Below, one piece after another: positions 1-47,575 of a stretch of DNA of 47,575 nucleotides. A model generated the notes under the pieces. That model was not told the origin of the DNA. It made no database searches and was given only the letters and a program-made list of their open reading frames with translations. Source of the stretch: Patescibacteria group bacterium (GTDB lineage Bacteria > Patescibacteriota > Patescibacteriia > UBA1558 > UBA10009). The position numbers were made by a program, and so were the translations under genes. The first letter of the stretch is position 1. Each line of letters starts with the position of its first letter. The stretch spans positions 1-47,575 of the forward strand of contig JAHITV010000026.1 in NCBI GenBank assembly GCA_018817315.1, written 5' to 3'.

Positions 1-47
1 AAGATATCATCAGAGAATATATTAAGAATCAGGATAAAGATCGTTAA
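1..47 (+). CDS. C-terminal end of an unidentified protein (partial)
   Basis: The third reading frame is open from the left edge and ends at TAA 45-47, giving a tail that reads DIIREYIKNQDKDR. A hairpin that looks like a terminator follows four bases later, as expected after a real gene end. The fragment is too short to name, and chance openness over 14 codons cannot be excluded. Confidence 0.4.
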   Translation, partial: DIIREYIKNQDKDR

Positions 48-50
48 ATA

Positions 51-70
51 CTGCGGTCTTTAGACCGCAG
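51..70 (+). terminator. Hairpin after the left-edge gene
   Basis: A perfect 8-bp stem (CTGCGGTC / GACCGCAG) closes on a TTTA loop. The downstream sequence is AT-rich but has no uninterrupted T run, so it may be a weak terminator or a transcript 3' end. Confidence 0.55.
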
Positions 71-90
71 ATAATTTATATTTTGTCAAT

Positions 91-141
91 CCTTCGGCAA
101 GCTCAGGACTGAGCCAACCTTGTCCTGAGTCTGCCGAAAGG
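91..141. repeat. Dispersed palindromic repeat, CTTCGGCAAGCTCAGG type
   Basis: The arms CCTTCGGCA-GCTCAGGAC and GTCCTGAG-TGCCGAAAGG pair with a small bulge, and a T run follows at about 149-155. The same core (CTTCGRCAARCTCAG) recurs at about 27697 and 32230, and a relative lies at about 16396. It is probably a REP-like element that can also end transcription. Confidence 0.6.
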
Positions 142-168
142 TAAGATGTTTTTTTGTTTAAAATAAGG

Positions 169-174
169 TATAAT
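169..174 (+). promoter_or_regulatory. -10 box of the 194 gene
   Basis: TATAAT lies 19 bases before the ATG, in the context GGTATAATTAAA. The same context occurs at 14877-14888, and a near match lies at 38167-38178. There is no clear -35 box. The predicted leader is only about a dozen bases and lacks an SD. Confidence 0.5.
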
Positions 175-193
175 TAAAGTATAAGTTTACTTT

Positions 194-859
194 ATGCTTA
201 GCGAAACTTTAAAGAAAATTTTCTACTATACTATCAGAATTCTAACTATTTTGATTTTTATTTCTGCTGTTATTGGTCAGAACTGGGGAAACGCTTTAGT
301 GATTTTGATAATTTTTATTTTAACTTATATTCCCACCTGGTTAAGAATAAAACACAGATTATATTTACCGTTAGAATTGGATTTAGTAGTTATTGGCTTT
401 ATTTTTTTTACTTTATTTTTAGGAGAGATAAATCATTATTATTATAAATTTTGGTGGTGGGATGTCTTTTTGCATATTGAAGCAGGATTTTTATGTGGTA
501 TTTTAGGTTTTATTTTTATTTATAGCATCAATAACAGATATAAAGGCAGGTTATATATGAATCCGTCATTTGTGGCACTTTTTGCCTTTACTTTTTCTTT
601 GGCTGTAGGAGGAGTGTTATGGGAGATTTTAGAATTCATATTGGACAGTTTGTTTAACCTGGGAATGCAGGAAAATAGTTTAACAGACACCATGGGAGAT
701 CTGATCACTGATACTATTGGGGCATTATTGGTTGCCATTGTCGGTTATTTATGGATGAGAAAAAAGTTAAGATCAACCTTTGTCGGTGGTTTTATTTCCA
801 GGTTTATTTCCAGATTTGTTAAAAGAAATCGTCATTTATTTAGAAAGGTAAAGGAATAA
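194..859 (+). CDS. Polytopic membrane protein, YjdF/DUF2238-like
   Basis: This is a 221-residue integral membrane protein with about five or six hydrophobic segments and a basic C-terminal tail. Polar signatures sit at membrane edges: WDVFLH near residue 90, WEILEF near 147, and a DTMGDLITDTIGA stretch near 165-177. This spacing of WDxxLH, an acidic WE pair and DTxxDLxxDxxGA resembles the YjdF/DUF2238 family, whose function is not established. The ATG follows a TATAAT box closely and has no SD. The next gene starts 13 bases after the stop, so the two are probably co-transcribed. The family assignment comes from motif memory. Confidence 0.6.
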   Translation: MLSETLKKIFYYTIRILTILIFISAVIGQNWGNALVILIIFILTYIPTWLRIKHRLYLPLELDLVVIGFIFFTLFLGEINHYYYKFWWWDVFLHIEAGFLCGILGFIFIYSINNRYKGRLYMNPSFVALFAFTFSLAVGGVLWEILEFILDSLFNLGMQENSLTDTMGDLITDTIGALLVAIVGYLWMRKKLRSTFVGGFISRFISRFVKRNRHLFRKVKE

Positions 860-872
860 GAGATAGAAAAAT

Positions 873-2363
873 ATGAAGAAATATATCTGGGCCCATGAAG
901 AACATGCTATTACGCCTTTAACTATTTCACCTAACCATAATGCTTGGGCCGCAAAAATTTTAATTAAATTACTGGACAATCATAAAGTAGGGAAAAGAAC
1001 TTTTTGCACTCATAAAAATTATGGCTTGTCTTTTTATTGTGATGAAAAGGATTGGGACAGGGGATCTGATTATTTGATAAATAAAATCAGAGCCAAGCCC
1101 GACTTTGTCAAAGAAATAAAGGCAAAATCAGAAAAGTTGTCTGCAGATTTTATAAAAATAATCAGACAAACCGAAAAAAAAGATTTAAAACAATGGACCA
1201 ATAATCAACTAACTGATTTTTTAGTTGAAACTTATAAACTTTCTTTACTTTTTTGTGTTTATGGTTATATCCCGGTACTTTCTGATCATCTTTTTAATAA
1301 ATATACAAAGTTACTCAAAAATATTGTAACTAAGTCCATCAGTAAAAAAAGATTAAAATTTTTAATCCCGGAAATAGTCAATATTTTATCTTCACCTTCC
1401 AAAGCCATACCTTCCAGGCAGGCCAGAACACAGTTTTTGGAAATCGTTTATAAATTAAAAAATAAGAATTTAACCAAAAGCGATCAAAATAAAATTTTTA
1501 AACATTATCAAAAATGGTTTTGGGTTAATTTTGGACATTTAGGTCCCAGAATAACTTTACCAAAGATGACTGATTCAGTCCGTCATTTATTTAAACAAAA
1601 AAGTAAAATCAAAAAAGAACTTAATGGACTTTATCAATTACCAAAAGTTCTGATTAAAGAACAAAATAGACTATTCAATAAATTAGGTTTAACGGAAGAA
1701 GAAAAGTACTTATTTAAAGTTGCTCAGCTTTTTACTTATCTTAAAGGTTTAAGAATGGAAATTTTGTTTGGTGTGTATGCTCAATGGGAACGGGTTTTAA
1801 AAGAGATGGCTTTAAGATTTAAAATTCCTCAAAAGTTATTATATTACTGTTCCATAGCAGAGTTGGCAAATTGGCTTAAAAAAGGAAAACGTATTTCTTT
1901 AAAGACATTAAAAGAAAGAGCAAAGTTTTGTGTTTGGGTAGCGCTTTCCGAGAATAATCAATTAATTTTAACCGGTCAAAAAGCTAAACAGTATTTAAAG
2001 AAGAATATTCAAAAAGCTAAACAAAAATTAAGCAATGTTTTGATTATTCATGGCACAGTAGCTTCTGTGGGTTATGCCAAAGGACATGTAAAAATAGTAA
2101 ACAAAGCATCAGAGATTAACAAAGTGAGAAAAGGAGATATTTTGGTTTCTGTAGCTACTAACCCTTCATTACTGCCGGCGATGAAAAAGGCAGTTGCTTT
2201 TGTCACAGATGCCGGGGGTTTAACTTCTCATGCCGCTATTGTAGCCCGGGAATTAAAGAAACCCTGTATTATTGGCACTAAAGTTGCCACTAAAGTCTTA
2301 AAAGATAATGATCTAATTGAGCTGGATACTAAAAAAGGTGATATTAAAAAAATAGAGTCATAA
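873..2363 (+). CDS. PEP-utilising-enzyme mobile-domain protein without ATP-grasp domain
   Basis: Residues about 405-494 form a phosphohistidine 'mobile' domain as in phosphoenolpyruvate synthase and pyruvate phosphate dikinase. The motif GGLTSHAAIVARE (448-460) holds the phosphorylatable His453, followed by the typical KPCIIGT strand. The 400 residues before it are Lys-rich and mainly helical, and show neither the ATP-grasp nucleotide-binding domain nor the PEP-binding barrel. The protein could pass phosphate with a separate partner or be a diverged rifampicin-phosphotransferase-like enzyme. The mobile domain is clear; substrate and partner are unknown. A short GC-rich stretch near 1410-1426 resembles the dispersed CAGGCAGG-type repeats. 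Confidence 0.75.
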   Translation: MKKYIWAHEEHAITPLTISPNHNAWAAKILIKLLDNHKVGKRTFCTHKNYGLSFYCDEKDWDRGSDYLINKIRAKPDFVKEIKAKSEKLSADFIKIIRQTEKKDLKQWTNNQLTDFLVETYKLSLLFCVYGYIPVLSDHLFNKYTKLLKNIVTKSISKKRLKFLIPEIVNILSSPSKAIPSRQARTQFLEIVYKLKNKNLTKSDQNKIFKHYQKWFWVNFGHLGPRITLPKMTDSVRHLFKQKSKIKKELNGLYQLPKVLIKEQNRLFNKLGLTEEEKYLFKVAQLFTYLKGLRMEILFGVYAQWERVLKEMALRFKIPQKLLYYCSIAELANWLKKGKRISLKTLKERAKFCVWVALSENNQLILTGQKAKQYLKKNIQKAKQKLSNVLIIHGTVASVGYAKGHVKIVNKASEINKVRKGDILVSVATNPSLLPAMKKAVAFVTDAGGLTSHAAIVARELKKPCIIGTKVATKVLKDNDLIELDTKKGDIKKIES

Positions 2364-2461
2364 AAGAGATATGGTTAAAAAATAATACCAAGATATTTTA
2401 CTTTTTTGATCTACTTGACTTTTTTATGTAAATATGGTAGAAATAAAGGTAACTTACTAAG

Positions 2462-3886
2462 ATGAAAAGGAAAAAGAATAAAAAAGGAATATTTGATGCA
2501 GATAAGGATGGTTTAAATGATTATGAGGAAAAATATATTTACGGTACTGATCCTTATAATCCTGATACTGATTTAGACGGCATGAGCGATGGCAAAGAAG
2601 TAAAAAAAGGACGTAATCCCAAAGGACCCGGCATGCTTAAAGATTTGTTTATTCCTCATGCGGGAAATGATTATAAGCCACAGGCTTTACACCCTCGCCG
2701 GCTTTTTTTCCATGCTTTAAGTTTAGTTTTAATTAAATTTTTAATTTTCGGGGCAGTTATATCATTTCCTGTTGTGGCTTGGTTAACCCCTGATTTACTT
2801 CTTGAACAAAGTAAAAAAATTATTGAACTGACCAACAAAATTAGGCAGGGTTTAGGAATCACTTTACTTGAAGAAGATAATTTATTAAATCAAGCGGCTT
2901 ATCAAAAAACAGAGGACATGTTGGTTGATCAGTATTTTGCTCATGTTAGTCCTTCTGGCAGACAGTTAGCTAATTGGTTACGAGCAGTAAATTATAATTA
3001 TAAAACTGCCGGAGAAAATTTAGCTATTGGTTTTGCCAGTGCCGAAGAAGTGGTGACTGCCTGGACTAAAAGCGAAACACATTATGCCAATATTATTGAT
3101 TCTGATTTTTCAGAAATCGGCGTAGGCATGACCAGCGGTAATTACAATAATTATGAGACAACACTGGTTGCTCAATTTTTTGGCAAGCCAAGAGAAGATA
3201 ATGTTCAAAATATACCGCCTGTAGCTGATAATATCACAGAGACCACAGAGGAATCTCTTCCTACAACAGCTGAACCAGTTCCAGAATTCCAGATTTTGGG
3301 TGAAAGAGAATCAGTAGCTAAGGATGAAGATTTAGAAAGTGAAATAAAAGAAGGGCCGCAAGTTATAGATATGCAAAATACTAAAATAGTAGTAGTTCAG
3401 CCCGAAGGACAAAAAGAAGATGTTGTCAAAGCCACTGCTTATTTAAGCGAGAACACTGTTACAGCTGAAATATTTATTAATGACTATCGTCTAGAGTTAA
3501 AGCCAGATGAAAAAGAATCCAACAAATGGACAGGCCAGTTAATTGTTTTTGATCAAGAAAGAGACAAGATTTTTAATCCCATAATTTTACCTGTTCTTAT
3601 TTTAAAGGATAGTGCCGGAAACCAGACCCAAACCGATATTCAATGGGAAAATATTACTCCCTTAAAACCTTCTCTTTTAAGTCAATATTTCTTTGTTAAA
3701 TCTCATCAGTCAAAATATACCAAAGGTTTATTCAGTGTTAGCGGATGGTATTATAGATTTATTTTACTTATTGCTTTAATTGCCTTATTTCTTAATATCT
3801 TTATTAAAATTAAAAAACAGCATCCGCATCTTATTTTATCAACTTTAGGATTCATTGGTTTATTGATTATCCTAATCACTATCTAG
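2462..3886 (+). CDS. Membrane-anchored CAP/SCP-domain protein with TSP3-like calcium repeats
   Basis: Residues 12-55 carry aspartate-rich type-3 thrombospondin-like calcium loops (DADKDGLNDYEE, DTDLDGMSDGKE). A long hydrophobic segment lies at about 84-105. A CAP (SCP/PR-1) domain follows at about 118-243, with FAHVSPSG and AGENLAIGF as its core motifs. After an acidic Pro/Thr/Glu linker comes an Ig-like beta domain (about 320-395), then two hydrophobic segments near the end. CAP proteins are usually secreted; here no cleavable signal is seen and the protein is anchored. The calcium loops precede the first membrane segment, so simple topology would leave them inside the cell. A TTGACT box at 2415 may belong to the promoter. 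No SD is visible. Confidence 0.75.
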   Translation: MKRKKNKKGIFDADKDGLNDYEEKYIYGTDPYNPDTDLDGMSDGKEVKKGRNPKGPGMLKDLFIPHAGNDYKPQALHPRRLFFHALSLVLIKFLIFGAVISFPVVAWLTPDLLLEQSKKIIELTNKIRQGLGITLLEEDNLLNQAAYQKTEDMLVDQYFAHVSPSGRQLANWLRAVNYNYKTAGENLAIGFASAEEVVTAWTKSETHYANIIDSDFSEIGVGMTSGNYNNYETTLVAQFFGKPREDNVQNIPPVADNITETTEESLPTTAEPVPEFQILGERESVAKDEDLESEIKEGPQVIDMQNTKIVVVQPEGQKEDVVKATAYLSENTVTAEIFINDYRLELKPDEKESNKWTGQLIVFDQERDKIFNPIILPVLILKDSAGNQTQTDIQWENITPLKPSLLSQYFFVKSHQSKYTKGLFSVSGWYYRFILLIALIALFLNIFIKIKKQHPHLILSTLGFIGLLIILITI

Positions 3887-3982
3887 TTTAAGATTACACT
3901 TTTTGTTAGTTAGGATTTGTGTTGACAGATTGTGGAAAAGTATAGAGAAACGCATAATTACAGTTTAAGCTTTTATAATAAG

Positions 3983-4012
3983 AACGTCCTGTTATTATCC
4001 AAGACGTTTTTT
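3983..4012 (+). terminator. Terminator-like hairpin downstream of the CAP gene
   Basis: AACGTC (3983-3988) pairs with GACGTT (4003-4008), with a further partial inner stem, and six T residues end the structure. It lies 97 bases after the CAP stop codon. Confidence 0.5.
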
Positions 4013-4267
4013 GATTATAAAAATTATAAGGCAAAAACCTTTTATTTATAATGATTATTTAGGATAAATTAGCTAATTTTTATAAAAAAAGTGTATTAAA
4101 GAGAATCATACTTAGAATATAATGTAAGATTTAAGAGAAACTTATTTTGACAGTTTTTGTCAAGGTTGCAAATTATTTTTTGTATGTTAAGATTATTTAA
4201 CCTAATTTTGGAAGAGAAGTTATGAACTTTTCAGTTCTTCCTATTTCTCATTCAATAATCAATTTAT

Positions 4268-4311
4268 ATAAATCATTTAAACAAGAATGATTTATAAAGG
4301 AGGGTAAAAAC
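4268..4311 (+). repeat. 10-bp inverted repeat followed by GGAGGG (copy A)
   Basis: ATAAATCATT (4268-4277) and AATGATTTAT (4286-4295) are perfect complements around an 8-base loop. AAAGGAGGGTAAAAAC follows at once. No credible open frame starts at the expected distance after the SD-like GGAGGG. Confidence 0.45.
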
Positions 4312-4433
4312 AAAAAATATATTGAAAAATAAAATTAAGAAATAAAACATGGAAAAGTAAAGGGTATGTTTATTGAATGTATCGTACAAAATCATCCATT
4401 CCTTTTGTTGACTACTAATTTTTATAATATTCT

Positions 4434-4470
4434 CCGATTTTAGTTTTGAGGTCGGGTTTTTTTGTTTTTT
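4434..4470 (+). terminator. Rho-independent terminator
   Basis: CCGATTTT (4434-4441) pairs with GAGGTCGG (4448-4455), including G-T wobbles, and is followed by two long T runs to 4470. It ends whatever is transcribed from the upstream part of the gap. Confidence 0.6.
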
Positions 4471-4498
4471 TATAAATATATATAAAGTTTAGATCATG

Positions 4499-4570
4499 TC
4501 AATTGATTTTTTCTTCTAAAGGTCGAATTATCAATTAGATAGTTGAAAAAATCAATTGAGGAGGGAAAAC
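4499..4570 (+). repeat. 15-bp perfect inverted repeat followed by GGAGGG (copy B)
   Basis: The arms TCAATTGATTTTTTC (4499-4513) and GAAAAAATCAATTGA (4545-4559) are perfect complements around a 31-base loop. GGAGGGAAAAC follows immediately, as in copy A. It could be an mRNA-stabilising leader hairpin, a ribosome standby site or an operator. Confidence 0.5.
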
Positions 4571-4615
4571 TATATCTAAACATTATAATAAAGCTAAGTG
4601 ATTAAATTTGCTTAG

Positions 4616-4621
4616 TATAAT
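4616..4621 (+). promoter_or_regulatory. -10 box of the 4646 gene
   Basis: TATAAT lies 24 bases before the ATG, directly after a CTAAG/CTTAG inverted repeat (4594-4598 / 4611-4615) that could be an operator. A second TATAAT lies at 4584-4589. No good -35 box is seen for either. Confidence 0.4.
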
Positions 4622-4645
4622 GATTAATCCCTAACGTAAAATATT

Positions 4646-5776
4646 ATGAAGAAAGCATTATTTATTTTCGTTGCCGTTGCTTTAGCAGCAACATTTAGTG
4701 GTGGATCTGTCTTAGCTATTACTGTTGATACCAACTTAATGCCTGCTAGTGCCGGTGGTGAAGCACCAATCGTTAAGGTAAAATGGGAAATGAACGGACC
4801 TTATTACGATCCATATTTCTGGGGAACAGATGATAGCTCACAAGCAGGCGCCCAATTCCATGCTCCTGGCATATGGGAAGCTACCAAAACTGTATCTTTT
4901 TGTGCTGTAGTTACTGATCCTGATGGCGTGGCTCAAATTAACGGAGTTTACGCTGATTTTTACTATCCAAATGACAGAGCTTTCCATCCAGAAGATCCTA
5001 GTCACCCTGATCAGATAGACGGCGGTACACCCGCAGTTCCTGATTATGGTTTAAGTGGTTGTGGTGAACAAGTAGGCGATGAACTTTCATTAACCCAATT
5101 AAGCAAAGCTGATGGCATAGAACTTTTCTGCAATCAGGTCAGAAATTACAACAACAATTTGCCAACCTGGTATTCTAGCTATGATTATGATGAAGTTTGT
5201 GCAGCTGACGGAGAATTAGAAAAAGAAGACGCTTATGTTTATTGTGGAGACAGAGATATAATTTGGGAAGATCCAGCCGGTGATTACTTGGTTGAGATCT
5301 TTGCCTTAGATGATCCAGGTAATTTCAGCAATACTCTTACTAACTATTTTGAGTATCTGCCCTTAACAGCTTATGAGACTGATTTCACTTTAGTTGATTA
5401 TGGCAATGTCTCACTTAATGTTCAGAAGAATATTGCTGGTGACTTAACTTGGGGTACTTCTGACAGACCTTCTGTTAGAAATCTTGGTAATACCAGATTA
5501 TATATGGGAGTAGTTCAGGATGATATGGATTTAGGTACTACTGGAGGTGTATATAATGTCAGTTACCGCGCTCGCGTAGGCAATGAAGAAGCAGACTGGA
5601 GTGGTTATGTTCCTTATGATCCTACTACCTGGTTGGAAGATATATTAGATTTGTCAGAGATTGAAGAAATGGACTTTTCTATTTTGGTTACTAAATTTCC
5701 TAACCAGGGTCCATTTTATGGTCAAATGACCTTAAGTGCTATGTTTGCTAATTTCCGGGAATGTTTTCCTAGTTAG
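4646..5776 (+). CDS. Secreted beta-rich surface protein of unknown family
   Basis: A classic cleavable signal peptide covers residues 1-24 (two Lys, a hydrophobic core, cleavage near SVLA). The mature part of about 350 residues is acidic, rich in Tyr, Asp, Gly and Trp, and has several Cys. It looks like two beta-sandwich units: an Ig-like start around KTVSFCAVVTDPDGVAQI and a second unit in the C-terminal third (GNVSLNVQKN to the end). No membrane anchor or LPxTG motif is present, so it is released or bound non-covalently. A hairpin-rich leader region precedes it and a terminator follows. With its neighbours it probably forms a surface structure; it could be the abundant subunit. I recognise no named family. 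Confidence 0.7.
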   Translation: MKKALFIFVAVALAATFSGGSVLAITVDTNLMPASAGGEAPIVKVKWEMNGPYYDPYFWGTDDSSQAGAQFHAPGIWEATKTVSFCAVVTDPDGVAQINGVYADFYYPNDRAFHPEDPSHPDQIDGGTPAVPDYGLSGCGEQVGDELSLTQLSKADGIELFCNQVRNYNNNLPTWYSSYDYDEVCAADGELEKEDAYVYCGDRDIIWEDPAGDYLVEIFALDDPGNFSNTLTNYFEYLPLTAYETDFTLVDYGNVSLNVQKNIAGDLTWGTSDRPSVRNLGNTRLYMGVVQDDMDLGTTGGVYNVSYRARVGNEEADWSGYVPYDPTTWLEDILDLSEIEEMDFSILVTKFPNQGPFYGQMTLSAMFANFRECFPS

Positions 5777-5806
5777 TAAACTTAAGATTGACTATGCAGT
5801 TTTTAG

Positions 5807-5833
5807 AAGGGCGGCTTTAATCAAGTCGCCCTT
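5807..5833 (+). terminator. Terminator of the 4646 gene
   Basis: AAGGGCGGCTT (5807-5817) pairs with AAGTCGCCCTT (5823-5833) with one G-T wobble and a 5-base loop. Only a short TTTA follows. Confidence 0.7.
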
Positions 5834-5884
5834 TATGGATAAATCAGCAAAAAAAGGTTAAGTAAGAGTTTTGATAAACTACTA

Positions 5885-5913
5885 TTGACAAAATAAGATA
5901 CGCTTTATATAAT
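5885..5913 (+). promoter_or_regulatory. Consensus sigma-70 promoter of the DUF916-like gene
   Basis: TTGACA (5885-5890) and TATAAT (5908-5913) are both perfect and 17 bases apart. It sits between the upstream terminator and the 5944 gene, and probably drives the DUF916-like gene, the vWA adhesin and perhaps the sortase. Confidence 0.85.
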
Positions 5914-5943
5914 GTGTTGATGTTAGCCTAATTGAGAAAATTT

Positions 5944-6897
5944 ATGAAAAAAACCTTTAAAAAAGAGAAAAGTAAATATATTTTAATAATTCTAGCGCTG
6001 GTCAGTCTGATTATACCAGCTAAACTTTTAGCTATTGGTCAGGTTACCGAGCCCATAGTGGTTGATAATGCTTTAAGAGGACAGGCAATAGAAAAAGAGA
6101 TGTTTTTATTGAATACAGAAGATATGGAAGTAACTTTTAATTTAATCGCTGAAGGAGATATTACTGACTGGACCACTTTTTATTATCCAGACGATTTAAC
6201 TATACCTATAGAGAATGTATCTATCTTTCCTAAATCAAGATCAACAATAATTGCTAAAATTGAAGTTCCAGAAGATGTGGCAAATAATACTTATCAAGGC
6301 TTTGTCAGTATTTTAAACGTGCCCAATATTGAAAATGGAACAGAAGAGACAAGTGCAGTTATTACCCAAAAAGTAGCTCGTCAAGTAAGTATTACGGTGA
6401 CAGATCAAGAAGATGTTAATGTTGATGTGTCAATAATACCAACTACTTATGATTTAAGCGGCCGTCAGCCTTTAGAAATAAGAGTGATTTATTACAACCA
6501 GGGTAATGTTATAATCAGACCAGATATTCAAGTAAAAATAACTCAAGCAGGCGAAACAAAAACTAATACTTTTTATTCTTATCCAGATGATTTTGCTGGA
6601 GTTAAACCTCTGTCTTCTTTAGAAATACCTTCCATAGAAGTACCAACCAGTGGATTGAAGACAGGTAAGTATACTGCGCTGGTCAGTATTTTATATAAAG
6701 GACAATCAATATATGAAAAATCATTTGATTTTTCAGTTTTATCCTCTAATAAGATAATAGATATTAATAATCCTTTAGTAATAGGTATAATAGGAATAAT
6801 AATAGTTTTAATAATTGGTACGGTTCTTTTAATAAGGAAGAAATTAAATAGGAAGATTAAGGAGGAGGATATTGAGAAAAATAGTCAATTTAAATAA
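5944..6897 (+). CDS. DUF916/WxL-accessory-like membrane-anchored surface protein
   Basis: The protein has 317 residues from the ATG; an upstream in-frame TTG at 5932 would add four. A signal peptide (basic start, hydrophobic core, cleavage near KLLA) is followed by two beta-rich domains. The first, about 30-150, has features of DUF916 (VDNALRGQ; NNTYQGFVSIL). The second, to about 270, resembles DUF3324 (YYNQGNVIIRPDIQV; GKYTALVSILYKGQ). A single membrane helix near 280-300 and a Lys/Arg tail finish it. DUF916-DUF3324 proteins of Gram-positive bacteria bind peptidoglycan and hold WxL surface proteins. Here it is probably an outward-facing membrane-anchored scaffold. Its 3' end overlaps the adhesin start by 26 bases, which implies coupled translation. 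Confidence 0.7.
   Translation: MKKTFKKEKSKYILIILALVSLIIPAKLLAIGQVTEPIVVDNALRGQAIEKEMFLLNTEDMEVTFNLIAEGDITDWTTFYYPDDLTIPIENVSIFPKSRSTIIAKIEVPEDVANNTYQGFVSILNVPNIENGTEETSAVITQKVARQVSITVTDQEDVNVDVSIIPTTYDLSGRQPLEIRVIYYNQGNVIIRPDIQVKITQAGETKTNTFYSYPDDFAGVKPLSSLEIPSIEVPTSGLKTGKYTALVSILYKGQSIYEKSFDFSVLSSNKIIDINNPLVIGIIGIIIVLIIGTVLLIRKKLNRKIKEEDIEKNSQFK
6860..6868 (+). promoter_or_regulatory. Strong SD that supports a TTG start for the adhesin
   Basis: AGGAGGAGG lies 3-6 bases before TTG 6872, inside the 3' end of the preceding gene. The next in-frame ATG (6920) has no SD, so TTG is the better start. Confidence 0.6.
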
Positions 6898-9853
6898 GAT
6901 TATTATTAATTTAAAATATATGAAAATCAATCTTGCTAGACTTAAAAGAAAGTTGTATCTTCCTTTTTATATAAGCGCGGCATTGCTAGTAATAATTTTC
7001 CTTGTTACTAGTTCTTTTTCTTATAGTCAAGAAGAGTTATGCCCGGTTGATGTAGACGTAACCGTAGTCATGGATGTTTCGGGTAGTATGGCTGAAGGGG
7101 CAAGCCCCAGTGTTTGTCATTGGTGGGAATTTGTATATATAGACCCTTCTTGGCAATGGATTGAACATTATGATTATGATGTAACGGAACAATGGTGTAC
7201 AGAACACAGTCATCCTACTCACCCTTCTGAATATACACCAGCAACTAATAGTAAAATAGAAGACGCTAAAGTTGCTGCTAATTTATTTTTAGATAATTTA
7301 GGCACAGAGGATCAGTCTGCTCTTGTTTCTTTTTCAACCACTGCTCAATTAGAAAAGGAATTGTCCAGTGATCATGCGGCTACCCAGGCAGAAGTTAATG
7401 CTTTAACAGTATTTGGAGCTACCAATATTGGTGATGCCATTGATGAAGCTATAGTTGAACTTACTTCTCCTAGGGTTAATCCTCAAGCCAATAAAATAGC
7501 CATCCTTTTAACTGATGGTAAGGCTAATAAACCTCATGGCAGTGGTTCTGGTGAAGATCCTGCTGATGTGCAGTATGCTAAGGATAAAGCTGATGAAGCT
7601 GCTACCTACAATATTAAAATTTTCACTATTGGTCTAGGTGATCCAAGTGATGTTAATTCTGTGATGTTGCAATATATTGCTGATGTTACCGGAGCAGAAT
7701 ATCATTATGCCCCGACCAGTGAAGAGTTACAAGTTATTTATGATCAGATTTCCCAGGAGATATGTGAATATGGTTCCATTTCTGGCTGTAAATATGAAGA
7801 TTCAAATAATGATAGTGATATCAGCGGAGAAACTACTTTAGTTGATTGGGAAATTGTCCTCCAAGATGTTACTGGAGCAATTATAGACACTCAATTAACT
7901 GACAATGATGGTTGTTATACTTTTCCTGGCTTGGAAGACGGAGATTATGTCGTGACTGAAACTTTAAGCGGTGATTGGATCCAAACTTATCCTGCAGCTT
8001 ATGAATACACTCTTAATATTACGGGCAACACTAATATAGAAGATATCCATTTTGGTAATTATCTGCCTATATGTGGTAATGGCATAATTGATGAACTTGT
8101 AGGAGAGGAATGTGATGATGGTAATATCCAGGATGGAGATGGATGTTCTAGTATTTGTCAAATAGAGATATCAGAGTTTTGTGAGTTAGCACTAACTAAA
8201 TCAGATATTGGTTATGATCCTGTTTATCCCGGAGAACAAGTTGTTTACCACTTAAGTTTGGAAAATATTGGCGGTGCTGATTGTACTGGTGAAGGGGTGG
8301 TTTTACAAGATCTTTTTGATCAAAACACCCAATATCTTAGTGCCGGTATTCAACCTAGTACTACTACCACTGAATATTTAGAGTGGAACTTTGGCACTAT
8401 GATACCGGGAGATACAGCAGAGCTAGATTTGACTATGCAGGTTTCTGGTCAAACTCCTTGTGATTCAACTCTTGTTAATCAAGCTAGATTTTGGTCAGAA
8501 CAAACTGCTTGGGGAGAATATGTTATTGAAGAGACTTCCGTGATCTGCGAACCAGAAATTCCCGATATTTGCGGTGTTAAATACCATGATCTTAATCAAA
8601 ATGGGGTATTTGACGGTGATGATTATAATCTTGCTGACTGGCAGATTAGTCTTTGGCCCAAAGCACAATGTGAACAAGGTAATGAATGGGCTGATGAAGT
8701 GGTTTCCTTTAATCAGGGTTTAGCAAGTGATGATAATTCAGTAGCACCCGAATATAGTGATCCTAATCAAGCTTTGGGCGTAGCAGAAGATGATGAGACA
8801 ATTAATTTTGTTTCTTTAGGATTAAATGGAGAACTTATACTTTCCTTTGAAAACCTTATTGAAAATGGAATTGGTGATGATATTGAAGTAAGAGAAACTA
8901 CTTATGGAAATCCAAGTTGTAATGATTATCCAGAACAGGTACAGCTTTATGCTTCTCAAGATGGAGTAAATTGGGAAGATCTGGGTATTGGTTGCCTTGA
9001 TGCAACTTTTGATCTTGGCTCTTTAGCTTGGGCTCAATATGTTAAACTGGTTGATCAAACTAATCTTAGTGATTTTGATGGTCTTGTTGATGGTTATGAT
9101 GTAGATGGAGTCAGAGCTATCCATTGTCTGGAGTTAGGAGAAGAAGTTACTACTTTAACCACTACCAGTGAAGGTTATTGTTTTGAAAATTTAGATTATG
9201 GATATTATCAAGTTTGTGAAGAGTTAAAAGAAGATTGGATTAATATTACCCCTCTTTGCCAACAGGTGTTAATTGCAGATAATAGTGAAGAGGTTAATTT
9301 TGGAAATTATTATGAAGGACCAGGAGTAATTAATGAGCCTCCTATAGCTTATGATGATGAATATACCACTAATGAAAATGAAACTTTAAATGTTAATGGC
9401 GTTTTAGACAATGATGATGATCCAGATGATTATCCAACTGCTCTAATCGCAGTTTTAGTGGGCGATGTCACGCATGGTAGTTTGAGTCTAAATTCAGATG
9501 GTTCATTTAGTTATACTCCAGAAACTGACTATGTTGGTGTAGATAATTTCACTTACAAAGCTTTTGATGGGGAAGATTACTCTAATGTGGCTACAGCTAC
9601 CATTACCATAAATGAAGTTAATAATGGTGGACCTAGTGGCGGAGGCGGTATACCATTTTTTCCAGATATTAGTAATCCAACTGTGGAAGAGCCAGAGGTA
9701 ATAGAACCTGAGGTTTTGGGAGTAAAAATAGGAGATGAAGAACCAGAAGTTCTTGGCTTTAAAACTTTACCTGCTACAGGTGTTGATTTTTCCTTCTTCT
9801 CATATATTTCTAAGTTAGCAGTTAATTTCCTTTCAATTTTTATAGGTATTTAA
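6872..9853 (+). CDS. Large vWA-domain adhesin with LPATG sorting motif
   Basis: The 993-residue protein has a membrane-spanning signal segment (about 32-52) and a vWA domain (about 60-295) with an intact metal site (Asp68, Ser70, Ser72 in DVSGSM, then GATNIGDAI and LLTDGKAN). A Trp/His-rich insert lies between Cys82 and Cys109. Next come an SdrD B-like domain (about 300-398), a short Cys-rich CGNG...ECDDGN repeat as in myxobacterial surface proteins (about 400-432), a DUF11-like domain (about 436-560), and a second SdrB-like domain split by a long insert (about 565-813). A cadherin/VCBS-like domain (about 826-915) starts at PPIAYDDEY. LPATG (966-970) precedes a hydrophobic end with no final basic residues. 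The sortase gene follows. It is probably a host- or surface-attachment protein, perhaps a pilus tip. Confidence 0.85.
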   Translation: MRKIVNLNKIIINLKYMKINLARLKRKLYLPFYISAALLVIIFLVTSSFSYSQEELCPVDVDVTVVMDVSGSMAEGASPSVCHWWEFVYIDPSWQWIEHYDYDVTEQWCTEHSHPTHPSEYTPATNSKIEDAKVAANLFLDNLGTEDQSALVSFSTTAQLEKELSSDHAATQAEVNALTVFGATNIGDAIDEAIVELTSPRVNPQANKIAILLTDGKANKPHGSGSGEDPADVQYAKDKADEAATYNIKIFTIGLGDPSDVNSVMLQYIADVTGAEYHYAPTSEELQVIYDQISQEICEYGSISGCKYEDSNNDSDISGETTLVDWEIVLQDVTGAIIDTQLTDNDGCYTFPGLEDGDYVVTETLSGDWIQTYPAAYEYTLNITGNTNIEDIHFGNYLPICGNGIIDELVGEECDDGNIQDGDGCSSICQIEISEFCELALTKSDIGYDPVYPGEQVVYHLSLENIGGADCTGEGVVLQDLFDQNTQYLSAGIQPSTTTTEYLEWNFGTMIPGDTAELDLTMQVSGQTPCDSTLVNQARFWSEQTAWGEYVIEETSVICEPEIPDICGVKYHDLNQNGVFDGDDYNLADWQISLWPKAQCEQGNEWADEVVSFNQGLASDDNSVAPEYSDPNQALGVAEDDETINFVSLGLNGELILSFENLIENGIGDDIEVRETTYGNPSCNDYPEQVQLYASQDGVNWEDLGIGCLDATFDLGSLAWAQYVKLVDQTNLSDFDGLVDGYDVDGVRAIHCLELGEEVTTLTTTSEGYCFENLDYGYYQVCEELKEDWINITPLCQQVLIADNSEEVNFGNYYEGPGVINEPPIAYDDEYTTNENETLNVNGVLDNDDDPDDYPTALIAVLVGDVTHGSLSLNSDGSFSYTPETDYVGVDNFTYKAFDGEDYSNVATATITINEVNNGGPSGGGGIPFFPDISNPTVEEPEVIEPEVLGVKIGDEEPEVLGFKTLPATGVDFSFFSYISKLAVNFLSIFIGI

Positions 9854-9866
9854 GATAAGAAAGACT

Positions 9867-9904
9867 AGATCAGTCAGTTTCAAAGACATCTTAATCTTTG
9901 ATCT
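9867..9904 (+). terminator. Hairpin between the adhesin and sortase genes
   Basis: TCAAAGA (9880-9886) pairs with TCTTTGA (9895-9901). An alternative pairing AGATCA/TGATCT (9867-9872 / 9899-9904) uses the same right arm. A broken T run follows. It may act as a partial terminator that lowers sortase expression relative to the adhesin. Confidence 0.35.
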
Positions 9905-9933
9905 ACTTTTGCTTTTGGTAAATAAAAAAACAG

Positions 9934-10563
9934 ATGAAAAAGCAGCTATTAAAATATAAAAAAGTGCTGCAATTATTTGCTTATATACTCATAGGAGCGA
10001 GTATTTTTTTTATCATATTTTTTTGGTATCCGCAAATGAAACATTTTTTGTTTTCTCAAATGGGCATGATAGAGTATGATACAGCTATTGTAGATGTTAT
10101 AAAGCAAACATATAGTGATAAGGTACAATCAGTTGATACTGCTTCAAACTCGGTGTATCGTTTGGCGATTCCCAGTATTGGCGTTGATATGAAGATCGTC
10201 TTTGATGAAGATGGTAATAGAGCTTTAAGAAAAGGCGCTTGGCATATTCCTAATTCAGGAACACCTGATAATCCAGAGGGGTATAAAAATATTGTTTTTA
10301 GCGGACATCGTTTTTTATATACATCTGGGGCAAATACCTTTTATAATTTAAATAAAGTAAAGCCAGGTGATATTATATTTTTATATTGGCAAGAAGAGGA
10401 ATATAAATATCAGGTGGATAATTTAAACATTGTTGGCCCAGATGAAGTAAGTATTCTGGCTGATACAGGCGAGCAAAAACTTACTTTATTTACCTGTAAT
10501 CCGGTTTACAGTACTAAAGAACGGTTAGTGGTTGTGGCTTACCCTTTTGAAGAATCAAATTAG
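9934..10563 (+). CDS. Sortase, class D/E-like
   Basis: This 209-residue transpeptidase has an N-terminal membrane anchor (about 13-31) and a sortase barrel (about 74-205) facing outward. The catalytic triad is visible: His125 in FSGHRF, Cys188 in TLFTCNP, and Arg197 in KERLVV. Sortases cut LPxTG-type signals between Thr and Gly and join the product to a cell-wall or pilus amine. The adjacent gene encodes a protein ending in LPATG, the obvious substrate. Spacing is 80 bases. The class is inferred from the short N-terminus and the TLxTC...R context; whether it anchors to the wall or polymerises pilins cannot be told. Confidence 0.9.
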   Translation: MKKQLLKYKKVLQLFAYILIGASIFFIIFFWYPQMKHFLFSQMGMIEYDTAIVDVIKQTYSDKVQSVDTASNSVYRLAIPSIGVDMKIVFDEDGNRALRKGAWHIPNSGTPDNPEGYKNIVFSGHRFLYTSGANTFYNLNKVKPGDIIFLYWQEEEYKYQVDNLNIVGPDEVSILADTGEQKLTLFTCNPVYSTKERLVVVAYPFEESN

Positions 10564-10588
10564 TTTATTTATTTTTTATAAAAAGAAA

Positions 10589-10614
10589 AGGCCCTACAAA
10601 TTAATGCGGGGCCT
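10589..10614 (-). terminator. Terminator of the minus-strand gene at 10647
   Basis: On the minus strand AGGCCC and GGGCCT form a 6-bp GC-rich stem, followed by TTTTCTTTTTT. It lies about 30 bases past the minus-strand stop codon. Confidence 0.7.
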
Positions 10615-10646
10615 CTGTGATATTCGTCGTTTTGATTAACCCGAGA

Positions 10647-11519
10647 TCAGGAGTGGAAGAATGCTACCTTTTGTTGGGGTACCACTTCCCAACAAAGGGT
10701 GGTGTTTTTTTCTCCTTCCCAGGTAGAGAATCTCATCTTGTAGCGATGTAAAGGAAGTTCAATTTGTTCTCCCTTTTCGTAAGCTATGCCGTTGATAAGC
10801 CACTTCTCTACTATAATACCTCTGTAGGCATCTTTAAAAACATGCGGCAGAAGGTATCCGTTTTGATCCCTGGGGTAAAGACCGTCGGCATTGAAAACAT
10901 ATACCGAATCACCAACCTCTAACTCGTCCTGCCAGAAGTCAACATATCCTGGTTCACTTGGCAGAACGTTTTGGTGGGGTTCTTTGAGAGTCGGGTCAAA
11001 CCAGCGAAACTTTAGTTCAAAGTCGCCGATCCTGTAGATTCTGGTGTAAACATTTTCCCCCCTAACGCCGAAAAATGGGGAAATGTACCTCTCCTCAATA
11101 ACGATACCTTTTTCTGTCTCCCATTGACGTAAGGGATGGATTTGAAATCCGCCGAGATGGATTGAGATAAAGAAAGGTTGATCTTCAGGGATACTATCTC
11201 CTCCATGACGCCGAATTTTGTAGTTTTCAGCGGCTTCATACAGTTCATATCTCTTGAACACGTAACGGACAATGACATTGTTTTCATCTGGCTTATCAGA
11301 AGTTTGAATCCAGATTGAACTGTCCGGAGAATATCCCCATGTCAGTTCATAGTTGTCATAAACTCCGTCAACCCCATCTCCGTAGACATAGGCATCATAG
11401 TTGCATCTACTCCTGTTAAAAGGAGTGTCATCAAGAGGATCTTCTTGATAGCGATCTTCTGCTGCTACCAGAGAAACAAGTAGCAGTATAATGGCGATTA
11501 CAGTAGTAAAACGAAACAT
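10647..11519 (-). CDS. Secreted protein of unknown function
   Basis: The 290-residue protein starts with a short signal peptide (hydrophobic core TTVIAIILLLVSLV, cleavage near VAAE). The mature part is polar and aromatic, with many Tyr, Trp, Asp and Glu, and no membrane helix or recognised motif; alternating hydrophobic patterns suggest beta structure. Expression signals are unusually complete: a perfect consensus promoter, a leader of about 55 bases, an AAGGAGGAAGG SD 7 bases from ATG, and a terminator. Codon choice looks richer in G and C at third positions than in neighbours such as tyrS. It is a single-gene unit opposite in direction to the sortase locus. It may be acquired DNA or a strongly expressed secreted factor. 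Confidence 0.7.
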   Translation of the reverse strand: MFRFTTVIAIILLLVSLVAAEDRYQEDPLDDTPFNRSRCNYDAYVYGDGVDGVYDNYELTWGYSPDSSIWIQTSDKPDENNVIVRYVFKRYELYEAAENYKIRRHGGDSIPEDQPFFISIHLGGFQIHPLRQWETEKGIVIEERYISPFFGVRGENVYTRIYRIGDFELKFRWFDPTLKEPHQNVLPSEPGYVDFWQDELEVGDSVYVFNADGLYPRDQNGYLLPHVFKDAYRGIIVEKWLINGIAYEKGEQIELPLHRYKMRFSTWEGEKNTTLCWEVVPQQKVAFFHS

Positions 11520-11522
11520 TTT

Positions 11523-11536
11523 CCTTCCTCCTTAGG
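11523..11536 (-). promoter_or_regulatory. Strong SD of the 10647 gene
   Basis: The minus strand reads AAGGAGGAAGGAAA directly before ATG 11519. This contrasts with the SD-less starts of most genes in the window. Confidence 0.75.
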
Positions 11537-11580
11537 GTAAGGTTGAAATTTACCAATAGTTTTAAGGTTCATGATGTAGT

Positions 11581-11609
11581 ATTATAGCATATGTATATTA
11601 TTTTGTCAA
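11581..11609 (-). promoter_or_regulatory. Perfect consensus promoter of the 10647 gene
   Basis: On the minus strand TTGACA, a 17-base spacer and TATAAT match the sigma-70 consensus exactly. The start codon is about 55 bases downstream of the predicted transcription start. Confidence 0.85.
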
Positions 11610-11641
11610 GTTTAAATAATTATAAGTTTTACTATAAAAAA

Positions 11642-11665
11642 GCCGAGGAGTATATACTTCTCGGC
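11642..11665 (-). terminator. Terminator of the 11696 gene
   Basis: GCCGAG and CTCGGC flank the self-complementary AGTATATACT with one G-T pair, giving a stem of up to 10-11 bp. On the minus strand TTTTTT follows. Confidence 0.75.
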
Positions 11666-11695
11666 ATTATTTTGTCTGTTGGTTTAATTTGTTGT

Positions 11696-12259
11696 TTAGT
11701 CAATTTCAGTTTCCCGGTTTCTTAAGAAGAGGATTACCGCTCCGATGATCATTATAAAGAAAGGAGCGGTGATTGAGCAGTTGACTGGTAGAAGGGTGAA
11801 GATAGTACTTGATCCCATTCCCAGGAGCATACTCAATATTAGTGGCAGTCCTTTTTTTAGTCCAGGGCCTGCGACAATAAACCCTCCGATCACCAGCGTT
11901 ATAATCAGCGCAAAGGTTGCTAAAATCCAGAGTCCGAATTGACTCATGGTAAATCCAGCTAGAGATCCCAGGATCAAAGAAGCGATCATCTTTATTATCA
12001 TTTTTTGCGCTTCTTTAAATCTGATTAGAAGAGCAGCAACAAATAACCAAAGCGGTACGAATAATACACTCCACCAGCCAGAAATGCCGAATGGCAGAGT
12101 AATTAAACTAAGAACCTCCCAGCTGTTTGTGATTAGCTTGATGGATGAGAATTGTGGTATTTCTCCGTTGACAGAATCCCAGTAAATCCAAAATAAGATT
12201 GTTACCAAGGTGGCTATGAGAATCACCTGACAATCTTTTTTCCAACTTTTCCTGGTCAT
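11696..12259 (-). CDS. Polytopic membrane protein of unknown function
   Basis: The protein has 187 residues from ATG 12259 and about five or six hydrophobic segments, short loops and few charged residues. I chose ATG 12259 over the in-frame ATG at 12295 because TAGAGGAT lies at SD distance before it, while 12295 lies almost on the predicted transcription start. The N-terminus is basic (MTRKSWKKDC), which places it inside the cell. No transport or enzyme motif is recognised. Like the 10647 gene it is a single-gene unit with a TTGACA promoter, an SD and a strong terminator, and it may share its origin. Confidence 0.65.
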   Translation of the reverse strand: MTRKSWKKDCQVILIATLVTILFWIYWDSVNGEIPQFSSIKLITNSWEVLSLITLPFGISGWWSVLFVPLWLFVAALLIRFKEAQKMIIKMIASLILGSLAGFTMSQFGLWILATFALIITLVIGGFIVAGPGLKKGLPLILSMLLGMGSSTIFTLLPVNCSITAPFFIMIIGAVILFLRNRETEID

Positions 12260-12304
12260 GGTTTTATCCTCTATTTGTGTTTTGTTATAGGACATTAAAG
12301 TTAT

Positions 12305-12333
12305 ATATTAGAATATACTTATAATTTTGTCAA
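12305..12333 (-). promoter_or_regulatory. Promoter of the 11696 gene
   Basis: On the minus strand TTGACA is followed after 17 bases by TAATAT (four of six consensus bases). The divergent tyrS promoter lies about 25 bases away. Confidence 0.6.
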
Positions 12334-12356
12334 TTTTCCTAAATTAATTATTAATA

Positions 12357-12384
12357 TTGAAAAAAACTGTATTTTTGTTATACT
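12357..12384 (+). promoter_or_regulatory. Promoter of tyrS
   Basis: TTGAAA (12357-12362) and TATACT (12379-12384) are 16 bases apart. The predicted leader before ATG 12407 is only about 16 bases and has no SD. Confidence 0.6.
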
Positions 12385-12406
12385 TTCTTATAGTTAAGTA
12401 AAATTT

Positions 12407-13591
12407 ATGTCAATCAAAATTGATCAAAAAAAAGTTGAAGAATTACTGCTTCGCGGGGTTGATGAAGTCATTGATATTAATAATTTAAAAAATAAACTGC
12501 TTTCCGGTAGAAGACTGCGTATTAAACTGGGGATTGATCCAACAAGTCCTAATCTTCATTTAGGTAGAGCAGTTACTTTGTTAAAACTTAAAGATTTTCA
12601 ATTACTGAGACATAAGCTGGTGTTGATTGTGGGAGATTTTACTGGCATTATTGGTGATACTTCAGATAAAGAAAGTGAAAGGCCAATGCTTACCGAAGCA
12701 ACAGTGCATAAAAACATGAAGACTTACGTAGCTCAAGCAGGGGTACTTTTAGATATAGATAAAGTGGAAATACATTATAATTCCCACTGGCTTAAAAAAT
12801 TAAATTATACTGAAATTGGCTTACAGGCCGATCAGTTTTCTCTGGCTGAATTTATGGCCCGTGAAAATATTAAAAGACGTTTTATTGCAGGAAAACGCAT
12901 TTCTTTAAGAGAACTGCTTTATCCTTTGATGCAGGGTTATGACAGTGTGGCAGTAAAAGCAGATGTGGAAATTGGCGGTACTGATCAACGTTTTAATCTT
13001 TTGGCTGGCCGGACTATGCAGACATTTTACCAGCAAAGACCCCAGGATATTCTGATGACTAATCTTATTTTAGGCACAGATGGCCGTAAGATGAGTTCAA
13101 GCTGGGCTAACACCATTAACTTAATGGATGAACCACAGGAGATGTTCGGTAAAATAATGAGTATAGGGGATAATCAGATTATAAGTTATTTTGAACATTG
13201 CACCAGAGTTTCTATGGGAAAAATCAAAGAATACCAGAAACAGTTAGCTGCTGGAAAAGTTAATCCCAAGGACATTAAAACAGAACTGGCTTATGAAATT
13301 ACCAAGCTTTACTGGAAAGAGATAGGTGCGAGAAAAGGCAGGGACCATTTTGTTTCGGTCTTTCAAAAAAAGAGCCTGCCCAAGGACTTGCCAAAAATTA
13401 AATTTGCTGGTAAAAATATTGTTGATGTCTTGCTTTCGGCAAAATTAGTAAAAAGCAAAAGCGAGGCTCGCCGTTTAATAAAGGAAAAAGGTGTTAAAGT
13501 TGATGGACAAGTTATTCAATCAGCAGAAGAAATAGTCAAAAAAGGCAGGGTTGTTCAAAAAGGCAAAAGACACTTTGTAAAAATTATTTAA
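12407..13591 (+). CDS. tyrS: Tyrosyl-tRNA synthetase
   Basis: This 394-residue class I synthetase charges tRNA-Tyr in the cytoplasm. Its Rossmann core has HIGH-type HLGR (51-54) and KMSKS-type KMSSS from Lys228. The tyrosine-site strand reads GGTDQRFNLLAGR, as in the TyrZ-type branch rather than classic E. coli TyrS. An S4 RNA-binding domain occupies about 335-394 (SKSEARRLIKEKGVKVDG). Length is normal. The promoter lies very close and there is no SD. The next gene starts 8 bases after the stop, so the two are probably co-transcribed. Confidence 0.95.
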   Translation: MSIKIDQKKVEELLLRGVDEVIDINNLKNKLLSGRRLRIKLGIDPTSPNLHLGRAVTLLKLKDFQLLRHKLVLIVGDFTGIIGDTSDKESERPMLTEATVHKNMKTYVAQAGVLLDIDKVEIHYNSHWLKKLNYTEIGLQADQFSLAEFMARENIKRRFIAGKRISLRELLYPLMQGYDSVAVKADVEIGGTDQRFNLLAGRTMQTFYQQRPQDILMTNLILGTDGRKMSSSWANTINLMDEPQEMFGKIMSIGDNQIISYFEHCTRVSMGKIKEYQKQLAAGKVNPKDIKTELAYEITKLYWKEIGARKGRDHFVSVFQKKSLPKDLPKIKFAGKNIVDVLLSAKLVKSKSEARRLIKEKGVKVDGQVIQSAEEIVKKGRVVQKGKRHFVKII

Positions 13592-13599
13592 GAATAAAG

Positions 13600-14811
13600 A
13601 TGAATAAATTTACTACCACTCTTTTTTTAATAATCATTTTTTTATTTGGTTTTTTATTTTTTAGTACTAAAGTTTCAGCTCAGGATCAGGTTAATTTATA
13701 TTTATTTCATAGTGAAAACTGTCCGCATTGTAAAGAGGAAAGAGCTTATCTTAAAATATTACAAGAAGAATATAAAGATCAGCTGGTAATCAATGAATAT
13801 GAGGTAAATGAAAGACGGGAGAATCTTAAGTTATTTAAAGCTTTGGAAGATCTTTATGATTACCGCATAGTTGGTGTGCCGGTCACTGTGGTTGGTGATA
13901 AAATTATTACTGGTTATTTAAATGATCAAACAACAGGTCAAGAAATAAAACGGCAAATAGATTTATGTTTGTCTTCTTTTTGTTCAGATAGATTAGGCGA
14001 TTATATAAATTCTTCATCTCAACCGTCGCCGCTAGAAGATACAAAAGCTCCATCATCAGAAATACCCGAAGAAATACATTTGCCGTTGTTTGGCAGCTTG
14101 AATACTAAAACTGTGTCCTTACCTGTTCTAACAATGGTTATAGGTTTAATGGACGGTTTTAATCCTTGTGCGATGTGGGCTTTAGCTTATTTAATCAGTT
14201 TGCTTTTGCCGATGCAGAATAGAAGAAGAATGTGGACTTTGGGTGGTACTTTTATAATTATCTCTGGCTTAGTCTACTTTTTGTTTATGGCTGCTTGGTT
14301 AAATTTATTTTTATTTTTAGGTTTCATCGGCATAATCAGACTTATTATCGGTTTAGGAGCTCTGGCTGTGGGAGCTTACAATTTAAGAGAATATCGTCTT
14401 AGCCGTCCGGGGTGTAAAGTAACCAGAAGTGAATCTCGCCAAAAAATTTTCGCTAGATTAAGAGAAATTACTCAAAAACGTTCTCTGATTATTGCTTTAT
14501 TGGGAGTAGTTATTTTAGCTTTGGCAGTTAATTTGGTGGAAGCATTTTGTTCTTTGGGTTTGCCGGCTATTTATACTCAGGTTTTATCCTTAACAGTGAT
14601 GTTTAAATGGCAGTATTATCTTTATCTGCTGTTATACATCTTCTTTTTCATTCTGGATGATATGATTGTTTTTATAATTGCCATGATTACTTTAAGGGCA
14701 GTGGGTTTAAGTGATAAGTACAGTCGCTTTTCCCATCTTATTGGCGGTTTAGTTATTCTTATTTTGGGTATTCTTCTGATTTTTAAGCCAGGTTGGTTGA
14801 TGTTTGGTTAG
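13600..14811 (+). CDS. Thioredoxin-like domain fused to a CcdA/DsbD-like membrane domain
   Basis: A signal or anchor segment (about 5-27) leads to an extracytoplasmic thioredoxin/glutaredoxin-like domain (about 30-130) with active site Cys41-Pro-His-Cys44 and the cis-proline region VGVPVTVV. After a Pro/Ser linker there are about six membrane helices. One holds an NPC motif (GFNPCAMW) and a later one LVEAFCSLGLP. This Cys pair matches the DsbD/CcdA pattern that carries electrons from cytoplasmic thioredoxin across the membrane. The fusion probably keeps outer thiols reduced or helps disulfide exchange; Cys-containing surface proteins such as the adhesin are possible clients (inference). It is probably co-transcribed with tyrS. 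Confidence 0.8.
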   Translation: MNKFTTTLFLIIIFLFGFLFFSTKVSAQDQVNLYLFHSENCPHCKEERAYLKILQEEYKDQLVINEYEVNERRENLKLFKALEDLYDYRIVGVPVTVVGDKIITGYLNDQTTGQEIKRQIDLCLSSFCSDRLGDYINSSSQPSPLEDTKAPSSEIPEEIHLPLFGSLNTKTVSLPVLTMVIGLMDGFNPCAMWALAYLISLLLPMQNRRRMWTLGGTFIIISGLVYFLFMAAWLNLFLFLGFIGIIRLIIGLGALAVGAYNLREYRLSRPGCKVTRSESRQKIFARLREITQKRSLIIALLGVVILALAVNLVEAFCSLGLPAIYTQVLSLTVMFKWQYYLYLLLYIFFFILDDMIVFIIAMITLRAVGLSDKYSRFSHLIGGLVILILGILLIFKPGWLMFG

Positions 14812-14819
14812 TTTTTACT

Positions 14820-14862
14820 AAAACAATTCAAGTTTTTTAAAAGAGCGAGAATTGTTTTTTTT
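14820..14862 (+). terminator. Terminator of the tyrS operon
   Basis: AAAACAATTC (14820-14829) pairs perfectly with GAATTGTTTT (14849-14858) around a 19-base loop, and the T run continues to 14862. Confidence 0.65.
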
Positions 14863-14878
14863 ATTTAGCTAAAAATGG

Positions 14879-14884
14879 TATAAT
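14879..14884 (+). promoter_or_regulatory. -10 box of the 14923 gene
   Basis: TATAAT in the context GGTATAATTAAA, identical to the context before the 194 gene. There is no clear -35 box at the right distance. Confidence 0.5.
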
Positions 14885-14922
14885 TAAAAAGAGGAATAAA
14901 GGTTTTTTTATTTTATAAATAT

Positions 14923-16257
14923 ATGCCTCGTAGAAAGTATAAAAAGAAATTAAAATTTTGGGTAGTTACAGTGGATATGGGCTATGGTCATCAGCGAGCT
15001 GCTTATCCTTTAAAACATCTGGCTTATCAAGGGATTATCAATGCTAATACCTATACTGGCATTCCTGCAACTGACCGTAAAATCTGGCAGGAACAGCGAA
15101 AGTTCTATGAAACAATTTCCCGATTTAAAAGTTTTCCTCTTATTGGTGATGCGATTTTTAAACTTTATGATAGATTCCAGAGAATTCCTAAATTTTATCC
15201 TAAAAGAGATTTGTCCAAGCCAAATTTTCAGGTTTTGGCAGCTACGCGTCTTATCAAAGATAAGCATTGGGGCAGGCATTTAATAAAAAAGTTAGCTAAA
15301 AAACCCTTACCTTTAGTTACACCGTTTTTTGCTACCGCCATTATGGCGGAAGTCAATAATTACCCTAATGAAATTTATTGTGTAATTTGTGATGCTGATA
15401 TTAGCCGCAGTTGGGTAGCAGCAGAACCTAAACAAAGCAGAATAAAATATTTTGCCCCCTGTGACAGGGTGGTGGAAAGATTAAAACTTTACGGTGTTTT
15501 AGAATCAAGAATTTTTTTAACTGGTTTTCCTTTACCCTTGAAGAATTTAGGAAGTCGCAGTTTAGGTATAGCTAAATTTGATTTAAGACATCGCTTAATA
15601 AATTTAGATCCTCAAAGAAATTATATTAATAAATATAAAGATACTTTACACGCTAGTTTAAAGATAAAGAATTTTCCTAAAAAAGCAGATCATCCGCTGA
15701 CTTTGACTTTTGCCGTAGGCGGGGCTGGCGCGCAAAGAGAATTGGGCATCCAAATTGTTAAAGGACTTATTAAACAAATAGAAAACAGAAAAATTAGAGT
15801 TAATTTAATTGCCGGTGTTAACCGTCAAGTCAGTCATTATTTCCGTCAATCTATTATTAAGATAGGTTTACAGAAACAATTACATAAAGAAGTGAGAATT
15901 CTTTATACTCCTAATAAAGAGGAATATTTGGAGAAGTTTAATGAATGGATCAGAAAAACAGATATTTTATGGACCAAACCTTCAGAATTAAGTTTTTACT
16001 GTGCTTTGGGTTTACCTATAATTATGGCGCCTCCTATAGGTTCACAAGAAGATTTTAATCAGAAATTTTTAATTAGTCTAGGTGCAGGTATACTCCAGAA
16101 TGATCTTAGATACGTTTCTCAATGGCTTTTTGATTGGATAAATAATGGACGTTTGGCCGAGGCAGCAGCTCAAGGATTTTTAGAAGCTCCACAAGACGGT
16201 GTTTATAATATTGAAAAAATCATCTTAAAAAATTTAGATAAATTTAAGAGTTTTTAA
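14923..16257 (+). CDS. Glycosyltransferase, MGDG synthase/GT28-like
   Basis: This 444-residue soluble basic protein has GT-B style motifs. An N-terminal strand and glycine loop reads VDMGYGHQRAAYPL (about 17-30), as in monogalactosyldiacylglycerol synthases. A second Rossmann half starts near LTLTFAVGGAGAQRE (about 259). The donor-site segment TKPSELSFYCALGLPIIMAPP with the following QEDFNQ recalls the sugar-nucleotide site of MurG and MGDG synthase. It probably adds a sugar to a lipid or cell-envelope acceptor on the inner membrane face. The middle part is unlike the textbook enzymes, so substrate assignment is open. It is preceded by its own -10 box and has no SD. Confidence 0.6.
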   Translation: MPRRKYKKKLKFWVVTVDMGYGHQRAAYPLKHLAYQGIINANTYTGIPATDRKIWQEQRKFYETISRFKSFPLIGDAIFKLYDRFQRIPKFYPKRDLSKPNFQVLAATRLIKDKHWGRHLIKKLAKKPLPLVTPFFATAIMAEVNNYPNEIYCVICDADISRSWVAAEPKQSRIKYFAPCDRVVERLKLYGVLESRIFLTGFPLPLKNLGSRSLGIAKFDLRHRLINLDPQRNYINKYKDTLHASLKIKNFPKKADHPLTLTFAVGGAGAQRELGIQIVKGLIKQIENRKIRVNLIAGVNRQVSHYFRQSIIKIGLQKQLHKEVRILYTPNKEEYLEKFNEWIRKTDILWTKPSELSFYCALGLPIIMAPPIGSQEDFNQKFLISLGAGILQNDLRYVSQWLFDWINNGRLAEAAAQGFLEAPQDGVYNIEKIILKNLDKFKSF

Positions 16258-16295
16258 AAGTATTTATTATTAAATTGTTTAAAGGTTCCCTTAAT

Positions 16296-16389
16296 TAACG
16301 GTTTATACTATGACCTCTCACCTCGCTAAAGCTTTGGGGAAGCAGGTTAGGTCATAGTTACCTAAAAATAAAAGATTTATAAACCGTTA
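16296..16389. repeat. Nested inverted repeat with an asymmetric insert
   Basis: The left arm is contiguous: TAACGGTTTATA (16296-16307) then CTATGACCT (16308-16316). The right arm holds the complements in mirrored order, AGGTCATAG (16349-16357) and TATAAACCGTTA (16378-16389), separated by 20 extra bases. All 21 arm bases pair perfectly. No terminator T run follows. Confidence 0.65.
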
Positions 16390-16390
16390 T

Positions 16391-16427
16391 CCCGACCCTG
16401 AGTATAGTCGAAGGGGAGGGATCTCCC
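16391..16427. repeat. Dispersed CTGAGTATAGTCGAAGG-type repeat
   Basis: CCCTGAGTATAGTCGAAGGG and the adjoining AGGGATCTCCCT palindrome are relatives of the CTTCGRCAARCTCAG repeats seen elsewhere in the window. A further hairpin, GCTATGCC / GGCGTAGC (about 16456-16477), lies just before the next gene. Confidence 0.5.
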
Positions 16428-16491
16428 TAAAGACATATCACTAATTTTTTATAAGCTATGCCTTTTAGGGCGTAGCAGTTAACTTTTATGT

Positions 16492-17403
16492 ATGTGGTTT
16501 ATTGTTGCCATTAGTTCTTTTTTCCTAATTGCTGTTACTGCTATTACCGATAAGTTTTTATTGACTAAATCAAGATTAGTGCCAGTTAGTTATGCTTTTT
16601 TGGTCGGTTTTTTAGGAGCAATCGCTTCCATTTTTTTATTAATATGGGAGCCGAATTTTCATTATCCTAAAGAGCAATTATTTTTGATAATTTTAGCCGG
16701 GGCCGGTTTTTATTTTGCCATATATTTTATGTATCTAGCAGTAGTTAAAAATGAAATTTCCCGTGTTAATCCTATTATTAATAGTTTGGTTCCTATTTTT
16801 ACTTATAGTTTATCCATTATTTTGGTGGTTGAATATCTTTCATCCCTAAAAATGATAGGAGCAGCCATTGTTATTATGGGTAGCTATTTATTATCACAGG
16901 CTGGGGTTAAAAAAAGTCGTTTAAATCTTACAGCCATTATTTATATTGCCATTTCTTCTTTAATGTTTGGAGCACATCATATTTTTAGCAAGATTATTTA
17001 TTCCCAAACATCTTTTTTAAATGCTTTTGTTTGGATTAGATGGTTTATTCTTGTTGTAGCTTTAGTTTATGTTTCTTTGAGCGGTAATTGGCCAAAGATT
17101 TTTTCTGGTAGAAAAAAAGAGCCAGAAAAAGTGGCAGTTAAAACACAATGGTCTGTTTTGATTTTTGGCCAAGCTTGCGGAGCAGTGGCTATTCTTTTAT
17201 ATCAGTATGCTATTAAGTTAGGCAGTCCCACTTTAGTAACTTCTTTACAAGGTGTGCAATATTTTTTCTTACTGTTACTGGCAATTATGCTGACCAGAAG
17301 GTTTCCACAGTTATTTAAGGAAGATATTTCAGCAAAAGTTATTGGCAAAAAAGTATTTTACAGCCTTATTTTATTTTTAGGAATAATTTTAATCTTAGTT
17401 TAA
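16492..17403 (+). CDS. EamA/DMT-family membrane transporter
   Basis: The 303-residue protein has about ten hydrophobic helices arranged as two similar halves, the layout of drug/metabolite (EamA) transporters. Helix-end features such as PIINSLVPIFTYSLSIILV and AAIVIMGSYLL in the first half, and SPTLVTSLQGVQYFFLLLLA in the second, fit the family. Substrates range from metabolites to nucleotide sugars and cannot be predicted. The start follows a repeat-rich spacer and has no SD. The glycosidase gene begins 9 bases after the stop, so the two are probably co-transcribed. Confidence 0.75.
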   Translation: MWFIVAISSFFLIAVTAITDKFLLTKSRLVPVSYAFLVGFLGAIASIFLLIWEPNFHYPKEQLFLIILAGAGFYFAIYFMYLAVVKNEISRVNPIINSLVPIFTYSLSIILVVEYLSSLKMIGAAIVIMGSYLLSQAGVKKSRLNLTAIIYIAISSLMFGAHHIFSKIIYSQTSFLNAFVWIRWFILVVALVYVSLSGNWPKIFSGRKKEPEKVAVKTQWSVLIFGQACGAVAILLYQYAIKLGSPTLVTSLQGVQYFFLLLLAIMLTRRFPQLFKEDISAKVIGKKVFYSLILFLGIILILV

Positions 17404-17412
17404 TTTTTATTG

Positions 17413-18429
17413 ATGATTAAAGTAATTTGGAAAAACTTTTACCTGTTGCCCATCCTCTTGTTAGTTATGATCATTCTTGGTTTATACTTAACTGATTATA
17501 GTACTGGCAAACAGATTGATTATGGTGTAACTTTCAGTCAAAAATATGCCCGCGAATTAAATCTGGATTGGCGTAAAGCTTATCTTGCTATTTTAGATGA
17601 TTTAAAAATCAAAAGAATAAGACTAGTTGCTTATTGGGATTTGTTGGAGAAAAAAGAAGGTCAGTATAATTTTAATGATCTGGATTGGCAGCTTAATCAA
17701 GCCAGAACAAGAGGAGCAGAAGTTGTTCTGGTTATAGGTAACAGAGTGCCTCGTTGGCCAGAGTGCCATTGGCCTGAATGGGTTAATAATTTAACTCAAG
17801 AACAACGTCAAACTCACCTTTTGCAGTTATTGGGAAAAATTGTTGAACGTTATAAAAATGATAAGGTAATTTCTGCTTGGCAGGTAGAAAATGAGCCATT
17901 TTTAGAATCTTTTGGCTTATGTCCTAAGCTTAATCAAAAATTTTACCAGCAAGAATTAGAATTAGTTCGTCAATTGGATAACAGGCCGATCATCATAACC
18001 GAGAGCGGGGAATTATCTAACTGGTTTAAAGCCGCCTTTTTAAGTGATTATATTGGTATTAGTGTTTACCGGGTTACTTGGAATAAATTATGGGGTTATT
18101 TTTATTATCCCTGGCCGCCTGCTTATTATTATATAAAAACCAAGATGGTTAAATTATTTTCTCCGGTTAAAGATGTTATGGTCAGTGAAATGCAAATGGA
18201 ACCCTGGACAGCAGAACCGATAATCTCTACCTCCCTCAAAGATCAATATAAATCCATGGATTTAAAACGTTTCCGTAAGAATTTTTATTATGTTAAAAGA
18301 ACAGGTCTTTCACCTCTTTATTTTTGGGGGGTTGAATGGTGGTATTGGTTAAAGGAAAAAGGTTATCCTGAAATCTGGAATGAAGCCAAACATTCTTTTA
18401 ATCCTTCAATTTTAGAAAGTACCAAATAA
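17413..18429 (+). CDS. Membrane-anchored clan GH-A glycoside hydrolase
   Basis: From ATG 17413 (a TTG directly before it is also possible) the protein has 338 residues. A single hydrophobic anchor (about 9-27) holds an outward-facing beta/alpha barrel. The clan GH-A catalytic pair is recognisable: the acid/base Glu161 in WQVENEP and a nucleophile candidate Glu259 in VSEMQMEPW. Barrel strands such as IKRIRLVAYWDLLEKKEGQYNFNDLDW match the start of GH39/GH42/GH5-type enzymes. It probably trims or remodels a beta-linked glycan at the cell surface. Family within the clan and substrate are unknown. Its placement between transporters fits nutrient scavenging or envelope polysaccharide processing. 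Confidence 0.75.
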   Translation: MIKVIWKNFYLLPILLLVMIILGLYLTDYSTGKQIDYGVTFSQKYARELNLDWRKAYLAILDDLKIKRIRLVAYWDLLEKKEGQYNFNDLDWQLNQARTRGAEVVLVIGNRVPRWPECHWPEWVNNLTQEQRQTHLLQLLGKIVERYKNDKVISAWQVENEPFLESFGLCPKLNQKFYQQELELVRQLDNRPIIITESGELSNWFKAAFLSDYIGISVYRVTWNKLWGYFYYPWPPAYYYIKTKMVKLFSPVKDVMVSEMQMEPWTAEPIISTSLKDQYKSMDLKRFRKNFYYVKRTGLSPLYFWGVEWWYWLKEKGYPEIWNEAKHSFNPSILESTK

Positions 18430-18472
18430 TCAATTTTAAAATCTACAGGAAGATTGATTAAATCATTAAAAA

Positions 18473-19618
18473 ATGGAAAATAAATCTTCAAATTTTATTT
18501 CATCACTGGAGGCAACTTCTATTTTAGTGGGTACTATTATTGGCGCCGGAATTTTTGGCATACCTTATGTAGTAGTTAAAGCTGGTTTTTGGACGGGTTT
18601 ATTGGTGATGATAATTATTGCTATTGCGATGGTGATAATCAAGCTTTTAGTAAGTGAAATAGTTTTAAGTACCAAAGATAATCATCAATTAACGGGTTAC
18701 GCTGAAAAATATTTAGGGATAAAGGGCAAGTATATCATGTTTTTTACTATAATATTCAGTTTTTATGGTGCTCTACTTTCTTATATTATTGGCGGAGGAC
18801 AGGTTTTGGCTGCTTTGTTTAACGGTAATCAGTTTATTTTTAGTTTATTATTTTTCGCTGTAGCAGCGTTATTGATTTATTTAGGACTGACTATTATTAA
18901 AAAATTTGAATTCTTAATGACTTTATTTATTTTAATCATTATTATCGTTATTATTTTGACTACTTTTAAATCCTTAAATTTTAGTAACTTAACTGGCTTT
19001 AATTGGCATAATTTATTTATTCCTTATGGAGTGATTTTTTTCGCTTTAGGCGGTTCTTCGGCTTTACCTCAATTAAGAAGAGTTTTGATTAATAAAGAGC
19101 ATTTGATTAAAAGATCTATTATTATGGGTATTGCTATACCATTTTTAGTATATTTGATCTTTACCATTATAGTAATAGGTATTAATGGTTTTAATACCAC
19201 TGAAGTTGCTACTATAGGATTAGGTAAAGCTTTGGGTCCGGCTATGATAATTTTTGCTAATCTTTTTGCTTTTTTCTGTATTGGTACCAGCTTTTTAACT
19301 TTAGGGTTGGCTTTAAAGGAAACTTACATCTATGACATAAAATTAAAACATTCATTGGCTTGGTTTTTAACCTGCTTAATACCTCTAACACTTTTTCTTT
19401 TAGGATTAAATAGCTTTGTAAAGGTTTTAGGGTGGGCTGGGGCTTTAGGAGGCGGCATAGAAGGATTATTGATCTTAGCTATTTTTTTAAAATTAAAATC
19501 CTTAAAAAGAACAGAAAGAGTTCCAGAATACAAGATTCCTTTACATTGGCCGATTATTATTTTTATAGGACTGATTTTTATTGGAGGAATTATTTATACT
19601 CTTTTAAATTTTTTATAA
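18473..19618 (+). CDS. Amino-acid permease (aromatic/AAAP-type)
   Basis: The 381-residue protein has about eleven hydrophobic helices. The first holds the APC-superfamily substrate loop as SILVGTIIGAGIFGIPYVV (about 15-33), typical of Trp/Tyr permeases and related amino-acid transporters. Later helices include YIIGGGQVLAALF and FFALGGSSALPQLRR, also family-like. It probably imports amino acids, which is useful for an organism with reduced biosynthesis (inference). It lies 43 bases after the glycosidase and may be in the same transcript. No SD is seen. Confidence 0.75.
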   Translation: MENKSSNFISSLEATSILVGTIIGAGIFGIPYVVVKAGFWTGLLVMIIIAIAMVIIKLLVSEIVLSTKDNHQLTGYAEKYLGIKGKYIMFFTIIFSFYGALLSYIIGGGQVLAALFNGNQFIFSLLFFAVAALLIYLGLTIIKKFEFLMTLFILIIIIVIILTTFKSLNFSNLTGFNWHNLFIPYGVIFFALGGSSALPQLRRVLINKEHLIKRSIIMGIAIPFLVYLIFTIIVIGINGFNTTEVATIGLGKALGPAMIIFANLFAFFCIGTSFLTLGLALKETYIYDIKLKHSLAWFLTCLIPLTLFLLGLNSFVKVLGWAGALGGGIEGLLILAIFLKLKSLKRTERVPEYKIPLHWPIIIFIGLIFIGGIIYTLLNFL

Positions 19619-19661
19619 ATTAAGTAATATTTTTTCATCACTTTTTGCCTGTAAAAAGGGC

Positions 19662-19695
19662 TTGATTTTTTTTACGAAAAATGATAAACTATAAT
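19662..19695 (+). promoter_or_regulatory. Possible promoter of the efflux operon
   Basis: TTGATT (19662-19667) precedes TATAAT (19690-19695), but the 22-base gap is too long for an optimal pair. TAAACT at 19685 would give 17 bases. One of these probably serves the operon. Confidence 0.35.
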
Positions 19696-19738
19696 AATAT
19701 AAAGTAACATTGTTAAATAAATTTAATTTATAAGATTT

Positions 19739-21400
19739 ATGAAGAAATTGATAAAAAAGAAATGGTTTTGGATTCTTTTAGTGATAGTACTATTAATTAT
19801 CCTGGCCATTATTTATAATGTTAAAAAGCCGGTTAAGGAAGAAATGGTGACCGCTAAAGTTTTAAGAGGCAGTGTTGTACAAACCGTTTCAGCTACCGGT
19901 AAAGTTGAATCAGCGTCAGAAACTAATTTAAATTTTCCCCTTACCGGCAGATTAGAAGAGTTGCATATTAAAGCAGGTGATGAAGTTGAGGTAGGTCAAT
20001 TATTAGCTCAATTAGAGGCAGGCCATGCCGAAAGTGCCGTGGCTTCAGCCAGAGCCAATGTGGCGGCTGCTCAAGCAGATTTAGATAAAATCAAAGCTGG
20101 TGCCAGCAGTGAAGATATTGAAGTAGCAGAGAAATCAGTAGAAAGTGCTCAAGTAGCTTTAGTATCCGCTCAGGTGGCTTTAACTAATGCCATAACCAAC
20201 CGGGATCAAGGAATAATCCATTTAAAAAATGATCTTTTAGATATAATTACCGATGCTATTTTTACTGCCAAAGAAGCTTTGCATGAGGTTGATGAAATAC
20301 TGACTTCTTCTTATAAAGATAGTTTAGGTAATATTAATCGCGGTACTTATTATAAAGCGGATTCTTTTTATCCGGAAGTTTTATCATCACACACCACTTT
20401 AAAAAATAATTTTAGTTATTATTCTGTTGATAATAGTGAAAACGAATTAATAAATTTGGCTAGTCAAACATTAGAGGTTTTAAGCGAGACAGAGGAATTA
20501 TTAGATGATGTTTATGACATGTTGATTAAGACCATCCCTACAGGTGATTTAACACAAACTGTTATTGATACTTTAAAATCTACTATAGGAACTGAACAAG
20601 CCAGTGTAGTAACTAAGATTTCCGCAGTACAGTCAGATAAGTCATCTTTAGAATCTGATACTTTAAGTTATGATATAGCCATTGATGAATCCCAGGCCAA
20701 GGTGGATAAGGCAGAAAAAGACTTGGCTTTAGCCGAGTCTCAACTGGCTTTAAAAAAGGCAGATCCCAGAAGTTTTGAAATAGCTTTTTATCAAGCAAAG
20801 TTAGATAACGCTGAGGCGAGTTTGCGTTCAGCTTTGTCAGATCTGACTGATTATAATTTACATTCTCCAATTAGTGGTTTAATTACCAATACTAATTATG
20901 AAATCGGTGAGTTTGTAAGTTCAGCCGAGCCGGTTGTTTCTTTGATTGGTGAAAGTAATTTAGAGATTAAAGTGGATGTCCCGGAATCGGATATTTCCAA
21001 AATTAACATAGGCGATGAAGCTAAAATTACTTTGGACGCTTTTGGCGAAGACCAGATTTTTACAGGTCATATCACCTTTATTGATCCTGCCGAAACTGTC
21101 ATCAATGATGTTGTTTATTATAAAATCAAAGTGACCTTTGATCAGAAAGATGAAAAGGTTAAATCAGGCATGACCGCTAATGTCACAGTTTCCACGGCTA
21201 GCAAAGAAGACATTTTATACATTCCCTTAAGAGCGGTAATTGAACCAAATGGTCATAGTTATGTTAGAGTTCTTATTAATGATCAAATTCAGGAAAAAGA
21301 GGTTATAACAGGACTAAGAGGGGACGGCGGTTTAGTAGAAGTAATCTCGGGTCTTAATGAAGAGGAAGAGGTAATTACTTATATTAAAAATGGAAAATAA
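19739..21400 (+). CDS. Periplasmic-adaptor-like subunit (HlyD/MacA family)
   Basis: The 553-residue protein has an N-terminal membrane anchor (about 9-26), a lipoyl-like half-motif (GRLEELHIKAGDEVEVGQLLAQLE region, about 68-92), a long Ala-rich coiled coil (about 95-370), the second lipoyl half (ISGLITNTNYEIGEFV) and beta-barrel domains ending with the membrane-proximal part. This is the membrane fusion protein layout of MacA. In a cell without an outer membrane such adaptors work with the MacB-type ABC transporter to export peptides or lipids to the surface. The coiled coil is longer than in E. coli MacA. The ATPase start codon overlaps the stop by 11 bases, which implies translational coupling. 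Confidence 0.85.
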   Translation: MKKLIKKKWFWILLVIVLLIILAIIYNVKKPVKEEMVTAKVLRGSVVQTVSATGKVESASETNLNFPLTGRLEELHIKAGDEVEVGQLLAQLEAGHAESAVASARANVAAAQADLDKIKAGASSEDIEVAEKSVESAQVALVSAQVALTNAITNRDQGIIHLKNDLLDIITDAIFTAKEALHEVDEILTSSYKDSLGNINRGTYYKADSFYPEVLSSHTTLKNNFSYYSVDNSENELINLASQTLEVLSETEELLDDVYDMLIKTIPTGDLTQTVIDTLKSTIGTEQASVVTKISAVQSDKSSLESDTLSYDIAIDESQAKVDKAEKDLALAESQLALKKADPRSFEIAFYQAKLDNAEASLRSALSDLTDYNLHSPISGLITNTNYEIGEFVSSAEPVVSLIGESNLEIKVDVPESDISKINIGDEAKITLDAFGEDQIFTGHITFIDPAETVINDVVYYKIKVTFDQKDEKVKSGMTANVTVSTASKEDILYIPLRAVIEPNGHSYVRVLINDQIQEKEVITGLRGDGGLVEVISGLNEEEEVITYIKNGK

Positions 21401-22112
21401 GGAATTAATTAAAGTTTGTGATTTGAAAAAAGAGTTTGTTACTGATGAAGTGGTAACTAAAGTTTTATTTGATATAGATTTAAAGGTGCAACTAGGCGAA
21501 TTCCTGGCCATTATGGGTCCTTCTGGTTCTGGCAAGTCAACTTTAATGCATATTTTAGGATTTTTAGACCAGCCGACTTTGGGTCAGTATTTTTTTAAAG
21601 GTCAAGATACTTCAAAATTTGATGATGTAAAATTGGCGGAGATTAGAAATAAGGAAGTGGGTTTTGTTTTTCAATCTTATTTTCTGTTATCCAAGACAAC
21701 AGTTTTAGAAAATGTTAAGTTACCTTTAGTTTATAGCGGGGCCTTAGGGGGAGAGGCTAAAGCTAAAGAAGCTCTTAAAGCAGTTGGTTTAGAACATCGT
21801 TTAGAACATTTTTCTAATCAGCTTTCTGGCGGTGAAAAACAGCGGGTAGTTATTGCCAGAGCTTTGGTTAATGATCCCGAAATTATTTTTGCTGATGAAC
21901 CAACTGGTAATTTAGATTCTAAATCAGGGACACAGGTAATGGAAATTTTAGAAAGTTTGAATAAAAAAGGTAAAACTATCGTTTTAGTTACTCATGAGCA
22001 GGATACAGCAGATCATGCTGAAAGAATTATTAAATTAAAAGATGGCAGGATTATTGAAGATTTCAAGGTAACTAACAGAAGAACCGCTAAAGACGGTTAT
22101 CTTAATAAATAG
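21390..22112 (+). CDS. ABC transporter ATP-binding protein, MacB/LolD type
   Basis: This 240-residue nucleotide-binding domain has Walker A GPSGSGKST (Lys49), the signature LSGGEKQR (from about 145) and Walker B IIFADEPTGNLD. EPTGNLD is characteristic of the LolD/MacB/FtsE subgroup that acts with FtsX-fold permeases. It powers export by the two permeases encoded next. The ATG overlaps the adaptor gene, and the first permease follows after 15 bases, so this is one operon. Confidence 0.92.
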   Translation: MENKELIKVCDLKKEFVTDEVVTKVLFDIDLKVQLGEFLAIMGPSGSGKSTLMHILGFLDQPTLGQYFFKGQDTSKFDDVKLAEIRNKEVGFVFQSYFLLSKTTVLENVKLPLVYSGALGGEAKAKEALKAVGLEHRLEHFSNQLSGGEKQRVVIARALVNDPEIIFADEPTGNLDSKSGTQVMEILESLNKKGKTIVLVTHEQDTADHAERIIKLKDGRIIEDFKVTNRRTAKDGYLNK

Positions 22113-22127
22113 CTTTTTAAGGTTTTT

Positions 22128-23363
22128 ATGAATTTTAAAGGTATTGTCAGTTTATCTTTAATCGGACTCAAAACAAATAAAACCAGGGGTGCCCTAACTA
22201 TGTTAGGGATTATTATTGGTATTGCAGCAGTTATTATTATTATGTCAGTAGGGGCAGGGGCACAAAGTTTAATTCTTGATCAGGTGGAAAAAGTTGGCTC
22301 AAATCTAATTGGCATTATGCCGGGTAATACTTCAGAAGAAGGTCCGCCGGCTGCTGCTTTTGGTATCACAGTTACCACCTTAAAGTATGAAGATGGTTTG
22401 GCTGTGGCTCAAGATATTCCTGAAATTGTTGCTACCTCTTCCTTTGCCAGGGGTATTGAAACAATTTCCTGGCAGAATCAAAAAACAGATGCTACTTTTG
22501 TGGGAACTACGGCAAGTTATATTGAGGTAGAGGATACAGAAGTGGCTTCAGGTCATTTTTTTAGTCAACAGGATGAAAAAAGCATTTCCAGAGTGGCGGT
22601 TTTGGGATCACAAATTGCTAAAGACCTTTTTGACGAGATTGATCCTTTGGGGCAGAAAATAAAAATTCGCCGGGAAACTTTTGAGGTAATCGGCATAATG
22701 AAGGAAAGAGGCAGCGTAGCTTTTGAAAGTCCTGATGATCAAGTTTTCATTCCACTACGGTCTGCTCAAAAATTACTTCTAGGCATAAATTATGTTAATT
22801 TAATCAGAGCAAAAGTTGATAATAATAAAAACGTTGAGTTGGCTATTGCCGGTATTGAACAAATTTTAAGAGAAAGGCATAATATCAGAAATCCTAATGA
22901 AGATGACTTTGATGTAAGAAATCAGGCCGAAGCTTTAGAGATTCTCACAACCGTTACTAACGCTCTAAAATATTTTTTAGCTGCTATTGCCGCTATTTCT
23001 TTAATAGTTGGTGGTATTGGTATTATGAATATTATGTATGTCACGGTTTCGGAAAGAACCAGAGAAATTGGTTTACGTAAAGCAGTCGGTGCCAATAAGA
23101 AAAATTTATTAAGTCAATTTTTAATTGAAGGCATTATCATCACTATGTTTGGCGGTATCATTGGTATTATAGTGGGTGCTTTAGTTTCAGGTTCAGTGGC
23201 GCTGGTAGCCAATTATTTAGGTTATAGCTGGAGCTTTATCGTTACCCCTTACTCGGTTATTGTGGCGGTGACAGTGGCTACAGCCATTGGCTTAATTTTC
23301 GGTTATTTTCCAGCTAAAACCGCAGCAAAATTAGATCCCATTTCTGCTTTAAGATACGAATAA
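22128..23363 (+). CDS. MacB-type ABC permease, first copy
   Basis: The 411-residue protein follows MacB topology: one helix after a short N-terminus (ALTMLGIIIGIAAVIIIMSVGAGA, near 25-45), a large extracytoplasmic MacB core domain (about 50-275), and three C-terminal FtsX-fold helices with VGGIGIMNIMYVTVSERTREIG and the final PAKTAAKLDPISALRYE. It should pair with the ATPase next door. The following permease begins one base after the stop, suggesting a heterodimer rather than a MacB homodimer. Confidence 0.9.
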   Translation: MNFKGIVSLSLIGLKTNKTRGALTMLGIIIGIAAVIIIMSVGAGAQSLILDQVEKVGSNLIGIMPGNTSEEGPPAAAFGITVTTLKYEDGLAVAQDIPEIVATSSFARGIETISWQNQKTDATFVGTTASYIEVEDTEVASGHFFSQQDEKSISRVAVLGSQIAKDLFDEIDPLGQKIKIRRETFEVIGIMKERGSVAFESPDDQVFIPLRSAQKLLLGINYVNLIRAKVDNNKNVELAIAGIEQILRERHNIRNPNEDDFDVRNQAEALEILTTVTNALKYFLAAIAAISLIVGGIGIMNIMYVTVSERTREIGLRKAVGANKKNLLSQFLIEGIIITMFGGIIGIIVGALVSGSVALVANYLGYSWSFIVTPYSVIVAVTVATAIGLIFGYFPAKTAAKLDPISALRYE

Positions 23364-23364
23364 T

Positions 23365-24615
23365 ATGCAACTTCTAAGTTCCATAAAAATCGCTTATAAG
23401 GCTTTAACCACTCATAAACTAAGGAGTTTTTTGACTATCTTAGGAATTGTGATAGGCATCACTTCAGTGATTTTGGTTTTCTCTGCAGGTGAGGCCATGA
23501 AAGGTTTAGTTTTAACTCAAATTGAAAGTTGGGGTTCGGATACTATTGAGGTAGAAGTAAAAATGCCAAACACTTCTCAGGCTTCTATGGAAAATGCTAC
23601 TAATTTTATGATGGGTGTAAGTATTACCACTTTAAAAGAGTCAGACGCTCAAGCAGTTAAAGATCATCCTAATATTTCTGATGCTTATTCAGCAATTATC
23701 GGTCAATCCATGGTTACTTATGCTGATGAATCAAAGATGATGCAGCTGTGGGGAGTTTCTGCTTCCTTTATAGATATGGATTCTTCTGAAGTGGGAGAAG
23801 GCAGATTTTTTACTAATGATGAAGACAAAAGTTTAGCTAAAGTCGCGGTTATTGGTAGCGGAGTCAAAGAGAAATTTTTTGGCGATCAAGAAGTAGTAGG
23901 TAAATTTATTAAAATTGGTAAAAACAATTTTAAAGTCATTGGAGTAATAAAAGAACGGGGAGAGATTATGTATATGAATATGGATGATTTTATTTATATA
24001 CCTCTTAAGCCATTGCAAAAGTTAGTGATGGGCGTTGATCATGTCATGTTTATTCTAGCTAAGCTTAAGGATATGGATTTAGCCGAAGCTACAGCTGAAG
24101 ATTTAACCTTAATGATGCGCGACAGGCATAATATAACTGATCCTAATAAAGATGATTTTGCTGTGATCACTATGGCCGAAGCTATGGAGATTTGGGGCAG
24201 TATTATGGGCGGTATCACTCTGTTATTAATGGCTATAGTAGCGGTTTCTTTAATTGTGGGGGGAGTGGGCATTATGAATATTATGTTTGTTTCTGTAACA
24301 GAAAGAACTAGTGAAATTGGTTTGCGCAAAGCTCTTGGTGCCAGCCAAAGTAAAATTCTTTCACAATTTTTATGGGAAGCAGTAGCCCTCACTTTTATAG
24401 GAGGGGTAATAGGAATAATTTTTGGCTTATTAATTTCATTTTTAACTTCCCTGGGCGCAAAAAGCCAGGGCTTTGACTGGGCTTTTGTGATTAATCCTCT
24501 TTCTTTAGTGATAGCAGTAGGAGCTTCAGTGGTTATTGGTTTAATTTTTGGTTTATTACCAGCCAGAAGAGCTGCTAAGATGGATCCTATTGAAGCTTTA
24601 CAATATGAATATTAG
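23365..24615 (+). CDS. MacB-type ABC permease, second copy
   Basis: This 416-residue paralogue of the preceding permease has the same layout: helix one with FLTILGIVIGITSVILVFSAGEA, an extracytoplasmic core rich in Met (for example NATNFMMGVS and SKMMQLWG), and FtsX helices with VGGVGIMNIMFVSVTERTSEIG, ending PARRAAKMDPIEALQYEY. Its core differs clearly from the first copy, so the two are not a recent duplication. It closes the operon; a new promoter begins four bases after the stop. Confidence 0.9.
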   Translation: MQLLSSIKIAYKALTTHKLRSFLTILGIVIGITSVILVFSAGEAMKGLVLTQIESWGSDTIEVEVKMPNTSQASMENATNFMMGVSITTLKESDAQAVKDHPNISDAYSAIIGQSMVTYADESKMMQLWGVSASFIDMDSSEVGEGRFFTNDEDKSLAKVAVIGSGVKEKFFGDQEVVGKFIKIGKNNFKVIGVIKERGEIMYMNMDDFIYIPLKPLQKLVMGVDHVMFILAKLKDMDLAEATAEDLTLMMRDRHNITDPNKDDFAVITMAEAMEIWGSIMGGITLLLMAIVAVSLIVGGVGIMNIMFVSVTERTSEIGLRKALGASQSKILSQFLWEAVALTFIGGVIGIIFGLLISFLTSLGAKSQGFDWAFVINPLSLVIAVGASVVIGLIFGLLPARRAAKMDPIEALQYEY

Positions 24616-24618
24616 TAA

Positions 24619-24646
24619 TTGACAGTTGATTTATTTTTGGTAAGAT
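24619..24646 (+). promoter_or_regulatory. Promoter of the Cys-rich/alpha-CTD-like gene
   Basis: TTGACA (24619-24624) is followed after 16 bases by TAAGAT (24641-24646). The leader would be about 35-40 bases and carries the SD TAGGAG six bases before ATG 24690. Confidence 0.6.
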
Positions 24647-24689
24647 AGAGGCATAATTGCACTAAAACAACGAAAAATAGGAGTCGGCT

Positions 24690-25676
24690 ATGGCAGTAGT
24701 CATCTGTGATCTCCCAGTGCTTTGGCGATCAGTGGCTACAAGTCTTATCCTACAAGGACAAGATAATAGCCAACCTGGAAATTCTTGTTGTCCATCGCAA
24801 AGCACATCTTTACAGCAGGCAGCTGAATATTTTGTAAGCGGAAAATGTGTTGGCTGTTCTGAAAACAGGTATTGCTCAATTTTGAAGCGGCTGTTTGCAA
24901 AATTGCAGGAAGCTTTGCCTTTAGCAGAATACTGTGAACTGCGGAATAGATTTTTTTCCTGCAACGCCTGTTTAAGGAGAATTCTGATTGGTGCCTGTAA
25001 AAGATCAGTAAGATGTAATTGTTCTTTTTTTAAGGGTGTGGAAAGAGTTGCTGTCTTTGGTGAGGGGAGTGTTTTTACCTACAAAAATTGTTCTTCTTTT
25101 TTCACAGTTGTTGGAAATCATTCTTCTTCCTTTTCTAGATCTGTTGGAGGTAATGGTCAGATATTTAAAATTCAACAGAAGACTTTAGTTGTTTGGTCAC
25201 AGGAGGGAAGGAGAACTGATATGGCAGGGTGGAAAAGAGAACAAATAATAAGAAGGTTAGGAGAGGAACTGTTTCTTCGTAGACAAAATGCTAAGAGAGA
25301 AAGAAAGGAAGAGGAGTGGTTTGAAGGAAGAGCAACATTTGAAATGAGGGAAGTGTGGCCAGAAGAAACTTCTCCGATTGTTAAGAAAAAACCGCAAAGA
25401 GGTGGACCTAGAAAAGGAGCTGGCAGACCAAAGGGATTAAGGAATAAAGAATCAAGAAAAAGAGAAATACCAATAGGTCGCGTTTCTAGAAGGGTTTTAC
25501 TTAGCGATTTAGCTTCTTCAGAAGTTTGTAGAAATTTGAGGAGGATAGGGATCAATAATGTGGATCAACTCTCTCGATTCGGTATTGCCAATTTAAGGGG
25601 AGTGCTTGGCGACAAGATAGCGATTCGAGTTTGGAATGAATTATCAAAAAGGAGCCAAACCTTTATCGGCTCATGA
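24690..25676 (+). CDS. Unrecognised protein: Cys-rich N-terminus, basic linker, RpoA-CTD-like end
   Basis: The frame is open for 328 residues. Residues 1-134 hold 13 Cys, including CVGC (53-56), CNAC (91-94) and CNC (109-111), which suggests bound metal. Residues 170-262 are strongly charged and basic, with a GGPRKGAGRPKG motif (238-249) that recalls AT-hooks and small terminase subunits. Residues about 271-320 resemble the RNA polymerase alpha C-terminal helix-hairpin-helix (NLRRIGINNVDQL then LGDKIAIRVWNEL). A second strong SD and in-frame ATG at 25221 would make a 151-residue short form without the Cys part. It has its own promoter and terminator. I infer a DNA-binding regulator; function is unknown. 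The Cys-rich half could also be a separate unit read through. Confidence 0.65.
   Translation: MAVVICDLPVLWRSVATSLILQGQDNSQPGNSCCPSQSTSLQQAAEYFVSGKCVGCSENRYCSILKRLFAKLQEALPLAEYCELRNRFFSCNACLRRILIGACKRSVRCNCSFFKGVERVAVFGEGSVFTYKNCSSFFTVVGNHSSSFSRSVGGNGQIFKIQQKTLVVWSQEGRRTDMAGWKREQIIRRLGEELFLRRQNAKRERKEEEWFEGRATFEMREVWPEETSPIVKKKPQRGGPRKGAGRPKGLRNKESRKREIPIGRVSRRVLLSDLASSEVCRNLRRIGINNVDQLSRFGIANLRGVLGDKIAIRVWNELSKRSQTFIGS
25201..25214 (+). promoter_or_regulatory. Internal SD for a second start at ATG 25221
   Basis: AGGAGGGAAGGAGA ends six bases before the in-frame ATG 25221 (codon 178). It is a better SD than most true starts in the window, so a short isoform is likely. Confidence 0.6.
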
Positions 25677-25704
25677 CCAAAGTGGTTCATGAGCTCTTTT
25701 TATT
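25669..25704 (+). terminator. Terminator overlapping the 25676 stop codon
   Basis: GCTCATGA (25669-25676) pairs with TCATGAGC (25687-25694) and a T-rich tail follows. The TGA stop codon is part of the stem. Confidence 0.8.
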
Positions 25705-25763
25705 ATTCATCCTGTATCAGATCAAGTTTAGCTTGAAGGCCCAGTTCCTTGTGAGGAGTTGGG

Positions 25764-25791
25764 TTGACACTATTTTTTAGCGTGTTATACT
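25764..25791 (+). promoter_or_regulatory. Promoter of the heat-shock operon
   Basis: TTGACA (25764-25769) and TATACT (25786-25791) are 16 bases apart and end four bases before the CIRCE operator. HrcA bound at CIRCE would block transcription from this sigma-70-type promoter. Confidence 0.8.
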
Positions 25792-25795
25792 GGAA

Positions 25796-25822
25796 TTAGC
25801 ACTCTAACCTTGGGAGTGCTAA
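25796..25822 (+). promoter_or_regulatory. CIRCE operator (HrcA binding site)
   Basis: TTAGCACTC, nine spacer bases and GAGTGCTAA make a perfect CIRCE inverted repeat. It covers the predicted transcription start of the hrcA operon, so the operon is self-repressed and opens on heat shock. Confidence 0.97.
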
Positions 25823-25851
25823 TCAAAAAATAAGTCTTATTTAATATTAAA

Positions 25852-26541
25852 ATGCTGAAAAAAACAGCTTTACTTAGCCAAATTATTAAGCAGTATCTTT
25901 GTTCTGCAGCACCAGTTGGCTCTAAATTATTAGCTCAAAAAAGTAGTTTTGCTGTATCTTCTGCTACTATCAGAAATAATATGGCCTGGTTGGAAAAAGA
26001 AGGTTATATTGTTCAGCCACATACTTCAGCCGGGCGTGTGCCTACTGAAAAAGGATACTGTTTATATCTGGAAGATTTAGTAACTTCTTTTGAACTAGCA
26101 GAACAAAAGAAAAAGTTATTGAAGAGTTATTTAGGAAAAATCAATAGTCAAGCAATGGAGCCGCAAATAAAAAAGTTAGCTCAAATGATCGCTGAAATGT
26201 CTCATAATGCCGTGGTAGTCGGTTTTTCAGCGGATAATGTTTATTATACAGGCATTGCCAATTTATTTGCCCAACCCGAGTTCAGCGATCAAAACTGTGT
26301 TTATAATTTAAGTTTAGTTATTGACCATCTGGACAAGGTAATGGAAGAGATATTTACAGAAATCAGGAAAGTGGAGATTAAGATAGGTTCCCAAAATCCT
26401 TTTGGCAATAATTGCAGTGTTATTTTAACTCCTTGGCAGATAAAAAAGAAAAAGGGAATTTTGGGGATCTTGGGGCCTATGAGAATGGACTATGAAAATA
26501 ATTTAGGTATAATTAATTTTGTAAATCAAAATATAGTTTAA
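25852..26541 (+). CDS. hrcA: Heat-inducible transcription repressor HrcA, short form
   Basis: The winged-helix N-terminus (about 1-70) is typical, with APVGSK, SSATIRNNMAWLEKEGYI and HTSAGRVPTEKGY. HrcA binds CIRCE, present 30 bases upstream, and depends on chaperones for folding. At 229 residues it is about a third shorter than the usual 340. The conserved C-terminal end (GILGPMRMDYENN) is present, so the loss is internal, within the GAF-like and inserted dimerisation parts, and not a truncation. The frame is intact. The grpE ATG follows the stop at once. Confidence 0.93.
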   Translation: MLKKTALLSQIIKQYLCSAAPVGSKLLAQKSSFAVSSATIRNNMAWLEKEGYIVQPHTSAGRVPTEKGYCLYLEDLVTSFELAEQKKKLLKSYLGKINSQAMEPQIKKLAQMIAEMSHNAVVVGFSADNVYYTGIANLFAQPEFSDQNCVYNLSLVIDHLDKVMEEIFTEIRKVEIKIGSQNPFGNNCSVILTPWQIKKKKGILGILGPMRMDYENNLGIINFVNQNIV

Positions 26542-26542
26542 T

Positions 26543-27151
26543 ATGAGTGATCAGACAAATCAACAAAATAATGCTGATAATCCAGCTAATCAACATTTAA
26601 AAAGTGCCTCCACTGTCAAGGGAGTAAAAATTATTAAAGGTGATAAGGTTAAAAGTAAAATTGAAGAACTGGAACATAAATGTCAGGAGTATTTACAAGG
26701 ATGGCAAAGAGCCAGAGCTGATTATGACAATTTTAAAAAAGAGACAGAAAAAAATATCAAGGATTTAAGGGAATATCTGCAGGCAGAAACGATGATGGAA
26801 ATTTTACCCATTTATGATCATTATAAACTAGCGTTAAACCATCTTCCCAAAGAGCAGGAAAAAAGCGAGTGGGCTCAAGGAATTCTTCATATTCAAAGGG
26901 AATTTACTGATTTTTTAAAAAAATTTGCTATTAAAGAAATTCCCACTGTAGGTCAACAATTCGACCCCCATTTACATGAAGCAATTAGTTTGCAAGAATC
27001 CAGTGTGGTAGGTGAGGGTCAGATTATTAAAGAAATAAAACCAGGTTATAAGATGAAAGAGATGGTTTTAAGGCCAGCACAGGTGATAGTCAGCGCCAAA
27101 GAAATTTTTAATAATAAATTTAATCAGGATAGTCAGTCTGAAAGAAGCTGA
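26543..27151 (+). CDS. grpE: Nucleotide exchange factor GrpE
   Basis: This 202-residue co-chaperone releases ADP from DnaK. It has an acidic/polar start, a long coiled coil (about 35-100, with ELEHKCQEYLQGWQRARADYDNFKKETEK) and the C-terminal beta wing with FDPHLHEAIS and VLRPAQVIVS-like strands, which are GrpE signatures. It starts one base after the hrcA stop, so translation is probably coupled. Confidence 0.95.
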   Translation: MSDQTNQQNNADNPANQHLKSASTVKGVKIIKGDKVKSKIEELEHKCQEYLQGWQRARADYDNFKKETEKNIKDLREYLQAETMMEILPIYDHYKLALNHLPKEQEKSEWAQGILHIQREFTDFLKKFAIKEIPTVGQQFDPHLHEAISLQESSVVGEGQIIKEIKPGYKMKEMVLRPAQVIVSAKEIFNNKFNQDSQSERS

Positions 27152-27178
27152 TTTATCTAAAAGAGAGGAGATATAATT

Positions 27179-27616
27179 ATGCCAATAATTAAATGGGCAC
27201 CCTTATGGGATCCTTTTGAAGAAAGTGATAAATTATTTGAAGGTATGCCGTCTTTGCGTCAGGTTTCCGGTTTTGTGCCTTCGGTGGATATTTATGAAGA
27301 CAAGGATAATGTAATTGTGGAAACTCCTTTAGTTAACATTAAACCGGAGGATGTCGAAATATCCATTGAAAACGATGTTTTAACTATTGAAGGCAAAGCT
27401 GAAAAAAGGAGTGAGGTTGATGAAAAGAATTATTATCGTAAAGAAGTAAGATACGGTTCTTTTCATCGTAGCGTTGCTTTGCCTAAAGCCGTCAAAAGTG
27501 ATGGAGCTAAAGCTGCTTATGAAGACGGGATGCTCAAAATCACTGTTCCTAAAGAAGAACGGGTTAAAGCTAAAGCAGTAAAGGTGGAAATCAAGAAAAA
27601 GAAAAGTAAGAAATAG
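27179..27616 (+). CDS. Small heat-shock protein (Hsp20/IbpA family)
   Basis: This 145-residue ATP-independent holdase has an alpha-crystallin domain at about 38-130, starting VPSVDIYEDKDNVIVE and containing RSVALPKAV and the consensus AAYEDGMLKITVPK. The N-terminal arm is short and the tail is Lys-rich, without a clear IxI motif. It has a good SD (GAGAGGAGA, eight bases before ATG), unlike hrcA and grpE. Its place inside the hrcA-grpE-dnaK cluster puts it under CIRCE control by inference. Confidence 0.93.
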   Translation: MPIIKWAPLWDPFEESDKLFEGMPSLRQVSGFVPSVDIYEDKDNVIVETPLVNIKPEDVEISIENDVLTIEGKAEKRSEVDEKNYYRKEVRYGSFHRSVALPKAVKSDGAKAAYEDGMLKITVPKEERVKAKAVKVEIKKKKSKK

Positions 27617-27632
27617 ATTATTTTTTTAGCAA

Positions 27633-27662
27633 CTGGACTTTAGTTTAAAATCTAGAGTCCAG
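27633..27662 (+). terminator. Hairpin after hsp20
   Basis: CTGGACTTTAG (27633-27643) pairs with CTAGAGTCCAG (27652-27662) with one mismatch. No T run follows, so it may protect or process the mRNA between hsp20 and the dnaK part of the cluster. Confidence 0.45.
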
Positions 27663-27679
27663 GACTAAGAATCAAATTT

Positions 27680-27735
27680 ATTCCCCCTTCGCTCTTCGAC
27701 AAGCTCAGAGCTCAGGGTTTAGGACTTCAGGGAAT
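27680..27735. repeat. Dispersed CTTCGACAAGCTCAG-type repeat
   Basis: ATTCCC (27680-27685) and GGGAAT (27730-27735) close a stem around CTCTTCGACAAGCTCAGAG, another member of the family also seen at 91 and 32230. It lies inside the heat-shock cluster, between hsp20 and the zinc-ribbon gene. Confidence 0.55.
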
Positions 27736-27785
27736 GAAATAGATTAATTAAATACTTCGTCAACCTTGGGCGGACGAGGTGATAA

Positions 27786-28124
27786 ATGTATTTTATGAAT
27801 CAAAAAGGACAATTTAGTTTGCGTTTGATCCAAAAATGCCCGGTATGTAATCAGGATTTTAGTACTGGTCGTATTCAGATATTGGATGAGGAAAATAACA
27901 GTTTCTTGGCTTACTTAACTTGTGCTAATTGTCGTTCCAGTATTTTAGTAAGAGTGATGACTTTACCGCACGGTTTAGTCGGCAATGCCATTTTAACTGA
28001 TCTTAATAGTGAAGAAGTAATATCATTCAGTGAAGAAGAGCAGATTAACAGTAATGATGTTTTGTTTATTTATGACTATCTGGCTAAAAAAGGAGATTTT
28101 ATTGAAAGATTAAAACAATTATAA
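27786..28124 (+). CDS. Small zinc-ribbon protein of unknown function
   Basis: The 112-residue protein has two CxxC pairs, CPVC (about 18-21) and CANC (about 47-50), with beta strands between, the layout of a zinc ribbon. The C-terminal half is acidic (EEVISFSEEEQINSND) and ends in a helix. A GAGGTGAT stretch six bases ahead supports ATG 27786 over the ATG three codons later. It sits between hsp20 and dnaK, with dnaK starting 27 bases after the stop. A role in proteostasis is suggested only by this context. Confidence 0.65.
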   Translation: MYFMNQKGQFSLRLIQKCPVCNQDFSTGRIQILDEENNSFLAYLTCANCRSSILVRVMTLPHGLVGNAILTDLNSEEVISFSEEEQINSNDVLFIYDYLAKKGDFIERLKQL

Positions 28125-28151
28125 AATTAATAATTAATTAGAGATAAAAAT

Positions 28152-30074
28152 ATGTCTAAAATCTTAGGAATTGATTTAGGAACCACCAATAGCGCTATGG
28201 CTGTTATAGAAGGTGGTCAGCCCAAAATTTTGGAAAATAAAGAGGGTTCTAGAACTACTCCTTCTATCGTGGCAATTTCCAAAACAGGCGAAAGATTAGT
28301 GGGGCAACTGGCGAAGCGCCAAGCAGTCACTAATCCGGAAAGCACTTTATTTTCCATTAAACGTTTAATTGGACGTCGCGCTGATGATCCAGAAGTAACT
28401 GAAGATATGAAAACCCTGCCTTATAAAATCGTTAAAGCAGGAGAAGGAGTTAAGATAGTTATGAGCGGTAAAGAGCATACTCCGCAGGAAATTTCCGCAA
28501 TGATTTTACAGAAACTCAAAAGCGATGCCGAAGGACGTTTGGGTGAAAAGATTGAAGAAGTCATTATTACGGTACCTGCTTATTTTAATGATTCGCAAAG
28601 ACAAGCCACCAAAGATGCTGGAGAAATTGCCGGCTTTAAAGTAAAGAGAATCATTAATGAACCAACAGCTGCTGCTTTGGCTTATGGTTTTGATAAGAAA
28701 AAAAATCAGCAAATCGCTGTTTATGATTTAGGCGGAGGTACTTTTGATATTTCCATTTTGGATATTTCCCAAGATACCGTGGAGGTTAAATCAACCAATG
28801 GTGATACTCATTTAGGCGGTGATGATTTTGATCAGAGGATTATTAATTGGATTATTGAGGAGTTTAAAAAGGACCAAGGAATTGATTTAAGCGGTGATCC
28901 TTTAGCGATGCAACGAGTTAAAGAAGCTGCAGAAAAAGCCAAAGTAGAATTATCTTCCTCAACGGAAACAGAAATTAATCAGCCCTTTATCACCACTGAT
29001 GCCAACGGTCCCAAACATTTAGTAATGAAATTAAAACGCGCTAAATTAGAAGAATTAATAAGTGATTTGGTGGATAAAACTTTTACTGCCGTAGATCAGG
29101 CCATTAATGATTCTGGTTTTAAGAAAGAAGAAATTGATGAAGTTATTTTGGTTGGTGGTATGACCAGAATGCCTTTGGTTCTTGATAAAGTTGAAAAATA
29201 CTTTAACAAAAAGCCCAATATCAGCGTTAATCCAGATGAGGTGGTGGCGATGGGAGCAGCAGTGCAGGCTGGTGTGTTGCAAGGCGAAGTTAAGGATATT
29301 TTACTTTTAGATATTACTCCTTTAACTTTAGGTTTGGAAACGTTAGGTGGTGTAAAAACTCCATTAATTGCCAAAAATACTACTATACCTGCTTCTAAAA
29401 GCCAGATATTTTCTACTGCTGCAGATAGCCAAACTTCGGTAGAAATACATATTTTGCAAGGTGAAAGAGAAATGGCAGAAGATAATAAGACTTTAGGCCG
29501 CTTTATTTTATCAGGTATTCCGCCTGCTCCCAGAGGCGTGCCGCAGATAGAAGTAACTTTTGATATTGACGCTAACGGTATTTTGAATGTTAAAGCAGTG
29601 GATAAAGCAACTAGCAAAGAGCAATCAATAACCATCACTGCTTCTTCTGGTCTTTCTAAAGAAGAAGTAGAAAAGATGAAAAAAGATGCTGAAGTACATG
29701 CTGATGAAGATAAAAAGAAACGTGAATTGATTGATGTTAAAAATAATGCCGAAGCTGTAATTTTCCAGACCGAAAAAATCTTAAAGGAATCTGGTGATAA
29801 AGTTCCCCAAGATGTTAAAAAGGAAGTGACTGAAAAGATGGAAGCTTTGAAAAAGGTTAAGGATTCAGAAAATACTGAAGAAATCAAAAAAGCTTTGGAA
29901 GAAATGAATCAGACTGTGCAAAAAGTTGGTCAAGCTATGTATCAACAACAATCTTCCTCTACTAAAACCACAGATGATACAGAACAATCATCAACTAAAA
30001 GTAAGGATGAACCTATTGAGGCAGAAGTAGAGGATGTTTCTAAAGATGAAGATAAGAGTAAAAAAGACGAATGA
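28152..30074 (+). CDS. dnaK: Chaperone DnaK (Hsp70)
   Basis: The length, 640 residues, is typical. The ATPase domain starts with [14 protein letters not shown], followed by the second phosphate motif [12 protein letters not shown] and the adenosine motif VGGMTRMP. The substrate-binding domain contains [13 protein letters not shown] and the helical lid, and the tail is acidic and disordered ([18 protein letters not shown]). It works with GrpE and DnaJ encoded in the same cluster. No SD is seen; the ATG follows an AT-rich spacer. Confidence 0.98.
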
Positions 30075-30223
30075 CGGTTCAATTGACGGTTCAAGCGTTG
30101 CGGTATCTAGTACCGTAACCCCTAATTCTATGAAATATCACAGAATTACTACTGATTTTAATATACCTTATTTAATTCTCCGAGCGTAAGCTCGCGGGAA
30201 GTTTATTTTCATAGATTATTAAC
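30075..30223. repeat. Repeat-filled spacer between dnaK and dnaJ
   Basis: The spacer holds a direct repeat GACGGTTCAA (twice near 30074-30095), a hairpin GTTGCGGTA/TACCGTAAC (about 30098-30119), a perfect CGAGC-GTAA-GCTCG hairpin (about 30181-30194), and an enclosing inverted repeat TCTATGAAA (30127-30135) / TTTCATAGA (30207-30215). The outer repeat spans 89 bases and could fold into one structured RNA that sets the dnaK to dnaJ ratio, or mark a small inserted element. Confidence 0.55.
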
Positions 30224-31366
30224 ATGTCTAAAGATTATTATAAAGTTCTAGGAGTTGACAAAAGCGCTTCACCAAATGAAATTAAAGGCGCTTTTCGTCG
30301 TTTGGCACACCAGTATCATCCTGATAAAAACGGTAGCGGCGATGAAGCAAAATTCAAGGAGATCAATGAAGCTTATCAGGTGTTAGGTAATACTGAAAGG
30401 AGGAAGCAATATGATCAATTCGGTAGTACGTTTGATGGATCAGGATTTTCCGCCCAAGGCGCCGCGCCTGCCGGCGGGCAGGGACCAGCCTCTGGTTGGA
30501 ACTGGTCGGACTTTGCCAATCAAGCTGGCGGTTTCAGAACTTCCGGCATGAATTTTGATTTTGAAGATTTGGGTGATATTTTTGGCGACATTTTCAGTAA
30601 TACAGCTAGGAGATCGTCTTCTCGTCGCACTCGTTATAGAAAAGGATCAGACATTGAAGCTAATTTAACCATTGATTTTGAAGAAGCAGTTTTTGGCGTG
30701 GAAAAAGTTTTGGACATTAATAAAACAGTTGTCTGTGAGAACTGTAAGGGCAATGGCGCTGAACCAGGCAGTAAAATTGAAACTTGTAAAAACTGTGGCG
30801 GCAGTGGTCAGGTAGTTACCACTCAACAAACTTTTTTCGGCGCTTTTCGTTCTAATACGGTTTGCTCGTCATGTGAGGGCGAAGGCAAAGTTGCCAGCCA
30901 TAAATGCGGTAAGTGTCATGGAAAAGGTGTTCTTGGCGGCAAGGAAAGGGTTAAAATCAAAATACCGGCTGGTATTAATAATAATGAAACTATTAAACTT
31001 TCTGGAAAAGGTGAAGCAGGTGAAAAAGGAACAGTCAGCGGTGATTTATACATCAATATCAGAGTTAGGTCTTCTATGGAATTTAAGCGAGAAGGTTATG
31101 ATATTTATTCAGCTAAAACCATTTCTTTTTCTCAAGCTGCTTTAGGAGATAAAATAAGAGTTAAAACATTGCATGGAGAAGTGAATCTAAAAATTCCTGC
31201 TGGTACTAAGGCCGGTCAGGAGTTTAAGTTAAGAGATAAGGGCGTATCCAAGCTAAGAGGACGCGGCCGGGGCGATCAGCTGGTAAAAGTGGAAGTGGAA
31301 GTTCCCAATCATTTAAATTCCAGACAAAAAAAATTATTGGAAGAATTAGCCAGCGAAGGATTGTAG
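30224..31366 (+). CDS. dnaJ: Chaperone DnaJ (Hsp40)
   Basis: This 380-residue type I J-protein has a J domain (1-70) with the catalytic HPD in HQYHPDKNG, a Gly/Phe-rich linker (about 75-135), and four zinc-binding CxxCxGxG-type repeats (CENCKGNG, CKNCGGSG, CSSCEGEG, CGKCHGKG; about 168-230). C-terminal substrate domains follow. It stimulates DnaK ATP hydrolysis. The linker contains a GC-rich palindrome at the DNA level (30467-30482) of the kind found between genes, here translated as Pro-Ala-Gly-Gly. No SD is visible. Confidence 0.97.
   Translation: MSKDYYKVLGVDKSASPNEIKGAFRRLAHQYHPDKNGSGDEAKFKEINEAYQVLGNTERRKQYDQFGSTFDGSGFSAQGAAPAGGQGPASGWNWSDFANQAGGFRTSGMNFDFEDLGDIFGDIFSNTARRSSSRRTRYRKGSDIEANLTIDFEEAVFGVEKVLDINKTVVCENCKGNGAEPGSKIETCKNCGGSGQVVTTQQTFFGAFRSNTVCSSCEGEGKVASHKCGKCHGKGVLGGKERVKIKIPAGINNNETIKLSGKGEAGEKGTVSGDLYINIRVRSSMEFKREGYDIYSAKTISFSQAALGDKIRVKTLHGEVNLKIPAGTKAGQEFKLRDKGVSKLRGRGRGDQLVKVEVEVPNHLNSRQKKLLEELASEGL
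30467..30482. repeat. GC-rich palindrome inside dnaJ
   Basis: CCTGCCGGCGGGCAGG has 6-bp arms around GGCG. Its right half recurs as GCGGCGGGCAGG near 42694. In dnaJ it falls in the flexible linker, where an in-frame insertion would be tolerated. Confidence 0.5.
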
Positions 31367-31392
31367 GATTTAATAAATTTTTGATAATCTGT

Positions 31393-31420
31393 TATAATAA
31401 AGGCAGTTGTTAAAAACTGC
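31393..31420 (+). promoter_or_regulatory. TATAAT box and small hairpin before the 31425 gene
   Basis: TATAAT (31393-31398) lies 26 bases before ATG 31425. GCAGTT (31403-31408) pairs with AACTGC (31415-31420) just before a TTTT. The hairpin could end the dnaJ transcript or modulate the next start. Confidence 0.4.
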
Positions 31421-31424
31421 TTTT

Positions 31425-32081
31425 ATGTTATTTAGTAATATTTTAACTACTACTTTGGATAATTTTGCTAGTCAAGAAGTATTAAGACCTGCTGTTGATA
31501 ATAGCGAGCAGGTAGTTAGCAATGTAACCAGTACAGTCCAGAATTTTTTTGCCGGTATTAATTGGTCTGAACCTTCATGGGATCTTTTTATAATTTTGTT
31601 TTGTTTGCTTGTTTCTTTGATTTACGGACTTTCTATTGGCCGTGACCGCGCTGTTATCATTATTCTTTCCATTTACATGTCTTTGGCGGTGATTGATTAT
31701 GCACCGTTTTTGGAAAACTTAATCCAGGGCACTGCTTTGGAAGATTTGTTTATTTTTAAACTAACTTCTTTTTTAATAGTCTTTATCATTTTATTCTTTT
31801 TTCTGGCTCAATCTGCTTTGCTTAATACTATGTCTTCTAGGAATGCTACACGGAGTTGGTGGCAATCCTTTATCTTTAGCTTTTTACAGGTGGGATTGTT
31901 AGTAAGTGTGGTGTTATCTTTTTTACCAATGTCTGCCACTCAAAATCTTTCAGAGTTTACGCAAAATGTTTTTGTTTCTGAATCAGGCAGGTTTGTCTGG
32001 ATTATTGTACCGATTTTATTAATGATTTTAATTAGAAAACCCAGACGAAGACCAAGAAGGGAAATTGATGATTATTTTTAA
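31425..32081 (+). CDS. Membrane protein of unknown function with a basic tail
   Basis: From ATG 31425 the protein has 218 residues; an upstream TTG at 31407 falls inside a hairpin and is less likely. The first 50 residues are polar and may lie outside. Four or five hydrophobic segments follow (LFIILFCLLVSLIYGLSI, AVIIILSIYMSLAVIDY, LIVFIILFFFLA, SFLQVGLLVSVVLSFL, FVWIIVPILLMILI). The C-terminus is RKPRRRPRREIDDYF, strongly basic and cytoplasmic. I recognise no family. It follows the heat-shock cluster but has its own -10 box. Confidence 0.6.
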   Translation: MLFSNILTTTLDNFASQEVLRPAVDNSEQVVSNVTSTVQNFFAGINWSEPSWDLFIILFCLLVSLIYGLSIGRDRAVIIILSIYMSLAVIDYAPFLENLIQGTALEDLFIFKLTSFLIVFIILFFFLAQSALLNTMSSRNATRSWWQSFIFSFLQVGLLVSVVLSFLPMSATQNLSEFTQNVFVSESGRFVWIIVPILLMILIRKPRRRPRREIDDYF

Positions 32082-32146
32082 TTAATTTAGTGATATAAAA
32101 TTAATAGTTTAGATAACCGACATTAAATTTGTTGGTTGTTTTAGAT

Positions 32147-32269
32147 AAGCACTTTGTCATTGCGAGTCCCGAACAAAGTAAGGGAAGAAGTAATCTAATA
32201 AAACACTCTCGTCAGATTGCTTCGTCGCCCTTCGGCAAACTCAGGGCTTCTCGCAATGACAAAGTGCTT
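32147..32269. repeat. 123-bp palindromic element with 20-bp perfect arms
   Basis: AAGCACTTTGTCATTGCGAG (32147-32166) is the exact complement of the right arm (32250-32269). Inside are AGTAATCT/AGATTGCT-like complementary parts and a CCTTCGGCAAACTCAGGG member of the dispersed repeat family. GTCATTGCGAG-type repeats are known from many bacterial genomes. It lies between convergent genes and its T-rich flank could serve as a terminator for the 31425 gene. Confidence 0.75.
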
Positions 32270-32283
32270 TTTTATAAAAAAAA

Positions 32284-32313
32284 GGGGGCGAACTATTGTT
32301 GTAGTTCACCCCC
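32284..32313 (-). terminator. Terminator of the 34920-32344 operon
   Basis: On the minus strand GGGGGTGAACTA and TAGTTCGCCCCC form a 12-base stem with one mismatch, and eight T residues follow. It lies about 30 bases past the 32344 stop. Confidence 0.85.
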
Positions 32314-32343
32314 ATGATATATTCCTCCTTTTGGGGTGAGGAT

Positions 32344-34164
32344 TTAGGCGTGGATTTGCATCCAAACCTTATACCCTCCTACATTATCCTTGAAGGTTTC
32401 CCAGGGTTTTTTGATAGTATCGTTAACCCCGAAGGCGATTTCATAATCACCGTCAACTAGGATTGGTTCGTAAGGTGGGTGTACTTGAATCTTTCCTGTG
32501 ACGTGATCAATTAAGTACACTACCAACTCCATAAACCTTCCATCACGATCAGGTAAGTCGTCTCTTGGCAACCACTTTTTGTTAGTGGTTTCCTCTTCTG
32601 ACCAAACTTGACCAATTGCTGGCCCAACCCATTTATTGGCCGGGTTGCGTGGTTTTGTAGAACTGTTGACCTGACCATCATAATTGATGTACAAGATATC
32701 TCCACGTAATACCATGATACCGGTAGGATATTTCATTTCTGGACCGGCTGGTATGATACCAGTGAAATTCAATTCGCTGGTATCAGTAGGCCAGAACTGG
32801 AATTCAACCTTTTCCTTTGGTCGGTAAGGTTCCAATACTGCTGGTTGTGAATACTGCCTCGCCGGAGAAGCGCTTACTTGATGAAATTCCGGTGTATATG
32901 AAGCCACTTGTAATTGCGGTTTTGGAGCCGCAGTCATTCGTGTAAGATCAGCGACTTCAGTAGCTTCGACCTCAAAAATGGAGAGGTAGAATGGCTGCTT
33001 ATTATCACCCTTTACTTTTCTGACCTTGAAGACTGAATGTCCATCGATTGAAGTTTTTTTCAGACGGTCCAGTAGTTCGTTCGGATTAAGGGAGATGGTT
33101 GAATCTACGTTACCAGTTGAATCGAGTGCCGTGGCACCTGGTAGAGGGAATAGTTTGTTTTTCAATTCCTCTTGCTGGATTGTTGCCAGTTCATGTTTTG
33201 TTTTAGCAAAAGAAATTTTTAAGTCGATTGACTCCCATATTCGTTCTATGGAATCCTCAAGGATGTACAGATGATCACGAACAAACCAGAAGTTCACGGC
33301 CTGCACTACGATGATAGTGATCAATAGAGGGACAATGGTTTTTCTTATGGCAAGTCTGAAATCCTGCTTATCAATAAGATGATAGATCCACAGGAAAGTA
33401 AGAGTCAGAACAGCGGCAATAACGATCGCCTGATTTAGCCAATGTCCGCTGGTATGAGCTCCAAACTTGACCCACCAGTTTAAGAAAAGAAAAACAATCA
33501 GGAAGATAGAGTACATCGTAAAGATTCTACCCACCGCAGGTTTTATTTTTTCTATTCGGTGAGTTATCTTCCCTAATGTTTCTCCCAGTTCTCCAAAGAT
33601 GGGGATCAGTTTTGTTTGCTCAAGCTCTGTCAAAGGTTGGCTAAAGGCAGCATCAACCTCTTCTCTGCTAAGTCCTGGAAATGCTCCAGAAAGTAGCCGG
33701 GCAGTGGTTGCCACTGGAGCTAAGATAGTCAGGACAATATGCTTGGCGCTTTTCAGAACATCGTGGGCAAAGTTTACATGAGAGTCAACAACCGTATTCT
33801 TGACAATTACCAGGACAGCAACTGCCAGAGCCAACAACTGGCCAATTATCAAGAAGAGAAGAAAAGCCAGTGTGCCTGAAATTAAGGCAAGTATAAAGCA
33901 GACAGTGGTTATTGTTGTTTCACCAAGAAAGATGCAAGCAATGCCCATAATAGCAATCATCACACTTGTCGCACCTAACACAATCGTCAAGATAGCAATT
34001 GTTTTTGCTGTTCTTGCGATTAGTTTTCCATGAGGATTGATTGCCTTGTTAAAACCTTTCACTCCTACTGTGGCTAATTTATAGCAATAGGAGAGAAAGT
34101 AATCGGCTAACCATTCTATAAACATGATCAACCCTGCGAAGAATGCGTCAACGAAGTCTTTCAT
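32344..34164 (-). CDS. Polytopic membrane protein with a LecA-like C-terminal domain
   Basis: This 606-residue protein starts with about seven hydrophobic helices (roughly 8-26, 52-78, 82-102, 104-124, 213-232, 244-263, 274-293), with an amphipathic stretch and a soluble loop around 140-210. A soluble region follows: a coiled or helical part (about 300-345), a low-complexity Pro/Gln/Ser linker (about 405-445), and a beta domain (about 455-606). That domain resembles the PA-IL/LecA galactose-binding fold: TGIMVLRGDILYINYDG, then NKWVGPAIG, and a last strand pair with AFGVND and DNVGGYKVWMQI. It has an SD (AAAGGAGAG) and is probably co-transcribed with the 34177 gene. Role unknown; sugar binding is inferred from remembered motifs. 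Confidence 0.65.
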   Translation of the reverse strand: MKDFVDAFFAGLIMFIEWLADYFLSYCYKLATVGVKGFNKAINPHGKLIARTAKTIAILTIVLGATSVMIAIMGIACIFLGETTITTVCFILALISGTLAFLLFLIIGQLLALAVAVLVIVKNTVVDSHVNFAHDVLKSAKHIVLTILAPVATTARLLSGAFPGLSREEVDAAFSQPLTELEQTKLIPIFGELGETLGKITHRIEKIKPAVGRIFTMYSIFLIVFLFLNWWVKFGAHTSGHWLNQAIVIAAVLTLTFLWIYHLIDKQDFRLAIRKTIVPLLITIIVVQAVNFWFVRDHLYILEDSIERIWESIDLKISFAKTKHELATIQQEELKNKLFPLPGATALDSTGNVDSTISLNPNELLDRLKKTSIDGHSVFKVRKVKGDNKQPFYLSIFEVEATEVADLTRMTAAPKPQLQVASYTPEFHQVSASPARQYSQPAVLEPYRPKEKVEFQFWPTDTSELNFTGIIPAGPEMKYPTGIMVLRGDILYINYDGQVNSSTKPRNPANKWVGPAIGQVWSEEETTNKKWLPRDDLPDRDGRFMELVVYLIDHVTGKIQVHPPYEPILVDGDYEIAFGVNDTIKKPWETFKDNVGGYKVWMQIHA

Positions 34165-34176
34165 TTTTTCTCTCCT

Positions 34177-34920
34177 TTAACTGAAGGTTCTGCTACGTGG
34201 AGAAGCGGCTGTTTTGTTACTAGTTCGGGTTTCTTGTAGTGCAGCAAAAAAAGCTGCTCGTGATTTTTGCAATGTTTCTTGGGAACGAGCTAACATTGTT
34301 GTTAGCCGTCCATGTGTTTCTTGGACTAGTTGTTGTAGCCATTCAGAAAGACTGTTCAGGTTAGTCAATTCTTTGAGTCTTCCGACAAGTTTGGTAGTTA
34401 AGGCATTTGAACAGAAGCCGATTTGTCTGAGACGTTCAAGCACTGCTTTAGCGCCACGAGTTGCTAAAGCAGGGTTTCCTATGACGTCGGCAACTAATTC
34501 AATGATAACAGTATAGTTTTCTTTCGAGGAAAAATCAGGTAGGAATGTTTTTGCTTGAATTTTTTCCATTGTTATTCCTCTGACTTCTTTTTTACCCTCG
34601 GAAAATACTGCTATCAATGCTTCTGCTGTAACAGCGGACAAAACAGTATTCCTTAATTCTTGATGATCAGCAGGTTGCATAATGGTAAGTAACTCATCAA
34701 GCATTGGAACAAGCTCTGGGTGCCGCTCTTTGAATAACTTGAGAAAGTGTTTCATAGCAACTTGGTCATGATATTCTCTCTCTATTGTTGGTGCACCTTC
34801 TCCTTTACTACCAGATGGGGTAGTTTCTAATCCAAGAAGATTGAACAAGAACTTGCTTACAAATTCTCCGGTTATATGTCCTCGGAGTTGACTGAAGGCT
34901 TCGTTGCCTAGTGCTGGCAT
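34177..34920 (-). CDS. Helical protein of unknown function, partner of the 32344 gene
   Basis: The start is set at ATG 34920, six bases after GGAGG; an in-frame ATG at 34941 lies upstream of that SD. The 247-residue product has no signal peptide or membrane helix and appears almost wholly helical, with Leu-rich amphipathic stretches (for example AMKHFLKLFKERHPELVPML and RLKELTNLNSLSEWLQQLV). The tail is Ser/Arg/Thr-rich (SNKTAASPRSRTFS). The gene ends 12 bases before the membrane protein start, so they form one operon under a TTGACA promoter. No family is recognised. A cytoplasmic partner of the membrane protein is a reasonable guess. Confidence 0.6.
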   Translation of the reverse strand: MPALGNEAFSQLRGHITGEFVSKFLFNLLGLETTPSGSKGEGAPTIEREYHDQVAMKHFLKLFKERHPELVPMLDELLTIMQPADHQELRNTVLSAVTAEALIAVFSEGKKEVRGITMEKIQAKTFLPDFSSKENYTVIIELVADVIGNPALATRGAKAVLERLRQIGFCSNALTTKLVGRLKELTNLNSLSEWLQQLVQETHGRLTTMLARSQETLQKSRAAFFAALQETRTSNKTAASPRSRTFS

Positions 34921-34980
34921 AGTAACCCTCCTTCCTTTCACTTTTTTTATTTATTATTTCAACGTTCAGATTAACAATCT

Positions 34981-35009
34981 AAAGTATCATATATTTGTAG
35001 TTTTGTCAA
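34981..35009 (-). promoter_or_regulatory. Promoter of the 34920-32344 operon
   Basis: On the minus strand TTGACA is followed after 17 bases by TACTTT, with a TGA triplet directly before it (extended -10). The leader is about 55 bases and contains a small AGATT/AATCT hairpin and a strong SD. Confidence 0.55.
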
Positions 35010-35070
35010 CCCTACTTTTTGTTGAAAAGTAAGGATAAAAAAACAGCTTAAATTAGCCAAAAATTAAAGG

Positions 35071-36045
35071 TTATATTTTTGAAAGTATTTTCTTAATATC
35101 TTGAATAGTTTTAACTTTTACCAGTTCTTTTCTTAAATCAGTAGCATAAGGCAAGCACTTAACATACCATAACAAATGTTTTCTTAGTTCTATAAGTCCG
35201 TGTTGCTTTTGATGTTTTAAGGCAAGTTCTGCTTGTTTAAGAATTATCTTTTTTTTCTGGGGCCAGCTGGGTTCTGTAAACTTTTTTGTTTGCAAATAAT
35301 CTTTGATTTGTTGAAAAAGCCAGGGTCTGCCATAAGTTCCTCTGGCTAAACCAAGGCCATCGGCTTTAGCTTCCTTTAAAGCTTTAAAAGCTTTTTCAGG
35401 CGTGGTAATGCCGCCGTTAGCAAGGATTATTCCTTTAAAATATTTTCTGGCATCTTTGATGATTTTATAATTTATTTCTCCCAAGAATCCTTGTTCATAG
35501 GAACGGCCGTGGATCATCACCGCGCTGATTGGAAGATCTGAAATTTTTTTCAAAAAATCCAAAGCAGTTATTTTTTTTCCTTGGATGTTTATGGAACTTC
35601 TAAGTTTAACAGAAACTGGCAGTTCAGTATTATCTAAGGCAGCTTTAACAATTTTATGGCATAAGTTCAGATCTCTCATTAAGTTTATGCCTCCGCCATG
35701 GCTTATTACTCTTTTGGCAGGACAGCCAAAATTTATATCTATGCCAGAGGCGCCTAATTTTTCCGCGACTTTAACTGCTTGAGGAAATTTGGCAGGATCT
35801 TTGCCAAAAAGCTGGATTACTACTGGTTTTTCCTCTGCACTTATTTTTAGTAAAGTTAAGGTTTTTTTGCCTTGATAATAAAGTCCGTCAGCACTGATCA
35901 TTTCTGAATAAACCACATCAGCGCCCTGTTTTTTGCAGATAATTCTAAAAGCTATATTATTAATGCCAGCCATAGGAGCTAGGGCAATAATGGGTTTAGG
36001 CAAGTTGTTCCAAAAGTCTTTCATAAAGTATTTTAAAAGTATCAT
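35071..36045 (-). CDS. dus: tRNA-dihydrouridine synthase
   Basis: This 324-residue FMN-dependent enzyme reduces uridine in tRNA D-loops. Family motifs: APMAGINNIAFR, YSEMISADGL, VIQLFGKDP, then INFGCPAKRV with catalytic Cys108, then VSVKLRS, VMIHGRSYEQGF and GLGLARGTYGRPW near the FMN phosphate. The C-terminal helical domain is present. A second ATG seven codons in (36024) is an equally plausible start; neither has an SD. It looks DusB-like, but the paralogue is not certain. Confidence 0.92.
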   Translation of the reverse strand: MILLKYFMKDFWNNLPKPIIALAPMAGINNIAFRIICKKQGADVVYSEMISADGLYYQGKKTLTLLKISAEEKPVVIQLFGKDPAKFPQAVKVAEKLGASGIDINFGCPAKRVISHGGGINLMRDLNLCHKIVKAALDNTELPVSVKLRSSINIQGKKITALDFLKKISDLPISAVMIHGRSYEQGFLGEINYKIIKDARKYFKGIILANGGITTPEKAFKALKEAKADGLGLARGTYGRPWLFQQIKDYLQTKKFTEPSWPQKKKIILKQAELALKHQKQHGLIELRKHLLWYVKCLPYATDLRKELVKVKTIQDIKKILSKI

Positions 36046-36091
36046 AAAAAGACAATTTTAACAATAATCTCTGGCGTCTAAAAGTAAAAGT

Positions 36092-36100
36092 TGCTATAAT
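36092..36100 (+). promoter_or_regulatory. Extended -10 promoter of the 36118 gene
   Basis: TGCTATAAT combines TATAAT with an upstream TGn, which can replace a -35 box. The predicted leader is only about ten bases and has no SD. Confidence 0.55.
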
Positions 36101-36117
36101 TTAAACAAAATTTCATC

Positions 36118-37092
36118 ATGGAAAATTTTAGTGATCAAGAAAAGAAAATCACAAACAATAACAGATGGTTGAAGTGGACTTTTTTAGAAGCAGGAACAAG
36201 AGCAGTTAATAAGGCGCTGCAAAAAGTCATTGGCGTGACCAGCAGTTCAATTGGCCATACTTTTTACGCGATTTTTTTGGTAGGATTAGTACAAACAGTT
36301 GTAGGGTCAGCAGTTATTATATTTAAGAAAAAGAAAGTTCTGGTTGAATCTACACATCTTATAGGCGCTTTGCTTTTTGGCATACTGGCATTTTTTTGCA
36401 CTACTGTTTCTTTTATAGTTTTTTTGTATGGCGGTGAAGTGGGAGTAAACACTTTTATTATTACCCTTTCCATAGTTCCTGGCGCTTTTATTGATTGGAT
36501 TTTTTTTAAACACCGGCTTTTTACGCGCCAGTGGTTAGGGGTGATGATTGCTATTTGGTCAGGCTATTTTGTTCTTAATTGTCCTTCCCTTAAAGAAGTA
36601 ATGCATTTGCCTTTATGGGTTTTTTTATCATTGGCAACAATGATGGCAGTGGCTATTAATCAAGGAATCACCCAAAAAATCAAAAGGATAGATCCGATGG
36701 TAAAGAATTTTTGGGGAGGACTAATGACAGCTATCCTTGGTATAGGAGGATTACTATGGTTTAACTTACATTATTCTCTTAATTTTTCTGATTTTATCAG
36801 GGGGTTTCCTTCCAAGCTTATTTGGATTTCCATAATTTTTGGGATAATAGTGATTTTGATGTGGATTTTTAATTTGCTAGCTTATAAAGGTGGTGCTTAT
36901 ATAGCTTTAAAAAAACTGGTGATGAACGGCAGTTATTTAACTATGGCGATGATTATTGGCATTTTACTTTTTGGTGAAGCATTCACTATTTATAAATTAT
37001 TGGGTTTTCTGTTTTACTGTTTTGCCTTTATTTTGATGGATAGTAAGACTTGGAATTTTATCACAGGAAAATTTCAAGTAGTTTCAAAGTAA
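36118..37092 (+). CDS. EamA/DMT-like membrane transporter
   Basis: The 324-residue protein has a polar N-terminus of about 45 residues and about ten hydrophobic helices in two halves. Family-like parts are the glycine-rich VGVNTFIITLSIVPGAFIDWIFF and the late LLFGEAFTIYKLLGFLFYCFAFILMD, which matches the usual 'GE..t..q..G..li..G' ending of EamA proteins. It is not a close copy of the 16492 transporter. Substrate unknown. It is transcribed alone, with a clear terminator. Confidence 0.65.
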   Translation: MENFSDQEKKITNNNRWLKWTFLEAGTRAVNKALQKVIGVTSSSIGHTFYAIFLVGLVQTVVGSAVIIFKKKKVLVESTHLIGALLFGILAFFCTTVSFIVFLYGGEVGVNTFIITLSIVPGAFIDWIFFKHRLFTRQWLGVMIAIWSGYFVLNCPSLKEVMHLPLWVFLSLATMMAVAINQGITQKIKRIDPMVKNFWGGLMTAILGIGGLLWFNLHYSLNFSDFIRGFPSKLIWISIIFGIIVILMWIFNLLAYKGGAYIALKKLVMNGSYLTMAMIIGILLFGEAFTIYKLLGFLFYCFAFILMDSKTWNFITGKFQVVSK

Positions 37093-37097
37093 TTAAA

Positions 37098-37127
37098 CAG
37101 GGTATTTATTAGGCACCCTGATTTTTT
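37098..37127 (+). terminator. Terminator of the 36118 gene
   Basis: CAGGGT (37098-37103) pairs with ACCCTG (37115-37120), then a T run (37122-37127). Confidence 0.8.
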
Positions 37128-37148
37128 ATTTAAATAAAGTTTTTTTTG

Positions 37149-38081
37149 TTATAACCAACCCCTTTTTTTGAAAAACCAAATCAACAGTAAAGCCAACACT
37201 CCCATCATGCCTAAAATAATCCAAAAACCATAAGGAAGGTAAATAAAAGGCATCAGAGGAGTGTTCATACCAAAGATAGAGGCAATTAAACTGATAGGTA
37301 AAAGAATTACGGAAATGGTGGTTAAAATTTTCATGATGTCATTCAAGCGGAAAGAAATCAGTGATTCATTAGTTTCATGTAAAGCTTCAATGTTTTCTTT
37401 TACGCTTTCCATAATATCCCACAGATCTTTGGTTTGTTCCAAAATATTGGCAAAATAAATAGTCACAGCATTAGGAATAAAAAACTTGTCTCTCTTGGCA
37501 ATGAATTTGCGGATAACATTCCTGTGGCTTTGCATGGTTTTTCTGAAACTGACAATATTCTGTTTGACGATTAAAATTTCTTTAACCATTTTTCTTTCAT
37601 AACCGGAAAAAATTACCTTTTCAATATTTTGGATATCTTCGCTGATGTGATCCAGCATCGGGTAACAATAAAGCTGAAGTTTATTAAGAATATGGTAAAG
37701 TAGCTGGGATGGTCCTTCGCTTAAGTATTTTTCTCTAAAAGTATCGTTAAACTGACATTGTTCAAAGAAATTATTAAGAGGTATCAGTTTTCCGTCAGTA
37801 ACAGTAACCAAATAATTTGGTCCAATAAAAATGCCAACTTCCGAGGATTCAATTTGTCTTTCTTCCTTGAGATAGTAAGGGAAAGTAAGGATGATAAAAA
37901 GATAATCTGGATATTCGTCCAGTTTAGGTCGTTGAGCAGGCGAAAGGCAATCTTCTATATCTAAGGGATGAAAATTAAAGTTATTTCTTAAATATTCCAA
38001 ATCTTTAGCAGTGGGTGAAGTAAAATTTAGCCAACATACTTGCGTTGTTTTTATTTCTTGGAAATTTTTACTTTTTTTCAT
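37149..38081 (-). CDS. corA: CorA-type magnesium/divalent cation channel
   Basis: The 310-residue protein has the CorA plan: a soluble N-terminal domain (about 1-190; ITQVCWLNFTSPT-like start, HPLDIEDCLSPAQRPKLDEYPDYLF), a long stalk helix (about 190-250), and two C-terminal helices. The selectivity motif GMN is present in IFGMNTPLMPF after the first helix, and a basic tail (FKKRGWL) ends the protein. It forms a pentameric Mg2+ channel gated by cytoplasmic Mg2+. Its -10 box lies only eight bases before the ATG, so the mRNA may be leaderless. Confidence 0.93.
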   Translation of the reverse strand: MKKSKNFQEIKTTQVCWLNFTSPTAKDLEYLRNNFNFHPLDIEDCLSPAQRPKLDEYPDYLFIILTFPYYLKEERQIESSEVGIFIGPNYLVTVTDGKLIPLNNFFEQCQFNDTFREKYLSEGPSQLLYHILNKLQLYCYPMLDHISEDIQNIEKVIFSGYERKMVKEILIVKQNIVSFRKTMQSHRNVIRKFIAKRDKFFIPNAVTIYFANILEQTKDLWDIMESVKENIEALHETNESLISFRLNDIMKILTTISVILLPISLIASIFGMNTPLMPFIYLPYGFWIILGMMGVLALLLIWFFKKRGWL

Positions 38082-38089
38082 ATGGATTT

Positions 38090-38095
38090 ATTATA
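38090..38095 (-). promoter_or_regulatory. -10 box of corA
   Basis: TATAAT on the minus strand ends eight bases before ATG 38081. The expected transcription start is at or next to the start codon. Confidence 0.5.
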
Positions 38096-38168
38096 CACTT
38101 TTTTTAAATAAAAATCTATTATAGTAGTGGAAGAAAACTTATCCCTTTAAAGAAAAAGCTTTTTTTAG

Positions 38169-38174
38169 TATAAT
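38169..38174 (+). promoter_or_regulatory. -10 box of the 38181 gene
   Basis: TATAAT in the context AGTATAATTAAA ends six bases before ATG 38181, again predicting a leaderless mRNA. Confidence 0.5.
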
Positions 38175-38180
38175 TAAATT

Positions 38181-38708
38181 ATGATATTGGATTTAAAAAG
38201 ACAAAAAAAAGAAGATTTACTTTCGGAACTGGAAGTTGGGGCTAGCAAGAATCTACCTGAAACTCCAGAAAGACCCGTACCAGTGGAAATAAAACCCGAG
38301 CAACAACTTGAAGAAGAAAAGGGGATTAGCCCAGAAAAAGAATTTCTACAAAAACCTCCTGTGGTTAGCAAACCGCCAGAAGGTTCTGCTGCTGTTCAAG
38401 CCAAAACAACAGTAGCCCAAGATTCTGTATATACCAAGGTGGAAAAGATTTTGGAAGAGAATTTGGATGAACTTTATCTAAATATGCCTCAAGCTACTAA
38501 AGAGGAATTCAGGAAAAAAGGCGAGGAAACAGCTACAAAAGTAAGTCAACTTTTAAAAACTACCAAAGTTAAGGTTAAGGAGATTTTTAGATTGATCGTT
38601 AGTTGGCTGAAAATAATCCCTGGTATTAACAGATTTTTTTTAGAACAGGAAGCTAAAATTAAAACAGGGAAAATAATGTCAATAAAAAATAAAGATAATG
38701 TGGGCTAA
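38181..38708 (+). CDS. Acidic/Pro-rich protein, partner of the TraG-like ATPase
   Basis: The 175-residue protein is disordered and rich in Glu, Pro and Lys over residues about 15-75. It then becomes helical (YTKVEKILEENLDELYLNMPQ to VSWLKIIPGINRF). There is no signal peptide; the amphipathic end (about 130-160) may touch the membrane. The stop overlaps the ATPase start by 11 bases, so the proteins are probably made together and may interact. I recognise no family. Confidence 0.6.
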   Translation: MILDLKRQKKEDLLSELEVGASKNLPETPERPVPVEIKPEQQLEEEKGISPEKEFLQKPPVVSKPPEGSAAVQAKTTVAQDSVYTKVEKILEENLDELYLNMPQATKEEFRKKGEETATKVSQLLKTTKVKVKEIFRLIVSWLKIIPGINRFFLEQEAKIKTGKIMSIKNKDNVG

Positions 38709-41265
38709 TGCCGGACTACAATCTAATATTAATGCTTTAACTTCTTTAGCTAATAATTCAGAGGGTTTATTAAATAATCCTTGGGTAATCATTATTTTAT
38801 CCATTATTCTTTTGATAGTGGTTTTATGGATTCTTATTTTTTTTCTAAGGAAAATTTTAATCAAAGCGGTCAATATTAATGTCACTTCGCAACATGTGAT
38901 TTTGCAGGTGAGTGTGCCCAAAGATTTTTTAGAAGACAAAGACAAAGAAATTACTCCGCAACTTATTAAAGATCAAATCAGCATGGCAGAAAACTTTTTT
39001 TCTGTTTTAGGAGGAATGCCTGCTCAGAAAGGAATAAAACATTGGTTGCTGGGGCGGACTGATCATTTTTCTTTGGAAATCGTCTCTTTTGAAGATCAGA
39101 TTTCTTTTTATTTTGCCATCCCCGTTTTTTTAGAAGAAAGTTTTAAGCAGCAGTTTTTATCAGCTTATCCTTATGCCAAAATTGAACAGGTGGAAGATTA
39201 TAATATCTTTACGCCTCACTGCCACATTGTGGGGAGTTATTTAAGATTTGGCCGTGAATATATTTTTCCTATTAAAACATATAAGAAAATGGACGGAGAT
39301 CCTTTAGATGGATTAACCAATGCTTTGAGTAAATTGCCTTCCCACAGTGGTGCGGCTGTTCAGATTGTGGCACGGTCTGCGCCTAAACGTTGGCATCGTA
39401 AGGGAGCGCTTATTGCCAGAGAAGTTCAGCAAGGTAAGCCGTTTAAGGAAGTGATAAAAGGTCATGGTCTGGGCAATATTTTTGATATTTTTTCCAAAAT
39501 GGTATCTTTTTTCTTTAGTTTTTTTAAATCAACTAAAGAAAAGGAGAAAAATTTAGATAAGCCGGAAGAAATTTATAGATTATCTCCTATGGAAGAGGAG
39601 GTAGTTAAAGGTATAGAAGAAAAGACAAGTAAAGCCGGCTTTGAGGTTAATATTCGTTTAGTTGTTTCGGCCGCGAGCAAGACTGAAGCACAAAAACATT
39701 TAACAGGTTTGATTTCCTCTTTTGCTCAATATAATACTTATGAATATGGTAATGGCCTTAAAAGCGGCAAAGCATTAAAATTTTCTAATTTTGTTTCTTT
39801 TTTTATCCACCGAGCTTTTAATGCTAAGCGGAGAATGATAATGAATACCGAGGAGCTGGTTAGTATTTTTCATTTGCCTTTACCTTCTTCGGCTACGCCA
39901 AAGATCCGTTGGTTAGCAGCTCGTCAGGCACAACCACCAGTTAATTTACCAACTACAGGAATTATTTTGGGTGTTAATGAATACCGAGATGTTAAAACGA
40001 TCATTAAAATCAAAGAAGAGGATCGTCGGCGCCATGTTTATGTTATTGGTAAGTCAGGAACGGGTAAGTCTGTGCTACTTGCTAATATGATTATTCAGGA
40101 TATGCAAAATGGCGAAGGTTTGTGCGTAGTTGATCCTCATGGAGATTTAGTGGAAGCAGTTTTAGAGCATGTGCCAGCCAAGAGAATAGAGGATGTTATT
40201 CTTTTTGATCCTGCCGATTATGAAAGACCGATGGGTTTGAATATGCTGGAATTTAATGATCCTGAACAAAAAACTTTTGTTATCAACGAGATGATCAACA
40301 TTTTTGATAAGCTGTATGATTTAAGGCAAACCGGCGGACCGATGTTTGAGCAATATATGCGCAATGCCATGCTGTTAATGATGGAAGATACATCTTCTGG
40401 TTCAACTTTACTGGAAGTACCCAGGGTTTTAGCTGATGCTAATTTTAGACGTTTTAAATTATCCAAATGCGTTAATCCAGTGGTTAAAGATTTTTGGGAA
40501 AAGGAAGCGGAAAAGGCCGGGGGTGAAGCGTCTTTGGCTAATATGGTTCCTTATATCACCAGTAAATTAACGCCTTTTGTCTCCAGTGATTTAATGAGAC
40601 CAATTATTGCCCAGCAAAAGAGTTCTTTTAACTTTCGTGAGATTATGGACAGCAAAAAAATTCTCTTGATTAAGCTTTCTAAAGGCAAAATCGGTGATTT
40701 AAGCTCTAATCTTTTAGGGATGATTGTGGTGGGTAAGCTTTTAATAGCGGCTTTGTCGCGTACAGACTTGCTGGAAGAAAAAAGAAGCGATTTCTATTTA
40801 TATATTGATGAATTCCAGAATTTTATTACCGAAAGCATTTCCATTATTTTATCCGAAGCCAGAAAATACAAACTTTGTTTAAGTATTGCTCATCAGTTTA
40901 TTAATCAGTTAGTTAAAGAAAATGATACCAGAATCAAAGATTCTGTTTTTGGCAATGTCGGTACTATGATTTCTTTTAGGATTGGTTCAGATGATGCAGA
41001 AATTATTGCCAAACAAATGGCTCCGGTTTTTAATGAACGTGATTTAATAAATGTTCCCAAATATAATGCTTATATAAAACTTTTAATTGATAATCAGAAT
41101 GCCCGAGCTTTTAATTTAGTTCCTTCCGCACCTAAGCTAGGTGATAAATCCATTGTTCCTAAAATTAAAGAGTTGTCTCGTTCAAAATATGGCAGACCCA
41201 GGGAAGAAATAGAAAGAGAAATTATGGAGAGGATTAAAAGTACTGCTTATAAACCTTCTTCATAA
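38698..41265 (+). CDS. TraG/VirD4-like (DUF87/HerA-type) membrane-anchored ATPase
   Basis: The 855-residue protein has one N-terminal membrane helix (about 24-50), a long ferredoxin-like soluble region (about 60-410), and a hexameric-type ATPase domain (about 420-800). Walker A is VYVIGKSGTGKSVLL with Lys457; Walker B is YLYIDEFQNF with Asp704/Glu705. Sequence around LCVVDPHGDLVEAVLEHVP and AHQFINQL is typical of TraD/TraG-type coupling ATPases and DUF87 proteins. It probably pumps DNA or protein at the membrane, in uptake, conjugation-like transfer or type IV pilus-related work. No relaxase or other secretion genes are nearby, so this is more likely a chromosomal CPR house gene than part of a conjugative element. 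Confidence 0.85.
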   Translation: MWANAGLQSNINALTSLANNSEGLLNNPWVIIILSIILLIVVLWILIFFLRKILIKAVNINVTSQHVILQVSVPKDFLEDKDKEITPQLIKDQISMAENFFSVLGGMPAQKGIKHWLLGRTDHFSLEIVSFEDQISFYFAIPVFLEESFKQQFLSAYPYAKIEQVEDYNIFTPHCHIVGSYLRFGREYIFPIKTYKKMDGDPLDGLTNALSKLPSHSGAAVQIVARSAPKRWHRKGALIAREVQQGKPFKEVIKGHGLGNIFDIFSKMVSFFFSFFKSTKEKEKNLDKPEEIYRLSPMEEEVVKGIEEKTSKAGFEVNIRLVVSAASKTEAQKHLTGLISSFAQYNTYEYGNGLKSGKALKFSNFVSFFIHRAFNAKRRMIMNTEELVSIFHLPLPSSATPKIRWLAARQAQPPVNLPTTGIILGVNEYRDVKTIIKIKEEDRRRHVYVIGKSGTGKSVLLANMIIQDMQNGEGLCVVDPHGDLVEAVLEHVPAKRIEDVILFDPADYERPMGLNMLEFNDPEQKTFVINEMINIFDKLYDLRQTGGPMFEQYMRNAMLLMMEDTSSGSTLLEVPRVLADANFRRFKLSKCVNPVVKDFWEKEAEKAGGEASLANMVPYITSKLTPFVSSDLMRPIIAQQKSSFNFREIMDSKKILLIKLSKGKIGDLSSNLLGMIVVGKLLIAALSRTDLLEEKRSDFYLYIDEFQNFITESISIILSEARKYKLCLSIAHQFINQLVKENDTRIKDSVFGNVGTMISFRIGSDDAEIIAKQMAPVFNERDLINVPKYNAYIKLLIDNQNARAFNLVPSAPKLGDKSIVPKIKELSRSKYGRPREEIEREIMERIKSTAYKPSS

Positions 41266-41304
41266 CTAAAATACTTTGTAAATTATTATTTTAATATTTT
41301 ATCA

Positions 41305-41832
41305 ATGGCAGAATTTATCCTCATCTGTTTTTTATTATTTTATATCTTGATTTTTGGCACCATGCTTTGGGCTGTCTTTAGCGCAGCTCCTTGGGTTCCT
41401 TCCAGGAAAAAGGATTTGGCAATGGTTATCCAAGCAGTAGCTATAAAACCGGGCGATACTGTTTTTGATTTAGGTTGCGGTGACGGTCGTTGGCTTTGGG
41501 CTATGGCCAAAAAAACGCCGGCTAAAAAGATTATTGGCTTTGAGATTTCCTTTTTATTTTATTTCTGGTGCCGAATAAAAATATTGTTCAGTAATTATCC
41601 ACATGTTAAAGTTGAATTTAAAAATTTTTTCAAAGTTGATTTAAGTCAGGCAGATGTTGTTTTATGTTTTTTAACACCCCCTGCCATGAAAAAATTGGAT
41701 TTAAAATTACGTAAAGAAATGAAAAAGGGCGGTAATTTTATTTCTTATGCTTTTAGTTTGCCCTCTAAAACACCGGAAAAAGTCTTTAAAGTTAGCCAAA
41801 AATCAATACCGATATATTTATATAAATTTTAA
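41305..41832 (+). CDS. Membrane-anchored class I SAM methyltransferase
   Basis: The 175-residue protein starts with one hydrophobic helix (about 4-26). A Rossmann methyltransferase domain follows, with SAM motif I VFDLGCGDGRW (about 53-63), the acidic residue ending strand 2 in IIGFEIS, and motif IV-like ADVVLCFLTPPAM. The domain is short (about 125 residues). Similar small N-anchored methyltransferases occur widely; the substrate is unknown and could be a lipid or membrane protein. It lies 39 bases after the ATPase gene. Confidence 0.8.
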   Translation: MAEFILICFLLFYILIFGTMLWAVFSAAPWVPSRKKDLAMVIQAVAIKPGDTVFDLGCGDGRWLWAMAKKTPAKKIIGFEISFLFYFWCRIKILFSNYPHVKVEFKNFFKVDLSQADVVLCFLTPPAMKKLDLKLRKEMKKGGNFISYAFSLPSKTPEKVFKVSQKSIPIYLYKF

Positions 41833-41842
41833 GACTAGTGAT

Positions 41843-41893
41843 AAATTATTATTTTTCTCTTAACTTAGGGGGAAGTAAAATAATAATTTTTTA
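41843..41893 (+). terminator. Terminator after the methyltransferase gene
   Basis: AAATTATTATTTT (41843-41855) and AAAATAATAATTT (41877-41889) are perfect complements, followed by more T residues. The stem is long but all AT. Confidence 0.7.
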
Positions 41894-41917
41894 TTATTAA
41901 TTTATTAAGATTTGTAT

Positions 41918-41945
41918 TTGACAATTTATTTAAAGTTGTTATATT
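41918..41945 (+). promoter_or_regulatory. Promoter of the 42020 gene
   Basis: TTGACA (41918-41923) and TATATT (41940-41945) are 16 bases apart. The following leader of about 67 bases is almost pure A with some G and C, and contains a tandem AAAAGAAAACACA repeat but no SD. Confidence 0.8.
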
Positions 41946-42019
41946 AAAAAAAGAAAACACAAAAAGAAAACACAAATTAAGAAATATATATAAAAAGAAA
42001 AAATAATATAAACAAAAAT

Positions 42020-42559
42020 ATGAAAAACATAAATGAATTAAAGGAGATTATTGAAAATATTGAAATACAAATACAAAAAATAAAAATGATCTTAAATGAT
42101 GATGGCAGCTTAAACTCCGAAGATTTGGATTTCAGTAAAAAAGCCAAAGCCGTTGGTGTAATGAAGGAGGAAAGCGATGAAAGAATTGTTGAAGGGGTTT
42201 TTGACGGTCAGAAGATGATTGGTCCTGATGGTAAGCAATATTCTATTCCGGCCAATTATATTTCTAAATCAAAGCTGGTTGAAGGTGATATTTTAAAATT
42301 GACTATAGATAAGGGCGGTAATTTTATTTATAAGCAGATTGGTCCGGTAGAAAGAGATCGTTTAGTGGGCGTTCTTCTTAAATCTGGTGAAAATGGTGAA
42401 TATGTAGTAAATGTTGATAAAAGTGCTTATAAAGTTATTTTAGCAAGCGTTACTTATTTTAAAGGCGCCGAAGGTGATGAAGTTATAATTTTGGTACCTA
42501 AAAATACTTCCTGCCAATGGGCAGCTATAGAAAATATTATAAAAAAGGGTAGTCATTAA
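42020..42559 (+). CDS. Unrecognised protein with a helical start and beta-rich repeats
   Basis: The 179-residue protein begins with a coiled-coil-like helix (1-28, ELKEIIENIEIQIQKIKMIL). A small-barrel-like beta region follows (about 48-110, with FDGQKMIGPDGKQY, VPANYISKSKLVEGDILKLTI-type strands), then a second beta unit (about 115-165) that includes LVGVLLKSGENGEYVVNVD. The pattern 'VEGD.L.L.I..G' recalls small RNA- or DNA-binding barrels, but I cannot name the family. A strong promoter and a long A-rich leader suggest high expression. There is no signal peptide or membrane helix. Confidence 0.7.
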   Translation: MKNINELKEIIENIEIQIQKIKMILNDDGSLNSEDLDFSKKAKAVGVMKEESDERIVEGVFDGQKMIGPDGKQYSIPANYISKSKLVEGDILKLTIDKGGNFIYKQIGPVERDRLVGVLLKSGENGEYVVNVDKSAYKVILASVTYFKGAEGDEVIILVPKNTSCQWAAIENIIKKGSH

Positions 42560-42610
42560 TTTTTTATCCTTGTATCAAAATAATACACGGATTAATCCCT
42601 GTTCAAAGAT

Positions 42611-42639
42611 AATCATAAGGTTGGTATTATGATTTTTTT
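42611..42639 (+). terminator. Terminator of the 42020 gene
   Basis: AATCATAA (42611-42618) pairs with TTATGATT (42627-42634), and the T run reaches 42639. Confidence 0.8.
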
Positions 42640-42681
42640 ATCCGCCTTTGTTAAAAACCCGAGTGCCGTGCCTATCAAAGC

Positions 42682-42714
42682 TGAGCTCTGCTTTGCGGCG
42701 GGCAGGTTAGCTCA
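42682..42714. repeat. GC-rich palindrome of the GGCGGGCAGG group
   Basis: TGAGCT (42682-42687) and AGCTCA (42709-42714) enclose CTTTGCGGCGGGCAGG. The inner part shares GGCGGGCAGG with the palindrome inside dnaJ, and CAGGTTAG with the nested repeat at 16344. Confidence 0.5.
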
Positions 42715-42725
42715 TAACTTCATAT

Positions 42726-42754
42726 TTGTCATTGATTGAATTTGACGCTATAAT
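42726..42754 (+). promoter_or_regulatory. Promoter of dnaX
   Basis: TTGTCA (42726-42731) and TATAAT (42749-42754) are 17 bases apart. The leader before ATG 42771 is about ten bases, without SD. Confidence 0.75.
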
Positions 42755-42770
42755 AGAGCCGTAACTTATT

Positions 42771-44300
42771 ATGTCTATAACTTTATATCGTAAATATCGC
42801 CCTCAAAAGTTTACTGAAGTGATGGGGCAAAATCACATAAAACTGACTCTAGAGAATGAAATTTCCTCTGGTAAAATTTCTCATGCTTATCTTTTTTCCG
42901 GGCCGCATGGCGTAGGTAAAACAACCATGGCCAGAATTTTAACCAAATCTTTGAACTGCCGTAAAAGACAAAAAACAGAACCGTGTAATAGCTGTACATC
43001 TTGCGTGGATATTAATGAAGGCCGTTCCATGGATATGATAGAAATTGATGCTGCTTCCAACCGTGGTATAAATGAAATCAGGGAATTGAGGGAGCAAGTC
43101 AGGTTTGTCCCTTTAAAAGAGAACTACAAAGTTTTTATTATTGACGAAGTTCACATGCTAACTACCGAGGCCTTTAATGCTTTGTTAAAGACTTTGGAAG
43201 AACCGCCCTCACACGTTATTTTTGTTTTAGCAACCACAGAAATACAAAAAGTGCCAGATACTATTATTTCGCGCTGTCAGCATTTTAATTTTAAGAAAGT
43301 TCCCCTTAATGAAATTTGCCGTCATTTGGAAAGTATTGTTTCTAAGGAAAATGTTAAGGTAGATAAAAAAGTTTTGGAAAATATTGCTAGACACAGCGGA
43401 GGCTATTTAAGAGACGCAGTTTCGTTACTGGGACAGATTTTAACTTTAGGTGAAAAGGAAATAAGCGAGGAAGAAGCTTTATTGGTTATACCCCGTTCAA
43501 ATGTGGAGACGATTTTTGAATTTTTGAATTATCTTTTTAAAGGACAAACAGCCCAAGCTCTGCAGTTGATTGAAAGATTTATGGAAGAAGGTGGAGATAT
43601 AGAATTTTTTACCAAAGAAGTTGTGGAATATTTAAGGAAAATTCTCTTAGCTAAAACCACTGCTAACTGGCAGGAATTGCTGTGGGATTTAAATAAAGAT
43701 TCACTTGAGGAACTGCACAGTTATTTAAGTGAAATAAAAATTGTAGATTTAAGGAAAATGTTGGAATATTTGCTAGAAGCGATGTCCGCCATGAAACAGG
43801 CAGAGATTGTGCAGTTACCATTAGAATTGGCTATAATTAAGATTAGTGAATTGAATCATGACAGTGATCAAAATTTTCCTGATCAACCAACAAAAGATAT
43901 AAAAAATCCAGTAGTCACAAAAAAATCCCAAGAAAAGGGTAATTCCCAAAGTAGTGTTACTTTGGCAGAAATTCAGAATAAATGGCAGCAGGTAATTAGT
44001 GATTTAAAAAAACATAATCATTCACTTTCCACTTTTATTAAAGGAGCAAGACCTATAAGAATGGAGGGTCTGTCTTTGGTTATCAGTTTTAAATATGCTT
44101 TTCATTGGGAAAGAGTTAAAGACCAGAAAAATAAGAAATGCGTGGAAGAAGTATTAAAAAAGATTTTTGGGCAGGACATTATTTTGTGTGGAGAAATAGA
44201 GAATATAAACTTTAAAAAATCCAAGTCAGAATCTGGACAAAAAGATGATAAGATGATAGAAACAGTTTTAGAAACTTTGGGTGGAGAGGTTGTTAGTTAG
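42771..44300 (+). CDS. dnaX: DNA polymerase III subunit gamma/tau
   Basis: The 509-residue clamp-loader ATPase has Walker A GPHGVGKTT (Lys50), a four-Cys zinc site (Cys63, 72, 75, 78), the DEVH box at 125-128, the AAA sensor strand VIFVLATTE, and the SRCQHFNFKK arginine-finger segment. Domain III (about 240-360) carries GGDIEFFTKEVVEYLRKILL. A linker and a tau-like C-terminal domain (about 395-470, with WQQVISDLKKHNHSLSTFIKGARP) follow. It loads the sliding clamp at replication forks. Confidence 0.96.
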   Translation: MSITLYRKYRPQKFTEVMGQNHIKLTLENEISSGKISHAYLFSGPHGVGKTTMARILTKSLNCRKRQKTEPCNSCTSCVDINEGRSMDMIEIDAASNRGINEIRELREQVRFVPLKENYKVFIIDEVHMLTTEAFNALLKTLEEPPSHVIFVLATTEIQKVPDTIISRCQHFNFKKVPLNEICRHLESIVSKENVKVDKKVLENIARHSGGYLRDAVSLLGQILTLGEKEISEEEALLVIPRSNVETIFEFLNYLFKGQTAQALQLIERFMEEGGDIEFFTKEVVEYLRKILLAKTTANWQELLWDLNKDSLEELHSYLSEIKIVDLRKMLEYLLEAMSAMKQAEIVQLPLELAIIKISELNHDSDQNFPDQPTKDIKNPVVTKKSQEKGNSQSSVTLAEIQNKWQQVISDLKKHNHSLSTFIKGARPIRMEGLSLVISFKYAFHWERVKDQKNKKCVEEVLKKIFGQDIILCGEIENINFKKSKSESGQKDDKMIETVLETLGGEVVS

Positions 44301-44306
44301 TGATAA

Positions 44307-44341
44307 GTAATCGGTAATCAGTAATTAGTAATTGGTAATTA
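44307..44341 (+). repeat. Five 7-base tandem repeats, GTAATYR
   Basis: GTAATCG, GTAATCA, GTAATTA, GTAATTG and GTAATTA run without gap between dnaX and the tRNA gene. The changes are transitions at positions 6 and 7 only. It is probably a slipped-strand microsatellite. Confidence 0.75.
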
Positions 44342-44354
44342 GGGATAATATTAA

Positions 44355-44428
44355 TCCGGGATCGTCTAGTGGCAGGACGCCAGGTTCTGGCCCTGGTAAC
44401 CTTGGTTCGAGTCCAAGTCCCGGAGCCA
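44355..44428 (+). tRNA. tRNA-Gln, anticodon CUG
   Basis: The cloverleaf folds fully: acceptor TCCGGGA/TCCCGGA (7 bp), D-stem GTCT/GGAC, anticodon stem CCAGG/CCTGG with loop TTCTGGC giving anticodon CTG at its centre, T-stem CTTGG/CCAAG with loop TTCGAGT. Discriminator G is followed by an encoded CCA. The weak U1-A72 pair is typical of glutamine tRNAs. It reads CAG codons. Confidence 0.95.
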
Positions 44429-44455
44429 ACATATTAGATACGAACTTACTATTAT

Positions 44456-44479
44456 AAGAGGGAAACGAGTTTCCCTCTT
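44456..44479 (+). terminator. Hairpin after tRNA-Gln
   Basis: AAGAGGGAAA (44456-44465) and TTTCCCTCTT (44470-44479) form a perfect 10-bp stem with a CGAG loop. No T run follows directly; it may be an RNA-processing or first terminator hairpin. Confidence 0.6.
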
Positions 44480-44496
44480 GCGTTTCAGAAAATTTT

Positions 44497-44531
44497 TGAC
44501 TGCCTTGCGAAAGCAAGTCAGTCATTTTTTT
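44497..44531 (+). terminator. Strong terminator downstream of the tRNA
   Basis: TGACTGCCTTGC (44497-44508) pairs with GCAAGTCAGTCA (44513-44524) with one mismatch, closed by a GAAA tetraloop, and seven T residues follow. Confidence 0.85.
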
Positions 44532-44600
44532 GGGGGGAGAATTTTTTAATTTTTTTGAATTTTCCGAATAAAATAGGGTGATTTTAATGTTTTCTTATTA

Positions 44601-47108
44601 TTATCTTTTAATAGTGGGCGTTTTTACGCTAAAAAATCTATTAATGTCGCTGTCTTCGTTGCCTTGTCCTACTAATTCAAATTGAAAATTCTTGTTTAAC
44701 CTAAATTTAATAAGCTTAGTGCTTATGGCCTCAATATTTTCTTTGTTCACTCTGTCAAAAACACTTTTCTTATATGTTGTATCTGGATTGTTAAGCAGGT
44801 GTTCCCCTTTGCTCTCTATAATATAAACAAGCTCCAACGAATTATCTTTTTTCTTTTTTGCGGCTATAAAATCAGGAAGAATTTTTCTTTTTTCCCAGCC
44901 GCGAATCGCATACCACTTCCCACTATCAGCTACATTACGCACCCACCACAAAACACTTTCTTTATTGTCAATTAAGTTAGCGATTTTTCTCTCTAACGGA
45001 TTCATTGATAATATGTCTGACTTCTCAAAAAGATTTAATTTATATGTCTCAATTCCTTCTGGGTATATCTCATTTTCTTTAGGCAATAAATATCCCAAAT
45101 CTTCATCTGCGCAAACCCCTAAAATCAACTTTTTATTTTTAACCAAAGAATCAAAAATAACCTGCTCTTGGTTGTGCTTATCAGATAACAATTTTTTGGT
45201 AATCTCATAAGTAATAAATCCGCTGTTAGCTGTTATCTTTTTTTCGTCTTTATATTTTTTACATTCTTCAACAAAAACATTGGCTAAATCAAAAGCAATA
45301 AAGGCGTTATCTACTACATCAGTTATACGGCGCGCTAAATATGAAATCTCAAATATCCCGCCTTCTTCTTTGTCTAAATATTTTTTCTCATACCTTTCTA
45401 AATCAATTAAAATCTCATAACTAATTGCTTTTTTATCAAGCAACGGCAAAATTTTCTCTTTTAACCATTGGCTGTAATTTTCTGCTTGCCAATCAATTTT
45501 GGGTTTAATATCAACATCATAAGAAAATTTGCGATAATTGTTATTTTTCTTAATCACCCAAACTGGCAGATATAATGATTCTGGATATTTTTTGAGAATT
45601 TCAGATTTAACTTTTGTTTTGATTTTTCTTGAACCAGTTGGTCCGGATTCTGGACTGATATTTTGGACCAAATCGCCCAAGCCCTCTTGCTCAAATCCTC
45701 TTTGTATATTTTTTAATACATCTGCCGTATCCCCTTGGTTGAAATAAACATAACTTTCGTCAAGCTCTTTAACTCCTGTCTTTTTGGCATACGGCTGGCG
45801 TAAAATTCTGCCTACCAGTTGCGTCATTGATTGCTCTGATTTCGCATTTGGTGTTACGCCTAGAATATAGGCGAAAGAACAATCCCAACCCTCTTTTAAC
45901 GCTTCTTTAGTAATGATATATCTAATCTCGCTTGATTCTGACAAAAGTTTTTCTTCCTTTATTTCGTCCATCTCTGCGGACTTAACCGCAATCTCATAAG
46001 CCGGAATTCCTTGCTCTATCAAATACTCACGGATATCTTCACTATGAATTTTACCCTTTTCCCTCTGGTCTTTGCCCGTCCTTTCTGCTTGTATAAGAAC
46101 GATTGGCCTGATATAAATTCCTCTATTATTATTTAATCTTGTCGCTTCTATTTCTAGCGCTTCTCTCTTTTTTCTCATTTCATTTATCATCTCATGCCAA
46201 TTCCCGCTTATAGTTGGCGAATGTAAATGTAAATCAAGTTTAATCATATCTTCTTTTTCAAGCTGACGACCTGTAATTTCCACAAAAACATTCATTTGCC
46301 TGCGCTCTTTTGGTGTCGCTGATAATCCAATAATTATAGCGGGGTTTAGGCCGTCAAGCGTATCCTTGGCAATACTTGAAAACATGGTATGAAATTCATC
46401 AACAATAATTAGAGGGTTTAATATTCTGATTGCGTTGCCCATACTTGTTTTTACAATCTTTCTATTAAACAAGCTGTCCGGCATAAAATCCAGATTAGGA
46501 ACTTTCTCTAAAAGTTTTTGGTGCTTATCAGATTGATTATCTTGCGGGAAAAAATCAATATAACCGCCACTATCTTGAAATATTTTCATATTCTCTTTGG
46601 TGCTTCTGCCCGCAGACTGAATCATCAACATTAAGATTACCAAATTGTTTTCTGTATCCTGACGGCGTAAGGGTTTGCCTTTTTCTAAAATAATAGTTTT
46701 ATTACCGCTACATTGATCTAACCATTGACGATAAACATGATTTTTATCTTTTAATTTTTCTATTGTCTGGCGGTAAATTGTTTCTCGGTGGGTAATCCAA
46801 ACTACAAGGCCTGTTTTTTTCTTGGCAAATAAATTTTGATATTCACGAATTGCCTCAATTGCCAAAAGTGTTTTTCCCCCGCCTGTTGGAACTTTTAAAC
46901 AAAAACGCGGGTAGTATTCACCTAACCCGTTTTTAGGTCTGTCTGCGAAATGCGAAAAACCCAGTTTATTATAAACTGCGTCAACATAAGAGATAGAATT
47001 TTTCAAACTATCTTCAAGTTTTTCAACTGCGCTTTTTTGTTGATCTGCCTCAATATAAAAATTTTTCAGTGCCTCAACAACCTCTGTTTGGTAATCTTTT
47101 AAAATCAT
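44601..47108 (-). CDS. res: Type III restriction endonuclease subunit Res
   Basis: The 835-residue protein has a superfamily 2 helicase core with Walker A VPTGGGKTLL (Lys79/Thr80), DEAH-like VDEFHTM, SATPKERR (motif III) and QLVGRILRQPYAKK (motif VI). A PD-(D/E)xK nuclease site lies at the C-terminus (PDFIAAKKKKDNSLELVYIIESKG, about 755-780). Type III Res works with Mod to cut DNA after translocation between unmodified sites. The ATG begins two bases after the mod stop, so the operon is mod-res. Length is at the short end for Res. All key motifs appear intact. Confidence 0.92.
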   Translation of the reverse strand: MILKDYQTEVVEALKNFYIEADQQKSAVEKLEDSLKNSISYVDAVYNKLGFSHFADRPKNGLGEYYPRFCLKVPTGGGKTLLAIEAIREYQNLFAKKKTGLVVWITHRETIYRQTIEKLKDKNHVYRQWLDQCSGNKTIILEKGKPLRRQDTENNLVILMLMIQSAGRSTKENMKIFQDSGGYIDFFPQDNQSDKHQKLLEKVPNLDFMPDSLFNRKIVKTSMGNAIRILNPLIIVDEFHTMFSSIAKDTLDGLNPAIIIGLSATPKERRQMNVFVEITGRQLEKEDMIKLDLHLHSPTISGNWHEMINEMRKKREALEIEATRLNNNRGIYIRPIVLIQAERTGKDQREKGKIHSEDIREYLIEQGIPAYEIAVKSAEMDEIKEEKLLSESSEIRYIITKEALKEGWDCSFAYILGVTPNAKSEQSMTQLVGRILRQPYAKKTGVKELDESYVYFNQGDTADVLKNIQRGFEQEGLGDLVQNISPESGPTGSRKIKTKVKSEILKKYPESLYLPVWVIKKNNNYRKFSYDVDIKPKIDWQAENYSQWLKEKILPLLDKKAISYEILIDLERYEKKYLDKEEGGIFEISYLARRITDVVDNAFIAFDLANVFVEECKKYKDEKKITANSGFITYEITKKLLSDKHNQEQVIFDSLVKNKKLILGVCADEDLGYLLPKENEIYPEGIETYKLNLFEKSDILSMNPLERKIANLIDNKESVLWWVRNVADSGKWYAIRGWEKRKILPDFIAAKKKKDNSLELVYIIESKGEHLLNNPDTTYKKSVFDRVNKENIEAISTKLIKFRLNKNFQFELVGQGNEDSDINRFFSVKTPTIKR

Positions 47109-47110
47109 AT

Positions 47111-47575
47111 TTATTTTTTCTCGAAAAGATTGTAAGGAATATTTACAAAATCAATATTGAATTTTTCTAAAAATTCCTCATCTAGAAAACAAGCAGGCGC
47201 ATAAACAATTTTTTTGCCATTATTTTTTTTGTTAGTTTTTTCTGCCCACTCAAGAGTAATTGCTAAACCTTTTAACTTCTCTTTGTCTTTTTCGTATATA
47301 AGATAAACTGTCTCGCCGTTTATTCTGCCGACGAAATAATCTTTCTCATTGATTGATTTTTCATTATCAATTGTCTTGCCAGTTGCTAAATAATAGACAT
47401 ACTTGGCAAATTCTCTATAAGTCGGCAAATTGCCTGTTAAAATAGAATCCGCGTCAATTTGTGCGCCGAGCTTCATATATGAAAAACCAACATCTATTTT
47501 ATCTCTTTTTATTACTCGCTTAACCCGCTCTCTGGTAATTTCGTGGACATATCTAAAACCGGCCTTATATGCTGG
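47111..47575 (-). CDS. mod: Type III DNA methyltransferase Mod, C-terminal part (cut by window edge)
   Basis: The frame is open to the right edge, so the gene continues beyond the window; 154 codons plus stop are visible. The visible part reads GFRYVHEITRERVKRVIK then VGFSYMKL, typical of the end of the catalytic domain in type III Mod proteins, followed by a Lys-rich C-terminal domain. The catalytic DPPY and SAM motifs would lie outside the window. Its pairing with res two bases downstream supports the call. An internal ATG at 47476 is not the true start. Confidence 0.8.
   Translation of the reverse strand, partial: PAYKAGFRYVHEITRERVKRVIKRDKIDVGFSYMKLGAQIDADSILTGNLPTYREFAKYVYYLATGKTIDNEKSINEKDYFVGRINGETVYLIYEKDKEKLKGLAITLEWAEKTNKKNNGKKIVYAPACFLDEEFLEKFNIDFVNIPYNLFEKK

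Follow-up and report, generated by a model that had tools for sequence, protein, structure and literature searches.

A Cysteine-Rich Protein with a Helix-Hairpin-Helix Domain Encoded between macB-Type and hrcA Genes in a Patescibacteria Genome

In a Patescibacteria group bacterium with a 1.05 Mb genome (G000), an open frame flanked by the gene of a MacB-type ABC permease (23365-24615) and by hrcA (25852) raises two questions: whether it is a gene in its own right, and what kind of protein it specifies. The stretch of DNA analyzed here, referred to as the window, comprises 47,575 nucleotides, and the features of the locus are collected in Table 1. The first-pass annotation, made from the letters alone, had described one frame joining a 13-Cys N-terminal region, a basic segment and a C-terminus resembling a helix-hairpin-helix (HhH), and in this the frame was read correctly. 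It had also proposed that the C-terminus resembles the C-terminal domain of the RNA polymerase alpha subunit (alpha-CTD), and that an internal ATG might yield a second, shorter product.

Table 1. Features of the locus, in window coordinates.
Feature	Position	Strand	Basis or remark
Promoter-like TTGACA-16-TAAGAT	24619..24646	+	10/12 matches; just past the macB-type gene
Shine-Dalgarno AGGAG	24679..24683	+	6 nt ahead of ATG 24690
ORF of 328 aa	24690..25676	+	Open frame; full-length homologue in G046
Cys-rich core, residues 34-109	24789..25016	+	8 Cys common to the ORF and the G046 homologue
Linker, residues 136-264	25095..25481	+	Unconserved in the homologue; predicted long helix, residues 179-215
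AAGGAG + ATG 25221, proposed second start	25208..25223	+	Unconserved, probably chance
Basic AT-hook-like GGPRKGAGRPKG, residues 238-249	25401..25436	+	Present in this copy only
HhH domain, residues 268-323	25491..25658	+	AlphaFold, Foldseek; PF21999/PF14520 on the homologue's domain
Inverted repeat GCTCATGA...TCATGAGC, then T-rich run	25669..25702	+	Likely terminator, overlaps the stop codon; read by eye
hrcA promoter TTGACA-16-TATACT + CIRCE (25796-25822)	25764..25822	+	Part of hrcA, not of the ORF

The gene, its relatives and its surroundings

The length of the frame is well beyond what chance provides, as the longest open frame was shorter in all 5000 shuffles (0 reached its length), and a search for a frameshift or an antisense gene found no second frame open across the region. 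Relatives are rare. A six-frame search with the full protein covered 381 genomes of the class, within more than 600 genomes searched overall, and yielded one clear full-length homologue, in genome G046, with none further among the more than 600. This match on contig G046:C7 (E=3.9e-11 on residues 26-132) corresponds to a 248-aa gene (L106:1507-2253), which is 28% identical in an alignment spanning the whole protein (pairwise E=7e-16 over 290 columns). The homologue is absent from G087, a genome of the same genus as G046. A second relative is probable, though not certain, from its sequence: in G004, a member of the same family of organisms as the window genome, a 183-aa ORF (L006:818-1369) lies directly before CIRCE and hrcA, which is the same place as the window gene, and it has a promoter-like site, a strong Shine-Dalgarno sequence and a terminator-like repeat (read by eye). 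Its product has four Cys at the start and an HhH segment that resembles the G046 domain clearly (Z=13.7, and E=0.01 in another search) and the window domain weakly (Z=2.7, a score reached by 39 of 2000 shuffles). The same G004 protein seems to end in a second HhH-like segment, whose likeness to the first is insignificant (Z=0.3).

Elsewhere, nothing in Pfam, NCBIfam or PADLOC matches the window protein, searches of viral contigs and of phage and plasmid sequences gave no relatives, and PDB sequence searches gave no relevant match. Single-sequence searches were likewise negative, whether the short form was run against 91 relatives and the genome contigs or the long form against the genome contigs. 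Weak profile matches at L107, L122, L130 and L151 (E 0.001-0.1 per genome) were rejected as chance, since they contain stops or cross other genes, and a literature search found no paper on a family combining a Cys-rich part with HhH. Taken together, 24690-25676 is best read as one real gene, belonging to a new, small and sporadically distributed family within this Patescibacteria-like class of small-genome bacteria.

The signals around the gene point the same way. With a promoter-like site and AGGAG before it and an inverted repeat after it, the gene looks like a single-gene unit. Promoter-like sites in the region are no more numerous than expected by chance, and one lies upstream of all three family members (TTGACA/TTGACT in G004 and G046, read by eye). 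A clear Shine-Dalgarno sequence likewise precedes all three (AAGGAG in G046, GGAGGAG in G004), a signal of at least 4 being found in just 8 of the 38 window genes. The inverted repeat at the end of the gene is missing from the plus-strand results of the inverted-repeat scan, because its loop exceeds the length which that scan allows.

CIRCE stands ahead of hrcA in most relatives. In relatives that still have macB and hrcA in this order, mostly some 40-150 bases separate the two and this gene is missing; the gap in G002 reaches about 400 bases, with no comparable ORF inside. The gene is thus an addition at the macB-hrcA position, and a search for mobile-element borders around it revealed no notable flanking repeats. 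Two further observations concern heat-shock genes. A 112-aa CPxC zinc-ribbon-like protein (27786-28124) is encoded between hsp20 and dnaK, matches nothing in Pfam or NCBIfam above cut-off, and is also found beside hsp20 in those relatives of the order with loci extending to this point. Additionally, G004 joins GrpE and Hsp20 in one 290-aa frame (L144:8705-9577) with both Pfam domains, unlike the window and the other relatives, in which these are two genes.

The cysteine-rich part, the linker and the internal ATG

Residues 1-177 hold 13 Cys; dinucleotide shuffles average 8.1, and a count of 13 is reached in 88 of 2000. The homologue search that had been suggested for this part found 8 of them kept in G046 (C34, C53, C62, C82, C91, C94, C103 and C109), and the outcome that the annotation had named as refuting its proposal, upstream sequence without conservation, accordingly did not arise. 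Similarity of the core to G046 is strong (Z=19.1 against shuffles) and persists when Cys are masked (Z=11.9). Furthermore, the spacing C82-x8-C91-x2-C94 recurs in the G004 protein, for which the chance by shuffling is about 0.9%. AlphaFold models the N-terminal part alone poorly (pLDDT 46). The domain is probably metal-binding; if the G004 protein does belong to the family, the four Cys that it shares might make up a single metal site, and the four confined to the longer proteins a second.

The codon usage of this part is weak. Its score is -0.03 for residues 1-177, when most window genes fall between +0.08 and +0.27; it rises to +0.21 for 25221-25470, and the final part of the ORF is poor again. 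Such a profile might be read to mean that the N-terminal part is non-coding, either a leader or decayed DNA, and that only the short protein is real. However, the 177 codons stay open, Rfam gives no match in the N part and its predicted RNA folding is nothing unusual (z=-1.25), and it is because of its protein homology with G046, rather than its codon usage, that the N part can be regarded as real coding sequence. The homologue refutes the non-coding reading in substance, leaving it a probability close to nil.

Between the two conserved ends, the linker shows no similarity to G046 (Z=0.6 against shuffles), and the basic segment within it has a weak match to phrog_15261 (E=0.003). It is within this linker that the internal start was proposed. 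The strong Shine-Dalgarno sequence claimed for ATG 25221 is indeed there, as AAGGAG sits 7 nt upstream, but an equally long one precedes 6 of the 254 internal in-frame ATGs of the window genes (about 2%). Synthesis of a long form that binds metal alongside a short one that binds DNA would also agree with the rise in codon score from roughly this ATG onward. Against this, the surrounding linker is unconserved and the G046 homologue has no start codon preceded by a Shine-Dalgarno sequence at the matching place, and we regard the production of both forms as highly unlikely. Under the best reading, the gene product is the long form begun at ATG 24690, and there is no need for a short form from 25221, which is unsupported.

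The helix-hairpin-helix domain and RNA polymerase alpha

The structure prediction bore out the HhH fold of the C-terminus. From the single sequence, AlphaFold gives the last ~55 residues as a confident HhH with pLDDT about 86 over most of them, the predicted helices occupying residues 94-97, 100-108, 114-120, 122-129 and 131-146 in the numbering of the short form. Foldseek returns mostly HhH proteins as the best structures, namely the RpoA CTD, Y-family polymerases and Rad51-type N-termini, none of them with E below 0.1. Similarity to the G046 domain is evident (Z=8.3 against shuffles), and that homologue's domain matches PF21999 (IMS_HHH_1) with E=3e-5 and PF14520 (HHH_5) with E=0.003. Thus the HhH fold in the broad sense is indicated both by AlphaFold with Foldseek and by two Pfam families on the homologue. 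With PF21999, G046 scores 24.8 bits and the window protein 13.5, both below the cut-off of 27.

The more specific likeness to the alpha-CTD divides according to the type of evidence. In shape, the likeness is suggestive: alpha-CTDs are the first-ranked PDB matches (E=0.11 and 0.27; Y-family polymerases follow from 0.40), with a Foldseek probability of 0.99 and, for an isolated CTD, a TM-score by target of 0.70 and an rmsd of 1.8 A, while in the viral library proteins named RNA polymerase alpha C-terminal rank second and third. In sequence, it is not borne out. The profile search that had been proposed gave no match, as PF03118 at E<=10 recognizes neither the isolated domain nor anything else in the genome. 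DinB-like proteins of the class (L140 and L141, named by eye) score Z 6.7-8.1 against the G000 and G046 domains, whereas alpha-CTDs score -0.6 to 3.3, with the G004 copy mixed. When the HhH domains of the family were compared with the alpha-CTD profile against profile, P was 1.9e-6 with the uncertain second G004 HhH included and 2e-5 with three domains. All of these comparisons with alpha-CTDs, for which the set consisted of two sequences from the loci plus those of E. coli and B. subtilis, are leads. Among the DNA-contact residues of the alpha-CTD (Arg265, Asn268, Gly296, Lys298 and Ser299), an alignment read by hand places Glu, Val and Leu at position 265 in the window, G046 and G004 proteins, respectively; the family has Arg/Lys at position 268 and keeps Gly296, and Lys298 is kept in the window protein only. 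The safe statement is that this is an HhH domain with an alpha-CTD-like shape and a sequence nearer the polymerase thumb type.

That Parcubacteria have lost the alpha-CTD has been described before (PMC8321222). In agreement, none of the 33 distinct RpoA proteins that we read in the class (loci L098, L033-L062 and L099-L105) has room for the domain, each of them stopping right after the N-terminal domain (NTD) or finishing with a charged tail; that of the window genome is a separate gene (L098, at G000:C27), likewise without CTD. PF03118 is found above cut-off in just 3 of 53 genomes. The two such proteins that were read, L063:260-1663 and L065:1462-2049, are not RpoA but join an apparent sigma region 4-like helix-turn-helix (HTH, by eye) to a true PF03118 domain, and the RpoA proteins of these genomes lack the CTD. 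Separately, the RpoA tail ends in the AT-hook-like RGRP(K/R)K in 9 of the 33, including the window genome and three of its four family relatives; by analogy, such a tail could bind the AT-rich minor groove, as the alpha-CTD does.

Given an RNA polymerase that has lost its alpha-CTD, one could envision the window protein as a stand-alone factor, applying an alpha-CTD-like module in trans to the AT-rich DNA upstream of promoters, with the metal domain as its gate. The top structural matches (alpha-CTDs in PDB, two of the top three in the viral library by name), the profile-profile likeness, the RpoA proteins of the class and the lack of a PF03118 match in the window genome are all consistent with such a role. 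However, no structural match falls below E=0.1, PF03118 is unmatched, the Arg265 equivalent is replaced, and the sequence lies closer to Y-family HhH domains (Z about 7, compared with 0-3.3). Furthermore, nearly all relatives without an alpha-CTD are also without a Cys-rich HhH protein, and the family therefore cannot be a general alpha-CTD substitute. We consider this role very unlikely, and mimicry of RNA polymerase alpha is weakly supported. A metal-gated, free-standing alpha-CTD-like protein acting in trans would be a type of transcription factor not described before, and the probability that one exists here is smaller still.

Possible function and comparison with known systems

Judged by its sequence features, the best reading of the protein is a metal-binding DNA-binding protein, expressed from its own promoter and perhaps a regulator; as a whole, we consider this reading somewhat more probable than not. 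Several steps would follow. Firstly, the Cys residues would hold one or two metal ions, as zinc or as an iron-sulfur cluster. Secondly, the HhH domain and the basic linker would bind duplex DNA via the backbone and the minor groove. Lastly, the protein would serve as a small regulator that binds DNA, or would be associated with the chromosome; any part in gene regulation is conjectural, as are the metal or redox sensing and the promoter contact suggested in the first-pass annotation.

The principal competing explanation is a DNA repair or nucleoid accessory protein, with an HhH domain of the Y-family thumb type, no sequence preference and a Cys domain that is simply structural zinc. HhH domains generally bind DNA non-specifically, which agrees with such a role, as does the closest sequence kin of the domain, namely the DinB-like HhH segments of the class and PF21999. 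On the other hand, the protein has no polymerase, nuclease or ligase domain, and its neighbors are transporter and heat-shock genes here and genes of other functions in G046, with no repair genes among them. We judge this explanation unlikely, yet worthy of serious consideration, and continue to prefer the metal-binding DNA-binding protein described above.

The family is absent from Pfam, NCBIfam and PADLOC, and pairs a Cys-rich domain that has no known relative with an HhH module. It occurs in bacteria whose transcription regulation has hardly been studied and whose RpoA lacks the alpha-CTD. If promoter binding were true, the family would offer a lead to transcription regulation in such cells; otherwise, it would be one more sporadic DNA-binding protein.

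When compared with named systems, the C-terminal domain finds its closest sequence match in the thumb HhH of Y-family polymerases (PF21999, DinB-like), but the window protein lacks the catalytic part, remains below the Pfam cut-off and joins its HhH to a Cys-rich domain. With the alpha-CTD (PF03118), it shares the predicted helix order and its best structural matches in the PDB and among named viral proteins, whereas it gives no profile match, lacks Arg265, is not attached to an alpha-NTD and has a loop ahead of the second hairpin that is two residues shorter. The WhiB-like (Wbl) iron-sulfur regulators of Actinobacteria may offer an analogy in the manner of working only, having a small Cys-rich metal domain together with a basic AT-hook-like segment. 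Wbl proteins are distinguished by C-x2-C-x5-C spacing and have no HhH, while the window protein has C-x8-C-x2-C-x8-C and no WhiB match in Pfam or NCBIfam. Finally, L063 and L065 resemble the window protein in providing a free-standing alpha-CTD or alpha-CTD-like domain where RpoA lacks a CTD; they differ in that their PF03118 matches are true ones and the HTH-like part, recognized by eye, takes the place of the Cys domain.
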